NCBI GenBank assembly: GCA_016780245.1
Contig: JADHME010000005.1
Location: forward strand, 1-48,519
Direction: 5' to 3'
Source of the DNA: Flavobacteriaceae bacterium
Lineage (GTDB): Bacteria; Bacteroidota; Bacteroidia; Flavobacteriales; Flavobacteriaceae
Length of the DNA: 48,519 nt
Shown here piece after piece: positions 1-48,519 of the stretch (within the stretch, counting starts at the first letter, position 1; each line of letters opens with the position of its first letter). The notes under the pieces are model-generated. The model did no database searches. It was not told where the DNA came from and was given only the letters and a program-made list of their open reading frames with translations. The position numbers were made by a program, and so were the translations under genes.

Positions 1-452
1 ATAGACCTATTATAAATATTGAGAATCATGATACAATTGGAATGTTATGTATTGATAAAAATAATAACTTATCTGGAGCATGTACAACAAGCGGATTAGC
101 ATATAAAATGAAGGGTAGAGTTGGGGATTCCCCTATTATTGGTTCAGGTCTTTTTATTGATAATAAAATTGGAGGAGCAGTTGCGACAGGATTAGGTGAA
201 GAGGTTGTGAAAACTGTTGGATCTTTTCTAGTTGTTGAGTTAATGAGACAAGGTTTATCACCCCAAGAGGCATGTGAGAAAGCTGTCAAAAGAATAGTTT
301 CAAATAACTCACAAGAAAATAAATTTCAAGTAGCTTATATAGCTATGAATAAAAAAGGTGAAATAGGCTCCTATAGCATTGAACCAGGTTTTACATACAT
401 GGATTATGTAAATGGAGAAAATAAAGAGATTTTTTCTGAGTCTGAATTATAA
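1..452 (+). CDS. N(4)-(beta-N-acetylglucosaminyl)-L-asparaginase / isoaspartyl peptidase family, 3' part
   Basis: The 5' end lies outside the window and the first full codon is at base 3. The reading frame carries the HDTIGM motif, whose Thr (codon 33-35) is the family's autocatalytic nucleophile. It starts the beta subunit after self-cleavage of this Ntn-hydrolase. Downstream, the GRVGDSPIIGSG and GGAVATGLGEE segments are the substrate-binding and glycine-rich parts of the beta subunit. The family removes GlcNAc from Asn or hydrolyses beta-aspartyl/asparagine bonds, often in the periplasm. Which substrate applies here cannot be read from the beta subunit. The gene converges on the next gene with one base between stop codons. 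Family assignment is secure; exact specificity is not. Confidence 0.88.
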   Translation, partial: RPIINIENHDTIGMLCIDKNNNLSGACTTSGLAYKMKGRVGDSPIIGSGLFIDNKIGGAVATGLGEEVVKTVGSFLVVELMRQGLSPQEACEKAVKRIVSNNSQENKFQVAYIAMNKKGEIGSYSIEPGFTYMDYVNGENKEIFSESEL

Positions 453-453
453 T

Positions 454-1227
454 TTAAGAGAATATTGACTTCATCTTTTCCATCTCCTCTTCAGCAAGTA
501 TTGGATCAACTAAAATTCTTCCGCTATATTCATCGGTAATTATTTTTTGTCTTGAAGCAATTTCCATCTGAACTTGAGGTGGAATAGTAAAATATGAACC
601 ACCAGATGCATTTCTCTCTACAGGAACAATTGCTAGCCCATTATTGACATTTGACCTGATTCTTTTGTAAGCAGATATTAAGTTATCTTCAATCTTTTTC
701 TCAAACTCTTTAGATTTTTCTAGAAGAGTTTTTTCTTCTTTCTCAGTTTCTTTAAGAATCTCTCCTAACTCAGAGTCTTTATTTTTTAAATGAGATTTAC
801 GATCTTTAATTTTCTCTTTTAGTTCATCTATAACTGAAGTCTTATTATCTATAGTTTCCTTGTATTGTGCAATCTTCTTCTCAGATAATTTTATTTCAAG
901 TTCTTGAAACTCTTGCTCCTTGACTATCGCATTATACTCTCTATTATTTCTAACTTTTTTTAAGTCAGCCTCATATTTTTTATGATTGGCCTTTGAAGTT
1001 GTAATAGCATTTTCTTCAAATTTGATACCATCTTGACTTTCTTTAATCTCATTTTCGAAACTCTCAAGTCGTTTATTTAGTCCAGCTATTTCATTTTCCA
1101 GATCTTCTACTTCTAATGGTAGCTCACCTCTTATACTTCTTATTTGATCAATTCTTGAATCAATTAACTGAAGATCAAAAAGTGCTCTTAATTTTTCCTC
1201 TACTGATGTTTCAACTTTTTTTGCCAT
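454..1227 (-). CDS. Coiled-coil protein of the C4-type zinc-ribbon (DUF164-like) family with a degenerate ribbon
   Basis: The protein has 257 residues. Residues about 10-185 are a long charged coiled coil rich in Glu and Lys. A short C-terminal domain follows (about 195-257), matching the zinc-ribbon end of the DUF164/CdsZ-like family. Family members normally carry two CxxC pairs there. Here the equivalent positions are Ser208, Ser211, Asp232 and Ser235, and the whole protein contains no cysteine, so zinc binding by a C4 ribbon is not possible. The surrounding IPPQ and GRILVDP segments are intact, so the fold is probably kept. It lies one base after the Nif3-like gene, a pairing I know from many Bacteroidota, so the two are probably co-transcribed. 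Function unknown. Confidence 0.85.
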   Translation of the reverse strand: MAKKVETSVEEKLRALFDLQLIDSRIDQIRSIRGELPLEVEDLENEIAGLNKRLESFENEIKESQDGIKFEENAITTSKANHKKYEADLKKVRNNREYNAIVKEQEFQELEIKLSEKKIAQYKETIDNKTSVIDELKEKIKDRKSHLKNKDSELGEILKETEKEEKTLLEKSKEFEKKIEDNLISAYKRIRSNVNNGLAIVPVERNASGGSYFTIPPQVQMEIASRQKIITDEYSGRILVDPILAEEEMEKMKSIFS

Positions 1228-1228
1228 T

Positions 1229-2020
1229 TTAATAATAGTTTACCGGGTTAATATTTTGTTCGGATAAAAGGATCGTAAAATTAGGTAATTTTTTATTAAG
1301 AAATTCCTTAATAAACAATTTTATGTGTTTTTCACTTTCATAATGTCCAATGTCAATTAGAATAGCTTTGTTATCAGCTTCAAAGAAGTTATGATATTTG
1401 AAGTCTGAAGTAATAAAAGCATCAACATTTGATTCAATTGAATCTTTTATTGCAAAGCTTCCTGAGCCTACAACAACTGAGACCTTAGAAATCTTTTTAT
1501 TTAATTTATTAGTATGTCTTAGATATTTTAAACCTAATTTGTTTTTAAGGAAGTCAAAAAAGGTAATTTCATTCATAGGTTTTTCAAGCTCTCCTATAGA
1601 CCCCATGCCTATTCTAATTTCATTTAATTTTTCTTCTTTTGGTAAGAGAACAGAAGTTTTTTTTAAGCCAATTAAATCAGATAACAGATAACTAATACCT
1701 TTTGGGTGATTATCCAATGAAGTATGAATCGCATAAACTGAAATATTATTTCTAACTGCTTTTATAACAGATTTTTGAACATAGTTATCATTTGTGATTT
1801 GTTTCAAACCATTAAAAATTATTGGATGATAACTAACTATCAAATTACAGCCTTTATTAATCGCCTCCTCTACAACATCCTCAGTAGTATCAAGAGTAAC
1901 CAATATTGAGGTTATATTTGATTCAGGATCACCTATAATAAGACCTACATTATCAAAATCTTCTGCAATAGAAGTTGGCATCCAACTGTCAATAATTTTT
2001 GCAATTTCAATAACTCTCAT
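1229..2020 (-). CDS. Nif3-like dinuclear metal centre hexameric protein
   Basis: I chose the ATG giving a 263-residue protein starting MRVIEIAKIIDSW, because family members begin there. An upstream in-frame ATG at 2116 would add 32 hydrophobic residues not typical of the family and would cover the lpxK start. Family motifs include EDFDNVGLIIGD, SYHPIIFNG (metal His), the IHTSLD segment and the C-terminal DIGHYESE (metal His/Glu). This family forms hexameric toroids; a GTP cyclohydrolase-like role has been proposed but function is unsettled. Many Bacteroidota homologues, as I remember them, are about 365 residues with an inserted PII-like domain. Here that insert is absent between about residues 145 and 160. 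It is followed by the zinc-ribbon-like gene. Confidence 0.88.
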   Translation of the reverse strand: MRVIEIAKIIDSWMPTSIAEDFDNVGLIIGDPESNITSILVTLDTTEDVVEEAINKGCNLIVSYHPIIFNGLKQITNDNYVQKSVIKAVRNNISVYAIHTSLDNHPKGISYLLSDLIGLKKTSVLLPKEEKLNEIRIGMGSIGELEKPMNEITFFDFLKNKLGLKYLRHTNKLNKKISKVSVVVGSGSFAIKDSIESNVDAFITSDFKYHNFFEADNKAILIDIGHYESEKHIKLFIKEFLNKKLPNFTILLSEQNINPVNYY

Positions 2021-2037
2021 TGGTATTAGATTGATTG

Positions 2038-2045
2038 CAAATATA
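2038..2045 (-). promoter_or_regulatory. -7 promoter element for the Nif3-like gene
   Basis: TATATTTG on the minus strand matches the Bacteroidota -7 consensus TAnnTTTG exactly and ends 17 bases before the chosen Nif3 start codon. This supports the downstream start. No clear -33 TTTG is seen. The divergent lpxK start lies only 25 bases away on the other side. Confidence 0.5.
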
Positions 2046-2069
2046 ATACTATCTTTTAGGTGAAAAAAA

Positions 2070-3086
2070 ATGAAGTTTCTGTTATACCCTTTATCAATTG
2101 TATATAACTTAATCACAACTTTAAGAAACTTTTTATTTGATATAGGCTTAATTAATTCAGTTCAGTACAAAATTCCAACTATTGGAGTTGGAAACTTATC
2201 AACGGGAGGGACAGGAAAATCAATGTTAGTTGATTATTTAATAGAACTTCTAAAAATAAAATATAGTTTAACTACTTTAAGTAGGGGATACAACAGGGAT
2301 ACAAGTGGTTTTATTCAAGCTACCTCAAAATCTTCGGCATATGAGATTGGAGATGAACCCTATCAATTTTATTCAAAACATCCTGAAATTAATGTTGTTG
2401 TTTGTGAGGACAGAAGAAAAGGAATGAAGTTGATTTTAAATAATTTGCCTAATACTCAAATCAGTATTTGGGATGATATATTTCAACATAGATATGTAAA
2501 GCCTGGATTAATGCTATTAACTACAACTTTTAAATATCCATATTACAAAGATGAAATTCTTCCTGTTGGCAATCTAAGAGAGAATAAAAATTCATCTAAA
2601 CGAGCTGACCTTATAATAATTACTAAATGTCCAGATGATTTGTCTCATAAAGATAAATTAGATTTTATAGAAAAGTTAAATCCAGATGAAAACCAAAAAG
2701 TTTTTTTTAGTACTATTTCTTACAAGAAAAACCTTAAATCAGATGATTTAACTGTTCATATTGACGATCTTAAAGAAGAGGAATTCATATTAGTTACTGG
2801 AATTGCAGATTCCTCATATTTGGTTAAATACCTTGAAAACAAAAACCTCAAGTTCAAGCACTTAAAATATTCAGATCATTATAATTTTAAAAAATCATCA
2901 ATTGATAAAATACTTTCTGTCTCAAAGAATAAAAAAATTATTACAACAGAGAAAGACTTTGGTAGATTAAAGCCAAAAATAAATAGAGATGAAATATATT
3001 ATTTAGAAGTATCAATTGAGTTTCCAAAAAATTTGAATCAAACAAGTTTTGATGAAGTGGTTAATGAGTTTGCAGAAAACTATTAA
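2070..3086 (+). CDS. lpxK: Tetraacyldisaccharide 4'-kinase
   Basis: LpxK phosphorylates the 4' position of the lipid A disaccharide at the inner membrane, the sixth step of the Raetz pathway. The 338-residue product has the N-terminal amphipathic/membrane segment (1-30), the Walker A motif [11 protein letters not shown] (41-51), the SRGY segment (71-74), DEP (95-97) and the WDDIFQHR motif (134-141). In most family members the last reads DDGFQHR or DDAFQHR. Later LPVGNLRE and a TEKD segment also fit the family. Length is usual. It shares a 50-base divergent region with the Nif3-like gene, and its stop codon overlaps the convergent lipA stop by four bases. Its presence indicates a lipid A-bearing Gram-negative cell. 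Confidence 0.95.
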
Positions 3087-4000
3087 TGAATGTGTTTGTG
3101 TGCCTTGTATGAAGATCTAACTAGAGGACCACTTTCAAAATGCCTGAAGCCCATCTCTTTACCTATAATTTCGTACTCTTTAAACTCGTCTGGTGTAATA
3201 AAATCAACAACAGGAAGGTGTTTTTTTGAAGGCTGGAGATATTGACCTAAAGTAACTATATCAACTCCAACTCTTCTAAGATCATCAAGAGTTTCAAGTA
3301 CTTCTTCTCTCTTTTCTCCTAAACCAAGCATAACACCTGATTTTGTCCTTGAAATACCACTTTCTTTTAAATATTTCAAAACCTCAAGACTCCTATCATA
3401 TTTAGCTTGTATTCTTACCTCTTTTGTAAGTCTTCTAACAGTTTCTAAATTATGAGAAACTACTTCAGGAGCAACCTTAATAATTCTGTCAATATTTTCA
3501 GTTTCTCCTTTAAAATCAGGAATTAAAGTTTCAATAGTTGTATTAGGATTTAGATCTCTGATTGCGTTAACAGTTTCAGCCCAAATAATGGAACCACCGT
3601 CTTTTATATCATCTCTATCAACCGATGTAATTACTGCATGTTTAACACCCATTATATTAATTGACCTAGCAACTTTAAAAGGTTCAAGCTCGTCAACTGG
3701 CAAGGGGCTTCCTGTCTGTACATTACAAAAACCACATGATCTAGTACAAATATTTCCAAGTATCATAAAAGTTGCAGTGCCTTCAGTCCAGCATTCACCC
3801 ATATTTGGGCAATTACCAGAAACACATATTGTATGAAGTTTATTTTCTTCTACTGTTGATCTTAGTTGAGTATACTTTTTACCAATTGGAAGTTTAACTT
3901 TAATCCAATCAGGTTTTTTAGTTCTAATTTTTTCCTTAGAGTCAGATTTTGGTAAGTTTAGTTTTACCCAGCCTTGATTTACTGTTTTTGTCTCAGACAT
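3083..4000 (-). CDS. lipA: Lipoyl synthase (radical SAM)
   Basis: LipA inserts two sulfurs into the octanoyl chain of lipoyl-dependent enzymes such as the E2 and H proteins. The 305-residue product carries the auxiliary cluster cysteines C59, C64 and C70 ([12 protein letters not shown]), the radical SAM CxxxCxxC at C85, C89 and C92 (CTRSCGFC) and the C-terminal RSSY motif (295-298), whose Ser ligates the auxiliary cluster. The N-terminus is unusual: WVKLNLPK (11-18) is echoed by WIKVKLPIG (32-40), the second being the normal family sequence. The gene has a consensus promoter almost touching its start codon. Confidence 0.97.
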
Positions 4001-4006
4001 ATCTTA

Positions 4007-4037
4007 CAAAGATACAAACTATATAAACCTGGTCAAA
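4007..4037 (-). promoter_or_regulatory. Consensus Bacteroidota promoter of lipA
   Basis: On the minus strand TTTG (4034-4037) is followed after exactly 19 bases by TATCTTTG (4007-4014), a full match to the -33 and -7 elements. The -7 element ends six bases before the lipA ATG. The transcript would therefore begin at or within a few bases of the start codon. The promoter overlaps the last codons of the Nramp-related gene. Confidence 0.75.
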
Positions 4038-5233
4038 ATGTATCCAAATGCAAAAAGACTTAAAAATAAAATTCCAGCTATACTTAAAACTCTCAATGAT
4101 TTAGAAGGCTTATGCTGATCAGGCATATTTTTACTAGTAACAAGTTTATAATTTAATATAGCGTAAAATGGTGCAGTAATAAAGGACAATATAGTTGCAA
4201 TTTCAACTAAGGCACCCATTTCAGATAGTAAGAAATAAAATATTAACATTGTCCCTATTGCTAATATAGATATCCAATGAAAATAGTAATTCTTGTCAGA
4301 ATTTTTTGTTAATAATTGGGTAGCCCTTGACATGGTTCTTGGAGATGCATCAAGGGTAGTAATTGTAGTACTAAGCATAGTTGTAAATGCACATATTGAT
4401 ATAATTAAATATAAATTGTCTCCTAAGTTTGAAGTATAAAGTTCTATAAGCTGACCAGCAAATACACTCCCACTACTTGAAAAACTAATTCCTGAGTTAT
4501 ACATCACAAGTGTTCCAAGACTTACAAAACAGATGCCTAAAAAAACGGTTGCTATATATCCAACATTGAAATCAAACAGACTATCTTTTTTTGTTATTTT
4601 TTGAGTTTTAGTTTTTTCTATAGCCCAAATAGAATGCCATATAGAGATATCCAAAGGGGCTGGCATCCATCCCATAAAAGCTACTAAAAATACTAAACCT
4701 GCACCTGTAGGAAATACCTGTTCGAAAGTGTATGTTTCTATAGTATTTAATGAAGCTACACCAGTAGAGAAAATTGTACTAATTGCTAGAATTAAAATAA
4801 TAATCTTAATCATCCTATCTAGTAGATTATATTTACCAACTAATAAGATTAAGTAGCACGATACAGTTATAATTAAACTCCATATAACCATATTATCAGT
4901 AAAACCAAAAAGGCTTGAGGCAAGTCCAGCTGTAACAATGGTAACTGCAGTCTGGATAGTAAACATTGTTAAAATATTTAAAATAAAATATGCTATTAAA
5001 AAAAACTTACCAATTTTATAATATCCATCTAATAAACTTTCTCCTGTTGCAATTGCATATCTAGGTCCATATTGGAAGAAAGGGTATTTAAATAAATTGA
5101 CTAAAATAAGTGCCCATATTAATCCAAAACCAAAATCAGCTCCAGCTCTAGTGGATTGTACAAGGTGAGAAACGCCAATTGCAGCTCCTGCAAAAAGTAA
5201 CCCTGGCCCAAGTTTTGAAATAGCTTTAATCAT
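4019..5233 (-). CDS. Nramp-related membrane transporter lacking the canonical metal-binding motif
   Basis: The product has 404 residues with about 11 hydrophobic segments. The N-terminal LGPGLLFAG aligns with the Nramp/SLC11 opening, and a TM6-like segment GWMPAPLDISIWHS follows at 188-201. Canonical Nramp proteins carry DPGN in TM1 and MPH in TM6 as metal ligands. Here TM1 reads AIGVSH (18-23), so DPGN is replaced by about GVSH, and TM6 reads MPAP. The substrate is therefore unlikely to be bound as in MntH and may not be Mn/Fe; Nramp-related clades with Mg or unknown substrates exist. Its ATG overlaps the stop of the upstream Cys-rich gene by four bases, implying translational coupling. Family confidence is good, substrate unknown. 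Confidence 0.8.
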   Translation of the reverse strand: MIKAISKLGPGLLFAGAAIGVSHLVQSTRAGADFGFGLIWALILVNLFKYPFFQYGPRYAIATGESLLDGYYKIGKFFLIAYFILNILTMFTIQTAVTIVTAGLASSLFGFTDNMVIWSLIITVSCYLILLVGKYNLLDRMIKIIILILAISTIFSTGVASLNTIETYTFEQVFPTGAGLVFLVAFMGWMPAPLDISIWHSIWAIEKTKTQKITKKDSLFDFNVGYIATVFLGICFVSLGTLVMYNSGISFSSSGSVFAGQLIELYTSNLGDNLYLIISICAFTTMLSTTITTLDASPRTMSRATQLLTKNSDKNYYFHWISILAIGTMLIFYFLLSEMGALVEIATILSFITAPFYAILNYKLVTSKNMPDQHKPSKSLRVLSIAGILFLSLFAFGYILTRFI

Positions 5234-5427
5234 TTGGAATCATTTGCACATTCGGAACTTGTTGGAATCTTACCACATATTCCGCATGGCTCATTAGAAT
5301 TTTGAAGAAATGGGCTTTGACTAGCACAAGTTCCTGAAAACTCTCCATTTTTCTTAACGATTAGCTTTATAGCTATTCCTGAAAATGCAATAGCAACTAA
5401 TATAATTGAGATTAGAAATATCTCCAT
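5230..5427 (-). CDS. Small single-pass membrane protein with four cysteines; NqrM-like candidate
   Basis: The product is 65 residues. Residues 1-24 form one membrane segment (IFLISIILVAIAFSGIAIKL). A basic stretch (KKNGEFSG) and a soluble tail with C34, C48, C51 and C60 follow. The arrangement GxC...CxxC...C after one helix resembles NqrM (DUF539), needed to mature the Fe-S centre of NqrD/NqrE. The Na+-NQR operon in this window has no nqrM of its own. This is a resemblance in architecture, not a proven homology. Related small proteins in Flavobacteria are usually called only membrane or secreted protein. It is translationally coupled (4-base overlap) to the Nramp-related transporter. Confidence 0.65.
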   Translation of the reverse strand: MEIFLISIILVAIAFSGIAIKLIVKKNGEFSGTCASQSPFLQNSNEPCGICGKIPTSSECANDSK

Positions 5428-5431
5428 TGGA

Positions 5432-5439
5432 CAAAGCTA
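5432..5439 (-). promoter_or_regulatory. -7 promoter element for the Cys-rich small gene
   Basis: TAGCTTTG on the minus strand is an exact TAnnTTTG match ending four bases before the ATG at 5427. Transcription would start about at the start codon. No good -33 element is seen. Confidence 0.5.
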
Positions 5440-5461
5440 TAAAAAAATCGTAATTTTAGTT

Positions 5462-5932
5462 GTGCTTAACTTAATTAAGAATAACATTAAGTTCTCTAAT
5501 AAGTGGTTAATAATTTTAATCATTAATTATTCCTGTACCAACAATCTTAAAGTTTCAGAATCAGAGATTTTATCAGCTTCTTCATGGTCTAAAAATGATC
5601 AGTTACCTACTTTTGAGGAATGTGTTGATCTTAGCGGTGATGAGGGTTTATTATGTTTTATAAATATAATTGAAACTGAAATGAATGAGTTTATGTCTGA
5701 TAAGACTTTCCCCTTAGATACAATTCAATATAGATTAACAATAAAGATAGATTCAGAGGGTAATTTTATTTTAGATAAATTATCTCCAGATAATAAATTA
5801 GATAGTGAGTCTTTAACAATATTAAAAGATGCAGTAAATGGAATTAAAAAAGCTCTTCCTGCTGTTAAAACAAACGTAGGAGAATACGTTGAAGTAAAAT
5901 TTAATCTACCTTTTAGGTTTAATTATGAATAA
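5462..5932 (+). CDS. Putative lipoprotein with a TonB C-terminal-like domain
   Basis: The product has 156 residues from a GTG start; no in-frame ATG precedes the hydrophobic region. Residues 16-25 (WLIILIINYSC) look like a lipoprotein signal with a loose lipobox ending at C25. From about residue 50 the pattern P-x-FEEC...CF, a beta segment (YRLTIKIDSEGNF), a helix, then VEVKFNLPFRFN, resembles the small secreted proteins of Bacteroidota annotated as energy transducer TonB. No membrane-spanning TonB N-terminus or Pro-rich spacer is present, so it is probably not a working TonB. It overlaps ruvC by eight bases. Domain call is moderate and the role is unknown. Confidence 0.6.
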   Translation: MLNLIKNNIKFSNKWLIILIINYSCTNNLKVSESEILSASSWSKNDQLPTFEECVDLSGDEGLLCFINIIETEMNEFMSDKTFPLDTIQYRLTIKIDSEGNFILDKLSPDNKLDSESLTILKDAVNGIKKALPAVKTNVGEYVEVKFNLPFRFNYE

Positions 5933-6488
5933 AAAAGTTCCTGATAATACAATAATAATGGGGATAGATCCAGGAACTAATATTACAGGATTTGGAGTAA
6001 TTAGAATACAAAATAATCAGATGAAACTTGTTGATTTGATTGAATTTAAACTCTCAAAAAAAAATGATCATAGCGCAAAACTTTCAGAAATTTTTAATAA
6101 GACCTCAGAACTAATAAAACAACATAATCCTAATTTTGTAGCAATTGAATCTCCATTTTTTGGCAAAAATGTTCAGTCTATGTTAAAACTGGGAAGAGCT
6201 CAAGGTGTATCAATGGCTGCAGCACTTAATCTTGATATTCCAATTACAGAATATTCTCCAAAAAAAATTAAAATGGCAATTACAGGCAATGGTAATTCCT
6301 CCAAAGAGCAAGTTGCCAAAATGCTTAAAATTATGCTAGATATTAAAGAAATGCCAAAAAATCTTGATTCTACTGATGGGTTAGCAGCTGCAGTTTGCCA
6401 TTATTTTAATTTTGGTAACTCTAGCTCAAAGAAAGAATTTTCAAATTGGGCTAGTTACATAAGTAAAAACCCTGACAAACTAGTCTAA
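5925..6488 (+). CDS. ruvC: Crossover junction endodeoxyribonuclease RuvC
   Basis: RuvC cleaves Holliday junctions with RuvAB during recombinational repair. The 187-residue protein has the RNase H-like acidic residues: D15 in GIDPGT, E75 in AIESPF, D148 and D151 in LDSTDGLAAAVCH, plus H159. The N-terminal extension before GIDPGT is about 10 residues longer than in E. coli, as is usual in Bacteroidota. The start codon lies inside the end of the preceding lipoprotein gene, so the two are co-transcribed. Its stop overlaps that of the convergent dipeptidase gene by four bases. Confidence 0.96.
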   Translation: MNKKVPDNTIIMGIDPGTNITGFGVIRIQNNQMKLVDLIEFKLSKKNDHSAKLSEIFNKTSELIKQHNPNFVAIESPFFGKNVQSMLKLGRAQGVSMAAALNLDIPITEYSPKKIKMAITGNGNSSKEQVAKMLKIMLDIKEMPKNLDSTDGLAAAVCHYFNFGNSSSKKEFSNWASYISKNPDKLV

Positions 6489-7858
6489 TTTCCAAAATAC
6501 TTATAGAAATTTTGAATCGTATCAATACCAATAAAGAAATTTTTTATTCCAAAGTTCTCGTCTGGAGAGTGAATTGCGTCACTGTCTAATCCAAATCCCA
6601 TCAGCACTGTTTTAATCCCTAAAATACTCTCAAACATGGGTACAATTGGAATACTTCCACCATCTTTTTGAGGTATTGGATCTTTACCAAAACTGTCTCT
6701 ATATGCATTTATAGCAGATTTATAACCATTAAAATTCTCAGGAGTCACATATGGATTACCGCCATGATGAGTTAAAACTTCAATTGAAACAGATTTTGGA
6801 GCAATATTTTTTATGTGATTTTTAAATAGTTCACTTATTTTTTTCCAATCTTGATTAGGAACAAGTCTCATCGAAATTTTTGCACTTGCTTCACTTGGAA
6901 TTACCGTTTTAGACCCCTCACCAGTATAACCACCCCAGATCCCATTTACATCTAGAGTTGGCCTTATAGACTTTCTTTCCAAAGTAGTATAACCTAACTC
7001 TCCCTTTACTAGCTCTAGACCTAAAGATTTTTTAAAATTTTCTTCATCGAAATTTGATTTTTCCTCAATCAAATCTCTACTTGATTTATCAATTTCAATA
7101 ACATCATCGTAGAAACCGGGAATTGTAATCTTTCCTTTATTGTCAACAAGTGAGCTTATTATATCTGATAAAATATTTATTGGATTCGCCAGAGTACCAC
7201 CATATGTTCCTGAGTGAAGATCTCTGTTAGGGCCTTTAACTTTTAATTCCATATAAGCTAATCCTCTCAATCCAACAGTTAAAGTTGGATTGTTTAGATT
7301 GCTAAGACCAGTATCTGAAATTAAAATGACATCTGCCCCTAATTTGTCTTTATTCTCTCTTAAAAAACTTTCAAGGTTTTCACTTCCAACTTCTTCCTCT
7401 CCTTCAATCATAAATTTCACATTACAATTAAGCTTATTTTTTTTTATTAGTTGTTCGAAAGCTTTTAGATGCATAAACACTTGACCTTTATCATCACATG
7501 CACCTCGTGCAAATATTGCACCCTCTGGATGAACATCAGTTTTTTTAATTACTGGTTTAAAAGGGGGATTTGTCCAAAGTTCAATTGGGTCAGGTGGCTG
7601 AACATCATAATGACCATAAACAAGAATAGTTGGTATTGACTCATCTATTATTTTTTCTCCATATACAATTGGGTGTCCATTGGTTGAGTATATTTTAGAT
7701 GAATCACAGCCTGAGTTTATGAGTTGATTAGATAACCATTCGGCAGTCTCTTCCATAGTCTCCTTGTATCTTGAATCAGCACTAATAGATGGTAATTCTA
7801 GAAATTCAAAAAGTTGATTTAAATAATTCTGTTTTTCCTTATCAGATAATGTACTCAT
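6485..7858 (-). CDS. M20 family metallopeptidase, dipeptidase type
   Basis: The 457-residue protein is a two-zinc M20 peptidase of the carnosinase/cytosolic nonspecific dipeptidase type. Visible active-site parts are GHYDVQP (82-88, with metal His83 and catalytic Asp85), ARGACDDKG (117-125, bridging Asp), EGEEEVGS (152-159, with the general-base Glu) and a C-terminal AIHSPDE segment with the last metal His. The lid domain between about 200 and 330 contains the usual dimer contact RDLHSGTYGG. No signal peptide is seen, so it is probably cytoplasmic and cleaves dipeptides. It is transcribed alone, away from tRNA-Leu. Confidence 0.9.
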   Translation of the reverse strand: MSTLSDKEKQNYLNQLFEFLELPSISADSRYKETMEETAEWLSNQLINSGCDSSKIYSTNGHPIVYGEKIIDESIPTILVYGHYDVQPPDPIELWTNPPFKPVIKKTDVHPEGAIFARGACDDKGQVFMHLKAFEQLIKKNKLNCNVKFMIEGEEEVGSENLESFLRENKDKLGADVILISDTGLSNLNNPTLTVGLRGLAYMELKVKGPNRDLHSGTYGGTLANPINILSDIISSLVDNKGKITIPGFYDDVIEIDKSSRDLIEEKSNFDEENFKKSLGLELVKGELGYTTLERKSIRPTLDVNGIWGGYTGEGSKTVIPSEASAKISMRLVPNQDWKKISELFKNHIKNIAPKSVSIEVLTHHGGNPYVTPENFNGYKSAINAYRDSFGKDPIPQKDGGSIPIVPMFESILGIKTVLMGFGLDSDAIHSPDENFGIKNFFIGIDTIQNFYKYFGN

Positions 7859-7884
7859 AGTTAATTTATATTTAAAAACTTATT

Positions 7885-7892
7885 TATATTTG
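7885..7892 (+). promoter_or_regulatory. -7 promoter element of tRNA-Leu
   Basis: TATATTTG is an exact TAnnTTTG match ending 11 bases before the 5' end of the mature tRNA, a sensible distance for a short 5' leader. No convincing -33 element is seen. Confidence 0.5.
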
Positions 7893-7903
7893 TTCTCCTT
7901 TTT

Positions 7904-7985
7904 GCGGGTGTGGTGAAATTGGTAGACACGCTAGACTTAGGATCTAGTGCCTAACAGCATGGGGGTTCGAGTCCCTTCACCCGCA
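7904..7985 (+). tRNA. tRNA-Leu (anticodon UAG)
   Basis: This is a class II tRNA of 82 bases. The acceptor stem GCGGGTG (7904-7910) pairs with CACCCGC (7978-7984), followed by discriminator A at 7985. The anticodon stem CTAGA/TCTAG (7931-7935, 7943-7947) encloses the loop CTTAGGA, giving anticodon TAG at 7938-7940, which reads CUN leucine codons. A variable arm with a TGC/GCA stem and a T loop TTCGAGT are present. The T stem includes two G-T pairs. CCA is not encoded, so it must be added after transcription. A run of T directly follows. A protein gene on the other strand runs into its 3' half. Confidence 0.95.
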
Positions 7986-8238
7986 CTTTTTTATCTTCTT
8001 TAATTCTATTTAACTCATCTATTATCATGTCCATTTGTTCCATCTGATGCTCATGAGATAGATAGTGATTCTCTTTTCTATATGTTTCTTGTTCAATCTC
8101 TTCTAATGGTCCAAAAACAAATATTCCAAGGCTAAATATTGTAATAATTGAAACAGTAAAAATACTTGCAATAATAGAGATAAATGTTAGTATAATTTTT
8201 ATGTAGTTTTTTGATTTATAGAATTTAATCAAATTCAT
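7951..8238 (-). CDS. Small membrane protein, paralogue of its upstream neighbour, ending inside tRNA-Leu
   Basis: The product is 95 residues: a basic N-terminus, one or two hydrophobic segments (about 14-43), then a charged tail with HEHQMEQMDMIIDELNRIKED. The next gene upstream has the same plan and a similar tail (H..E..EKLDEIIELLKEIQ), so the two look like a tandem duplication. The last 11 residues or so (after EDKK) are read from the antisense strand of tRNA-Leu, with the stop codon in the tRNA variable arm. The natural end was therefore probably lost, or the gene simply borrows the tRNA for its 3' end. It overlaps the upstream gene by four bases. Function unknown. Confidence 0.65.
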   Translation of the reverse strand: MNLIKFYKSKNYIKIILTFISIIASIFTVSIITIFSLGIFVFGPLEEIEQETYRKENHYLSHEHQMEQMDMIIDELNRIKEDKKVRVKGLEPPCC

Positions 8239-8474
8239 AATTCTTGAATTTCTTTTAAGAGTTCAATTATTTCGTCAAGTTTTTCAGATTCTTCTTGATG
8301 CTGAATTCTATGCTTTTCAGTTGGACTTATCTCAGTATCATCATAATAAATATCAGAAATAAGTGCATATGAAATCATTGATAATGCAAATAAACAAACA
8401 AGAAAAATACATGATGCAATTATTGTAAGATTAATTCTAATATACTTGTCGGAATTAAAAAGCTTATTTATCAT
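8235..8474 (-). CDS. Small single-pass membrane protein, unknown function
   Basis: The product is 79 residues with a basic N-terminus, one hydrophobic segment (about 14-40) and an acidic tail predicted to form a short helix (EEESEKLDEIIELLKEIQEL region, 60-79). It matches no family I know. It is a paralogue of the following gene and is joined to both neighbours by four-base ATGA overlaps, the start overlapping the D-aminoacylase-like stop. That suggests made-together, membrane-associated products, but nothing reveals a mechanism. Confidence 0.7.
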   Translation of the reverse strand: MINKLFNSDKYIRINLTIIASCIFLVCLFALSMISYALISDIYYDDTEISPTEKHRIQHQEESEKLDEIIELLKEIQEL

Positions 8475-10084
8475 TCCGTTGGAGGATTATATCCAGAGCC
8501 TTTAACAAATCTTCCCGGGAAATTACCAGTATGGTCTCCGTTAGATAATACTTTAACTCCATTTACAAAAACATGTTCAACTCCTTCAGCAAATTGTAAA
8601 GGGTCTTCAAATGTTGCTTTATCCTGAATTTTATCAGGATCAAAAACAACAATATCTGCAAAATATCCAATCCTTAAATATCCTCTATTTTTAATTCCAA
8701 GATTATCAGAAGGAAATCCGGATAATCTTCTAATTGCCTCTTCCATTGAAATTAATTTCTCCTCTCTAACATATTTCCCTAAAACTCTTGCAAAACTTCC
8801 AAAAGCTCTTGGGTGAGTTATAAAATCTTTTGATATATCTGAATAGGAACCTGCATCTGAATCAAATGAAACCCATGGAAGCATTATTTTTTTTCTGACA
8901 TTATCTTCTGACATGCTAAAATAAATACACTGTATTCTGCTTCCATCCTCAATTATAAGATTCACAATTGCTTCTTCAGGAGTCTCACCTCTAAGTTCTG
9001 CAGCCTCAGCAATCGTCATACCTCTATACTTATTAGACATAGATTGTTTGTTAAATCCTACCATTAAAATATCTTCGGGTGGCTGTTCTAAAAGTTCTTT
9101 TCTTATATCCATAAAAAGCCTTTCTCTTATATCTGACCTCTTCATTCTGTTAATCCATGCTTGCCTTCCTCCTTCCTGAACCCAGGTAGGAATAACTCCA
9201 GTTAATCCAGTTGATGATGCTGGATATGTATACATATCTGCAGTTATTTTTAGACCACTTTCTCTTGCTTTTTCAACCTTCTTTATAACTGAATCTAATA
9301 GATGCCAATTTGGTTTTCTTGAAGCTTTAAGGTGATATATCTGAGAGGGTATGTTTGCTCTTTCAGCGATCTCAAGCAATTCATCTACTGCCTCTAAAAC
9401 TCTTGAATCTTCATTTCTAATGTGAGATATATAACTGCCACCATAAGAAGATGCAATTTTTGATAATTCAACTAACTCATCTGTATCAGCATAATCTCCA
9501 GGAGCGTATATTAATGATGATCCGATACCCATTGCTCCTTCTTCCATAGCAATTCTTACAATATTCTTCATCGAATCCATTTCATCCACTGTAGCCTTTC
9601 TGTTAGCAAAACCAATTTCTTGAATTCTTACTGTTGCAGCACCCAGATATGAGGCAATATTTGTTGAAACTCCACTTTGTTCAAGCTCTTCCATAGCTTC
9701 TCCAAATCCGACAAAATTATTGTTTTCTATGGATCCTTTTGGACCAGGAGATGTACCTTCTCCAAAAACCTCAAGGGTAACACCCTGTTTTAGATCACTA
9801 AGAGATCTTCCATCTTGCATTAAAGTATTATATCCCCAACTAAGCATATTTACAAAACCAGGTGAAATAATTTTATTAGAAGCATCTATTGTATCTTTTG
9901 CAATGAAATTCTGTTTTTTGCCAACATAAAAAATAGTATCATTTTTAACTGCAATATTTCCAACAAAACCTTTATTACCTGATCCATCATGGATAGTTCC
10001 ACCGGTAATTAAAACATCAACAATCTCAGGTTCAGTATTACACGATATAATTAAAAATAAAAGGGAAAAAAGGTATTTTTTCAT
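8471..10084 (-). CDS. D-aminoacylase-like amidohydrolase lipoprotein with altered metal site
   Basis: The product has 537 residues with a lipoprotein signal ending FLIISC (C15). It aligns with N-acyl-D-amino-acid deacylases: LITGGTIHDGSG, ISPGF, the SHIRNE segment (His221), YHLK (His251) and WVSFDSDAG (Asp408/Asp410), then a C-terminal GYFADIVVFDP beta sandwich. The usual HxH after PGF is absent (Leu81 and Trp83), and the Cys that binds zinc in D-aminoacylase aligns with Glu109 in FGEG. A one-metal site made of Glu109, His221 and His251 is possible. I recall this variant (NMLSW, EVFGEG) from other annotated D-aminoacylases, so it is probably a subfamily rather than a broken gene. Substrate unknown; it acts outside the cytoplasm. 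Confidence 0.82.
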   Translation of the reverse strand: MKKYLFSLLFLIISCNTEPEIVDVLITGGTIHDGSGNKGFVGNIAVKNDTIFYVGKKQNFIAKDTIDASNKIISPGFVNMLSWGYNTLMQDGRSLSDLKQGVTLEVFGEGTSPGPKGSIENNNFVGFGEAMEELEQSGVSTNIASYLGAATVRIQEIGFANRKATVDEMDSMKNIVRIAMEEGAMGIGSSLIYAPGDYADTDELVELSKIASSYGGSYISHIRNEDSRVLEAVDELLEIAERANIPSQIYHLKASRKPNWHLLDSVIKKVEKARESGLKITADMYTYPASSTGLTGVIPTWVQEGGRQAWINRMKRSDIRERLFMDIRKELLEQPPEDILMVGFNKQSMSNKYRGMTIAEAAELRGETPEEAIVNLIIEDGSRIQCIYFSMSEDNVRKKIMLPWVSFDSDAGSYSDISKDFITHPRAFGSFARVLGKYVREEKLISMEEAIRRLSGFPSDNLGIKNRGYLRIGYFADIVVFDPDKIQDKATFEDPLQFAEGVEHVFVNGVKVLSNGDHTGNFPGRFVKGSGYNPPTE

Positions 10085-11133
10085 TGTCTTACTATTTCAA
10101 ACAATTTATTAAAAATTTCAGTATTATCATAAATGCCATTGAACTTTTCAGAGTGAGGTCCTAGGCTAAATACTGGAACCATTTCTGAGGTATGTTCATC
10201 TGATGAATAATTAATTTTAACTTTTGATTCTTCTAAATCACCACCAACAATTGCTGCACCACCAGTTTCATGGTCTGCTGTTACTACAACTAAGGTATTT
10301 CTGCTTTTTTCTGCAAATTTGAAAGAAACGTCAACTGCTTTATCAAATTCTATCATTTCACTTAGTAAATATTCCGGATCATTATCGTGTTCAGCCCAAT
10401 CAATTTGTGAACCCTCAATTAAAATAAAGAAAGGTTTATTAAAAGTGCTAAGCTTTTGAATCGTAGCTTCAACTATATCGTCTAGAGATGGTTCTCTTCC
10501 AAGATTTTTTTGAATGGGATCGTCATAAGCTGTAAAAAATCCAATATTTTTTGAATTGACTTTTTTATAATCTTCTAAACTATTTACAAAAAAATAATTT
10601 TCCATTTCCTTCATTAAGTTTCTTTGATCATCCCTGTCCTTAAAATACTTTTCTCCACCACCTACAAAATAATTTATATTACTTTTTGACAATTCATCAG
10701 CAATTCTTTCGTATTTATATCTACTTTTTGATTTTGAATAATATGCTGCTGGTGTAGCATGAACTACAGTAGATGTGACTAATATGGCTGTCATATAACC
10801 ATTATCTCTACAAATTTCAAGAATAGATTTAACTGGATTGTAATTTTCATCAAGACCTAAAACCCCATTGTAGGTTTTTACACCAGATGATAATGCAGTA
10901 CCACTCGCAGCAGAGTCAGTAACTAAATTATCAAGAGAATGAGTTTTACTTAAACCAATAAATTCTGATCTTTCAAGTGGAGTATAATTATTACTAGAAT
11001 ACATGCTAGACGAAATTTGAGATATTCCCATACCATCTCCAATCATCATAATAATATTAGGTTTTTTTGAGTCTTGACTATAAATTAAAAAAGAAAATAA
11101 ATTAATTAAAAGAAAAAGGGTTTTTTTAATCAT
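10081..11133 (-). CDS. Secreted alkaline phosphatase
   Basis: The product has 350 residues, shorter than E. coli PhoA (about 470), with a signal peptide (1-19, ending LIYSQ). The phosphatase core is clear: GDGMG (32-36, metal Asp33), TDSAAS (72-77, Ser74 nucleophile), HATPAAYYSK, EGSQIDWAEHDND (metal Asp/His) and TADHETGG (metal His). It releases phosphate from monoesters in the periplasm. It heads a coupled set with the D-aminoacylase-like gene and the two small membrane genes, joined by four-base overlaps. It has its own -7 element four bases before the ATG. No Pho box can be recognised. Confidence 0.93.
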   Translation of the reverse strand: MIKKTLFLLINLFSFLIYSQDSKKPNIIMMIGDGMGISQISSSMYSSNNYTPLERSEFIGLSKTHSLDNLVTDSAASGTALSSGVKTYNGVLGLDENYNPVKSILEICRDNGYMTAILVTSTVVHATPAAYYSKSKSRYKYERIADELSKSNINYFVGGGEKYFKDRDDQRNLMKEMENYFFVNSLEDYKKVNSKNIGFFTAYDDPIQKNLGREPSLDDIVEATIQKLSTFNKPFFILIEGSQIDWAEHDNDPEYLLSEMIEFDKAVDVSFKFAEKSRNTLVVVTADHETGGAAIVGGDLEESKVKINYSSDEHTSEMVPVFSLGPHSEKFNGIYDNTEIFNKLFEIVRQ

Positions 11134-11137
11134 AATG

Positions 11138-11145
11138 CAAAGTTA
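11138..11145 (-). promoter_or_regulatory. -7 promoter element of the alkaline phosphatase operon
   Basis: TAACTTTG on the minus strand matches TAnnTTTG and ends four bases before the ATG at 11133. It would start transcription about at the start codon. No TTTG is seen at the right distance upstream. Confidence 0.5.
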
Positions 11146-11160
11146 AATTTATAAATAAGA

Positions 11161-12396
11161 TCATTGTAAAGTTTTTATTAATGAATTAATAACTTTTCTA
11201 TTGTTTTTTTCATTTTCGTATACATAGTCTAAATTGATTTTACCTAATTTTTTTTCTTTTTCTTTTTTAAGGCACAGCTCACTAAATACTTTTGAAAATT
11301 CAACAGAATTGTTGATTGATAATACACCACCTAAATCAATTAAATCTTCAGCCTCTTTAAATCCATAATATAAATTTCCTATTATAACTGGACATGAAAA
11401 AACTGAAGGCTCTAAAATATTATGAAGACTATTTTTTGAAAAACCTCCGCCCACGTAACAAAAGTTTGCATATTTATAAATGTACCTAAGTTGACCAATT
11501 GAATCAACAATTAAAACTTTTTTTTGAAAGTCTTCTTCTTTTTTAAGGCATGATAGTTTGACACATGAATTTCCAAAGATATCCTCTAACTCATTTATTT
11601 GTTTTTGAGATACTTCATGAGGTGCAACAATAGACTTAATATTACTGTTTATTATAGATTCTTTTATAATTTTTATATCTCTACTCCAGACACTTCCGGC
11701 AATAAAACATTTATTATTATCAATAAACTTTTCAATACTATCGATTCTTTTATTTTCATTTAGTGTTTTAATTACAGATGTAAATCTAGAGTCACCTGAT
11801 TTAACTACATTTTGGATGGAGTACTTACTAAGTATTAATTTCGAGTTATTGTCTTGAACAAAAAAATAGTCAATCATTTTTAGTCTATTTAAAAACCATT
11901 TACCAAAAATTCCAAAATGAAAATTCGACTGCTTAAACTTTGAAGAAACTGAATAAATAATTGAGTTATTCTCTTTTAATTCAGATATATAATTAGGCCA
12001 TAAATCATTTTTTATAATTACTGCAACTTTAGGATTCACATATTTAATAAACTTTTTAGAGTTATTTGACGAATCAACTGGCAAATAAGTAATTGAATCC
12101 GCGTGCTCAAAATTTTTAACATTTTCATAGCCAGATGGTGAGAAAAATGTGACAAGAATTTTTAAGTTATTGACATTTATTTTTAATTCTTCAATTATTG
12201 GTCTAGCAATTTCAAATTCTCCTAATGATGATACATGAAACCAAATATTTTTTTCATTGGGATTAATCTCTTTTTTTAAAATTTTAAAGGTATCTTTTCT
12301 GCCTTCGTGAAATAGATCTATTTTTTTTGAAAATAATCTAAATGGTATGCTCAAAGCATTAATAGTAATGATAAATATTTCATAAATAATTTTCAC
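11161..12396 (-). CDS. waaA: 3-deoxy-D-manno-octulosonic acid (Kdo) transferase
   Basis: WaaA adds Kdo from CMP-Kdo to the lipid A precursor at the inner membrane. The 411-residue product starts with GTG; no ATG lies nearby in frame. An N-terminal hydrophobic anchor (1-22) precedes the GT-B fold. HVSSLGEFE (54-62) holds Glu60, the catalytic base of the family. The segments VAVIIKNDLWPNY, SVSSKF, GSVW, APHE and the C-terminal VGGGFSKNSLHNILEP are typical. AAGGA-like bases 5 nt before the GTG may act as a ribosome binding site, unusual in this window. It diverges from a DegT aminotransferase gene, a linkage also seen in other Bacteroidota. Confidence 0.94.
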   Translation of the reverse strand: MKIIYEIFIITINALSIPFRLFSKKIDLFHEGRKDTFKILKKEINPNEKNIWFHVSSLGEFEIARPIIEELKINVNNLKILVTFFSPSGYENVKNFEHADSITYLPVDSSNNSKKFIKYVNPKVAVIIKNDLWPNYISELKENNSIIYSVSSKFKQSNFHFGIFGKWFLNRLKMIDYFFVQDNNSKLILSKYSIQNVVKSGDSRFTSVIKTLNENKRIDSIEKFIDNNKCFIAGSVWSRDIKIIKESIINSNIKSIVAPHEVSQKQINELEDIFGNSCVKLSCLKKEEDFQKKVLIVDSIGQLRYIYKYANFCYVGGGFSKNSLHNILEPSVFSCPVIIGNLYYGFKEAEDLIDLGGVLSINNSVEFSKVFSELCLKKEKEKKLGKINLDYVYENEKNNRKVINSLIKTLQ

Positions 12397-12409
12397 CAGT
12401 TCCTTTTTC

Positions 12410-12431
12410 CAAAAATACTTTTTTAATTTTG
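12410..12431. promoter_or_regulatory. Back-to-back -7 elements between waaA and the DegT aminotransferase
   Basis: The minus strand has TATTTTTG (12410-12417), ending 13 bases before the waaA GTG. The plus strand has TAATTTTG (12424-12431), ending six bases before the DegT ATG. Both match TAnnTTTG. They are separated by six bases, so the two promoters must share space. Neither has a clear -33 element. Confidence 0.5.
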
Positions 12432-12437
12432 TTTTCG

Positions 12438-13568
12438 ATGAAAAAAATCAACATGGTTGACCTTAACGGTCAATATAGAAAAATTAGATGGCAGGTTAAT
12501 AGAGAGATTAAAAAAGTAATTAAATCATCATCTTTTATTAACGGTCCCTCAGTTAAAGAATTTCAGGATAATTTACAGAACTTTTTAGGTATTAGGCATG
12601 TAATTCCTTGCGCTAATGGTACAGATGCTCTTCAAGTTGCATTAATGTCTCTTGAATTAAACAAAGGAGATGAAGTCATCACAACAAATTTCTCATTTGC
12701 ATCAACTATAGAAGTAATTCTTCTTCTTGGATTAAAACCTGTTGTTGTAGATATTGATCCAAAGACCTTTAATATAAACCCTAGCTTAATTAAAGATAAA
12801 ATTAGTGACAAGACTAAAGCTATTATTCCAGTTCATCTATTTGGACAAACATGTAATATGGAAGAAATACTTGAAATAGCTAATAAACATAATTTATTTG
12901 TTATTGAGGATAATGCTCAAGCTCTAGGTTCAAAGTATAAATTTTCAAGCTCTGAAAAACAGATGGCTGGTACTATTGGAGATATTTCTACTACATCTTT
13001 TTTTCCTTCAAAGAATTTAGGTTGTTACGGTGATGGAGGAGCCATAATGACAAACTCAGATAATCTTGCTTACAAGATAAGAGGATTGGTTAATCATGGT
13101 ATGTATGAAAGATATTATCATGATGAGATTGGTGTAAACTCTAGACTTGATTCTATTCAAGCTGCAATTTTAAATGTAAAGCTGAAGTATCTTAACAAAT
13201 ACAATAATAGCAGACAGGAATCTGCTATATTATATAATGAAAAGTTTGACAAGATTGAGCTTCTTGAGACTCCATTTGTTGAATCTGACCTTGACACTCA
13301 TGTTTATCATCAGTACACCTTAAAGGTTAAAAATGGGATGAGAGATAAATTGGCTGAACATCTTTCAAAAAGTAGTATTCCATTCGGTATATATTATCCC
13401 CTTGGATTCCATGAACAGAAGGCTTACAAACAAGAATTTATGTCTGATAATGACTTTCCAGTTACTAATCAAGTAAAAAATGAGGTGATTTCATTACCTA
13501 TGCATACAGAGCTTTCAAAGAGACAGATAACTTATATCACAGATACTATTTCTAGTTTTTTTGAATAA
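12438..13568 (+). CDS. DegT/DnrJ/EryC1/StrS family PLP-dependent sugar aminotransferase
   Basis: The product has 376 residues from the ATG giving MKKINMVDLNGQY, the usual family start. An in-frame TTG three codons upstream is part of the promoter element and is rejected. PLP-fold markers are ANGTDALQ (59-66), VPVHLFGQ, EDNAQALG (157-164, Asp for the pyridine nitrogen) and FFPSKNLGCYGDGG (Lys192, the Schiff base). The family transfers an amino group from glutamate to keto-sugar nucleotides for LPS or capsule sugars. The close relatives I know are annotated as UDP-2-acetamido-3-oxo-glucuronate-type aminotransferases, but the substrate here is not proven. Divergent from waaA, which fits a role in cell-surface polysaccharide. 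Confidence 0.9.
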   Translation: MKKINMVDLNGQYRKIRWQVNREIKKVIKSSSFINGPSVKEFQDNLQNFLGIRHVIPCANGTDALQVALMSLELNKGDEVITTNFSFASTIEVILLLGLKPVVVDIDPKTFNINPSLIKDKISDKTKAIIPVHLFGQTCNMEEILEIANKHNLFVIEDNAQALGSKYKFSSSEKQMAGTIGDISTTSFFPSKNLGCYGDGGAIMTNSDNLAYKIRGLVNHGMYERYYHDEIGVNSRLDSIQAAILNVKLKYLNKYNNSRQESAILYNEKFDKIELLETPFVESDLDTHVYHQYTLKVKNGMRDKLAEHLSKSSIPFGIYYPLGFHEQKAYKQEFMSDNDFPVTNQVKNEVISLPMHTELSKRQITYITDTISSFFE

Positions 13569-13603
13569 TTATCCATTTCTTTTACTTTAGTAAAAAACTA
13601 AAC

Positions 13604-14875
13604 ATGAGAATAACACTTTTACTTCTATCTGTATTGACAGTTTCAGCGCAAGACATATATATACACGCTGGAAAAATTTATGATACTAACTCAGGAAAAT
13701 TAAGTTCAAAAAAAACTATTATAATTTCGGATAATATAATCAAGTCAATAGAAAATGGATATAAAGAAGCTGGTGACGATGAAATAAAGATATACGACTT
13801 AAAATCTAAAGTTGTAATGCCTGGATTGATTGATTTTCACGTCCATATTGAGGGGGAATCTGGAGGCCCTGAGAGGTATATTAGTAGATTTCAAGATAAT
13901 AAAGCAGATGTTGCCTTTAAATCTTCAGTTATTGCAAAGAAGACTCTCATGGCAGGCTTTACAACAGTCCGTGATGTTGGAGGGTCTGGTGTAAATATCT
14001 CACTAAGAAATGCTATTAATAGTGGAGTTGTTCCTGGACCTAGAATTTTTACTTCTGGAAAAACAATTGCTTCTACTGGTGGCCACGGCGATAGGACAAA
14101 CGGTCTTAGAGATGATTTTGTTGATGACCCAGGACCTGAGCAGGGAGTTGTAAATTCTATTTCAGATGCTAGAAAAGCTGTAAGATATAGATACAAGAAT
14201 GGAGCCGATTTAATTAAAATTACTGCAACAGGAGGAGTAATGAGTCTAGCTAAAAATGGACAAAACCCTCAATTTACTGAAGAAGTAATTAGAGAAATTG
14301 TTAAAACAGCAGATGACTACGGTATGCATGTTGCAGCTCATGCTCATGGAGACGAAGGTATGTTTAGAGCTGTAAATGCAGGTGTTACTACTATTGAACA
14401 TGGATCAATTATGTCAGATAGAACAATGAGACTTATGAAAGAAAAGCAAACTTATTTAGTCCCAACCATAAGTGCCGGTGAGCATGTAGCTAAAATGGCT
14501 AAAATTCCTGGATATTATCCTGAAATAATAATACCTAAAGCCCTTGAAGTAGGAGTCCAGAATAAAGCTACCACAAAAAAAGCCTACAAAATGGGTGTTC
14601 CAATTGCCTTTGGAACTGATGCAGGTGTTTTTCCTCATGGAGATAATGCTGGAGAATTTGTATACATGAAAGAAATTGGAATTCCAGCTGAGTATTCCTT
14701 AAACTCTGCAACAGTTACAAACGCCAAACTATTGAATATGGAAAACCTTTTGGGTCAATTAAAGGAGGGATTTTATGCTGATATTATTGCAGTTGATGAA
14801 AGTCCTCTAGAAAATATTGCTACTTTAGAAAATGTAATTTTTGTTATGAAAGACGGTAAAGTCTATAAAAACTAA
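13604..14875 (+). CDS. Secreted amidohydrolase (Xaa-Pro dipeptidase/imidazolonepropionase-like)
   Basis: The product is 423 residues with a signal peptide (1-15). The two-metal amidohydrolase site is complete: DFHVH (His79, His81), the LIKITATGG segment with Lys205 as carboxylated ligand, AAHAHG (His246), IEHGS (His266) and FGTDAG (Asp339). The C-terminal GFYADIIAVD strand closes the beta sandwich. Relatives include exported prolidase-like enzymes acting on acyl-amino acid or Pro dipeptides, and are often annotated imidazolonepropionase. The true substrate cannot be inferred. It follows the DegT gene by 35 bases and ends four bases into the convergent fabD stop region. Confidence 0.87.
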   Translation: MRITLLLLSVLTVSAQDIYIHAGKIYDTNSGKLSSKKTIIISDNIIKSIENGYKEAGDDEIKIYDLKSKVVMPGLIDFHVHIEGESGGPERYISRFQDNKADVAFKSSVIAKKTLMAGFTTVRDVGGSGVNISLRNAINSGVVPGPRIFTSGKTIASTGGHGDRTNGLRDDFVDDPGPEQGVVNSISDARKAVRYRYKNGADLIKITATGGVMSLAKNGQNPQFTEEVIREIVKTADDYGMHVAAHAHGDEGMFRAVNAGVTTIEHGSIMSDRTMRLMKEKQTYLVPTISAGEHVAKMAKIPGYYPEIIIPKALEVGVQNKATTKKAYKMGVPIAFGTDAGVFPHGDNAGEFVYMKEIGIPAEYSLNSATVTNAKLLNMENLLGQLKEGFYADIIAVDESPLENIATLENVIFVMKDGKVYKN

Positions 14876-15744
14876 ATTTTTGAGACTATTACTTCAGGAT
14901 TGATTTTTCTTATTAATCCCTGAAGAGTATTACCTGGGCCAACCTCAACAAATTCATTAATTCCGTCATTTACCATTTCATTTACACTCTGACTCCATAG
15001 TACTGCCCCTGTTAATTGACTTAATAGATTCATTTTGATTATTTCAGGGTCTATTACTGGCTTGGCACTAAAGTTTTGATAGATTTTACAGATTGGCTTT
15101 TTAAATTCAGTCTTTTCAATTCCGTCTTTGAGCTCTTTTTTGGCTGATTCCATAAGATCTGAATGAAAAGCACCACTAACTGGAAGTATTAAAGCTCTTT
15201 TTGCGCCTCTCTCTTTTAGAATTTGGCAAGCTGTTTCAACTGCATTATATTCTCCCGAAATTACCAACTGACCTGGACAATTGTAATTAGCAGGTTTTAC
15301 ATTTTCATCTATTTCATTACAAACATCCTCAACAATTTTATTTTCTAGCCCTAAAATTGCTGCCATTGTTCCGTTAGTTTTTTGACAAGCTTCTTGCATA
15401 GCATTTGCTCTAATTGAAACTAACTTTAATCCATCCTCAAAACTTAATGCCTCAGATGAAACTAAAGCAGAGAATTCACCAAGTGAATGTCCAGCACTAG
15501 CTTGAGGCTTAAACTCCTTTGAAGTAAGAGCAGATATTACAGAATGAATGAAAATTGCTGGTTGAGTAACTTTTGTTTGTAAAAGATCCTCAGGTGTTCC
15601 CTCAAACATTAAGTTGGTAATATTAAATCCTAAAATATCATTTGATTTTTTAAATAAATTTCTAGACTCAGATATATTATCATAAATTTCTTTACCCATT
15701 CCAGGTTTCTGTGATCCTTGACCAGGAAAAACAAATGCTTTCAT
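14872..15744 (-). CDS. fabD: Malonyl-CoA:ACP transacylase
   Basis: FabD loads malonyl groups on acyl carrier protein for fatty-acid elongation in the cytoplasm. The 290-residue product has FPGQGSQ (6-12), Gln61 in QPAI, the nucleophile Ser87 in GHSLGE (85-90) and His194 in GAFHSDLM. Length matches the family. It is the last gene of a tight operon with bfn, thyA and folA, one base after folA. Its stop overlaps that of the convergent amidohydrolase by four bases. Confidence 0.96.
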   Translation of the reverse strand: MKAFVFPGQGSQKPGMGKEIYDNISESRNLFKKSNDILGFNITNLMFEGTPEDLLQTKVTQPAIFIHSVISALTSKEFKPQASAGHSLGEFSALVSSEALSFEDGLKLVSIRANAMQEACQKTNGTMAAILGLENKIVEDVCNEIDENVKPANYNCPGQLVISGEYNAVETACQILKERGAKRALILPVSGAFHSDLMESAKKELKDGIEKTEFKKPICKIYQNFSAKPVIDPEIIKMNLLSQLTGAVLWSQSVNEMVNDGINEFVEVGPGNTLQGLIRKINPEVIVSKI

Positions 15745-15745
15745 A

Positions 15746-16240
15746 TTATTTCCTTATGTATGTTAAAAAAGAATATTTTGTACTACTATCATCATCTAAA
15801 TAATTAACTAACTCATTAGCAAGCTCAAAATTATCCAGAGGAATGTCAGGGAAAAAGGCATCCCCTTGATAATCTTTATAAACCCTTGTTAATTCTATTT
15901 TATCAACAAGATTAATTGTCTGCGAATATATCTCCCCTCCACCAATTATAAATGGTTGTAGATCCTCTCTACAAACATCTAAGGCATCTTCAATACTACT
16001 AAATACCTCAATACCTTCTGGAGAATAGTCTTTGTTCCTTGTAACAACAATATTTCTTCTGTTTGGTAATGGACTAGGTAAAGATTCAAAGGTCTTTCTA
16101 CCCATAATAACTGAATGACCTTGAGTCAACTCTTTAAATCTTTTTAGATCCTTTGGAATATTCCAAATCAACTTATTATCTAACCCAATAACATTATTTG
16201 TTGAAGCTGCCGCGATAATTGTAAGTTCACTTTTAATCAT
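15746..16240 (-). CDS. folA: Dihydrofolate reductase
   Basis: FolA reduces dihydrofolate to tetrahydrofolate with NADPH, renewing the folate used up by ThyA. The 164-residue product shows NNVIG(L)DNKLIW (15-26), the catalytic acid Asp31 in IPKDLKRF, MGRKTFESLP (46-55) and the NADPH-binding IIGGGEIY (98-105). It sits two bases after thyA, the classical pairing of the thymidylate cycle. Confidence 0.96.
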   Translation of the reverse strand: MIKSELTIIAAASTNNVIGLDNKLIWNIPKDLKRFKELTQGHSVIMGRKTFESLPSPLPNRRNIVVTRNKDYSPEGIEVFSSIEDALDVCREDLQPFIIGGGEIYSQTINLVDKIELTRVYKDYQGDAFFPDIPLDNFELANELVNYLDDDSSTKYSFLTYIRK

Positions 16241-16242
16241 AA

Positions 16243-17067
16243 TTAAATAGAAATCTTACCCTTTATTGATGGATGTGAATTGTAATCTAAGATTTCTATA
16301 TCCTCATATTTAAAATCTTCAATTTTTTTTACAAGAGGGTTAAGTTTAAGTTTAGGTAATTTCATTGGATCTCTTGTTAACTGAAGATCAACTTGCTCTA
16401 AATGATTTAAATAAATGTGAGTGTCACCAAAAGAATGTATGAAATCTCCAACATCATATTCACATACTTGAGCTATCATATGAGTTAAAAGAGCATATGA
16501 AGCTATATTAAAGGGAACACCTAGAAATACATCTGCACTTCTCTGATACATTTGACAAGATAGTTTGTTATCAGAAACATAAAACTGAAAAAATGCATGA
16601 CATGGAGGTAAAGCTGCCTTTCCATTTTTAACATTATCACTAAATGATTTTGAACTGTCAGGAATAATATTTGGATTCCATGCTGTTACTATCATTCTTC
16701 TACTTGATGGATTATTTTTAAGCGAATAAATTACATCTTGGAGCTGGTCTATACCATCAGAATTCCAATTTCTCCATTGGTGCCCATAAATTGGACCAAG
16801 ATTTCCATTGTTATCAGCCCATTCATCCCATATTGTTACACCATTTTCTTTGAGGTACTTTATGTTTGTTTCACCATTTATAAACCATATAAGTTCATGT
16901 ATTATTGATCTTAAATGCAGTTTCTTAGTAGTAACAAGAGGAAAACCTTCTTGAAGATTAAACCTCATTTGATATCCAAAAACACTAATTGTGCCAGTGC
17001 CAGTCCTGTCCTCTTTTTTTACTCCTTTTTCTTTTATATGTTGAAGTAAATCTAAATATTGTTTCAT
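16243..17067 (-). CDS. thyA: Thymidylate synthase (ThyA type)
   Basis: ThyA methylates dUMP to dTMP using methylene-tetrahydrofolate. The 274-residue product has EDRTGTGT (19-26), the nucleophile Cys156 in [30 protein letters not shown] and [10 protein letters not shown]. Length is close to the E. coli enzyme (264) with a small insert at about 139-150. Its ATG shares one base with the stop of bfn. With folA next to it, the organism uses the ThyA/FolA route rather than flavin-dependent ThyX. Confidence 0.97.
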
Positions 17068-17690
17068 TATACCTTTTTTCTAAAATCTAATTCATCTCTT
17101 AATCTAGCAGCTAATTCATAATCTTCATTTTGAATACTTTTTTCTAGCATCTTTCTAATATTTCTGGTAGAGATTTTTTTAATATCCTTAGTATTTTTAC
17201 TATTAGAATCAGTTGAACCAGATAAGTTATCCTTAAAAAAGTTTTCATCCGTAAGATTAATCCCATCTGAGTATCTTTTATCATCTTCAAACCCTGCTTC
17301 ATCTAAAATTTCTTTAGTAACAAAAATAGGAGCTTTAAATCTAATTGATAAAGCAATAGCATCAGATGTCCTAGAATCAATTTTTAAAACTTTACTATCT
17401 TTTTCACATACCATATTTGAATAGAAAACACCCTCGCTTAATTTATGAATTATCACATGGTTTAAACTAATATCAAACTTATCAGCAAATCCTTTAAATA
17501 GTTCATGAGTGAGAGGCCTAGAAGTTTTAATTTTTTTATCAAGTGCAATTGCTATCGATTGTGCTTCAAAGCCTCCTATTACAATAGGTAATTTTTTATT
17601 CCCGTTAACTTCATCTAAAATTAATGCAAAGGCTTCGGAAGTATTATCACTATATGAAATTCCATGAATTTTTAACTCTACCAACTCCAT
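17067..17690 (-). CDS. Bifunctional nuclease (BFN/DUF151) family protein with UVR motif
   Basis: The product is 207 residues. Residues about 1-135 form the DUF151/BFN domain, with [24 protein letters not shown] and [19 protein letters not shown]. The C-terminal 170-205 is a UvrB/UvrC-like helical pair ([19 protein letters not shown]). This two-domain form is standard in Bacteroidota. A plant homologue has nuclease activity, but the bacterial role is not settled. It leads the operon with thyA, folA and fabD; the link to thymidylate synthesis suggests a nucleotide or DNA-related role, which is inference. Confidence 0.9.
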
Positions 17691-17792
17691 GTAAAATTAT
17701 AATGCCACAAATTAATTAAATAAAATTTAAATCTCATTAATGGACTACAGGAAATATTTTTTTTATGATTAAATTCGCATAAATTTTAATCT

Positions 17793-18770
17793 ATGAAGAC
17801 AGTTCAATTTAGAGAAGCTATATGTGAAGCAATGTCAGAGGAAATGAGAAGAGACGAGAGTGTTTATCTTATGGGTGAGGAAGTTGCTGAATATAACGGT
17901 GCCTACAAGGCATCAAAGGGAATGTTAGATGAATTTGGTGAATTAAGAGTAATTGATACACCTATTTCTGAAGCTGGTTTCTCTGGAGTTGGAGTTGGTT
18001 CTACAATGGTTGGAGCTAGACCAATTATTGAATTTATGACATTTAATTTTTCATTGGTTGGAATTGATCAAATAATAAATAATGCTGCAAAAATAAGACA
18101 GATGTCTGGTGGTCAATTTCCATGTCCAATTGTTTTTAGAGGTCCAACAGCTTCTGCTGGTCAACTTGGTGCAACTCACTCTCAAGCATTTGAAAGCTGG
18201 TTTGCTAATTGTCCTGGTCTTAAGGTAATTGTGCCATCTAATCCATATGATGCAAAAGGACTTTTAAAGTCTGCAATCAGAGATGATGATCCAGTTATTT
18301 TTATGGAATCGGAACAGATGTATGGTGATAAGGGTGAAATTCCTGAAGGTGAATACACTTTACCAATTGGTGTAGCTGATATTAAGAGAAAGGGAAAAGA
18401 TGTAACATTAGTTTCATTTGGAAAGATTATAAAAGAAGCATATATAGCTGCTGATATTCTTGAAAAAGAGGGTATTGAATGTGAAATTATTGATTTACGA
18501 ACACTCAGGCCTATTGATTATGATACCGTACTTGAATCAGTTAAAAAAACAAATAGATTAGTAATACTTGAAGAAGCTTGGCCTTTTGGAAATATATCTA
18601 CAGATATTTCGCACAAAGTTCAGAATGAACTCTTTGATTTTTTAGATGCTCCAATTGAAAAAGTAAATAATGCAGATACTCCTACTCCTTACTCTCCAGT
18701 TTTATTAGAGGAGTGGCTTCCAAATAGTGAGGAAGTAATTAAAGCAGTTAAAAAAGTTCTCTATATTTAG
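17793..18770 (+). CDS. pdhB: Pyruvate dehydrogenase E1 component, beta subunit
   Basis: With an E1 alpha partner encoded elsewhere, this subunit forms the thiamine-diphosphate enzyme that feeds acetyl units to E2 and gives acetyl-CoA. The 325-residue product has [16 protein letters not shown] (28-43), Glu60 in TPISEAGF (activates the cofactor), [14 protein letters not shown] and HSQAFESWF, plus the C-terminal [11 protein letters not shown] segment. A lone pdhB is common in Bacteroidota. About 100 bases of AT-rich sequence precede it, with no full promoter match that I can defend. It converges with the pyrophosphatase gene by a four-base overlap. Confidence 0.95.
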
Positions 18771-20890
18771 CCTACTAGAAGTGGAGCTATAACAAGAGCA
18801 ACAACAGCAATTAATTTAAGAAGAATGTTTAGTGATGGTCCAGATGTGTCTTTGAAAGGATCACCAACTGTATCACCAACAACTGCTGCTTTATGAGCTT
18901 CAGTGCCTTTTCTTCCATCTTCTTCAATCATTTTCTTTGCATTATCCCATGCACCACCAGCATTTGATTGAAAAATGGCCATTAGAACACCACATGATGT
19001 AACACCAGCCAAAAGACCACCAAGCATTTCTGCACCACCAGCAAATCCAATTATTACTGGAACTGATATAGCCATTAATCCTGGTAGAACCATCTCTCTT
19101 AATGCAGCTTGTGTTGAAATTTCAACACATTTGCTATATTCTGCAACACCATCAGCATCATTAAAAATTTTTAGATCTTCTTTTGATGCTTTAGAAAGAT
19201 CTGAGTCATACTTTCTCATTACCTCAAGAGCTGCTTTCAATTTTGGAAGATCTTTAAATTGTCTTCTTACTTCTTCAATCATACTCATTGCTGCTTTACC
19301 AACTGCCTTCATTGAAAGGGCAGAAAAAACAAATGGCAGCATTGCGCCGAGTAAAAGTCCGGACATAACAACTGGTTTTGAAATATCAATAGCAGTAATT
19401 TCTGCAGTTTGCATAAATGCTGCAAATAAAGCTAAAGCTGTTAGAGCAGCTGATGCAATAGCAAAACCTTTTCCTATTGCTGCAGTTGTATTTCCAACTG
19501 CATCAAGCTTATCTGTTCTCTCTCTAACTTTAGGATCTAACTCTGCCATTTCGGCAATACCTCCAGCATTATCTGAAATAGGTCCATACGCATCAACTGC
19601 CAACTGGATACCTGTATTAGCAAGCATACCAACAGCAGCAATTGCTATTCCATATAGACCAGCAAACTCATAGGAGAGTAATATTGCTGCACAAATAAAT
19701 ATTATTGGAAGAGCAGTGGAAATCATTCCAACCCCTAAACCAGAGATTATAGTAGTTGCAGGACCAGTTTCTGACTGTTTAACTATTGAAAGAACTGGTT
19801 TTTTACCAGTTGCAGTGTAATATTCAGTTACTTTACCTACAAGAAGTCCTGCTATTAATCCACTAATCGTAGCAATGAAGACACCATTTGAAGTATATTC
19901 AATATCATTGAAAACCCATGACTCAGGAAGTAAATACTGTATCAAGAAATAAGTAACCACAGTCATTAATCCAGCAGATATAAACTCACCCATATTTAAA
20001 GCCTTATGAGGATCTCCACCTTCTTTTACTTTAACGAAGAAGGTTCCTATAATAGACATAATTATTCCAGATGCAGCTATAAACAATGGAAGTAATACAG
20101 CATTTATTTCAATTCCAGAGAATTCACTTAAACTAATAAAAGCAGCACCTAATACCATTGCCCCGATAATTGACCCGACAAAAGACTCAAATAAATCTGC
20201 TCCCATTCCGGCAACATCTCCAACATTATCTCCAACATTATCTGCAATAGTTGCTGGATTTAGAGGATGATCTTCAGGGATACCAGCTTCAACTTTCCCT
20301 ACTAAGTCAGCACCAACATCTGCAGCTTTAGTGTATATTCCACCACCAACTCTGGCAAACAATGCGATAGAAGAAGCACCAAGAGAAAATCCGGATAAAA
20401 CTTGTATTACAGTATTTATGTCATCAAACATTGGCATGTAAATTATAAATAGTGAACCAACTCCTAAAACTCCTAAACCAACTACACCCATTCCCATCAC
20501 AGAACCACCAGAAAATGCAATTTCAAGTGCTTTTCCAAGAGAATGTTGAGCAGCATTAGTTGTCCTAACATTGGCCTTGGTTGCAACCTGCATACCAATA
20601 AAACCTGCTAGACCAGAACATAATGCTCCAACAACAAAAGATACTGCAACCAACCAGCTGCTTCCCTCATTAATACCTTTAAATGCTAGAAGAACAGCAG
20701 TAATTATTACAAAAACTGATAATATTTTATATTCAGCTTTTAAAAATGCCATTGCACCATCCGCAATATTTTTTGCAATTTTTGCCATTTTTGCATTTCC
20801 AACTTCTTTTTTTGAAACTGATGCATTTTTTATAAAAACAAATATTAATGCAATTACACCAGCTAAGGGGATAAGATTTATGTAGTCCAT
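18767..20890 (-). CDS. hppA: Membrane-bound ion-pumping pyrophosphatase, K+-dependent type
   Basis: The 707-residue, roughly 16-helix protein couples pyrophosphate hydrolysis to H+ and/or Na+ export. Substrate-binding segments are [11 protein letters not shown] (191-201), DNVGDNVGD (217-225) and [16 protein letters not shown] (433-448). The C-terminal [19 protein letters not shown] is also intact. [10 protein letters not shown] (466-475) has Ala470 and Gly473 where K+-independent enzymes have Lys and Thr, so it should need K+. Whether it moves H+ or Na+ cannot be settled by eye. With Na+-NQR elsewhere in the window, a sodium-based energy economy is plausible. A -7 element lies 15 bases upstream of the start. 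Confidence 0.96.
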
Positions 20891-20905
20891 TTTTTAAATT
20901 TTTTT

Positions 20906-20939
20906 CAAATATAATACAATGCTAAAAATGGAAAGCAAA
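20906..20939 (-). promoter_or_regulatory. Promoter of the membrane pyrophosphatase gene
   Basis: On the minus strand TTTG (20936-20939) is followed after 22 bases by TATATTTG (20906-20913), an exact -7 match. The spacing is slightly longer than the usual 19-21. The -7 element ends 15 bases before the ATG, leaving a very short 5' leader. Confidence 0.55.
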
Positions 20940-20958
20940 AATATGTAGAAAGATATGA

Positions 20959-21561
20959 TTAAAGTTCTTTTTTAATCATTGATAATATTGATTCGTAATC
21001 TGATTTATTCTCGACAAAATCCATATCATCAACATTTATTTTTAAAAGCTTACCGTTGTCATAATTTGTTATCCAAGCCTCATATCTCTCATTTAATCTA
21101 CTTAGATATTCAATACTAATTGTTTTTTCATAATCTCTACCCCTTTTATGAATTTTATTAACTAGGTTAGGGATACTACTTTGAAGGTAAACTAAAAGAT
21201 CTGGTGGATTGACAAGATTAAGCATTGTATCAAAAAGTGATAAATAATTTTCATAATCTCTTTGAGGCATTAAGCCCATTGCATTTAAGTTGGGAGCAAA
21301 AATAAATGCATCTTCATAAATTGTTCTATCTTGAATAACGTCCACATTGCTTTTTTCAATATCTAGTAACTGTTTGAATCTACTATTTAAAAAATAAATT
21401 TGAAGATTAAATGACCATCTTTCCATGTGACTGTAAAAGTCATCTAGATATGGATTTGCAATTACATCTTCATAATATGGTTTATACTTTAAGCTTTTTG
21501 ATAGCTGCTTAGTTAAACTTGTTTTCCCGGCACCAATATTTCCTGCAATTGCTATTCTCAT
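20959..21561 (-). CDS. Deoxynucleoside kinase (deoxyadenosine/deoxyguanosine kinase family)
   Basis: The product is 200 residues from the ATG giving MRIAIAGNIGAGKTS. An in-frame TTG four codons upstream is less likely because family members start at this Met. It has a P-loop GNIGAGKTS, then ERWSFNLQIYFLNSRF, the DRTIYED motif (DRS/DRT, base selection) and the lid KRGRDYEKTIS. It phosphorylates deoxynucleosides for salvage in the cytoplasm; the base specificity is not readable from sequence alone. The gene diverges from metK and its riboswitch. Confidence 0.92.
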   Translation of the reverse strand: MRIAIAGNIGAGKTSLTKQLSKSLKYKPYYEDVIANPYLDDFYSHMERWSFNLQIYFLNSRFKQLLDIEKSNVDVIQDRTIYEDAFIFAPNLNAMGLMPQRDYENYLSLFDTMLNLVNPPDLLVYLQSSIPNLVNKIHKRGRDYEKTISIEYLSRLNERYEAWITNYDNGKLLKINVDDMDFVENKSDYESILSMIKKEL

Positions 21562-21609
21562 AAATATTGCCAAAATAGTAGGTTTTTTTTAAAGAAAAAA
21601 GCAGAATAA

Positions 21610-21639
21610 TTTGAAATAATATTTTTTTAGTTAATTTTG
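21610..21639 (+). promoter_or_regulatory. Promoter of the metK-metY-metX-osmC operon
   Basis: TTTG (21610-21613) and TAATTTTG (21632-21639) are separated by 18 bases, close to the Bacteroidota rule of 19-21. The predicted transcription start, about 5-8 bases after the -7 element, lies right at the 5' edge of the riboswitch stem. That agreement supports both calls. Confidence 0.65.
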
Positions 21640-21646
21640 TGTAAAA

Positions 21647-21697
21647 CAGAGGAAGGATTTGACTGATTGCAACCTCTCAAAAAAATTGCTAAAGCAG
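21647..21697 (+). ncRNA. SAM-II-type riboswitch aptamer
   Basis: Stem P1 is AGAGG (21648-21652) paired with CCTCT (21673-21677). The enclosed loop GATTTGACTGATTGCAA (21656-21672) matches the SAM-II loop pattern (GAUUUrA, then UUGCA before the closing stem). The 3' strand GCTAAAGCAG (21688-21697) carries the conserved GCUAAA. CTG in the loop (21663-21665) can pair with CAG (21695-21697) to close the pseudoknot. The gene context, metK followed by methionine synthesis genes, is right for an S-adenosylmethionine sensor. The aptamer ends 51 bases before the metK ATG, further than is usual for SAM-II. Made by eye from the remembered consensus, not by a covariance search. Confidence 0.78.
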
Positions 21698-21716
21698 TAA
21701 TTCTTTTACAAGCAAT
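21685..21716 (+). promoter_or_regulatory. Alternative hairpin competing with the riboswitch pseudoknot
   Basis: ATTGCT (21685-21690) can pair with AGCAAT (21711-21716). This would take up the GCT of the conserved GCTAAA strand and so exclude the ligand-bound pseudoknot. It could be the ligand-free state, although the stem is only six pairs and AT-rich. A T-rich run follows at about 21721-21731, too imperfect to call a terminator. Confidence 0.35.
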
Positions 21717-21748
21717 CACGTCTTATTTTTTCTCACAAACTTAAAACT

Positions 21749-23002
21749 ATGTCGTATTTATTTACGTCTGAATCCGTGAGTGAAGGTCATCCTGACAAGG
21801 TCTCTGACCAGATTAGTGACGGGATCTTAGATAATTTTTTAGCTTTTGATCCAAATTCAAAAGTTGCCTGTGAAACATTAGTTACAACTGGACAAGTAGT
21901 TTTGTCTGGAGAGGTTACTAGCTCTACATATATTGATGTGCAAAATGTTGCTAGAGAAATAATTAAGGACATAGGGTATAATAATGATTTGTACAAGTTT
22001 TCAGGAGAATCATGTGCAGTTATGTCATTAATTCATGAGCAGTCAGAAGACATCTTAAGAGGAGTAGAAAGAGATACAAAGGAGGATCAAGGTGCAGGAG
22101 ATCAAGGAATAATGTTTGGTTATGCGTGTAATGAAACTCAAGAAAGTATTCCTCTTACCCTAGATATTGCTAATAAATTACTTTTCGAACTCTCAAGTCT
22201 GAGAAGATCAAAAACAATTCCATATTTAAGACCTGATTCAAAGTCTCAAGTTACTATTGAATATGATGAAAATGATAATCCGTTAAGAATAGATACAATT
22301 GTAATCTCAACTCAACATGATGATTTTGATAGCGATGATAAAAAAATGTTGGATAAAATAAGACAAGATATAATTGAGGTATTAATTCCAATCGTAAAGC
22401 AAAGTTATCCTGAAAGTATTCAAAAATTATTTAATGATAGTATTAAATACCATGTTAATCCGACCGGAAAATTTGTTATTGGTGGACCACATGGAGATAC
22501 AGGTTTAACTGGACGAAAAATAATTATTGACACCTATGGTGGAAGAGGAGCGCATGGTGGAGGAGCCTTTAGCGGAAAAGATCCAAGTAAAGTTGATAGA
22601 AGTGCAGCGTATGCGGCAAGACATATATCCAAGAATTTAGTTAAAGCAGGTGTGTCTGATGAGATTTTAATTCAAGTAGGATATGCTATTGGAGTTGCTG
22701 AGCCAGTATCACTTAATGTAAATACATGTGGTAAATCAAAATTAAATATTTCAGATTCAAAACTATCGAACATTGTCAATGAGATATTTGACTTAAAACC
22801 TCACTCGATAGAATCAAGATTTAAGTTGAGAGATCCAATATATCTTGAAACTGCATCATATGGGCATATGGGTAGAAAATCTGAAAAAAAAACCAAAACA
22901 TTTAACTCTAAATATTCTGGAGTTAAAAAAATCGAGGTTGAGCTTTTCCCTTGGGAGAAGCTAGAATATGTTGAACAAATAATTAAATCACTAAAACTAT
23001 GA
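21749..23002 (+). CDS. metK: S-adenosylmethionine synthase
   Basis: MetK makes SAM from methionine and ATP. The 417-residue product has SEGHPDKVSDQISD (11-24, with His14), the GAGDQGIMFGYA methionine/ATP segment, the phosphate-binding GGPHGDTGLTGRK and the active-site-loop region GGGAFSGKDPSKVDRSAAY. The C-terminus is about 30 residues longer than in E. coli (384), ending in LFPWEKLEYVEQ, as in other Bacteroidota. It is first in the riboswitch-controlled operon. Its stop overlaps the metY start (ATGA). Confidence 0.97.
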   Translation: MSYLFTSESVSEGHPDKVSDQISDGILDNFLAFDPNSKVACETLVTTGQVVLSGEVTSSTYIDVQNVAREIIKDIGYNNDLYKFSGESCAVMSLIHEQSEDILRGVERDTKEDQGAGDQGIMFGYACNETQESIPLTLDIANKLLFELSSLRRSKTIPYLRPDSKSQVTIEYDENDNPLRIDTIVISTQHDDFDSDDKKMLDKIRQDIIEVLIPIVKQSYPESIQKLFNDSIKYHVNPTGKFVIGGPHGDTGLTGRKIIIDTYGGRGAHGGGAFSGKDPSKVDRSAAYAARHISKNLVKAGVSDEILIQVGYAIGVAEPVSLNVNTCGKSKLNISDSKLSNIVNEIFDLKPHSIESRFKLRDPIYLETASYGHMGRKSEKKTKTFNSKYSGVKKIEVELFPWEKLEYVEQIIKSLKL

Positions 23003-24270
23003 ATCAAAATGATCAAACACTTGCACTACATGCAGGTCACAACACAACAAAAACAGAGGGAACTAGAGCTGTTCCAATCTATCAAACTACATCTTATGTA
23101 TTTGATGACACTGACCATGCTGCTAATTTATTTTCATTAGCTGAGCCTGGATATATATATACAAGACTTAATAACCCAACAGCTGATATTCTTGAACAAA
23201 GATTAGCTTCTTTGGAGGGAGGAATTGCTGCAGTTGCTACATCATCAGGATCTGCTGCTCTAGCTACAACCCTTTTAACATTATTGAAAACTGGAGATCA
23301 CATTGTAGCTTCAAACAGTCTATATGGAGGAACTTATAATTTATTAAACGTTACACTTCCAAGGTATGGGATAACTACAACATTTGTAGACCCTGATGAT
23401 CCAGATAATTTTTCTCAAGCAATAAATGATAAAACTAGGGCCGTGTATATTGAAAGTATTGGTAATCCTAAACTGGATATATTAGATGTTGAATCCATAT
23501 CCAAAATTGCCAAAAAAGCAAAACTCCCACTAATAGTTGACAATACTGTAGCTACTCCATATTTATTAAAACCAATTGATTATGGTGCAGATATTGTAAT
23601 TCACTCTACTACAAAGTACATAACGGGAAATGGAACTTCAATAGGAGGTATTATAATTGATGCTGGTAAATTTGACTGGAGTAGTGGACTATTTAATGAA
23701 TTCACTGAACCATCTGCAGGATATCATGGTCTTGTATATCATGATGCACTTGGACCTGCAGCATTTATTGCAAAAGTTAGAATTGAGGGACTAAGAGATC
23801 TTGGTAGTGCTCCAAGCCCGTTTAATTGTTTTCAAACAATTCAAGGATTAGAAACCCTATCTGTAAGAATTAATAAACACTCTGAGAATGCATTGAAAGT
23901 TGCAGAGTGGCTTGAAACTCAAGATGAAGTAGCATGGGTAAATTATCCAGGTCTTAAATCATCTAAATATTATGATCTTTCAAAGAAATATTTAAAGGGA
24001 GGTCAAAGTGGAATTGTTACTTTTGGATTAAAAGGAGGGTTTGAGTCTGCAAAAAAATTGACAGATAGTACCAAAATATTTTCTTTGCTTGCAAACTTTG
24101 GTGACTCTAAATCTCTAATAATTCATCCTTCAAGCACAACTCATCAACAATTAAATGAGGATCAGCAAAAATCCACAGGGGTTACATCAGATCTAGTAAG
24201 ACTAAGTATAGGACTTGAAGACCCTAATGATCTAATTAATGATCTAAAAGAGGCAATTAAGTCTATATAA
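22999..24270 (+). CDS. metY: O-acetylhomoserine aminocarboxypropyltransferase (sulfhydrylase)
   Basis: This Cys/Met-metabolism PLP enzyme adds sulfide to O-acetylhomoserine, giving homocysteine directly. The 423-residue product has YTRLNNPT (54-61), SSGSAA (82-87), the SNSLYGGTYNL segment and HSTTKYITGNG, with Lys206 as the Schiff base. Its length (about 420-430) separates it from cystathionine gamma-synthase (about 380). It sits between metK and metX, so product and substrate are made from the same operon. A four-base overlap with metK indicates coupling. Confidence 0.94.
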   Translation: MNQNDQTLALHAGHNTTKTEGTRAVPIYQTTSYVFDDTDHAANLFSLAEPGYIYTRLNNPTADILEQRLASLEGGIAAVATSSGSAALATTLLTLLKTGDHIVASNSLYGGTYNLLNVTLPRYGITTTFVDPDDPDNFSQAINDKTRAVYIESIGNPKLDILDVESISKIAKKAKLPLIVDNTVATPYLLKPIDYGADIVIHSTTKYITGNGTSIGGIIIDAGKFDWSSGLFNEFTEPSAGYHGLVYHDALGPAAFIAKVRIEGLRDLGSAPSPFNCFQTIQGLETLSVRINKHSENALKVAEWLETQDEVAWVNYPGLKSSKYYDLSKKYLKGGQSGIVTFGLKGGFESAKKLTDSTKIFSLLANFGDSKSLIIHPSSTTHQQLNEDQQKSTGVTSDLVRLSIGLEDPNDLINDLKEAIKSI

Positions 24271-24271
24271 T

Positions 24272-25237
24272 TTGGAAGATGAGTTAAAACATATTTTAAT
24301 CGAAGATTTTGAAACTCAATTAGGGTTCAAAATCAAAAAGATTGAACTTACATATCAAATCTTTGGTATGTCTATTGGGAGTTCTCCAGTTATTCTTGTA
24401 AATCATGCTTTAACTGGAAACTCACTTGTTTCAGGTAAAAATGGATGGTGGAGAGATATTGTAGGTGATAATAAACCTATAGACACTAAAAAATTCACTG
24501 TAATATGTTTTAATATACCCGGTAACGGATTTAATGACAATGGTTTTGATTATTCTCTAAATATTAATTTGGGTGATGTAGCTTTATTATTTATTAAGGC
24601 ATTAGAAAAATTAAAAATTTCTAAATTATTTGCAATAACTGGAGGTTCAATTGGAGGGTGTCTTACTTGGGAAATGTTAGCTATAAAAAATGATATTGCT
24701 GATAAGATAATTCCTATTGCTGCAGACTGGAAGGCTAATGATTGGTTAATTGCAAATACCTATCTTCAAGATAGAATCCTTGAAAATTCAAGAGACCCAG
24801 TTGCAGATGCTAGAATTCATGCAATGACTTTCTACAGAACACCAAAGTCTCTAAATGAAAGATTTAAAAGAACAATAAATGATGACAAAGGTATATTTAA
24901 TGTAGAATCTTGGCTTGATCACCACGGAGTAAAGTTACATCTAAGATTTAGTCTTGATTCGTATAAATTTTTAAATAAATTATTAAGATCATCAGATATA
25001 ACTAGAGATGGTATTAGTTTTGAGAGGAAAATTCAAAATGTAAAATCAAAAATAGATATAATATCAGTTGATACTGATATATTCTTTCTTCCTGATGAAG
25101 ATTACGAAACTACATCTATTCTAAAGTCTAATAAAATTCCCGTTAATAATCATATTATTAAATCAATTCATGGACATGATGCTTTTTTAATTGAAAGCAA
25201 TCAAATTTCAGATATCTTTACAAAAATTTTAAAATAA
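24272..25237 (+). CDS. metX: Homoserine O-acetyltransferase
   Basis: MetX activates homoserine with acetyl-CoA, giving the substrate for MetY. The alpha/beta-hydrolase protein has 321 residues from a TTG codon, one base after the metY stop. No ATG lies in frame before the conserved region. Markers are NHALTGNS (44-51), the nucleophile elbow GGSIGG (124-129, Ser126), VDTDIFF (catalytic Asp) and SIHGHDAFLIE (catalytic His). It is slightly shorter than usual. The call as acetyl rather than succinyl transferase follows the metY partner. Confidence 0.92.
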   Translation: MEDELKHILIEDFETQLGFKIKKIELTYQIFGMSIGSSPVILVNHALTGNSLVSGKNGWWRDIVGDNKPIDTKKFTVICFNIPGNGFNDNGFDYSLNINLGDVALLFIKALEKLKISKLFAITGGSIGGCLTWEMLAIKNDIADKIIPIAADWKANDWLIANTYLQDRILENSRDPVADARIHAMTFYRTPKSLNERFKRTINDDKGIFNVESWLDHHGVKLHLRFSLDSYKFLNKLLRSSDITRDGISFERKIQNVKSKIDIISVDTDIFFLPDEDYETTSILKSNKIPVNNHIIKSIHGHDAFLIESNQISDIFTKILK

Positions 25238-25665
25238 TGGCAATTTACTTAGATAGAGTTAACGACAAATACCTATTTGAATTATCAAATGAAAATGGAC
25301 ATAAAGTCCACTTAGATAGAAAATACTCACCAGACTATCAAGTTCAAGGAGCTAGCCCTATGGAGCTTCTTCTTATGGGAGTTGCAGGCTGCAGTAGTAT
25401 AGATATCATTTCTATTTTAGAAAAACAAAAGTTAGATCCTAAATCATATAAAATGGAAGTCGAGGGTGAAAGAGAATCTGAACCAGGTAGACCATATAAA
25501 AGGATTCATGTAAAACTATTGATTGAAGGAGAAATTCCAGGTGATAAAATAATTCGTGCAGCATCACTAAGTTTTGATAAATATTGTTCCGTTTCAAAAA
25601 ATCTTGAGAAGTCAACTTTGATAGAGCACTCAATTTATCTTAATGGAGAGCTAATTAAAAAATAG
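25237..25665 (+). CDS. OsmC family peroxiredoxin-like protein
   Basis: OsmC/Ohr-family proteins reduce organic hydroperoxides through two cysteines. The 142-residue product has both: Cys52 in GVAGCSSID and Cys117 in FDKYCSVSKNLEK. MELLLMG (42-48), a helix leading into the first Cys, also fits. It shares one base with the metX stop, making it the fourth gene of the SAM-controlled operon. Why a thiol peroxidase-like protein belongs there is unclear; a role in sulfur or thiol metabolism is inference. Confidence 0.9.
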   Translation: MAIYLDRVNDKYLFELSNENGHKVHLDRKYSPDYQVQGASPMELLLMGVAGCSSIDIISILEKQKLDPKSYKMEVEGERESEPGRPYKRIHVKLLIEGEIPGDKIIRAASLSFDKYCSVSKNLEKSTLIEHSIYLNGELIKK

Positions 25666-25674
25666 TCTAAAAAG

Positions 25675-25705
25675 TTTGATATTTTAAATACCTATTATAC
25701 TTTTG
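25675..25705 (+). promoter_or_regulatory. Consensus promoter of the aromatic amino acid operon
   Basis: TTTG (25675-25678), a spacer of 19 bases and TACTTTTG (25698-25705) form a full match to the Bacteroidota promoter. The -7 element ends seven bases before the leader-peptide ATG, so the leader would be translated from the very 5' end of the RNA. Confidence 0.75.
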
Positions 25706-25712
25706 TTAGGTT

Positions 25713-25772
25713 ATGAAACAAAGTTTTAATTTTTATTATACATATTACTTCTCTCATCAGAAGGCAGGATAA
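25713..25772 (+). CDS. Phe/Tyr-rich leader peptide of the aromatic operon
   Basis: A 19-codon reading frame encodes MKQSFNFYYTYYFSHQKAG. Seven of the 19 residues are Phe or Tyr, six of them within nine codons (25725-25751), exactly the end products of the downstream operon. It lies between a consensus promoter and a strong terminator just before pheA. The last codons and stop overlap one strand of the predicted antiterminator. Stalling at Phe/Tyr codons would keep that strand free, while a ribosome at the stop codon would cover it. This is the logic of classical amino acid attenuators. Found by reading the gap; not tested against homologues. Confidence 0.85.
   Translation: MKQSFNFYYTYYFSHQKAG
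25748..25763 (+). promoter_or_regulatory. Pause (1:2) hairpin of the attenuator
   Basis: CTTCT (25748-25752) pairs with AGAAG (25759-25763) around a six-base loop inside the leader-peptide gene, just after the Phe/Tyr codons. Its position corresponds to the 1:2 pause hairpin of classical attenuators. Five pairs only, so moderate strength. Confidence 0.5.
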
Positions 25773-25808
25773 TTATATATAATTCAATTAAAATATAATA
25801 GTCCTGTC
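25763..25808 (+). promoter_or_regulatory. Antiterminator (2:3) pairing of the attenuator
   Basis: GGCAGGAT (25763-25770) can pair over eight positions, two of them G-T, with GTCCTGTC (25801-25808), the 5' half of the terminator stem plus two loop bases. The intervening 30 bases are nearly all A and T. The pairing excludes the terminator, and the upstream strand is the last leader codons and the first base of the stop. Confidence 0.65.
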
Positions 25809-25827
25809 AAATCAGGACTTTTTTTTT
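25800..25827 (+). terminator. Rho-independent attenuator terminator before pheA
   Basis: AGTCCTG (25800-25806) pairs with CAGGACT (25813-25819) around TCAAAT, followed by nine T residues (25819-25827). The ATG of pheA is only two bases after the T run. A terminator in front of, not behind, an operon means that transcription is stopped early under some condition. Confidence 0.9.
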
Positions 25828-25829
25828 AT

Positions 25830-26639
25830 ATGAAAGTGTCAATACAGGGAATTAAAGGTTCTTTTCACCATATGGTGGCAAATGAGTATTTTAAATCTTT
25901 TGAATTACTAGAATGTTCAACCTTTGAAAATTTAGTTAAATCGATTGATAAAGAAGAATCTGACTTTGGTGTCATGGCAATTGAAAATTCAATTGCTGGA
26001 TCAATACTTCCAAATTATGCACTAATTGATGAGTATAATCTTTGTATAACAGGAGAACATTATTTAAATATAAATCATAATTTAATGTGTCTGGCTGGGC
26101 AAAAAATTGATGAAATATATGAAGTGCAATCACATCCAATGGCTTTACTTCAATGTTCCAAATTTTTTAACAATTATCCTCATATTAAACTTATTGAGAG
26201 CGAGGATACAGCTTTATTTGCAAAAAAAATCAAAGATGAAGAAATGCTAGGTGTTGGTGCCATTGCAAGTAAAGATGCTTCAGAAATATATAATTTAGAA
26301 ATTCTTAACGAATCAATACAAACTATTAAAAATAACAAGACAAGATTTGTGATTCTTGAAAAAAAGAAAACCAATGATGAATTCAATAAAGCTGCACTAA
26401 AGTTTATTCTTGATCATAAAAGAGGAAGTTTAGCTTCAGTTTTAAATTTGATGAGTGATTGTAGTCTAAATCTTACTAAGATTCAATCTTTACCAGTAAT
26501 ACAAACACCAGGTAAATACGCTTTTTTTGTTGATATTACTTTTAACTCAGTAGATAACTACAATAAAGCAAAAAAAATTATTGAGATTATGGCTCAAGAA
26601 TTTAAAGTTTTAGGTGAATATAAAATTAAAGAATTATGA
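25830..26639 (+). CDS. pheA: Prephenate dehydratase
   Basis: The enzyme turns prephenate into phenylpyruvate, committing it to phenylalanine. The 269-residue product has the dehydratase domain (about 1-180: QGIKGSFHH, GVMAIENSIAGS, EVQSHPMALLQCSKF, and the NKTRFVIL motif whose Thr-Arg-Phe is catalytic), then an ACT domain (about 187-265: RGSLASVLNLMSD, NLTKIQSLPV, YAFFVDI) that normally binds Phe for feedback inhibition. It is the first structural gene after the attenuator and overlaps tyrA by four bases. No chorismate mutase domain is attached; that activity lies in the aroF-like fusion downstream. Confidence 0.95.
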   Translation: MKVSIQGIKGSFHHMVANEYFKSFELLECSTFENLVKSIDKEESDFGVMAIENSIAGSILPNYALIDEYNLCITGEHYLNINHNLMCLAGQKIDEIYEVQSHPMALLQCSKFFNNYPHIKLIESEDTALFAKKIKDEEMLGVGAIASKDASEIYNLEILNESIQTIKNNKTRFVILEKKKTNDEFNKAALKFILDHKRGSLASVLNLMSDCSLNLTKIQSLPVIQTPGKYAFFVDITFNSVDNYNKAKKIIEIMAQEFKVLGEYKIKEL

Positions 26640-27484
26640 ATGTAGGAGTAATTGGCTTGGGATTAATAGGAGGGTCTATAGCTTTAAAGATTAAGGAAAT
26701 TGATACAAATACAGTCATTTATGGACTTGATAACGATATGGATTCAATGAGTTATTCTTTAGGCAAAGGTATTATAGATAAAAAATTAGATATCAACTCA
26801 ATTGATAACTTAAAATATATTTTTATTGCAATACCTGTAGATGCTATCAAAAATGAAATAGAGTCAATATTGAATAAAATCTCAAATAACACTTTGGTTG
26901 TTGACTTGGGTTCAACAAAGTATGAAATATGTAAAAAAGTAGTAGATCATACTAATAGAAAAAATTTCCTTGCAGCTCATCCAATAGCTGGTACTGAGTT
27001 TTCAGGTCCTTCAGCTGCAACAAAGAATCTTTTTGATAATAAGGTTTTAATTCTCTGTGAGACAGAAAAAACTGATCAAGATTTATTATCAGATGCTTTA
27101 AAAATTTTTGATTTAATGAATATGAATATTATTAATATGGACTCTATTGAACATGATAAGCATATAGCGTATGTGTCTCATCTTTCTCATATTTCGTCTT
27201 TTATGTTAGGAAAAACTGTAATGAACAAAGAAGAAGATCAAGATACAATTTATGATATGGCTGGAAGTGGATTTGAGTCTACTGTAAGGTTAGCAAAAAG
27301 TTCTCCTCAAACATGGGCATCAATTTTTGTAGAAAATAAAAACAATATTGTTGAATCACTTAACGAGTATATCTCCAATATTAATAATTTTAAAATTTTA
27401 ATTGAAAACGGTGATAAAGAAAAATTAAGTGCCGAAATGAAAAAAATAAATGGTATTAAAGAAATACTTAACGGAATTAAATAA
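26636..27484 (+). CDS. tyrA: Prephenate dehydrogenase
   Basis: TyrA oxidatively decarboxylates prephenate to 4-hydroxyphenylpyruvate for tyrosine. The 282-residue product has the NAD(P)-binding GLGLIGGS (7-14), DLGSTK (90-95) and HPIAGTEFSGPSAA with catalytic His115. No fused mutase or ACT domain is seen, so control is likely at the level of expression, as the attenuator suggests, or on the DAHP synthase. Coupled to pheA by an ATGA overlap. Confidence 0.94.
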   Translation: MNVGVIGLGLIGGSIALKIKEIDTNTVIYGLDNDMDSMSYSLGKGIIDKKLDINSIDNLKYIFIAIPVDAIKNEIESILNKISNNTLVVDLGSTKYEICKKVVDHTNRKNFLAAHPIAGTEFSGPSAATKNLFDNKVLILCETEKTDQDLLSDALKIFDLMNMNIINMDSIEHDKHIAYVSHLSHISSFMLGKTVMNKEEDQDTIYDMAGSGFESTVRLAKSSPQTWASIFVENKNNIVESLNEYISNINNFKILIENGDKEKLSAEMKKINGIKEILNGIK

Positions 27485-27490
27485 ATAATT

Positions 27491-28573
27491 ATGGAAAATA
27501 AAAAAGAGTTTAGAAGTTGGTTAGACAAAATGAATCTAGGGCACCCGTTGGTTATAGCTGGACCTTGTAGTGCTGAAACTGAAGAGCAAGTTTTAAAAAT
27601 TGCACATGAACTTAAAGATTCAGATGTATCAGCATATAGAGCAGGTATATGGAAACCTAGAACTAGACCTGGTATGTTTGAAGGTGTTGGTGCAATTGGT
27701 CTAAACTGGTTAGAAAAAGTTAAAAAGGAAACAGGTCTTATGATTGCAACAGAAGTTGCAAATTCAGTTCATGTAGATCTTGCACTTAAACATGATGTTG
27801 ATATATTATGGATTGGGGCTAGGTCTACAGTATCTCCATTTATTGTTCAGGAAATTGCAGATGCACTAAAAGGAACTGACAAAATTGTTTTGGTTAAGAA
27901 TCCAGTTAATCCTGATTTAGCTCTTTGGTTAGGAGGTATTGAGAGAATTTACTCTTCTGATATAAACAAAATTGGAGTTATACATAGAGGATTCTCATCC
28001 TATGATAAATCTAAATTCAGAAATAATCCAGAATGGCAAATTGCAGTTGAGCTTCAAAATAATTTTCCTGACCTACCTCTAATATGTGATCCATCTCATA
28101 TTGCTGGAAGAAGAGACTTAATTTTTGATTTAAGTCAATCTGCACTAGATTTAAATTTTGATGGTTTAATGATTGAGACACATTGTGATCCAGATAATGC
28201 TTGGAGTGATGCTGCTCAACAATTAACCCCAAAAAGATTAATTGAAATAATGAAAGATTTAAAAATTAGAGAAAAGACTTCAGAAGTTGAAGCTTATATA
28301 AAAAAACTTAATAATCTTAGATCTCAAATTGATGTTGCAGATCAGAACTTGTTGTCAACATTAGGAAAAAGGATGGAAGTTGCAAAAGAGATTGGTCAGC
28401 TAAAGTCTGATAATAATGTAGCAATTTTACAAAATAAAAGATGGAACGAAATTCTCGGAAAGATGATTTTAGATGGAGAGGAGCATGGTTTAAGTGAAGA
28501 ATTCATTTTAAGAGTTTTTAAAGCAATTCATCAAGAATCAATCAATAATCAAAAAAAAATATTAAATAAATAA
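27491..28573 (+). CDS. Bifunctional 3-deoxy-7-phosphoheptulonate synthase / chorismate mutase
   Basis: The 360-residue product fuses two non-adjacent steps. Residues about 1-265 are a DAHP synthase of the KDO8P-like (AroA beta) class: GPCSAE (24-29), WKPRTRP, GARSTVSPF, VKNPVNPD, HRGF, CDPSHIAGRRD and ETHCDPDNAWSDAAQQL. Residues about 270-350 are an AroQ-type chorismate mutase: LRSQIDVADQNLLSTL, KRMEVAKEIGQLK. The C-terminal mutase supplies prephenate to PheA and TyrA, and in relatives also gives feedback control. It follows tyrA by six bases. Confidence 0.95.
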   Translation: MENKKEFRSWLDKMNLGHPLVIAGPCSAETEEQVLKIAHELKDSDVSAYRAGIWKPRTRPGMFEGVGAIGLNWLEKVKKETGLMIATEVANSVHVDLALKHDVDILWIGARSTVSPFIVQEIADALKGTDKIVLVKNPVNPDLALWLGGIERIYSSDINKIGVIHRGFSSYDKSKFRNNPEWQIAVELQNNFPDLPLICDPSHIAGRRDLIFDLSQSALDLNFDGLMIETHCDPDNAWSDAAQQLTPKRLIEIMKDLKIREKTSEVEAYIKKLNNLRSQIDVADQNLLSTLGKRMEVAKEIGQLKSDNNVAILQNKRWNEILGKMILDGEEHGLSEEFILRVFKAIHQESINNQKKILNK

Positions 28574-28581
28574 TCTATAAA

Positions 28582-29763
28582 ATGTTATCAGAAAAAATAA
28601 AGTCTTTGCCGATATCTCAGACGGTTGCAATGACAGCTAAAGCACATGATTTAAAAAACCAAGGAATAGATGTAATAACTCTAAGTGCAGGTGAGCCTGA
28701 CTTTAATATTCCAGATTACATAAAAGAAGCAGCAGTTGAGGCTATTAACGATAATTATCATAAATATTCTCCAGTTGATGGTTATCTTGATTTGAAAAAA
28801 TCAATTTGTAAAAAATTCAAAAGAGATAATAATTTAGATTATGATGTAGACCAAATAGTTGTTTCAACAGGAGCGAAACAATCAATTGCCAATGTTTGTA
28901 TGTCACTTATAAATAAAGGGGATGAAGTCTTAATCCCTACTCCATATTGGGTAAGTTACAGTGCCATGGTGGCATTAGCCGAAGGAGTACCTGTATTTAT
29001 AAATCCAGAGGAGGACTCAAATTATAAAATTACTGCTCAACAACTTGAATCTGCAATAACAGATAAAACAAAAATGTTAATGCTTAACTCACCTAATAAC
29101 CCAAGTGGATCAGTTTTTACTGAACAAGAATATCTTGAATTTTCAAAAGTTCTTTTGAAGTATCCAAATATAATTATTATATCAGATGAAATTTATGAAC
29201 ACATAAATTATGGAGTAAAATCTGTAAGTTTTGCAAGCATACCTGGAATGTTTGATAGAACAGTTACTGTAAATGGAATTTCAAAAGCTTATGCAATGAC
29301 TGGATGGAGAATAGGTTATTTAGGAGCCCCTAAAGTAATAGCCAAAGCTTGTAATAAAATGCAAGGCCAAATAACAAGTGGAGCAAATTGCATTGCTCAA
29401 AGAGCTACAATTAAAGCACTAGAAGAGTCTCCTGAAAAGATCCAATACATGGTCGACGAATTTAAGATTAGAAGAGATTTTATAATAGATCTTGTAACAA
29501 AAATCAATGGCTTTAATATAAAACAACCTCCTATGGGAGCATTTTATATTTTCCCAGATATCTCAGAATTATTTGGTAAAACGTTTAAAGGTGTAACTAT
29601 CAATGATGCAAATGATTTATCAATGCTTATTCTCGAAAAAGCTCATGTTGCAACTGTTCCTGGGGATGCTTTTGGTTATCATAACTGTATTAGAATTTCT
29701 TACTCAGCTTCAAGAGAACAAATTGAAGAAGCAATAAAAAGAATAAAAGACTTATTATCTTGA
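28582..29763 (+). CDS. Class I PLP-dependent aminotransferase (aspartate/aromatic/prephenate type)
   Basis: The product has 393 residues. AGEPDF (36-41), STGAKQ (95-100), NSPNNPSG (169-176), SDEIYEH (201-207) and SKAYAMTGWRIGY with Schiff-base Lys235 place it in the AspB-type (I gamma) subgroup. In this operon it most likely makes Phe and Tyr from their keto acids, or aminates prephenate, using Glu or Asp. Aspartate aminotransferase activity is also usual for the group. It ends in an overlap with rsmG. Confidence 0.9.
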   Translation: MLSEKIKSLPISQTVAMTAKAHDLKNQGIDVITLSAGEPDFNIPDYIKEAAVEAINDNYHKYSPVDGYLDLKKSICKKFKRDNNLDYDVDQIVVSTGAKQSIANVCMSLINKGDEVLIPTPYWVSYSAMVALAEGVPVFINPEEDSNYKITAQQLESAITDKTKMLMLNSPNNPSGSVFTEQEYLEFSKVLLKYPNIIIISDEIYEHINYGVKSVSFASIPGMFDRTVTVNGISKAYAMTGWRIGYLGAPKVIAKACNKMQGQITSGANCIAQRATIKALEESPEKIQYMVDEFKIRRDFIIDLVTKINGFNIKQPPMGAFYIFPDISELFGKTFKGVTINDANDLSMLILEKAHVATVPGDAFGYHNCIRISYSASREQIEEAIKRIKDLLS

Positions 29764-30383
29764 CTGAAATAGATAAATATTTTCCAAAATTAACTCAAGA
29801 ACAAAAAGAAAAGTACTCTAAACTAGTTCAATTATACAAATACTGGAATTCAAAAGTAAATTTAATTTCTAGGAAGGACATAGATAATCTAGAAATTAAT
29901 CACATTCTTCATTCATTGTCTATTGTAAAAATTGTAAGCTTTAAAGATTCAACATCAGTACTTGATGTTGGAACAGGTGGAGGTCTTCCGGGTATACCTT
30001 TAGCAATTTTTTTCCCAAAAGTTAATTTCACATTAATAGACAGTATTGGGAAAAAAATAAAAGTTGTAAAATCAATATGTAGCGAGTTATCAATAAACAA
30101 CGTAAATGCTATAAATGATAGAGTAGAAAATCATCTAGATCATTATGATTTTATATTATCAAGGGCTGTTACTAGAATGGATAAATTTTATAAACTAGTT
30201 TATAAAAATTTTAGATATGATTCATCAAATAAAATGAAAAATGGAATAATTTCATTGAAAGGTGGTGATTTAGATGAAGAGTTAAAAGATTTCAATAAGA
30301 AAAATATTTATGATATAAATGAATATTTTAATTATGAATTCTTTCAAACAAAAAAGATCATATATATCCCTTTTCAAAAATAA
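29760..30383 (+). CDS. rsmG: 16S rRNA (guanine527-N7)-methyltransferase
   Basis: RsmG (GidB) methylates G527 of 16S rRNA using SAM. The 207-residue product starts at a TTG that overlaps the upstream TGA stop; no ATG lies in frame near it. It has NLISRKD (34-40), the SAM motif VLDVGTGGGLPGIPL (67-81), DSIGKK and SRAVTRMDK. Its place at the end of the aromatic operon appears to be by read-through, not by pathway. Confidence 0.93.
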   Translation: MTEIDKYFPKLTQEQKEKYSKLVQLYKYWNSKVNLISRKDIDNLEINHILHSLSIVKIVSFKDSTSVLDVGTGGGLPGIPLAIFFPKVNFTLIDSIGKKIKVVKSICSELSINNVNAINDRVENHLDHYDFILSRAVTRMDKFYKLVYKNFRYDSSNKMKNGIISLKGGDLDEELKDFNKKNIYDINEYFNYEFFQTKKIIYIPFQK

Positions 30384-30386
30384 ATT

Positions 30387-31088
30387 ATGTTTCAAAAAAT
30401 AATTTTTACATTTTTAAGCCTTCTGGCCCTTTTTAGTTGTAAAAGAGTCGACGATAAATCAAAAACTAAAATTGAACCTTCAGAAGAATTAAAAGTTGAA
30501 ATAATAAATGAAGAAATAATTGAAGATCCTAAAAATGATTTAAAACTTACTGATGAAAATATTATTGAATTTTTATATGAGTATGAAAAAAATAATAAAG
30601 AGAATAAAGTCAGAATTTATACTGACTTTGGACAAATTGAAATATTATTATATAATCCTCCCTACCATAGATCAAACTTCATTTTCTTGGCCAAGAAAAA
30701 GTATTTTGAAGGAACTCAATTTTATAGAGTTATAAATAATTTTGTTATTCAAGCTGGAAATAGTGATAATATTTCTGTTTCCAAGAAGAGAAAAAATATT
30801 GGAAAATATCTACTTCCAAATGATTTCAATAAAGGACACTTCCACAAAAGAGGAGCTATAAGTATGCCAAGTAGCTCACTTGACAATCCATATAAAATGG
30901 CGTCACCTTTTGAATTTTTTATTGTCCAAAAAAAAGAGGGAGCAAATCATTTAGACGGGAACTATACTGTTTTTGGAGAAGTTATAAAAGGAATGGATAC
31001 GGTTGATAGAATAGCATCTATTCCAACAGATGAAATTGATTGGCCAATAAACAATGTTTACATTAATAAAGTTGAAATAATTGATTAA
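30387..31088 (+). CDS. Cyclophilin-type peptidyl-prolyl isomerase lipoprotein
   Basis: The 233-residue product has a lipoprotein signal ending LALFSC (Cys18), an acidic linker (about 20-70), and a cyclophilin domain from about 72. FYRVINNFVIQAGNSD (with the catalytic Arg), GAISMPSSS and the FEFFIVQ and GNYTVFGEVIKGMDTVD segments are recognisable. The fold is somewhat degenerate compared with PpiA (FFIVQ instead of QFFI). It probably helps fold proteins at the periplasmic face of a membrane. It starts three bases after rsmG. Confidence 0.88.
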   Translation: MFQKIIFTFLSLLALFSCKRVDDKSKTKIEPSEELKVEIINEEIIEDPKNDLKLTDENIIEFLYEYEKNNKENKVRIYTDFGQIEILLYNPPYHRSNFIFLAKKKYFEGTQFYRVINNFVIQAGNSDNISVSKKRKNIGKYLLPNDFNKGHFHKRGAISMPSSSLDNPYKMASPFEFFIVQKKEGANHLDGNYTVFGEVIKGMDTVDRIASIPTDEIDWPINNVYINKVEIID

Positions 31089-31091
31089 AAA

Positions 31092-32717
31092 TTATCCCAT
31101 AAATGGGTATTTGAAATCTTTTGGTGGAACAAAAACTTCCTTAATTAGTCTGGGTGAAACCCATCTCAGTAAGTTTAAATAGGAGCCAGCCTTATCATTT
31201 GTTCCAGATCCCCTAGCTCCTCCAAATGGTTGTTGACCAACCACAGCTCCAGTACATTTATCATTAATGTAAAAGTTACCTGCACAATTTTTAAGTTTGT
31301 CAACAGCTTCACTAAGTATATATCTATCATCACAAAAAATTGCTCCAGTTAAAGCATATTCTGATGTCTCGTCAACTAAATTTAATGTGCTGTTCCAATC
31401 TTTATCATCATACTCATAGATTGTTACTAAAGGTCCAAAGAGTTCAGTTTCCATTGAGTAATATTTTGCATTAGAAGTTTTGATAACAGTTGGTTCTATA
31501 AAGTATCCTTTCGACTTATCATATCCACCACCAATTAAAATTTCAGCATCCGTATCTGATTTTACTTTTTCTATAACTCCTGCAAGCTTGTCAAATGAAT
31601 TTTCATGAATCACAGCAGTCATGAAATTTTTAAAATCTTCTGGACTTCCCATTTTGATTTTTGAAATTTCAGATTTTAATTTTTCATAAAAAACTTTAGA
31701 TATAGATTTTGGTAAATAAATTCTTGAAGCTGCAGAACATTTTTGTCCTTGAAACTCAAATGCACCTCTTATTACTGCAGTCACAAATTCATCAACATTA
31801 GCTGAATTATGAGCAATTATAAAATCTTTACCTCCTGTTTCTCCAACAATTCTTGGATATGAATTATAGTTTTCAATATTTGCTCCTATTTTTTTCCATA
31901 AACCTTTAAAAACAGATGTTGAACCAGTGAAATGGATTCCAGCAAAGTGCTTAGATTCGAGAATGGTATTTGTTATCATTTCAGGATCGCCATAAACAGC
32001 ATTTATAACACCATCGGGTAAACCAGCTTCTTTAAAAACATCAATTACAACTTTAGCAGAATATATTTGATGATCACTAGGTTTCCAAACAACTGTATTA
32101 CCCATCATTGCTGCACTACCTGGAAGATTGCCTGATATCGCAGTAAAGTTAAATGGAGTAACAGCATAAACAAACCCTTCAAGAGGTCTGTAACCAAGCT
32201 GATTCCATACACCTGGATCAGATTTTGGCTGCTGACTGTAAATATGCTGCATACTATATACATTAAACTTTAAAAAATCTATAAGTTCACATGCTGCATC
32301 AATTTCTGCTTGAAAGATTGTTTTGGATTGAGCTAACATTGTAGCTGCATTAATTTTATCTCTATATGGTCCAGCAACTAATTCGGCAGCCTTTAAAAAA
32401 ATAGACGCTCTTTCTTCCCACCTCATATTAGACCAATTTTCTTTAGCATCTAGGGCAGATTTTATTGCCAATTCTACATGTTTTTTTTCTGCTAGATAGT
32501 ATTTTCCTAGAATATGTTTATGATCGTGTGGAGGAGACATAGAAGCAGTCTTTGAACTCTCAATAAATTTTCCACCAATCCACAATTTGACATCAGTTTT
32601 CGAGTTTCTGAGTTTTTTATATTCTTTTAAAACAGACTCTTTCTCAGGACTATTATTTTTGTATTCTTTTATTGGTTCGTTGATTGGAATTGGAACATTT
32701 ACTATTGAGTTATTCAT
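31092..32717 (-). CDS. pruA: L-glutamate gamma-semialdehyde (1-pyrroline-5-carboxylate) dehydrogenase
   Basis: This NAD-dependent enzyme completes proline breakdown to glutamate. The 541-residue product has an aldehyde dehydrogenase fold with TPFNFTAISGNLP (187-199), Glu293 in VGETGGKD (general base), catalytic Cys327 in FQGQKCSAASR and PFGGARGSGTNDKAG. The length and the QQPFGGARGSG segment are typical of the single-domain form, without a PutA proline dehydrogenase part. It diverges from nqrA across 110 bases and converges with the isomerase gene. Confidence 0.94.
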   Translation of the reverse strand: MNNSIVNVPIPINEPIKEYKNNSPEKESVLKEYKKLRNSKTDVKLWIGGKFIESSKTASMSPPHDHKHILGKYYLAEKKHVELAIKSALDAKENWSNMRWEERASIFLKAAELVAGPYRDKINAATMLAQSKTIFQAEIDAACELIDFLKFNVYSMQHIYSQQPKSDPGVWNQLGYRPLEGFVYAVTPFNFTAISGNLPGSAAMMGNTVVWKPSDHQIYSAKVVIDVFKEAGLPDGVINAVYGDPEMITNTILESKHFAGIHFTGSTSVFKGLWKKIGANIENYNSYPRIVGETGGKDFIIAHNSANVDEFVTAVIRGAFEFQGQKCSAASRIYLPKSISKVFYEKLKSEISKIKMGSPEDFKNFMTAVIHENSFDKLAGVIEKVKSDTDAEILIGGGYDKSKGYFIEPTVIKTSNAKYYSMETELFGPLVTIYEYDDKDWNSTLNLVDETSEYALTGAIFCDDRYILSEAVDKLKNCAGNFYINDKCTGAVVGQQPFGGARGSGTNDKAGSYLNLLRWVSPRLIKEVFVPPKDFKYPFMG

Positions 32718-32798
32718 AACATAATTTTTGGTTATTAAAATTAGTTTAATTTGATAATATTTTAATAAAAATACTTTTTTTTCTTGGCGTGTTTATAG

Positions 32799-32806
32799 TA
32801 AATTTG
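32799..32806 (+). promoter_or_regulatory. -7 promoter element of the nqr operon
   Basis: TAAATTTG is an exact TAnnTTTG match ending 21 bases before the nqrA ATG. The region upstream is a T run without a TTTG at the right distance. The rest of the 110-base gap, shared with pruA, is AT-rich and shows no other clear element. Confidence 0.5.
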
Positions 32807-32827
32807 CTCACGTAAATTATAAAATTT

Positions 32828-34177
32828 ATGTCAAAAGACATAAGCATCCAAAATGGTGCTAATTTAAATTTAAAAGGACTTGCTTCAAAAGAATTTGAAG
32901 TTGCAAATAAAAGCTTAACCTACGCTCTTAATCCTGACGACTTCTTTTCTTTAGTTCCACGTATGCTTGTTAAAGAGGGTGATTTTGTCAAGAAAGGTGA
33001 CCCTGTCTTTTTCGATAAAAATGATGAAAATATTAAAATTGTTTCTCCAGTAAGTGGAAAAATTAAACAAATTGTAAGAGGAGAAAAAAGAAAAATTTTA
33101 AATGTAATAATTGAAAGGAGTGGAGATGATGTCAGAAACTTTGATATTCCTGACTTAAAAAGTATTCCTCATGAGAGTATTATTAAACTATTAATAAACT
33201 CAGGTACATTAGCATATATTAGACAAAGGCCATATAATATTATTGCCAGACCTAACAGGCTGCCTAAATCCATCTTTGTCTCTTCATACAGCACAGCTCC
33301 ATATGCAGCAGATTATGAATTTTTAATGAGCGATAGGCTAAATGATTTACAAGTTGGTATTAATGTTTTAGGAAAAATTATTAACAAGCCAATTAACTTC
33401 TGTGTATCATCAACTAAAGAAAGTATTTTCAATCAACTTAAAAATGTTGACCTTTATATTATTAAAGGAAATCATCCAGCTGGAAATGAAAGCTTTCAAA
33501 TTAATAGAATTGATCCTATAAATTCAGGTGAAGTAGTCTGGGTTGTAAAACCTGAGGATCTAGCTAATATTGGATCTTTTTTCAAAACTGGTCAACATTG
33601 TTCTGATAGAACTATAGCAATTTCTGGGGATTCTATTAATTCATCAAAATATTTTAAGACAACTATTGGATCTGAGATTTCTTCATTATTCAATAAAACA
33701 GATAATTTACCCACCTTAAACTGTAGAATAATAAATGGAGATCCACTTAGTGGATCTAAGGTTGATTATTCAGGATTTATTGGATATTATAATAATGCAA
33801 TATCTGTAATTGAAGAAGGAAATAATTACAGAATGTTAGGATGGCTTCCATTTATGTATAACTCAGTTCCTAGCCTTTCTAAAACTTCATTATCATGGTT
33901 ACTAGGAGGTGAGAAAAAAGTTAATACAAACCTAAACGGTGAAGAAAGAGCAATAGTTGTAACTGGAGAAATGGAAAAATATTTTCCCATGAATATTTTT
34001 CCAATGCAATTAATTAAAGCGTGTATGACGGGTGATATTGAAAAAATGGAATCTCTGGGTATCTACGAAGTTGTACCTGAAGATTTCGGTCTAGTTGATT
34101 TTTCATGTACTTCAAAAATTGAGGCACAGGAAATTATAAAAAACGGAATTGAAATAATGTTAAAAGAAGTAGGCTAA
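32828..34177 (+). CDS. nqrA: Na+-translocating NADH:quinone reductase subunit A
   Basis: NqrA is the cytoplasmic, non-membrane subunit of the sodium-pumping NADH dehydrogenase. The 449-residue product has GANLNLKGLAS near the N-terminus, a barrel-sandwich PRMLVKEGDFVKKGDPVF segment (about 45-63) and the family C-terminus. No cofactor motif is expected. It starts the nqrABCDEF-apbE operon and its last base is the first of nqrB. Confidence 0.95.
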   Translation: MSKDISIQNGANLNLKGLASKEFEVANKSLTYALNPDDFFSLVPRMLVKEGDFVKKGDPVFFDKNDENIKIVSPVSGKIKQIVRGEKRKILNVIIERSGDDVRNFDIPDLKSIPHESIIKLLINSGTLAYIRQRPYNIIARPNRLPKSIFVSSYSTAPYAADYEFLMSDRLNDLQVGINVLGKIINKPINFCVSSTKESIFNQLKNVDLYIIKGNHPAGNESFQINRIDPINSGEVVWVVKPEDLANIGSFFKTGQHCSDRTIAISGDSINSSKYFKTTIGSEISSLFNKTDNLPTLNCRIINGDPLSGSKVDYSGFIGYYNNAISVIEEGNNYRMLGWLPFMYNSVPSLSKTSLSWLLGGEKKVNTNLNGEERAIVVTGEMEKYFPMNIFPMQLIKACMTGDIEKMESLGIYEVVPEDFGLVDFSCTSKIEAQEIIKNGIEIMLKEVG

Positions 34178-35334
34178 TGGATTTTATTAGAAAACAAGTT
34201 GATATGCTAAAAAAACCCTTCGATAAGGGAGGTAAATTAGAAAAGTTATATCCTGCATTTAATGCATTTGAGACAATGCTTTTTGTACCAAATCATACCA
34301 CCTCCAAAGGATCACATATTAGAGATGGTGTTGATTTAAAAAGAACAATGATAACAGTCATAATAGCTCTTGTTCCTGCTTTGTTCTATGGTATGTACAA
34401 TACAGGTTATCAATATTATGTTCAAACTGATATTCAGTTTACTTTTATTGATGCTGTCTTGCATGGTGCCTATAAAATTTTTCCAATGATTGCTGTTTCT
34501 TACGCTGTTGGTTTAGCAATTGAATTTGCATTTGCAGTTTATAGAAATCACCCGGTTAATGAAGGGTATTTAGTTACAGGACTTCTTATACCAATGATAA
34601 TGCCTATTGACATGCCTCTTTGGATGCTTGCAATATCAGTTATTTTTGCAGTATTAATTGCCAAGGAAGCTTTTGGTGGTACAGGAATGAATATTTTAAA
34701 TCCTGCATTAACTGCAAGAGCTTTTGCATTTTTTGCTTATCCCACATTTATGTCTGGTGATAAAGTATGGGTCTCTGAGGCATCCAATGTTGATGGAATT
34801 TCTGGTGAAACTATTTTAGGGACATTAGCTGCGAATGGAGAGGTTGCATATTCATCCGCTAGTATGTTCATGGGTTCAATACCTGGATCTGTTGCTGAGA
34901 CGTCTGTTTTCTTTGTTTTGATTGGAGCCCTGCTTCTAATTATAACTGGAGTTGGTAGTTGGAGAATTATGTTAAGTGGAGTAATTGGAGCTTCTGTAGT
35001 TGGAATTTTATTTAATCTCTGGGGGGCAAATTCCTTGATGAGTTTTGAATGGTATAATCACCTATTAGTTGGAGGTTTTGCTTTTGGTATTGTTTTTATG
35101 GCTACTGACCCTGTTTCTGCAGCTCAAACCACAAAAGGAAAATGGATATATGGATTTCTAGTTGGAGTATTCTGTATACTTATTAGAGTATTTAATCCTG
35201 CCTATCCAGAAGGAGTTATGCTTGCAATTTTATTAATGAATGTTTTTGCTCCATTGATAGACCACTACGTAATAGAAACTAACGTAAGCATGAGAAGAAA
35301 AAGATGGCGAGATGTTAAATTAGAAACTGCATAA
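34177..35334 (+). CDS. nqrB: Na+-translocating NADH:quinone reductase subunit B
   Basis: NqrB is the large membrane subunit that binds covalent FMN and riboflavin and carries sodium. The 385-residue product has about ten membrane segments. Likely FMN attachment is Thr242 in SIPGSVAETS (234-243), which fits the flavinylation Thr region of NqrB though not the plain SGAT form. NPALTARAFAFFAYP (175-189) and TDPVSAAQT are conserved. It overlaps nqrA and nqrC by one base each. Confidence 0.95.
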   Translation: MDFIRKQVDMLKKPFDKGGKLEKLYPAFNAFETMLFVPNHTTSKGSHIRDGVDLKRTMITVIIALVPALFYGMYNTGYQYYVQTDIQFTFIDAVLHGAYKIFPMIAVSYAVGLAIEFAFAVYRNHPVNEGYLVTGLLIPMIMPIDMPLWMLAISVIFAVLIAKEAFGGTGMNILNPALTARAFAFFAYPTFMSGDKVWVSEASNVDGISGETILGTLAANGEVAYSSASMFMGSIPGSVAETSVFFVLIGALLLIITGVGSWRIMLSGVIGASVVGILFNLWGANSLMSFEWYNHLLVGGFAFGIVFMATDPVSAAQTTKGKWIYGFLVGVFCILIRVFNPAYPEGVMLAILLMNVFAPLIDHYVIETNVSMRRKRWRDVKLETA

Positions 35335-36050
35335 TGAATAGAGAGTCAAACAAACATACATACATTTTCGCCGTTATTATGGTAGTCTCTGTTGCTTCAG
35401 TATTATCATTTACATCTGAGTCTTTAAAGGATCTTCAGAACTCAAACATAAAAAAAGAGAAGATGCAAAATATTCTCTCATCTGTTGGAATTAATGTTAG
35501 TAGAGACGAATCAGAGTCACTATATGGTGACTACATAAGAGAAGAGTTATCTTTAAAGTCTGATGGATCAGTTGATGATCAAGTAAATGCGTTTAATATT
35601 AATCTTGCTCTTGAGGTAAAAAAAGATAAAGATATTCAAAGATTTCCCCTATATATAGCTAATGTAGAAAATCAAAAATTTTATGTAATTCCGCTTAGAG
35701 GAGCAGGCTTATGGGCAGAAATATGGGGCTACATTGCTCTGAAGGAAGATATCAACACTATAAAAGGAGTATCATTCGATCATAAGTCAGAAACTGCTGG
35801 ACTTGGTGCAGAAATAACTGAGGATTGGTTTATCGATAGTTTTAATGATGAAAAAATTAAAGACTCAGATGGAAACTTTGTAGGAGTATATCTTACAAAA
35901 ACAAATAATGACCCTGGTAACTATGACAAAATGGATAACGAAATTGATGCAATATCAGGAGCAACAATTACTGGGGATGGTGTATCTGACATGATCATTG
36001 AAAGAATAGAAAATTACTTACCATATTTTAACAGCTTAAATAATGAATAA
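35334..36050 (+). CDS. nqrC: Na+-translocating NADH:quinone reductase subunit C
   Basis: NqrC carries a second covalent FMN. The 238-residue product has one N-terminal membrane segment (about 10-27) and a periplasmic domain with RGAGLWAEIWGYIAL and the flavinylation motif SGAT (208-211; Thr211 linked to FMN by ApbE). The ETAGLGAEI segment (153-161) is also conserved. It overlaps nqrD by eight bases. Confidence 0.96.
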   Translation: MNRESNKHTYIFAVIMVVSVASVLSFTSESLKDLQNSNIKKEKMQNILSSVGINVSRDESESLYGDYIREELSLKSDGSVDDQVNAFNINLALEVKKDKDIQRFPLYIANVENQKFYVIPLRGAGLWAEIWGYIALKEDINTIKGVSFDHKSETAGLGAEITEDWFIDSFNDEKIKDSDGNFVGVYLTKTNNDPGNYDKMDNEIDAISGATITGDGVSDMIIERIENYLPYFNSLNNE

Positions 36051-36690
36051 AGAAAAAGAACCTTTGTTTTCAAAAAAGAATAGAGCATTACTTACTGATC
36101 CCCTGGATGATGATAACCCTATTACAGTTCAGGTTTTAGGTATATGTTCTGCTCTAGCTATTACTGTTAAGCTAGAGCCTGCAGTTGTTATGACACTTTC
36201 AGTAATTTTTGTGATGGCAGCTGGAAATGTCATTGTTTCTATTTTGAGAAATGTTATACCAACAAGAATAAGAATTATTGTTCAGCTTCTAGTTGTAGCA
36301 ACATTAGTTGCTCTTGTTGATCAGTTTTTAAAAGCATATGCATATGATGTGAGTAAGCAGTTAGCAATTTTCATTGGACTAATAATTACTAATTGTATAA
36401 TAATGGGAAGATTTGAGGCTTTTGCACTTGGTAACGGAGTATGGAAATCTTTTCTGGATGGAGTAGGAAATGCTGCTGGATATGGATGGATTTTAATTGT
36501 AGTTGCTTTTGTAAGAGAACTATTTGGCTCAGGAGAGCTATGGGGAGTGCCTGTTATTCCTCAATTTATTTATGACTTAGGTTATCAAGATAATGGTCTT
36601 ATGCTTCTATCGCCTATGGCATTAATTGTTGTTGGTATATATATATGGATTCAGAGGTATTATAATAGAAAACTAATAGAGAACGATTAA
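36043..36690 (+). CDS. nqrD: Na+-translocating NADH:quinone reductase subunit D
   Basis: The 215-residue product has six membrane helices. Cys35 (LGICSALAIT) and Cys118 (TNCIIMGR) correspond to two of the four cysteines which hold the intramembrane Fe-S centre between NqrD and NqrE. NqrD and NqrE are inverted-topology homologues, related to RnfE/RnfA. The next gene follows with no gap. Confidence 0.96.
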   Translation: MNKEKEPLFSKKNRALLTDPLDDDNPITVQVLGICSALAITVKLEPAVVMTLSVIFVMAAGNVIVSILRNVIPTRIRIIVQLLVVATLVALVDQFLKAYAYDVSKQLAIFIGLIITNCIIMGRFEAFALGNGVWKSFLDGVGNAAGYGWILIVVAFVRELFGSGELWGVPVIPQFIYDLGYQDNGLMLLSPMALIVVGIYIWIQRYYNRKLIEND

Positions 36691-37308
36691 ATGGAAGATT
36701 TAGTAAACTTATTCGTTAAGAGTATATTCATTGAGAATATGGTATTTGCATATTTCCTTGGTATGTGCTCTTATCTTGCAGTTTCAAAAACAGTAAAAAC
36801 AGCTGATGGATTAGGTAAAGCAGTAATATTTGTTTTGACAATCTCTGTTCCTATTAATTATTTAATAGACCAGTATTTATTAGCTCCTGGAGCCCTTACG
36901 TGGATTGGACCTCAATTCCAAGATGTAAATTTATCGTTTTTAACATTCATAATGTTTATTGCTGTTATTGCATCAATGGTTCAATTAGTTGAAATGATTG
37001 TTGAAAAAGTATCGCCTACGCTATATGGAAGTTTAGGAATATTCCTTCCACTTATAGCTGTAAATTGTGCAATACTTGGTGGCTCTCTTTTCATGCAACA
37101 AAAAGATTTTGTAAATACTTTTGAATCTGCTGTTTATGGTTTTGGTTCTGGAATTGGTTGGTATTTGGCAATTGTTGCAATAGCTGCAATTAGGGAAAAA
37201 ATAAAGTATTCTAATATTCCAGATCCATTAAGAGGTCTTGGAATAACATTTATAATTACTGGCTTAATGGCTCTTGGTTTTATGAGTTTTATGGGTATTA
37301 AAATTTAA
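36691..37308 (+). CDS. nqrE: Na+-translocating NADH:quinone reductase subunit E
   Basis: The 205-residue product has six membrane helices. Cys26 (GMCSYLAVS) and Cys126 (VNCAILGG) are the other pair of ligands for the Fe-S centre shared with Nqr[18 protein letters not shown] is the family signature. It sits directly after nqrD and four bases before nqrF. Assembly of this centre needs NqrM in other bacteria, and no nqrM lies in this operon. Confidence 0.96.
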
Positions 37309-37312
37309 AAAA

Positions 37313-38608
37313 ATGGATATAAATGTAATCATTGCAAGTACAGTTGGTCTTTTTATAATTACTCTTCTTTTAGTTACAATGTTACTTGTTGCAAAAGATA
37401 AACTTTTACCATCTGGTCCTGTAAAACTTGTAATAAATGGTGAAAAAGATGTTGAGGTTAGCTCGGGTGACACTTTATTAACTACTCTGGGGAATAATAA
37501 AATTTTTCTTCCATCTGCATGTGGAGGAGGAGGAACATGTGTACAATGTAAATGCCAGGTATTAGAAGGAGGGGGTGAAATACTTCCAACTGAAGAACCT
37601 CATTTTACAAGAAAAGAAATATCTGAGGGTTGGAGACTTGGATGTCAAGTTAAAGTTAAACAGGATATGAAGATTGAAGTGCCTGAGGAAGTCTTTGGTA
37701 TAAAAAAATGGCAAGCTAAGGTCAAAAGTAATTACAATGTTGCCTCGTTTATCAAAGAGTTTGTTATTGAAATTCCTGAAGAAATGGATTATAAAGCTGG
37801 AGGATATATTCAAATTGAAATCCCAGAGTGTGATATTAATTATCAGGATATAGATATTACTTCTCACCCTCAAGAACATCCAGATGATCCACAAAAGTTT
37901 AAACATGAATGGGATAACTTTAATTTATGGCCACTAAATATGAAGAATGATGAAACTGTTGAAAGAGCTTATTCCATGGCATCTTATCCAGCTGAAGGAA
38001 AGGAAATAATGTTAAACGTTAGAATTGCAACCCCACCCTGGGATGCTAAAAAAAATGATTGGATGTCTGTAAATCCTGGTATTGCTTCCTCTTATATTTT
38101 TTCAAAAAAACCGGGAGACACTGTTACAATTTCAGGGCCTTATGGTGAATTTTTTATTAATGATTCAGATGCAGAAATGCTTTATGTTGGTGGAGGTGCT
38201 GGAATGGCACCAATGAGATCTCACTTATATGAACTATTTCGAACTATCAAGACAGGTAGAAAAGTAACCTTTTGGTATGGAGGTAGATCCAAAAGAGAGC
38301 TTTTTTACGTCGATCATTTTAGAGCTTTAGAAAAGGATTTTCCAAACTTTAAATTTTATATAGCTTTATCAGAACCTCTTGAGGAGGACAATTGGAAAGT
38401 TAAAGATTCCCTTGAGGGAGATGGTGATGGTTTTGTAGGATTTATTCATCAAGTAGTAATTGATAACTATCTGTCTAATCATGATTCACCAGAAGATATC
38501 GAGGTTTATTTCTGTGGCCCTCCCTTAATGAATCAAGCGGTTGATAAAATGGCTGAAGATTTTGGTGTCCCACCTGAGAATGTTAGGTTTGATGACTTTG
38601 GTGGTTAA
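37313..38608 (+). CDS. nqrF: Na+-translocating NADH:quinone reductase subunit F
   Basis: NqrF takes electrons from NADH and passes them via FAD to a 2Fe-2S centre. The 431-residue product has one membrane helix (about 6-26), a ferredoxin domain with C70, C76, C79 ([10 protein letters not shown]) and C111, an FAD domain with RAYSMAS (218-224) and an NADH domain with [14 protein letters not shown] (291-304) and CGPPLM. The C-terminus FDDFGG is usual. Its last base starts apbE. Confidence 0.97.
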
Positions 38609-39603
38609 TGAAATCAAAAATACTTCTTTTACTCTCACTAACTCTATTAAATAGTTGCAATACAAATACTAATTTGTATAAAAGTATTAGAGGAAATGCA
38701 CTTGGAACAACGTATAGCGTTATAGTTGAGACGAAATCTAATGAAGGTTTAATTGAAAATCAAATTGATTCTATTTTCAATCAAGTTAACCTATCAATGT
38801 CTACCTACATTGATAGCTCAATAATTACAAGAGTTAATAAATCATCAAAACCTGTTGAAGTTGACACTAATTTTATTAATGTATTTAATAAGTCAAAAGA
38901 GATTTGGTTAAACTCAAATGGTTTCTTTGACCCAACCGCTGGATCTTTTGTTAATTTTTATGGATTAGGCCCAGAAACTAGTAGCCAACAGATTAATGAT
39001 TATAAAATTGATAGTTTAAAAAATATTGTAGGGTTTGGTAAAGTGACCCTTAACAATAACAATGAAATTGTTAAATCAAATAAAGACATATTCTTAGACT
39101 TTAATGCAATTGCAAAAGGATACTCAGTTGATTTAATTAATGATTTATTTATTAAAAGTGGCTATGAAAACTTTTTAATTGAGGTTGGGGGAGAAATTAT
39201 AGCAAAAGGTATTTCCAACAAGGGAAATAGATGGAAAGTTGCAATTCAGAACCCATTAGAGATGAATAAATTCTACTCTGAAATATACCTTGACAATAAG
39301 TCTCTCGCAACTTCAGGTAATTATAGAAAGTTCAGAATCGATCCTGTAACTGGAGACAGATACACACATATTATAAATCCTATTACAGGTAAGTCAAGTT
39401 CTAACAATATTCTGAGCGCATCTGTTATATCTGACCTATGCATTACTGCTGATGGATGGGCAACTGCATTAATGTTAATGGATCCAAATCAAAGTACAGA
39501 AATTATAAATAATATAGATAATATAGAGTCACTGTTACTTGTTTCAAAAGATGGAAAAATTATTCCTGTAAAATCTAATGGATGGGATTTAATCACTAAA
39601 TGA
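38608..39603 (+). CDS. apbE: FAD:protein FMN transferase lipoprotein
   Basis: ApbE attaches FMN to the Thr residues of NqrB and NqrC outside the cytoplasmic membrane. The 331-residue product has a lipoprotein signal ending LTLLNSC (Cys17). Family markers are RGNALGTTYSV, DFNAIAKGYSVDLI, TSGNYRKF, THIINPITG and the ADGWATALMLM segment. Its start overlaps the nqrF stop, so the modifying enzyme is made with its targets. Its end overlaps the convergent methyltransferase gene by 15 bases. Confidence 0.96.
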   Translation: MKSKILLLLSLTLLNSCNTNTNLYKSIRGNALGTTYSVIVETKSNEGLIENQIDSIFNQVNLSMSTYIDSSIITRVNKSSKPVEVDTNFINVFNKSKEIWLNSNGFFDPTAGSFVNFYGLGPETSSQQINDYKIDSLKNIVGFGKVTLNNNNEIVKSNKDIFLDFNAIAKGYSVDLINDLFIKSGYENFLIEVGGEIIAKGISNKGNRWKVAIQNPLEMNKFYSEIYLDNKSLATSGNYRKFRIDPVTGDRYTHIINPITGKSSSNNILSASVISDLCITADGWATALMLMDPNQSTEIINNIDNIESLLLVSKDGKIIPVKSNGWDLITK

Positions 39604-40353
39604 TTTTCTAGCAATAGGAATTACATCATTTATCTGCAATCCATATTTTAATTTAATTTCTTCAGAAAAATTTTCAGTATAGTTCACCATCTCTACTTCA
39701 AATCCAGCTTTTTCTACTCTCTCTTTAAAGTCCAAACCATATTCTCTTACATGATCATACTGTCCAAAATATTTCTCTCTATCTTTCTTAGAAGTTATTG
39801 ATTGATCCTCAAAAGTTTCATTTCTTTTAAAGTTAATAGGTACTTGAAGTATTGCAACTCCACCAGACTTTAAAACTCTAAAAATTTCATTTAATGCTTT
39901 TATATCATCATCAATATGTTCAAGAACATGATTACATATTATTAAATCAAAAGATTTATTCTCAAAATTCATTGATTTGAGATCTCCTTTTATATCTGCT
40001 AACGGTGATTTTAAATCAAAAGTTATGTAGTTCCAGTTTTGATTTTTTTTAAATTTTTTATAAAAAATTTGTTCTGGTGCAACATGCAAAACTTTTAGTT
40101 TTGAGTCAAGAAAATTTGTTTCGTTAACAAGGTATAACCAAAGAAGCCTATGTCTTTCCAAAGATAGTGTTCCAGGGGATAATGCATTTCTTCTTATTTT
40201 TTTATAACCATATGATAAAAATTTTGAGTATCCATTTCCATCAATTGGATCATAAAATCTTTTTCCTTTGAATATAATTTTTAAAATTGGTATAAAGTAG
40301 AAGCTATATTTTATTAGTAACTCTCTTGGTAAGAATGTTAATATATATTTCAT
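39589..40353 (-). CDS. Class I SAM-dependent methyltransferase
   Basis: The 254-residue product has an N-terminal segment of about 80 residues, then a Rossmann methyltransferase core: VLHVAPE (motif I), DLKSPLADIKGDLKSM, and LIICNHVLEHIDDD with the later VLKSGGVAILQVP. The N-terminal segment reads DPIDGNGYSKFL ... LSPGTLSLERHR, where other relatives, as I recall them, have Cys pairs of a small zinc-ribbon. Here the Cys are replaced. Substrate unknown. It follows map by three bases. Confidence 0.85.
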   Translation of the reverse strand: MKYILTFLPRELLIKYSFYFIPILKIIFKGKRFYDPIDGNGYSKFLSYGYKKIRRNALSPGTLSLERHRLLWLYLVNETNFLDSKLKVLHVAPEQIFYKKFKKNQNWNYITFDLKSPLADIKGDLKSMNFENKSFDLIICNHVLEHIDDDIKALNEIFRVLKSGGVAILQVPINFKRNETFEDQSITSKKDREKYFGQYDHVREYGLDFKERVEKAGFEVEMVNYTENFSEEIKLKYGLQINDVIPIARKSFSD

Positions 40354-40356
40354 CTA

Positions 40357-41163
40357 TTAAAAAAAATTATTGAATTTATCTTCTTCGTTAGATTCAATGC
40401 CAAGAGCTTGGTAAATATATTTGAATGTTGATAATAACTCTGGCTTACTATCAATAACTGCAATATTATGTTCAAAATGTGCGCTCTGAAGTCCGTCGAG
40501 AGTCACAAAGGTCCAACCATCATCATTTATTTTAATTTTTTCAGTCCCAAGATTTATCATCGGTTCTATTGCCAATACTAAACCATTTTTGATAAGTTTT
40601 CCGGTACCTTTTTTTCCATAGTTTGGAACTTCTGGTAATTCATGAAGACTTTGACCTAATCCGTGTCCCACAAGCTCTCTTACAATTCCATAACCATAAA
40701 TTTTAATATACCTTTCTATTGCATCACCTATATCACCAATTCTATTACTCTCTTTCATTGATTCAATTCCTTTGTAAAGTGATTTTTTCGTTACATCTAA
40801 TAATTCTTGAACTTCTTTGGATACCTCACCTACAGAAAAAGTATATGCATGATCACCATAAAACCCATCTTTTAGAACTCCACAATCTATTGAAATTATA
40901 TCACCATTTTTTAAAGGTGTATCACATGGAATACCATGTACAACTTCATTATTTATACTTACACATAATGTGTTTGGAAAATTATCATATCCCTTAAACC
41001 CTGGCTTAGCTTGATTGTCAAGTATAAATTCTTCTGCAATCTTGTCAAGATATAAAGAAGTTATTCCAGGTTTAATTTTCTCTGCCATTAAACCTAAGGT
41101 CTTTGAGACTAATTGGGCACTTTCCCTAATTTTTTTAATTTCATTTAGATCTTTTAGTATCAT
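40357..41163 (-). CDS. map: Methionine aminopeptidase, type I
   Basis: Map removes the starting methionine of new proteins. The 268-residue product has all five metal ligands: Asp93, Asp104, His167, Glu200 and Glu231, in SIDCGVLKDGFYGDHAYTF, GHGLGQSLHELP, LAIEPMINLG and SAHFEHNIAV. His76 of NNEVVHGIP is also present. It overlaps the lipoprotein gene upstream by four bases and may be co-transcribed with gpmI. Confidence 0.96.
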   Translation of the reverse strand: MILKDLNEIKKIRESAQLVSKTLGLMAEKIKPGITSLYLDKIAEEFILDNQAKPGFKGYDNFPNTLCVSINNEVVHGIPCDTPLKNGDIISIDCGVLKDGFYGDHAYTFSVGEVSKEVQELLDVTKKSLYKGIESMKESNRIGDIGDAIERYIKIYGYGIVRELVGHGLGQSLHELPEVPNYGKKGTGKLIKNGLVLAIEPMINLGTEKIKINDDGWTFVTLDGLQSAHFEHNIAVIDSKPELLSTFKYIYQALGIESNEEDKFNNFF

Positions 41164-41663
41164 TCTACAAAATATACATGTTTATAGTCTTCATCATTTA
41201 TAATTTTGAGAATATCATTCTCTAGACTCTCCTTTGGAAATTCGACTATTCTATTAACCTCAATATTATCTAAATTAAAAATAATCGTTGGTGTATTGGT
41301 GATATTTTTGTTTACTTCATAACCCATTTCAGACTCTTTATTTGGATTAAGTAAAATAATTTTTAATTTATTTTCGGGAAAATTAAGCTCCTTTAGAATT
41401 TTAATTAATCTAGGTATTTCTCGCTGAGAGTCATGGCATAATGTATTCATGAATATTTCAATTTCATAATTATATAACTCAGAGAAATTATCTATATCTA
41501 TTTTTTCAACTGTATAGTTTTCAAAATTTTCATTAAACCAATATGTTTTAGGTGAGTTTTTTAAATAATCTATATCTACTACTCCTTCTTCTAAAAGATA
41601 ATTTTGATTCTGAGAGCAGCTTGTAAATAAAATAGCTATAAATAATAAATATATCTTTTTCAT
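41160..41663 (-). CDS. Thioredoxin-fold lipoprotein with a single active-site cysteine
   Basis: The 167-residue product has a lipoprotein signal (lipobox FTSC, Cys16). From about residue 60 it resembles Bacteroidota thioredoxin-family proteins: EIFMNTLCHDSQREIPR, a helix, and NTPTIIFNLDNIEVNRIVEFPKESLE with the cis-Pro region. The active site is CHDS (76-79) in place of CxxC, so only one redox Cys remains. It may act on sulfenic acids or mixed disulfides, or be structural; that is inference. Overlaps gpmI and map by four bases each. Confidence 0.75.
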   Translation of the reverse strand: MKKIYLLFIAILFTSCSQNQNYLLEEGVVDIDYLKNSPKTYWFNENFENYTVEKIDIDNFSELYNYEIEIFMNTLCHDSQREIPRLIKILKELNFPENKLKIILLNPNKESEMGYEVNKNITNTPTIIFNLDNIEVNRIVEFPKESLENDILKIINDEDYKHVYFVE

Positions 41664-43204
41664 ATTAGTAATGATTCCCCTTCCATCTCTATAGGAGTTT
41701 CTATACCAAGAATATCAAGTATAGTTGGAGCAATATCTGCTAGCACTCCATTGTTAATTTCTTTGTTTTCAAAATTAACTAGAATTATAGGTACTGGATT
41801 GATAGTATGTGAAGTGTTTGCCGAGCCATCATCATTAATCATTCTCTCACAATTGCCGTGATCAGATATAACAATTGATATATATCCTTCTTTGGTAGCT
41901 TCATTTATAATACTTCCAAGATGATTGTCTACTGCTTCGCAAGCTTTAACTGCAGCAGTAAAATTTCCTGTATGTCCTACCATATCAGGATTAGCAAAGT
42001 TCAAGCATATAAACTCAAATTTACCTTTTTTGATTTCTCGTATTACATTTTTAGTTACTTCATCAGAGCTCATCTCAGGTTTAAGATCATAGGTAGCTAC
42101 TTTTGGTGATGGACATAAAATTCTTTCCTCATTTTTGAATTTTTTCTCATTCCCACCATTAAAAAAGAATGTCACGTGTGGATATTTTTCGGTTTCAGAA
42201 ATTCTTAGTTGATTAAAATTATTTTTAGAAATTACCTCTCCAAGAGTATTCTTAAGAACCTTATTCTCAAAAATTGGTTTTGCAATTTTAAAATTTTCAT
42301 CATAATTAGTAAGTGTGTATAAATTACTCACAGATTTAGTCATTTCGTGATCTAGATAATCCTTTTCACATAAGGCGGATGTTAGCTGTCTACCTCTATC
42401 AGTCCTATAATTAAAAAATATTACCGTATCATTAGAATTTAGTTTATGAATTGGATTGCCACCTGAATCTACCTTCAAAAGTGGTGCTATAAATTCATCT
42501 GTTACTCCTCTTGAATATGAATTATTTATATCATGTGTCAAATCAGTTGACTTGGTTCCAAGAGAATTTGAAATTAGATCATACGCTTTCTTAACTCTCT
42601 CCCATCTATTATCCCTATCCATTGAATAGTATCTGCCAATTATAGTTGCAAGTTTACCTCCATTTTTTTTACTAAAAGTTTCAACAGATTTTATAAAATC
42701 AATTCCAGATTTTGGATCAACGTCTCTACCATCAGTAAATGCATGTATATAGATTTTATCTTTAATCTCGGATAACGATAAAATAATCTCTTTTAAATGG
42801 TCTATATGAGAGTGAACACCCCCGTCTGAAACTAGACCCATTAAATGGACATTTGAAGAATTTTTTTTAGTATAGTTAATTATATCATTAAATTGATTTT
42901 TATTTCTAAACTCACCTTCTTTAATACTGTTATTAATTTTAAGAAGATCTTGCAGTACAATCCTTCCCGAACCAATATTCATATGACCAACTTCACTGTT
43001 TCCCATTTGACCTTTTGGTAAACCAACTTTTTCACCGTGAGTTATTAAAAAATTATTTGGGTAATTCTCAATTAACGAATTAAAATTTGGAGTGTTTGCC
43101 TTGTCAGGTGCAGATGCATCTTTGTTATCTGCAATTCCCCATCCATCAAGAATTAATAGTAATACTTTCTTGTTCAATTTTTTGTTTAAAGATACAAATA
43201 TCAT
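41660..43204 (-). CDS. gpmI: 2,3-bisphosphoglycerate-independent phosphoglycerate mutase
   Basis: GpmI interconverts 3- and 2-phosphoglycerate in glycolysis, with two Mn2+. The 514-residue product has LILDGWG (17-23, metal Asp), GQMGNSEVGHMNIGSGR with phospho-Ser70, DGRDVDPKSG, YYSMDRD and the NCE and HT metal segments near the end. The ATG start gives a nine-residue tail before NKKVLLLILDGWG. A TTG at 43177 would give exactly the usual family N-terminus, so the true start may be there. A near-consensus -7 (TATCTTTA) lies inside that tail, which supports the later start. Confidence 0.94.
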   Translation of the reverse strand: MIFVSLNKKLNKKVLLLILDGWGIADNKDASAPDKANTPNFNSLIENYPNNFLITHGEKVGLPKGQMGNSEVGHMNIGSGRIVLQDLLKINNSIKEGEFRNKNQFNDIINYTKKNSSNVHLMGLVSDGGVHSHIDHLKEIILSLSEIKDKIYIHAFTDGRDVDPKSGIDFIKSVETFSKKNGGKLATIIGRYYSMDRDNRWERVKKAYDLISNSLGTKSTDLTHDINNSYSRGVTDEFIAPLLKVDSGGNPIHKLNSNDTVIFFNYRTDRGRQLTSALCEKDYLDHEMTKSVSNLYTLTNYDENFKIAKPIFENKVLKNTLGEVISKNNFNQLRISETEKYPHVTFFFNGGNEKKFKNEERILCPSPKVATYDLKPEMSSDEVTKNVIREIKKGKFEFICLNFANPDMVGHTGNFTAAVKACEAVDNHLGSIINEATKEGYISIVISDHGNCERMINDDGSANTSHTINPVPIILVNFENKEINNGVLADIAPTILDILGIETPIEMEGESLLI

Positions 43205-43208
43205 TAAG

Positions 43209-43216
43209 TAGATTTG
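43209..43216 (+). promoter_or_regulatory. -7 promoter element of rsgA-dtd
   Basis: TAGATTTG matches TAnnTTTG and ends 36 bases before the chosen rsgA ATG. A TTTG at 43181 lies 24 bases upstream, too far for the usual spacing. Confidence 0.4.
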
Positions 43217-43252
43217 TTAATATGATTAGGAAAAAATATATTGTTATATAAT

Positions 43253-44200
43253 ATGTTAGAGGGTAAAGTATATAAATCAACAGGGAGTTGGTACTTAGTA
43301 AAATCAAAAAATAAATTTTTTGAATGTAGAATAAAGGGAAAAATTAGACTTAAGGATATCTCTACTACAAATCCAATATCAGTTGGTGATGATGTAATAT
43401 TTGAAACAGAAGATCAAAATACTGGTATTATTTCAGATATTTTACCTAGATCAAATTATATAATAAGAAAATCAGTAAAACTTTCCAAACAGTATCATAT
43501 AATTGCCTCTAATATCGATTTATCAATACTAGTTGTTACCCTTGATAACCCTGTAACAACAAATAATTTTATTGATAGATTTTTAGTTACCTGTAAGGCT
43601 TATGACATTCCTGTTATTTTGGCCTTTAACAAAATTGATACCTTTCAAAAAAATGAAGATGATAAAATTAAAGAAATGATTAACATGTATAATCATATAG
43701 GATATAATTGTGATTTAATCTCGGCCAAATTTGGGAACGGATTAGATAATTTAATTGCAAAAATGAAAAACAAAACCTGTATGATATCTGGTCATAGTGG
43801 AGTGGGTAAATCAACTTTAATCAACTATATATCACCAGGATTAAGTCTGAAGACAAAAGAAATATCATCTTCGCATAATCAAGGTCAACACACAACCACC
43901 CATGCAGAAATGTTTGATCTAGATTCAAATATAAGGGTAATAGATACTCCTGGGATAAGAGGGTTTGGTCTAGTAGATATTTCAAAAAATGAACTTGGGG
44001 ATTTTTTTCCAGAATTTTTTAAAGCAAAAGACAAATGTAAATTTAAAGATTGTCTACATCTAGATGAACCAAATTGTAATATAAAAAGTGAAATAACTAA
44101 TGGTGAAATATTTGAATCAAGATATAATACTTATTTAGATATGTTGAAAGACCATAATATTTATAGAAAATCCGATGAAAGTAGTAATTCAGAGAGTTAA
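43253..44200 (+). CDS. rsgA: Ribosome small-subunit-dependent GTPase A
   Basis: RsgA is a circularly permuted GTPase that checks and releases late 30S assembly factors. The product has 315 residues from the ATG giving MLEGKVYKSTGSWY, the usual family start; an upstream in-frame TTG is rejected. OB domain (about 1-70), then the permuted motif order: NKID (126-129, G4), GHSGVGKS (180-187, G1), TTTHAE (214-219, G2), DTPG (231-234, G3), and a zinc site with C262, C267, H269 and C275. Its end overlaps dtd by 26 bases. Confidence 0.95.
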   Translation: MLEGKVYKSTGSWYLVKSKNKFFECRIKGKIRLKDISTTNPISVGDDVIFETEDQNTGIISDILPRSNYIIRKSVKLSKQYHIIASNIDLSILVVTLDNPVTTNNFIDRFLVTCKAYDIPVILAFNKIDTFQKNEDDKIKEMINMYNHIGYNCDLISAKFGNGLDNLIAKMKNKTCMISGHSGVGKSTLINYISPGLSLKTKEISSSHNQGQHTTTHAEMFDLDSNIRVIDTPGIRGFGLVDISKNELGDFFPEFFKAKDKCKFKDCLHLDEPNCNIKSEITNGEIFESRYNTYLDMLKDHNIYRKSDESSNSES

Positions 44201-44627
44201 TAAGTCTTCAGTTGAGATAAATAATAAGATTAAATCTGAAATTCAAAAAGGATTACTTGTCTTAATAGGAATTGGTTTAGATGATAATAAACAAGATGTA
44301 GAATGGTTAGTTAATAAAGTTTTAAACCTAAGAGTATTTAATGACTCAGAAGGAGTTATGAATAAATCCTTACTGGATATAAATGGTGAATTACTTCTAA
44401 TTTCTCAATTTACTCTGCTAGCCTCAACCAAGAAAGGAAATAGGCCATCTTATATAAAGTCTGCTAATCATCAAATTGCAATCCCTCTCTATGAGCATTT
44501 TATTAAGACTTGTAAAGATCAGATTGATGATAAGGTAAAAACTGGAACTTTTGGTGCTGATATGAAAGTTTCACTTATTAATGATGGACCTGTAACAATA
44601 ATAATTGATTCAAAAAATAAAGAGTAA
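44175..44627 (+). CDS. dtd: D-aminoacyl-tRNA deacylase
   Basis: Dtd removes D-amino acids (and Gly) wrongly joined to tRNA. The 150-residue product has the family start MKVVIQRV, SQFT (77-80) with the catalytic Thr, and GPVT (138-141), the cis-Pro motif that gives chiral proof-reading. The ATG lies 26 bases inside rsgA in another frame; the family N-terminus matches from this codon, so the overlap is real. A two-base gap separates it from the convergent murB. Confidence 0.95.
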   Translation: MKVVIQRVNKSSVEINNKIKSEIQKGLLVLIGIGLDDNKQDVEWLVNKVLNLRVFNDSEGVMNKSLLDINGELLLISQFTLLASTKKGNRPSYIKSANHQIAIPLYEHFIKTCKDQIDDKVKTGTFGADMKVSLINDGPVTIIIDSKNKE

Positions 44628-44629
44628 TA

Positions 44630-45634
44630 TTACATTACAATTACTTCTTCTTCAAGTTCAATATCAAATTCATTAAATACTGAGTCCTTAATTCTTTTAG
44701 CAAAATTTATAATTTCATTCCCGGATGCATTGCCTAGATTAATTATTACTAAAGGCTGATTCTTATAGACACCTACATTTTCATCATTAATTTTTTTAAA
44801 GCCACATTTATCAATTAACCATGCAGCTGGAACTTTAAAATAATTTGAATCAGTTTTAAAGAAAGGAATTTCAGTAAATTTTTCTTTAAGTTTTTGAAAT
44901 TTAGAATAGCCTATAATAGGGTTCTTAAAAAAACTTCCACAGTTACCATATTGTTTTGGATCTGGTAGTTTAGAGTTCCTAATTTTAATTACCTCATTTG
45001 AGATTTTCTTTAAATCTATGTCAGATTCTGAAAGATTACTCAAATCTGGATAATCAATATTATATAAATGATTTGATTTTGTTAGATTAAATCTAACAGA
45101 AGTTATTATAAACTTATTCTTAAGTTTTTTTTTAAAAATGGATGATCTGTAAGTAAATTGACAATCTGACTTACTTAAGTTAACTTTATCAAGAGAGTCA
45201 ATCATTATACCTGAGCAACTATCGAATACATCTTCTAACTCAACACCATAAGCTCCTATGTTTTGAATTGGAGAAGCACCAACATTACCAGGAATTAATG
45301 ACAAATTTTCAATACCACCAAAATCTTTATCAACTGCCCACTCAACAAATCTATGCCAGTTCATGCCAGCAGAAACTTCAACTTGAACTTTGTCAGGACC
45401 TTCGTCTAAGATCTTTATACTTTCTTCTTTTAGATTAATAATAGTTCCTTCATAATGCTTTGTAAATAATATATTACTTCCGCCTCCAAGAATAAATAGA
45501 TTGTTATTTAACTCTTTGTTGTTTAATACCTCTAAGAGATCATTAGTGTTACTTGACTCAACTAACACATCACAACTAGCATCTAAATTAAATGTATTGA
45601 GCTTTTTTAATGAAGCATTTTTATTTACAATCAT
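44630..45634 (-). CDS. murB: UDP-N-acetylenolpyruvoylglucosamine reductase
   Basis: MurB makes UDP-MurNAc for peptidoglycan, using FAD and NADPH. The 334-residue product has FAD-binding ILGGGSN (48-54), IPGNVGASPIQNIGAYGVE (114-132), TYRSS (161-165) and NCGSFFKNP with catalytic Ser234, and a C-terminal ELEEEV with the conserved Glu. The Tyr-containing insert and length fit type I (E. coli-like) MurB. It follows the aminotransferase gene by three bases. Confidence 0.96.
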   Translation of the reverse strand: MIVNKNASLKKLNTFNLDASCDVLVESSNTNDLLEVLNNKELNNNLFILGGGSNILFTKHYEGTIINLKEESIKILDEGPDKVQVEVSAGMNWHRFVEWAVDKDFGGIENLSLIPGNVGASPIQNIGAYGVELEDVFDSCSGIMIDSLDKVNLSKSDCQFTYRSSIFKKKLKNKFIITSVRFNLTKSNHLYNIDYPDLSNLSESDIDLKKISNEVIKIRNSKLPDPKQYGNCGSFFKNPIIGYSKFQKLKEKFTEIPFFKTDSNYFKVPAAWLIDKCGFKKINDENVGVYKNQPLVIINLGNASGNEIINFAKRIKDSVFNEFDIELEEEVIVM

Positions 45635-45637
45635 AAG

Positions 45638-46828
45638 CTATCCAATAAACTCTTTAAGACCTAGTTTAATAATCTTTATTGCATTTTTTAATTTTTCTGA
45701 ATTTAGAACAAATGCAATTCTTACTTCATCTTTTCCGTAATTTTCAGAACTATAAAAACCTGAAGCTGGAGATAGCATTACACTTTGATTTTTATATGAA
45801 AAATCTGTCAAAAGAAACTTTGCAAAATCTTCTGCATTTTCAATTGGTAACTTTATAATAGAATAAAATGCACCCATTGGATTAGAAAACTTAATATTAT
45901 CAATTTGACTTAATTCATTAATAACAACTTCTCTTCTTTTATAGTATTCCTTTATTACATTTTCTATATAGTCTTCTCTTGAATTTAGAGCATGATTCGC
46001 AGCAATTAATGCTAAAGTAGGAGGAGATAATCTAATAAGAGCAAACTTTAAACAAGTCTGTATGAATTCAGAGTTTTTAGATACAATAAATCCAATTCTA
46101 GCACCACACAGACTGTATCTTTTAGAAGTTGAATCAATTAAAATAGCATTCTCAGAAAATTTTTCATCTTCAAGAATTGAAAAATGCTTAGTATCTGTAT
46201 AAATAAACTCTCTATAAACCTCATCAACAACTATGAATAAATCATTTTTTTTAGCAAGATTGGCAATGTTTGTTATTTCCTCTTGGGAGTAGACATATCC
46301 AGTAGGATTACAAGGATTACATAATAAAATTGCTTTTGTTTTACTATTAATCTTCTTTTCAAATTCATGAATTGATGGTAAAGCAAAATTATCATCAATT
46401 TTTGATGTAATTGGAATAACATTAACATCAGAAGCGAATGCGAAACCATTATAATTGGCATAAAAAGGTTCAGGGATAATTACCTCATCACCGGGATCAC
46501 AAATAGAATTCATTGTAAATGAAAGGGCTTCGCTGGCACCAACAGTAGTTATAATATCATCAGGAGAAACATATATACTATGTTTTTTGTAATAATTGCA
46601 AACATTGTTTCTAAATTCAAGTGATCCTTGAGAATATTCATATTTTAATAAATCTAAATCGGTTTCCTTAACTGCATTAAGAGATTCAACTGGAGATTTT
46701 ATATCAGGCTGACCAATATTTAAATGAAGAATTTCAATTCCTCTTTTTTTTGCATCATCAGCATATGGTACAAGTTTTCTAATTGGTGAAGGAGGGATCT
46801 TATTACCTTTTTTTGATATTGATGGCAT
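45638..46828 (-). CDS. Class I/II PLP-dependent aminotransferase
   Basis: The 396-residue product has LNIGQPDI (36-43), ASEAL, CNPCNPTGYVYS, VDEVYREF and STSKRYSLCGARIG with the Schiff-base Lys. It differs from the aminotransferase of the aromatic operon and has an R-Y-S-L-C-G variant after the Lys. The substrate is not clear; aspartate, alanine or aromatic amino acids are all possible. It is upstream of murB and divergent from valS. Confidence 0.88.
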   Translation of the reverse strand: MPSISKKGNKIPPSPIRKLVPYADDAKKRGIEILHLNIGQPDIKSPVESLNAVKETDLDLLKYEYSQGSLEFRNNVCNYYKKHSIYVSPDDIITTVGASEALSFTMNSICDPGDEVIIPEPFYANYNGFAFASDVNVIPITSKIDDNFALPSIHEFEKKINSKTKAILLCNPCNPTGYVYSQEEITNIANLAKKNDLFIVVDEVYREFIYTDTKHFSILEDEKFSENAILIDSTSKRYSLCGARIGFIVSKNSEFIQTCLKFALIRLSPPTLALIAANHALNSREDYIENVIKEYYKRREVVINELSQIDNIKFSNPMGAFYSIIKLPIENAEDFAKFLLTDFSYKNQSVMLSPASGFYSSENYGKDEVRIAFVLNSEKLKNAIKIIKLGLKEFIG

Positions 46829-46842
46829 TTATTTAACTTAAT

Positions 46843-46875
46843 TTTGTAAATATACTTCAAGGTATGTTATTTTTG
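46843..46875 (+). promoter_or_regulatory. Promoter of valS
   Basis: TTTG (46843-46846), a 21-base spacer and TATTTTTG (46868-46875) match the Bacteroidota promoter. The -7 element ends 26 bases before the ATG. No T-box or leader structure is visible. Confidence 0.6.
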
Positions 46876-46901
46876 TTTTACTTTAAAATATTTATCATCT
46901 G

Positions 46902-48519
46902 ATGCCAATTCCTTCTAAATATGAACATATTGAAATTGAAAAGAAATGGTATTCATATTGGATGGAAAACAATCTTTTTAAATCTATTCCAAATGATAAA
47001 GAACCATTTACAATTGTAATACCTCCTCCAAATGTTACAGGACTTCTTCATATGGGTCACATGCTTAACAATACTATCCAAGATATATTGGTTAGGAGGG
47101 CTAGGATGTTAGGTAAGAATGCATGTTGGGTTCCTGGTACTGATCATGCATCGATTGCAACTGAAGCAAAAGTTGTTGAGAATCTAAAGGAAAAAGGAAT
47201 AAATAAGTTAGATATTTCTAGGGATGAATTTTTAAAATATGCATGGGATTGGACTGAAAAATATGGTGGCGGAATACTTGAACAATTAAAAATGTTGGGA
47301 TGTTCATGTGATTGGGACAGAACTAAGTTTACATTGGATGATGAGATGTATGAATCTGTTTTAATTGCATTTAAAATTCTTCATGATAAAGGATTAATTT
47401 ATAGAGGATACAGAATGATTAACTGGGATCCAAAGGCTAAAACTACTGTCTCTGATGAGGAAGTAAATTATGTTGAGGAACAATCAAATTTATACTATCT
47501 AAAATATAAAATCGTGGATTCAGATCAAGAGATGATTATCGCAACAACAAGACCTGAAACTATATTTGGTGATACTGCAGTATGTGTTAATCCTAAAGAT
47601 AAAAGATATAAATCCATGATTGGTAAACAAGCTATTGTTCCAATTTGTGACAGAAAAGTACCAGTAATTGCTGATCCTTATGTTGATGTTGAGTTTGGAA
47701 CAGGATGTCTTAAGGTAACCCCTGCTCATGACATAAATGATTATAATCTAGGAAAAAAACATAACCTAGATACTATAGATATTTTTGATACTAATGCTAA
47801 TCTTAATCAACATGGTCTTCATTATGAAGGCAAAAATAGATTTGTTGTCAGAAATGAAATGGAAGATGAGCTTATTAAAAATAAATTATTAATAAAAAAG
47901 GAAAATTATGTCCATAATGTTGGTAGATCAGAAAGAACAAATTCTGTGATTGAGCCCAAAATTTCAAAACAATGGTTTTTAAAGATGGATGAAATAACTA
48001 AGCCAGCTATTATAAATGTATTAGAAAACGAAAACATAAAGTTCTTCCCTAATAAATTCAAATCAACATATAAGTACTGGCTTGAAAATATAAAAGACTG
48101 GAACATATCAAGACAGCTATCTTGGGGTCATCAAATCCCTGTTTTTTATTATGGTAACGATGATAATTATATAGTTGCTACTTCAAAAGAAGAAGCTCTT
48201 AAAAAAGCAAACGAAGACTTAAAATTAAATTTAAAAGATTCAGATCTGAGTCAGGATCAAGATGTACTTGATACTTGGTTCTCTTCTTGGTTATGGCCAA
48301 TCTCTGTATTTGATGGAATTAGAAATCCTGATAATGAAGAAATCAAATATTATTACCCTACACAAGATTTGGTTACAGGTCCTGATATAATCTTTTTTTG
48401 GGTTGCAAGAATGATAATTTCAGGTTATGAATTTAGAGACGAAAAACCATTTTCTAATGTATACTTTACTGGAATTGTTAGAGATAAACTTAGAAGAAAA
48501 ATGTCTAAACAACTTGGTA
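46902..48519 (+). CDS. valS: Valine--tRNA ligase, 5' part
   Basis: The frame opens at ATG ([16 protein letters not shown]) and runs open to the window edge, giving 539 complete codons of a protein usually about 870-880 residues long. It has [18 protein letters not shown], whose HMGH is the class I HIGH signature, then [26 protein letters not shown], the editing (CP1) domain with [16 protein letters not shown] and [12 protein letters not shown], and finally RRKMSKQLG just before the cut (the KMSKS loop). It charges tRNA-Val and edits Thr. The C-terminal anticodon-binding part lies beyond the window. Confidence 0.97.

Follow-up and report, generated by a model that had tools for sequence, protein, structure and literature searches.

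Does the 164-nt gap that separates an OsmC-like gene from pheA in a Flavobacteriaceae genome (GenBank assembly GCA_016780245.1, contig JADHME010000005.1, positions 1 to 48,519, this whole 48,519-nt stretch being the window) hold a ribosome-mediated transcription attenuator, and which amino acids would it sense? A preliminary description had placed a promoter, a leader peptide, a hairpin within the leader, an antiterminator and a terminator in this gap and had read them as a classical attenuator. Inspection of the sequence located all of the named elements inside the gap, with promoter, leader, tip hairpin, antiterminator and terminator each confirmed base for base. Relatives conserve the leader frame as well as the terminator and the antiterminator pairing, which strongly supports the reading as a classical attenuator. 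Judged from sequence, we give a probability of about 0.9 to control of the pheA operon by a ribosome-mediated transcription attenuator, with charged tRNA-Phe and tRNA-Tyr as the sensed molecules.

Operon and gene neighbourhood

The gene directly behind the gap, pheA (prephenate dehydratase, 25830..26639, + strand), scored 186 bits against Pfam PDT (cut-off 25.2) and fell below the NCBIfam equivalog cut-off. It overlaps by 4 nt with tyrA (prephenate dehydrogenase, 26636..27484, + strand; NCBIfam PRK08507, 345 bits, cut-off 295), which is followed on the same strand by a DAHP synthase-chorismate mutase fusion (27491..28573; Pfam DAHP_synth_1 and CM_2, both above cut-off) and a class I/II aminotransferase (28582..29763; Pfam Aminotran_1_2, above cut-off) that probably performs the aromatic transaminase step. 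The operon thus covers steps to both Phe and Tyr, and the amino acids coded in the leader are the products of the operon. The next gene, rsmG (29760..30383, + strand; NCBIfam TIGR00138, above cut-off), overlaps the aminotransferase gene by 4 nt and is possibly co-transcribed with the preceding genes.

On the other side of the gap, the OsmC-like gene ends at 25665 on the + strand, co-directional with pheA, and is the last gene of a methionine gene cluster adjoining the putative attenuator. This cluster is headed by a SAM-II (long loop) riboswitch at 21643-21702 (+ strand, 80 bits), 46 nt 5' of metK. Across the whole window, Rfam searches at gathering score returned this SAM-II element and one tRNA only, with no T-box. 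Eight terminator-like sites were found on the two strands of the window, and an aromatic-rich short open reading frame (ORF) precedes only the one at pheA.

Promoter and leader open reading frame

The leader region begins with a TTTG element at -33 (25675..25678, + strand), separated by a 19-nt spacer from TACTTTTG at -7 (25698..25705, + strand), a match to the Bacteroidota TAnnTTTG box, for which both the consensus and the -12 to -5 position were taken from the published F. psychrophilum description (PMC9723704). The TTTG element and its 19-nt spacer are kept in 23/23 genus loci, all of which read TTTG-N19-TAnnTTTG with 6, 7 or 9 nt between the last G and the leader ATG, and a perfect promoter with a spacer of 18 to 21 nt was recovered in all 23 versus 1 of 1470 mononucleotide shuffles. 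A generic sigma-70 scan was uninformative (52 sites against 48.5 expected). If the G of the -7 box is placed at -5, transcription is predicted to start at 25710 (+ strand), giving the leader ORF a predicted 5' untranslated region (UTR) of only 3 nt in the window and 2-5 nt in 23/23 genus loci. Outside the genus the implied leader 5' UTR has a median of 14 nt (124 called loci, 109 with a recognisable promoter and 22 with a perfect one), as it does in the class-wide set (26 loci, 21 recognisable and 11 perfect). Leaderless mRNAs make up 5.5% of those reported for F. psychrophilum (PMC9723704).

The leader ORF, MKQSFNFYYTYYFSHQKAG (25713..25772, + strand), runs from an ATG at 25713 to a TAA stop at 25770-25772 and has a counterpart in 147/159 of the relatives' loci. 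Seven of its 19 codons are aromatic (3 Phe and 4 Tyr), and all seven fall in the block F-N-F-Y-Y-T-Y-Y-F (25725..25751, + strand), the putative regulatory codons. Over the 147 leaders (n = 3291 residues), Phe accounts for 23.5%, Tyr for 16.4% (40% together) and Trp for 1.9%, with Phe and Tyr both present in every leader. Within the genus, pN/pS over equal-length pairs is 0.25, a value drawn from codons with a single difference only (123 synonymous and 168 non-synonymous, after omission of 224 codon pairs that differed at more than one site).

Trp codons occur in 63 of 124 non-genus leaders and in none of the 23 genus leaders. An inability of the genus to make Trp is unsupported as the explanation, with PF04715, the TrpE-type N-terminal domain, present in 20/25 genus genomes. 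The domain, which may also catch relatives of TrpE, occurs in 288/299 family genomes and is so nearly universal that its variation is too small to test a link with Trp codons.

Conservation in relatives

PheA searches gave 23 matches in 25 genomes of the genus, 268 in 299 of the family and 99 in 196 of the order. Upstream DNA was examined at 159 loci, comprising 23 from the genus, 116 from other genera of the family and 20 from seven other families of the order; these were mostly the loci with the most similar PheA, so that the family rate may be biased upward. A strict caller required an ATG-initiated ORF, 12-40 codons long and containing no fewer than 6 aromatic residues (20% or more), together with a hairpin and T run located -3 to 60 nt beyond its stop. 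By this definition, leader and terminator were called at 147/159 loci (23/23 in the genus, 115/116 in other genera of the family and 9/20 in other families of the order), while an equally placed aromatic-rich ORF arose in 141/2940 dinucleotide shuffles in which the terminator was kept. A first, looser caller had reached 143/159, missing leaders in which the T run had been taken up into A-T pairs. Loci with the device include those of Gelidibacter mesophilus, Psychroserpens mesophilus, an Algicola metagenome-assembled genome and Leeuwenhoekiella parthenopeia, as well as single-cell and metagenome genomes of the genus.

The strict caller left 12 of the 159 loci uncalled (L078, L079, L100, L140, L141, L148, L149 and L155-L159). 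For L079, L140 and L141, the looser first caller gave a weaker leader of 5 aromatic residues with a terminator. No leader was found upstream of pheA in L155-L157, whose PheA is distant (~30% identity), or in the 500 nt upstream of the retained pheA in L158 and L159, two 0.6-Mb genomes of family f16; regulation was thus apparently lost in both of the very reduced genomes examined. In L041 and L100, inserted repeats containing GTTCGAAGAACGAAAT-like units separate the terminator from pheA. L041 appeared negative in the last 200-500 nt, yet has a leader at -318, and in L100 no leader was seen in the last 200-500 nt before pheA. A search for other attenuators in the window's own genome, which is 74% complete, gave no match to HisG (PF01634) or PF04715, and an ilvB-like gene showed no leader over the 500 nt that precede its matched part, where the upstream frame continues.

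Terminator and antiterminator

An intrinsic terminator with the stem AGTCCTG/CAGGACT (25800..25827, + strand) separates the leader ORF from pheA, with its hairpin at 25800-25819 and a T run to 25827 that counts nine T, including the paired one, and is followed by AT and the pheA ATG at 25830. Its 5' arm is shared with strand 3, GTCCTGTC (25801..25808, + strand), the 3' arm of the predicted antiterminator, whose 5' arm, strand 2, GGCAGGAT (25763..25770, + strand), runs into the leader stop codon. GGCAGGAT and GTCCTGTC form 8 pairs, 2 of them G-U, while in genus members L006 and L012 the antiterminator is imperfect, with 5 uninterrupted pairs. The leader RNA of the window folds better than 199/200 dinucleotide shuffles (z -2.9).

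The terminator core varies by genus (GTCTCG, GTCCTG, GTCCCG, TCCTGA, TCCCGA, GTTCCG, GACCGC and others), and strand 2 tracks these changes. Co-variation was assessed in silico by pairing the leader-stop region of each locus with its own and with other loci's terminator 5' arms, over 139 distinct leaders that are related rather than independent. Because the leader-stop region was picked by position and not by pairing, the comparison is not circular. The duplex of strands 2 and 3 averaged -11.13 kcal/mol with the locus's own partner versus -6.93 kcal/mol with other terminator classes, and none of 10000 permutations came as low as the observed mean, the permuted values averaging -7.69 with a best of -8.42. 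The own duplex beat the median swapped pairing in 136/139 distinct leaders. This co-variation is our strongest evidence for joint evolution of strands 2, 3 and 4 as alternative partners. Conservation in relatives had been named in advance as one test on which the attenuator reading could fail; on sequence, the reading came through it both in the survey (147/159 loci) and here (136/139).

Counted from its first base, the last stall codon precedes strand 2 by a median of 14 nt (5-95% range 10-15), and the stop codon a median of 13 nt downstream of the strand 2 start; in the window, the last aromatic codon, TTC at 25749, precedes the strand 2 start at 25763 by 14 nt. A ribosome is described as covering ~12 nt downstream of its codon (PMC4833913). 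At these spacings, a ribosome stalled at the aromatic codons would stop just short of strand 2 and leave it free, whereas a ribosome at the stop codon would cover it.

The predicted strand 1:2 hairpin

What had been called a pause hairpin, CTTCT/AGAAG (25748..25763, + strand; CTTCT at 25748-25752 and AGAAG at 25759-25763), does exist, and its CTTC/GAAG is kept by RNAalifold in the genus alignment, but in many relatives it is only the tip of a larger strand 1:2 hairpin. In the window, this larger hairpin is predicted at 25723..25794 (+ strand), spanning the codon block and the antiterminator strand, with an energy of -9.0 kcal/mol versus -14.9 kcal/mol in L003, and it is among the weakest of the set (z -1.0; 14/100 codon shuffles fold as well). 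Directly after the leader stop, at 25773-25783, the window reads TATATATAA where L002, L003, L004 and L006 read TATGTATAA; the change accounts for a weaker 1:2 hairpin in the window and is either a real variant or a sequencing error.

Before strand 3 is included, the RNA of genus loci reaches -13.4 kcal/mol versus -6.8 kcal/mol for controls, which are copies with shuffled codons and spacer (z < -2 in 16/23), with corresponding values of -18.9 versus -12.5 kcal/mol at other loci of the order (z < -2 in 78/123) and -20.8 versus -14.7 kcal/mol at class loci (z < -2 in 14/26). Alignment-based comparisons took each 1:2 structure from one member (L030, L045 or L003), which favours it over slid versions. 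With that advantage, the hairpin was 73.5% paired against at most 51.4% when slid in A1, the genus alignment (23 sequences), and 92.4% against at most 59.3% in A2, a family subgroup (39 of 41 sequences, L144 and L145 left out). In A3, a second family subgroup (26 of 27 sequences, L138 left out), 37 cells had changes on both sides, against 21.2 +/- 3.2 in shuffles (0/500 as high). Both-side changes in A2 were no more frequent than in shuffles (200/500), and the 13 both-side cells of A1 did not exceed the slid control (14 at slide -1). Support for the hairpin is clear in A3, confined to the level of pairing in A2 and weak in the genus. Consensus folding gave back the terminator and, of the 1:2 hairpin, the tip but not the whole. 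In L041 and L122, both in A2, a Tyr codon change from TAT to TAC accompanies a Val change from GTA to GTG, turning a U-A pair of the 1:2 hairpin into C-G with the peptide unchanged; in L103, also in A2, a Phe codon takes part in this U-A to C-G change.

In the ribosome-free equilibrium of the window RNA, the antiterminator is favoured over the terminator (0.72 versus 0.21), a preference unique among the 139 leaders and with which the minimum-energy fold agrees. Termination in the absence of translation, which belongs to the classical four-strand design, is consequently doubtful for the window sequence, given this preference together with its weak 1:2 hairpin, and likely in most relatives.

Proposed mechanism and alternatives

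From the parts, conservation, co-variation and geometry observed, we infer a course of events that leads from transcription start through leader translation and stalling to read-through. RNA polymerase would start near 25710, and a ribosome would load the leader AUG at once. With Phe and Tyr plentiful, the ribosome would reach the stop at 25770 and cover strand 2 (GGCAGGAT), whereupon the terminator at 25800-25827 would form and transcription would stop 2 nt before pheA. With either Phe or Tyr in short supply, the ribosome would stall within the block at 25725-25751 and leave strand 2 free to pair with 25801-25808, in which case no terminator would form and the operon would be transcribed.

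Control might instead be mainly translational, the hairpin at 25800-25819 hiding the pheA initiation region until a stalled ribosome opens it, so that transcription need not stop. Such a role would suit the genus, where the terminator starts exactly -30 from the pheA ATG at 23/23 loci and the hairpin, 10 nt before the AUG, is close enough to fall within the footprint of an initiating ribosome. All genus loci nevertheless keep the T run behind the stem, as a terminator should have it, and in other genera the hairpin stands at -32 to -217 from the pheA ATG (calls that we regard as sound) behind the same leader architecture; at such variable distances, hiding the pheA start codon cannot be the shared function. 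We consider mainly translational control improbable, while the hairpin may also hinder pheA translation in the genus, where both effects may coexist.

A still smaller chance attaches to the terminator being switched by some other sensor, such as a protein, a T-box-like tRNA element or a riboswitch, with the leader ORF secondary. The structured 5' RNA before pheA in F. psychrophilum is presented in the published description without a named sensor (PMC9723704), which leaves space for one, but no Rfam family, T-box included, reached gathering score in the pheA leader region, and the aromatic bias, the frame constraint and the spacing from stall to strand 2 all need a ribosome. Least credible, and rejected, is an ordinary terminator of the upstream OsmC-like gene with a fortuitous short frame: that gene is co-directional in the window, but in 23/23 genus loci the gene is separated from the terminator by a perfect promoter and a conserved aromatic ORF, the leader is kept in other genera despite a longest upstream frame that is divergent in 6/10 family loci checked, where the terminator hence does not close that gene, and the co-variation of strand 2 with the terminator would go unexplained.

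Beyond the ribosome-mediated attenuator itself, we put forward, with less than even confidence, that the genus carries a compressed variant of an ancient, Bacteroidia-wide sensor of Phe and Tyr (and of Trp in many genera). In this variant, the near-5'-terminal AUG (5' UTR 2-5 nt, without room for a Shine-Dalgarno site) would place the ribosome directly behind RNA polymerase, and a single hairpin would serve both as terminator and as a block to pheA translation 10 nt before its AUG; tight coupling of the two machines would hence be widespread in a phylum whose translation initiation is not dependent on Shine-Dalgarno sites.

Relation to known attenuators

Classical trp, his and phe attenuators of the Yanofsky type combine a leader ORF rich in cognate codons with mutually exclusive antiterminator and terminator structures. 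The pheA element shares with them the cognate-codon ORF, the exclusive pair of structures and a stop codon overlapping strand 2, and differs in the near-leaderless start of the genus leaders, in an antiterminator strand placed within the ORF or at its end, and in the marginal 1:2 hairpin of the window. By all criteria that sequence can test, save that doubtful hairpin, it appears to be a genuine classical attenuator that would act by switching transcription.

The closest described relative is likely the same element. Guerin et al. (2021) reported 64 structured 5' regions in F. psychrophilum, among other results a 5' element that is conserved before pheA in Flavobacteriaceae, together with hints of attenuation by leader peptides at amino-acid operons of F. 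psychrophilum (PMC9723704). The match is by description: the gene and family are the same, and an expressed, structured region without an Rfam hit is conserved across genera. As described there, the element comes without a leader sequence or sensed amino acids (PMC9723704); added here are the near-leaderless leader ORF in a streamlined genus and the co-variation test. The device is therefore not categorically new, a pheA 5' element and clues of attenuation in flavobacteria being already in print (PMC9723704), and the preliminary remark that no Phe/Tyr attenuator was known in Flavobacteria was too strong. The literature searched yielded no experimental test of a Phe/Tyr attenuator in Bacteroidota.

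Among Rfam models, the gammaproteobacterial pheA leader (RF01859, Phe_leader) was the best sub-threshold match of the window region, aligned over model positions 1-125 of 125 at 22.4 bits, below the gathering score of 55 (E 0.14). The two share a Phe-rich leader peptide, a long hairpin over the codons and a terminator before pheA, and differ in that the window mixes Phe and Tyr codons and has no E. coli-type Phe runs. Relatives scored 30.8 bits (L154) and 25.3 bits (L182), while L030, L045 and L151 gave no Phe_leader match at E up to 1. Other leader models score similarly weakly on relatives, so that the Phe_leader match indicates likeness and not membership.

Amino-acid leaders are not unknown in the phylum, as the Bacteroid-trp RNA motif (RF01692), a Bacteroidetes cis-regulatory RNA named for trp genes (PMC2864571), indicates; it belongs to a different operon, and the window region contains no RF01692 match. 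Leader-peptide-like small ORFs have also been noted in Bacteroides thetaiotaomicron (PMC7366714). In 2010, Naville and Gautheret stated that they knew of no leader-peptide system demonstrated in phyla other than Proteobacteria and Actinobacteria (PMC2965389).

Wider distribution and significance

Coupling between RNA polymerase and the ribosome has, to our knowledge, been little examined in Bacteroidota, and the pheA leader offers a concrete, testable case of ribosome-paced transcription in this phylum. According to a published report, ribosomes in Bacteroidota do not make use of Shine-Dalgarno sequences (PMC9723704). With such a leader, marine flavobacteria of very small genome size could regulate aromatic amino acid synthesis without a dedicated protein regulator, and the leader would provide a ready reporter for Phe/Tyr starvation.

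A search of the class recovered PheA in 79/295 genomes, and an aromatic-rich leader with a terminator was called in 26/40 upstream regions from other families, using a looser caller (5 aromatics) that had no shuffle control for its ORFs; the 14/40 uncalled loci included near misses L186 and L205. That pheA leaders occur across numerous families of a single class suggests an old origin of the mechanism in this class as well. At one locus of the order, L154 (family f13), tandem Phe-rich leaders, MNNLVSTFRFFGFFFFRKEGAMS and MNQNTQQNFSFFGFFFFKWKSEAVD, each with its own terminator, lie 5' of pheA as an apparently doubled attenuator (regions 102-210 and 357-482).
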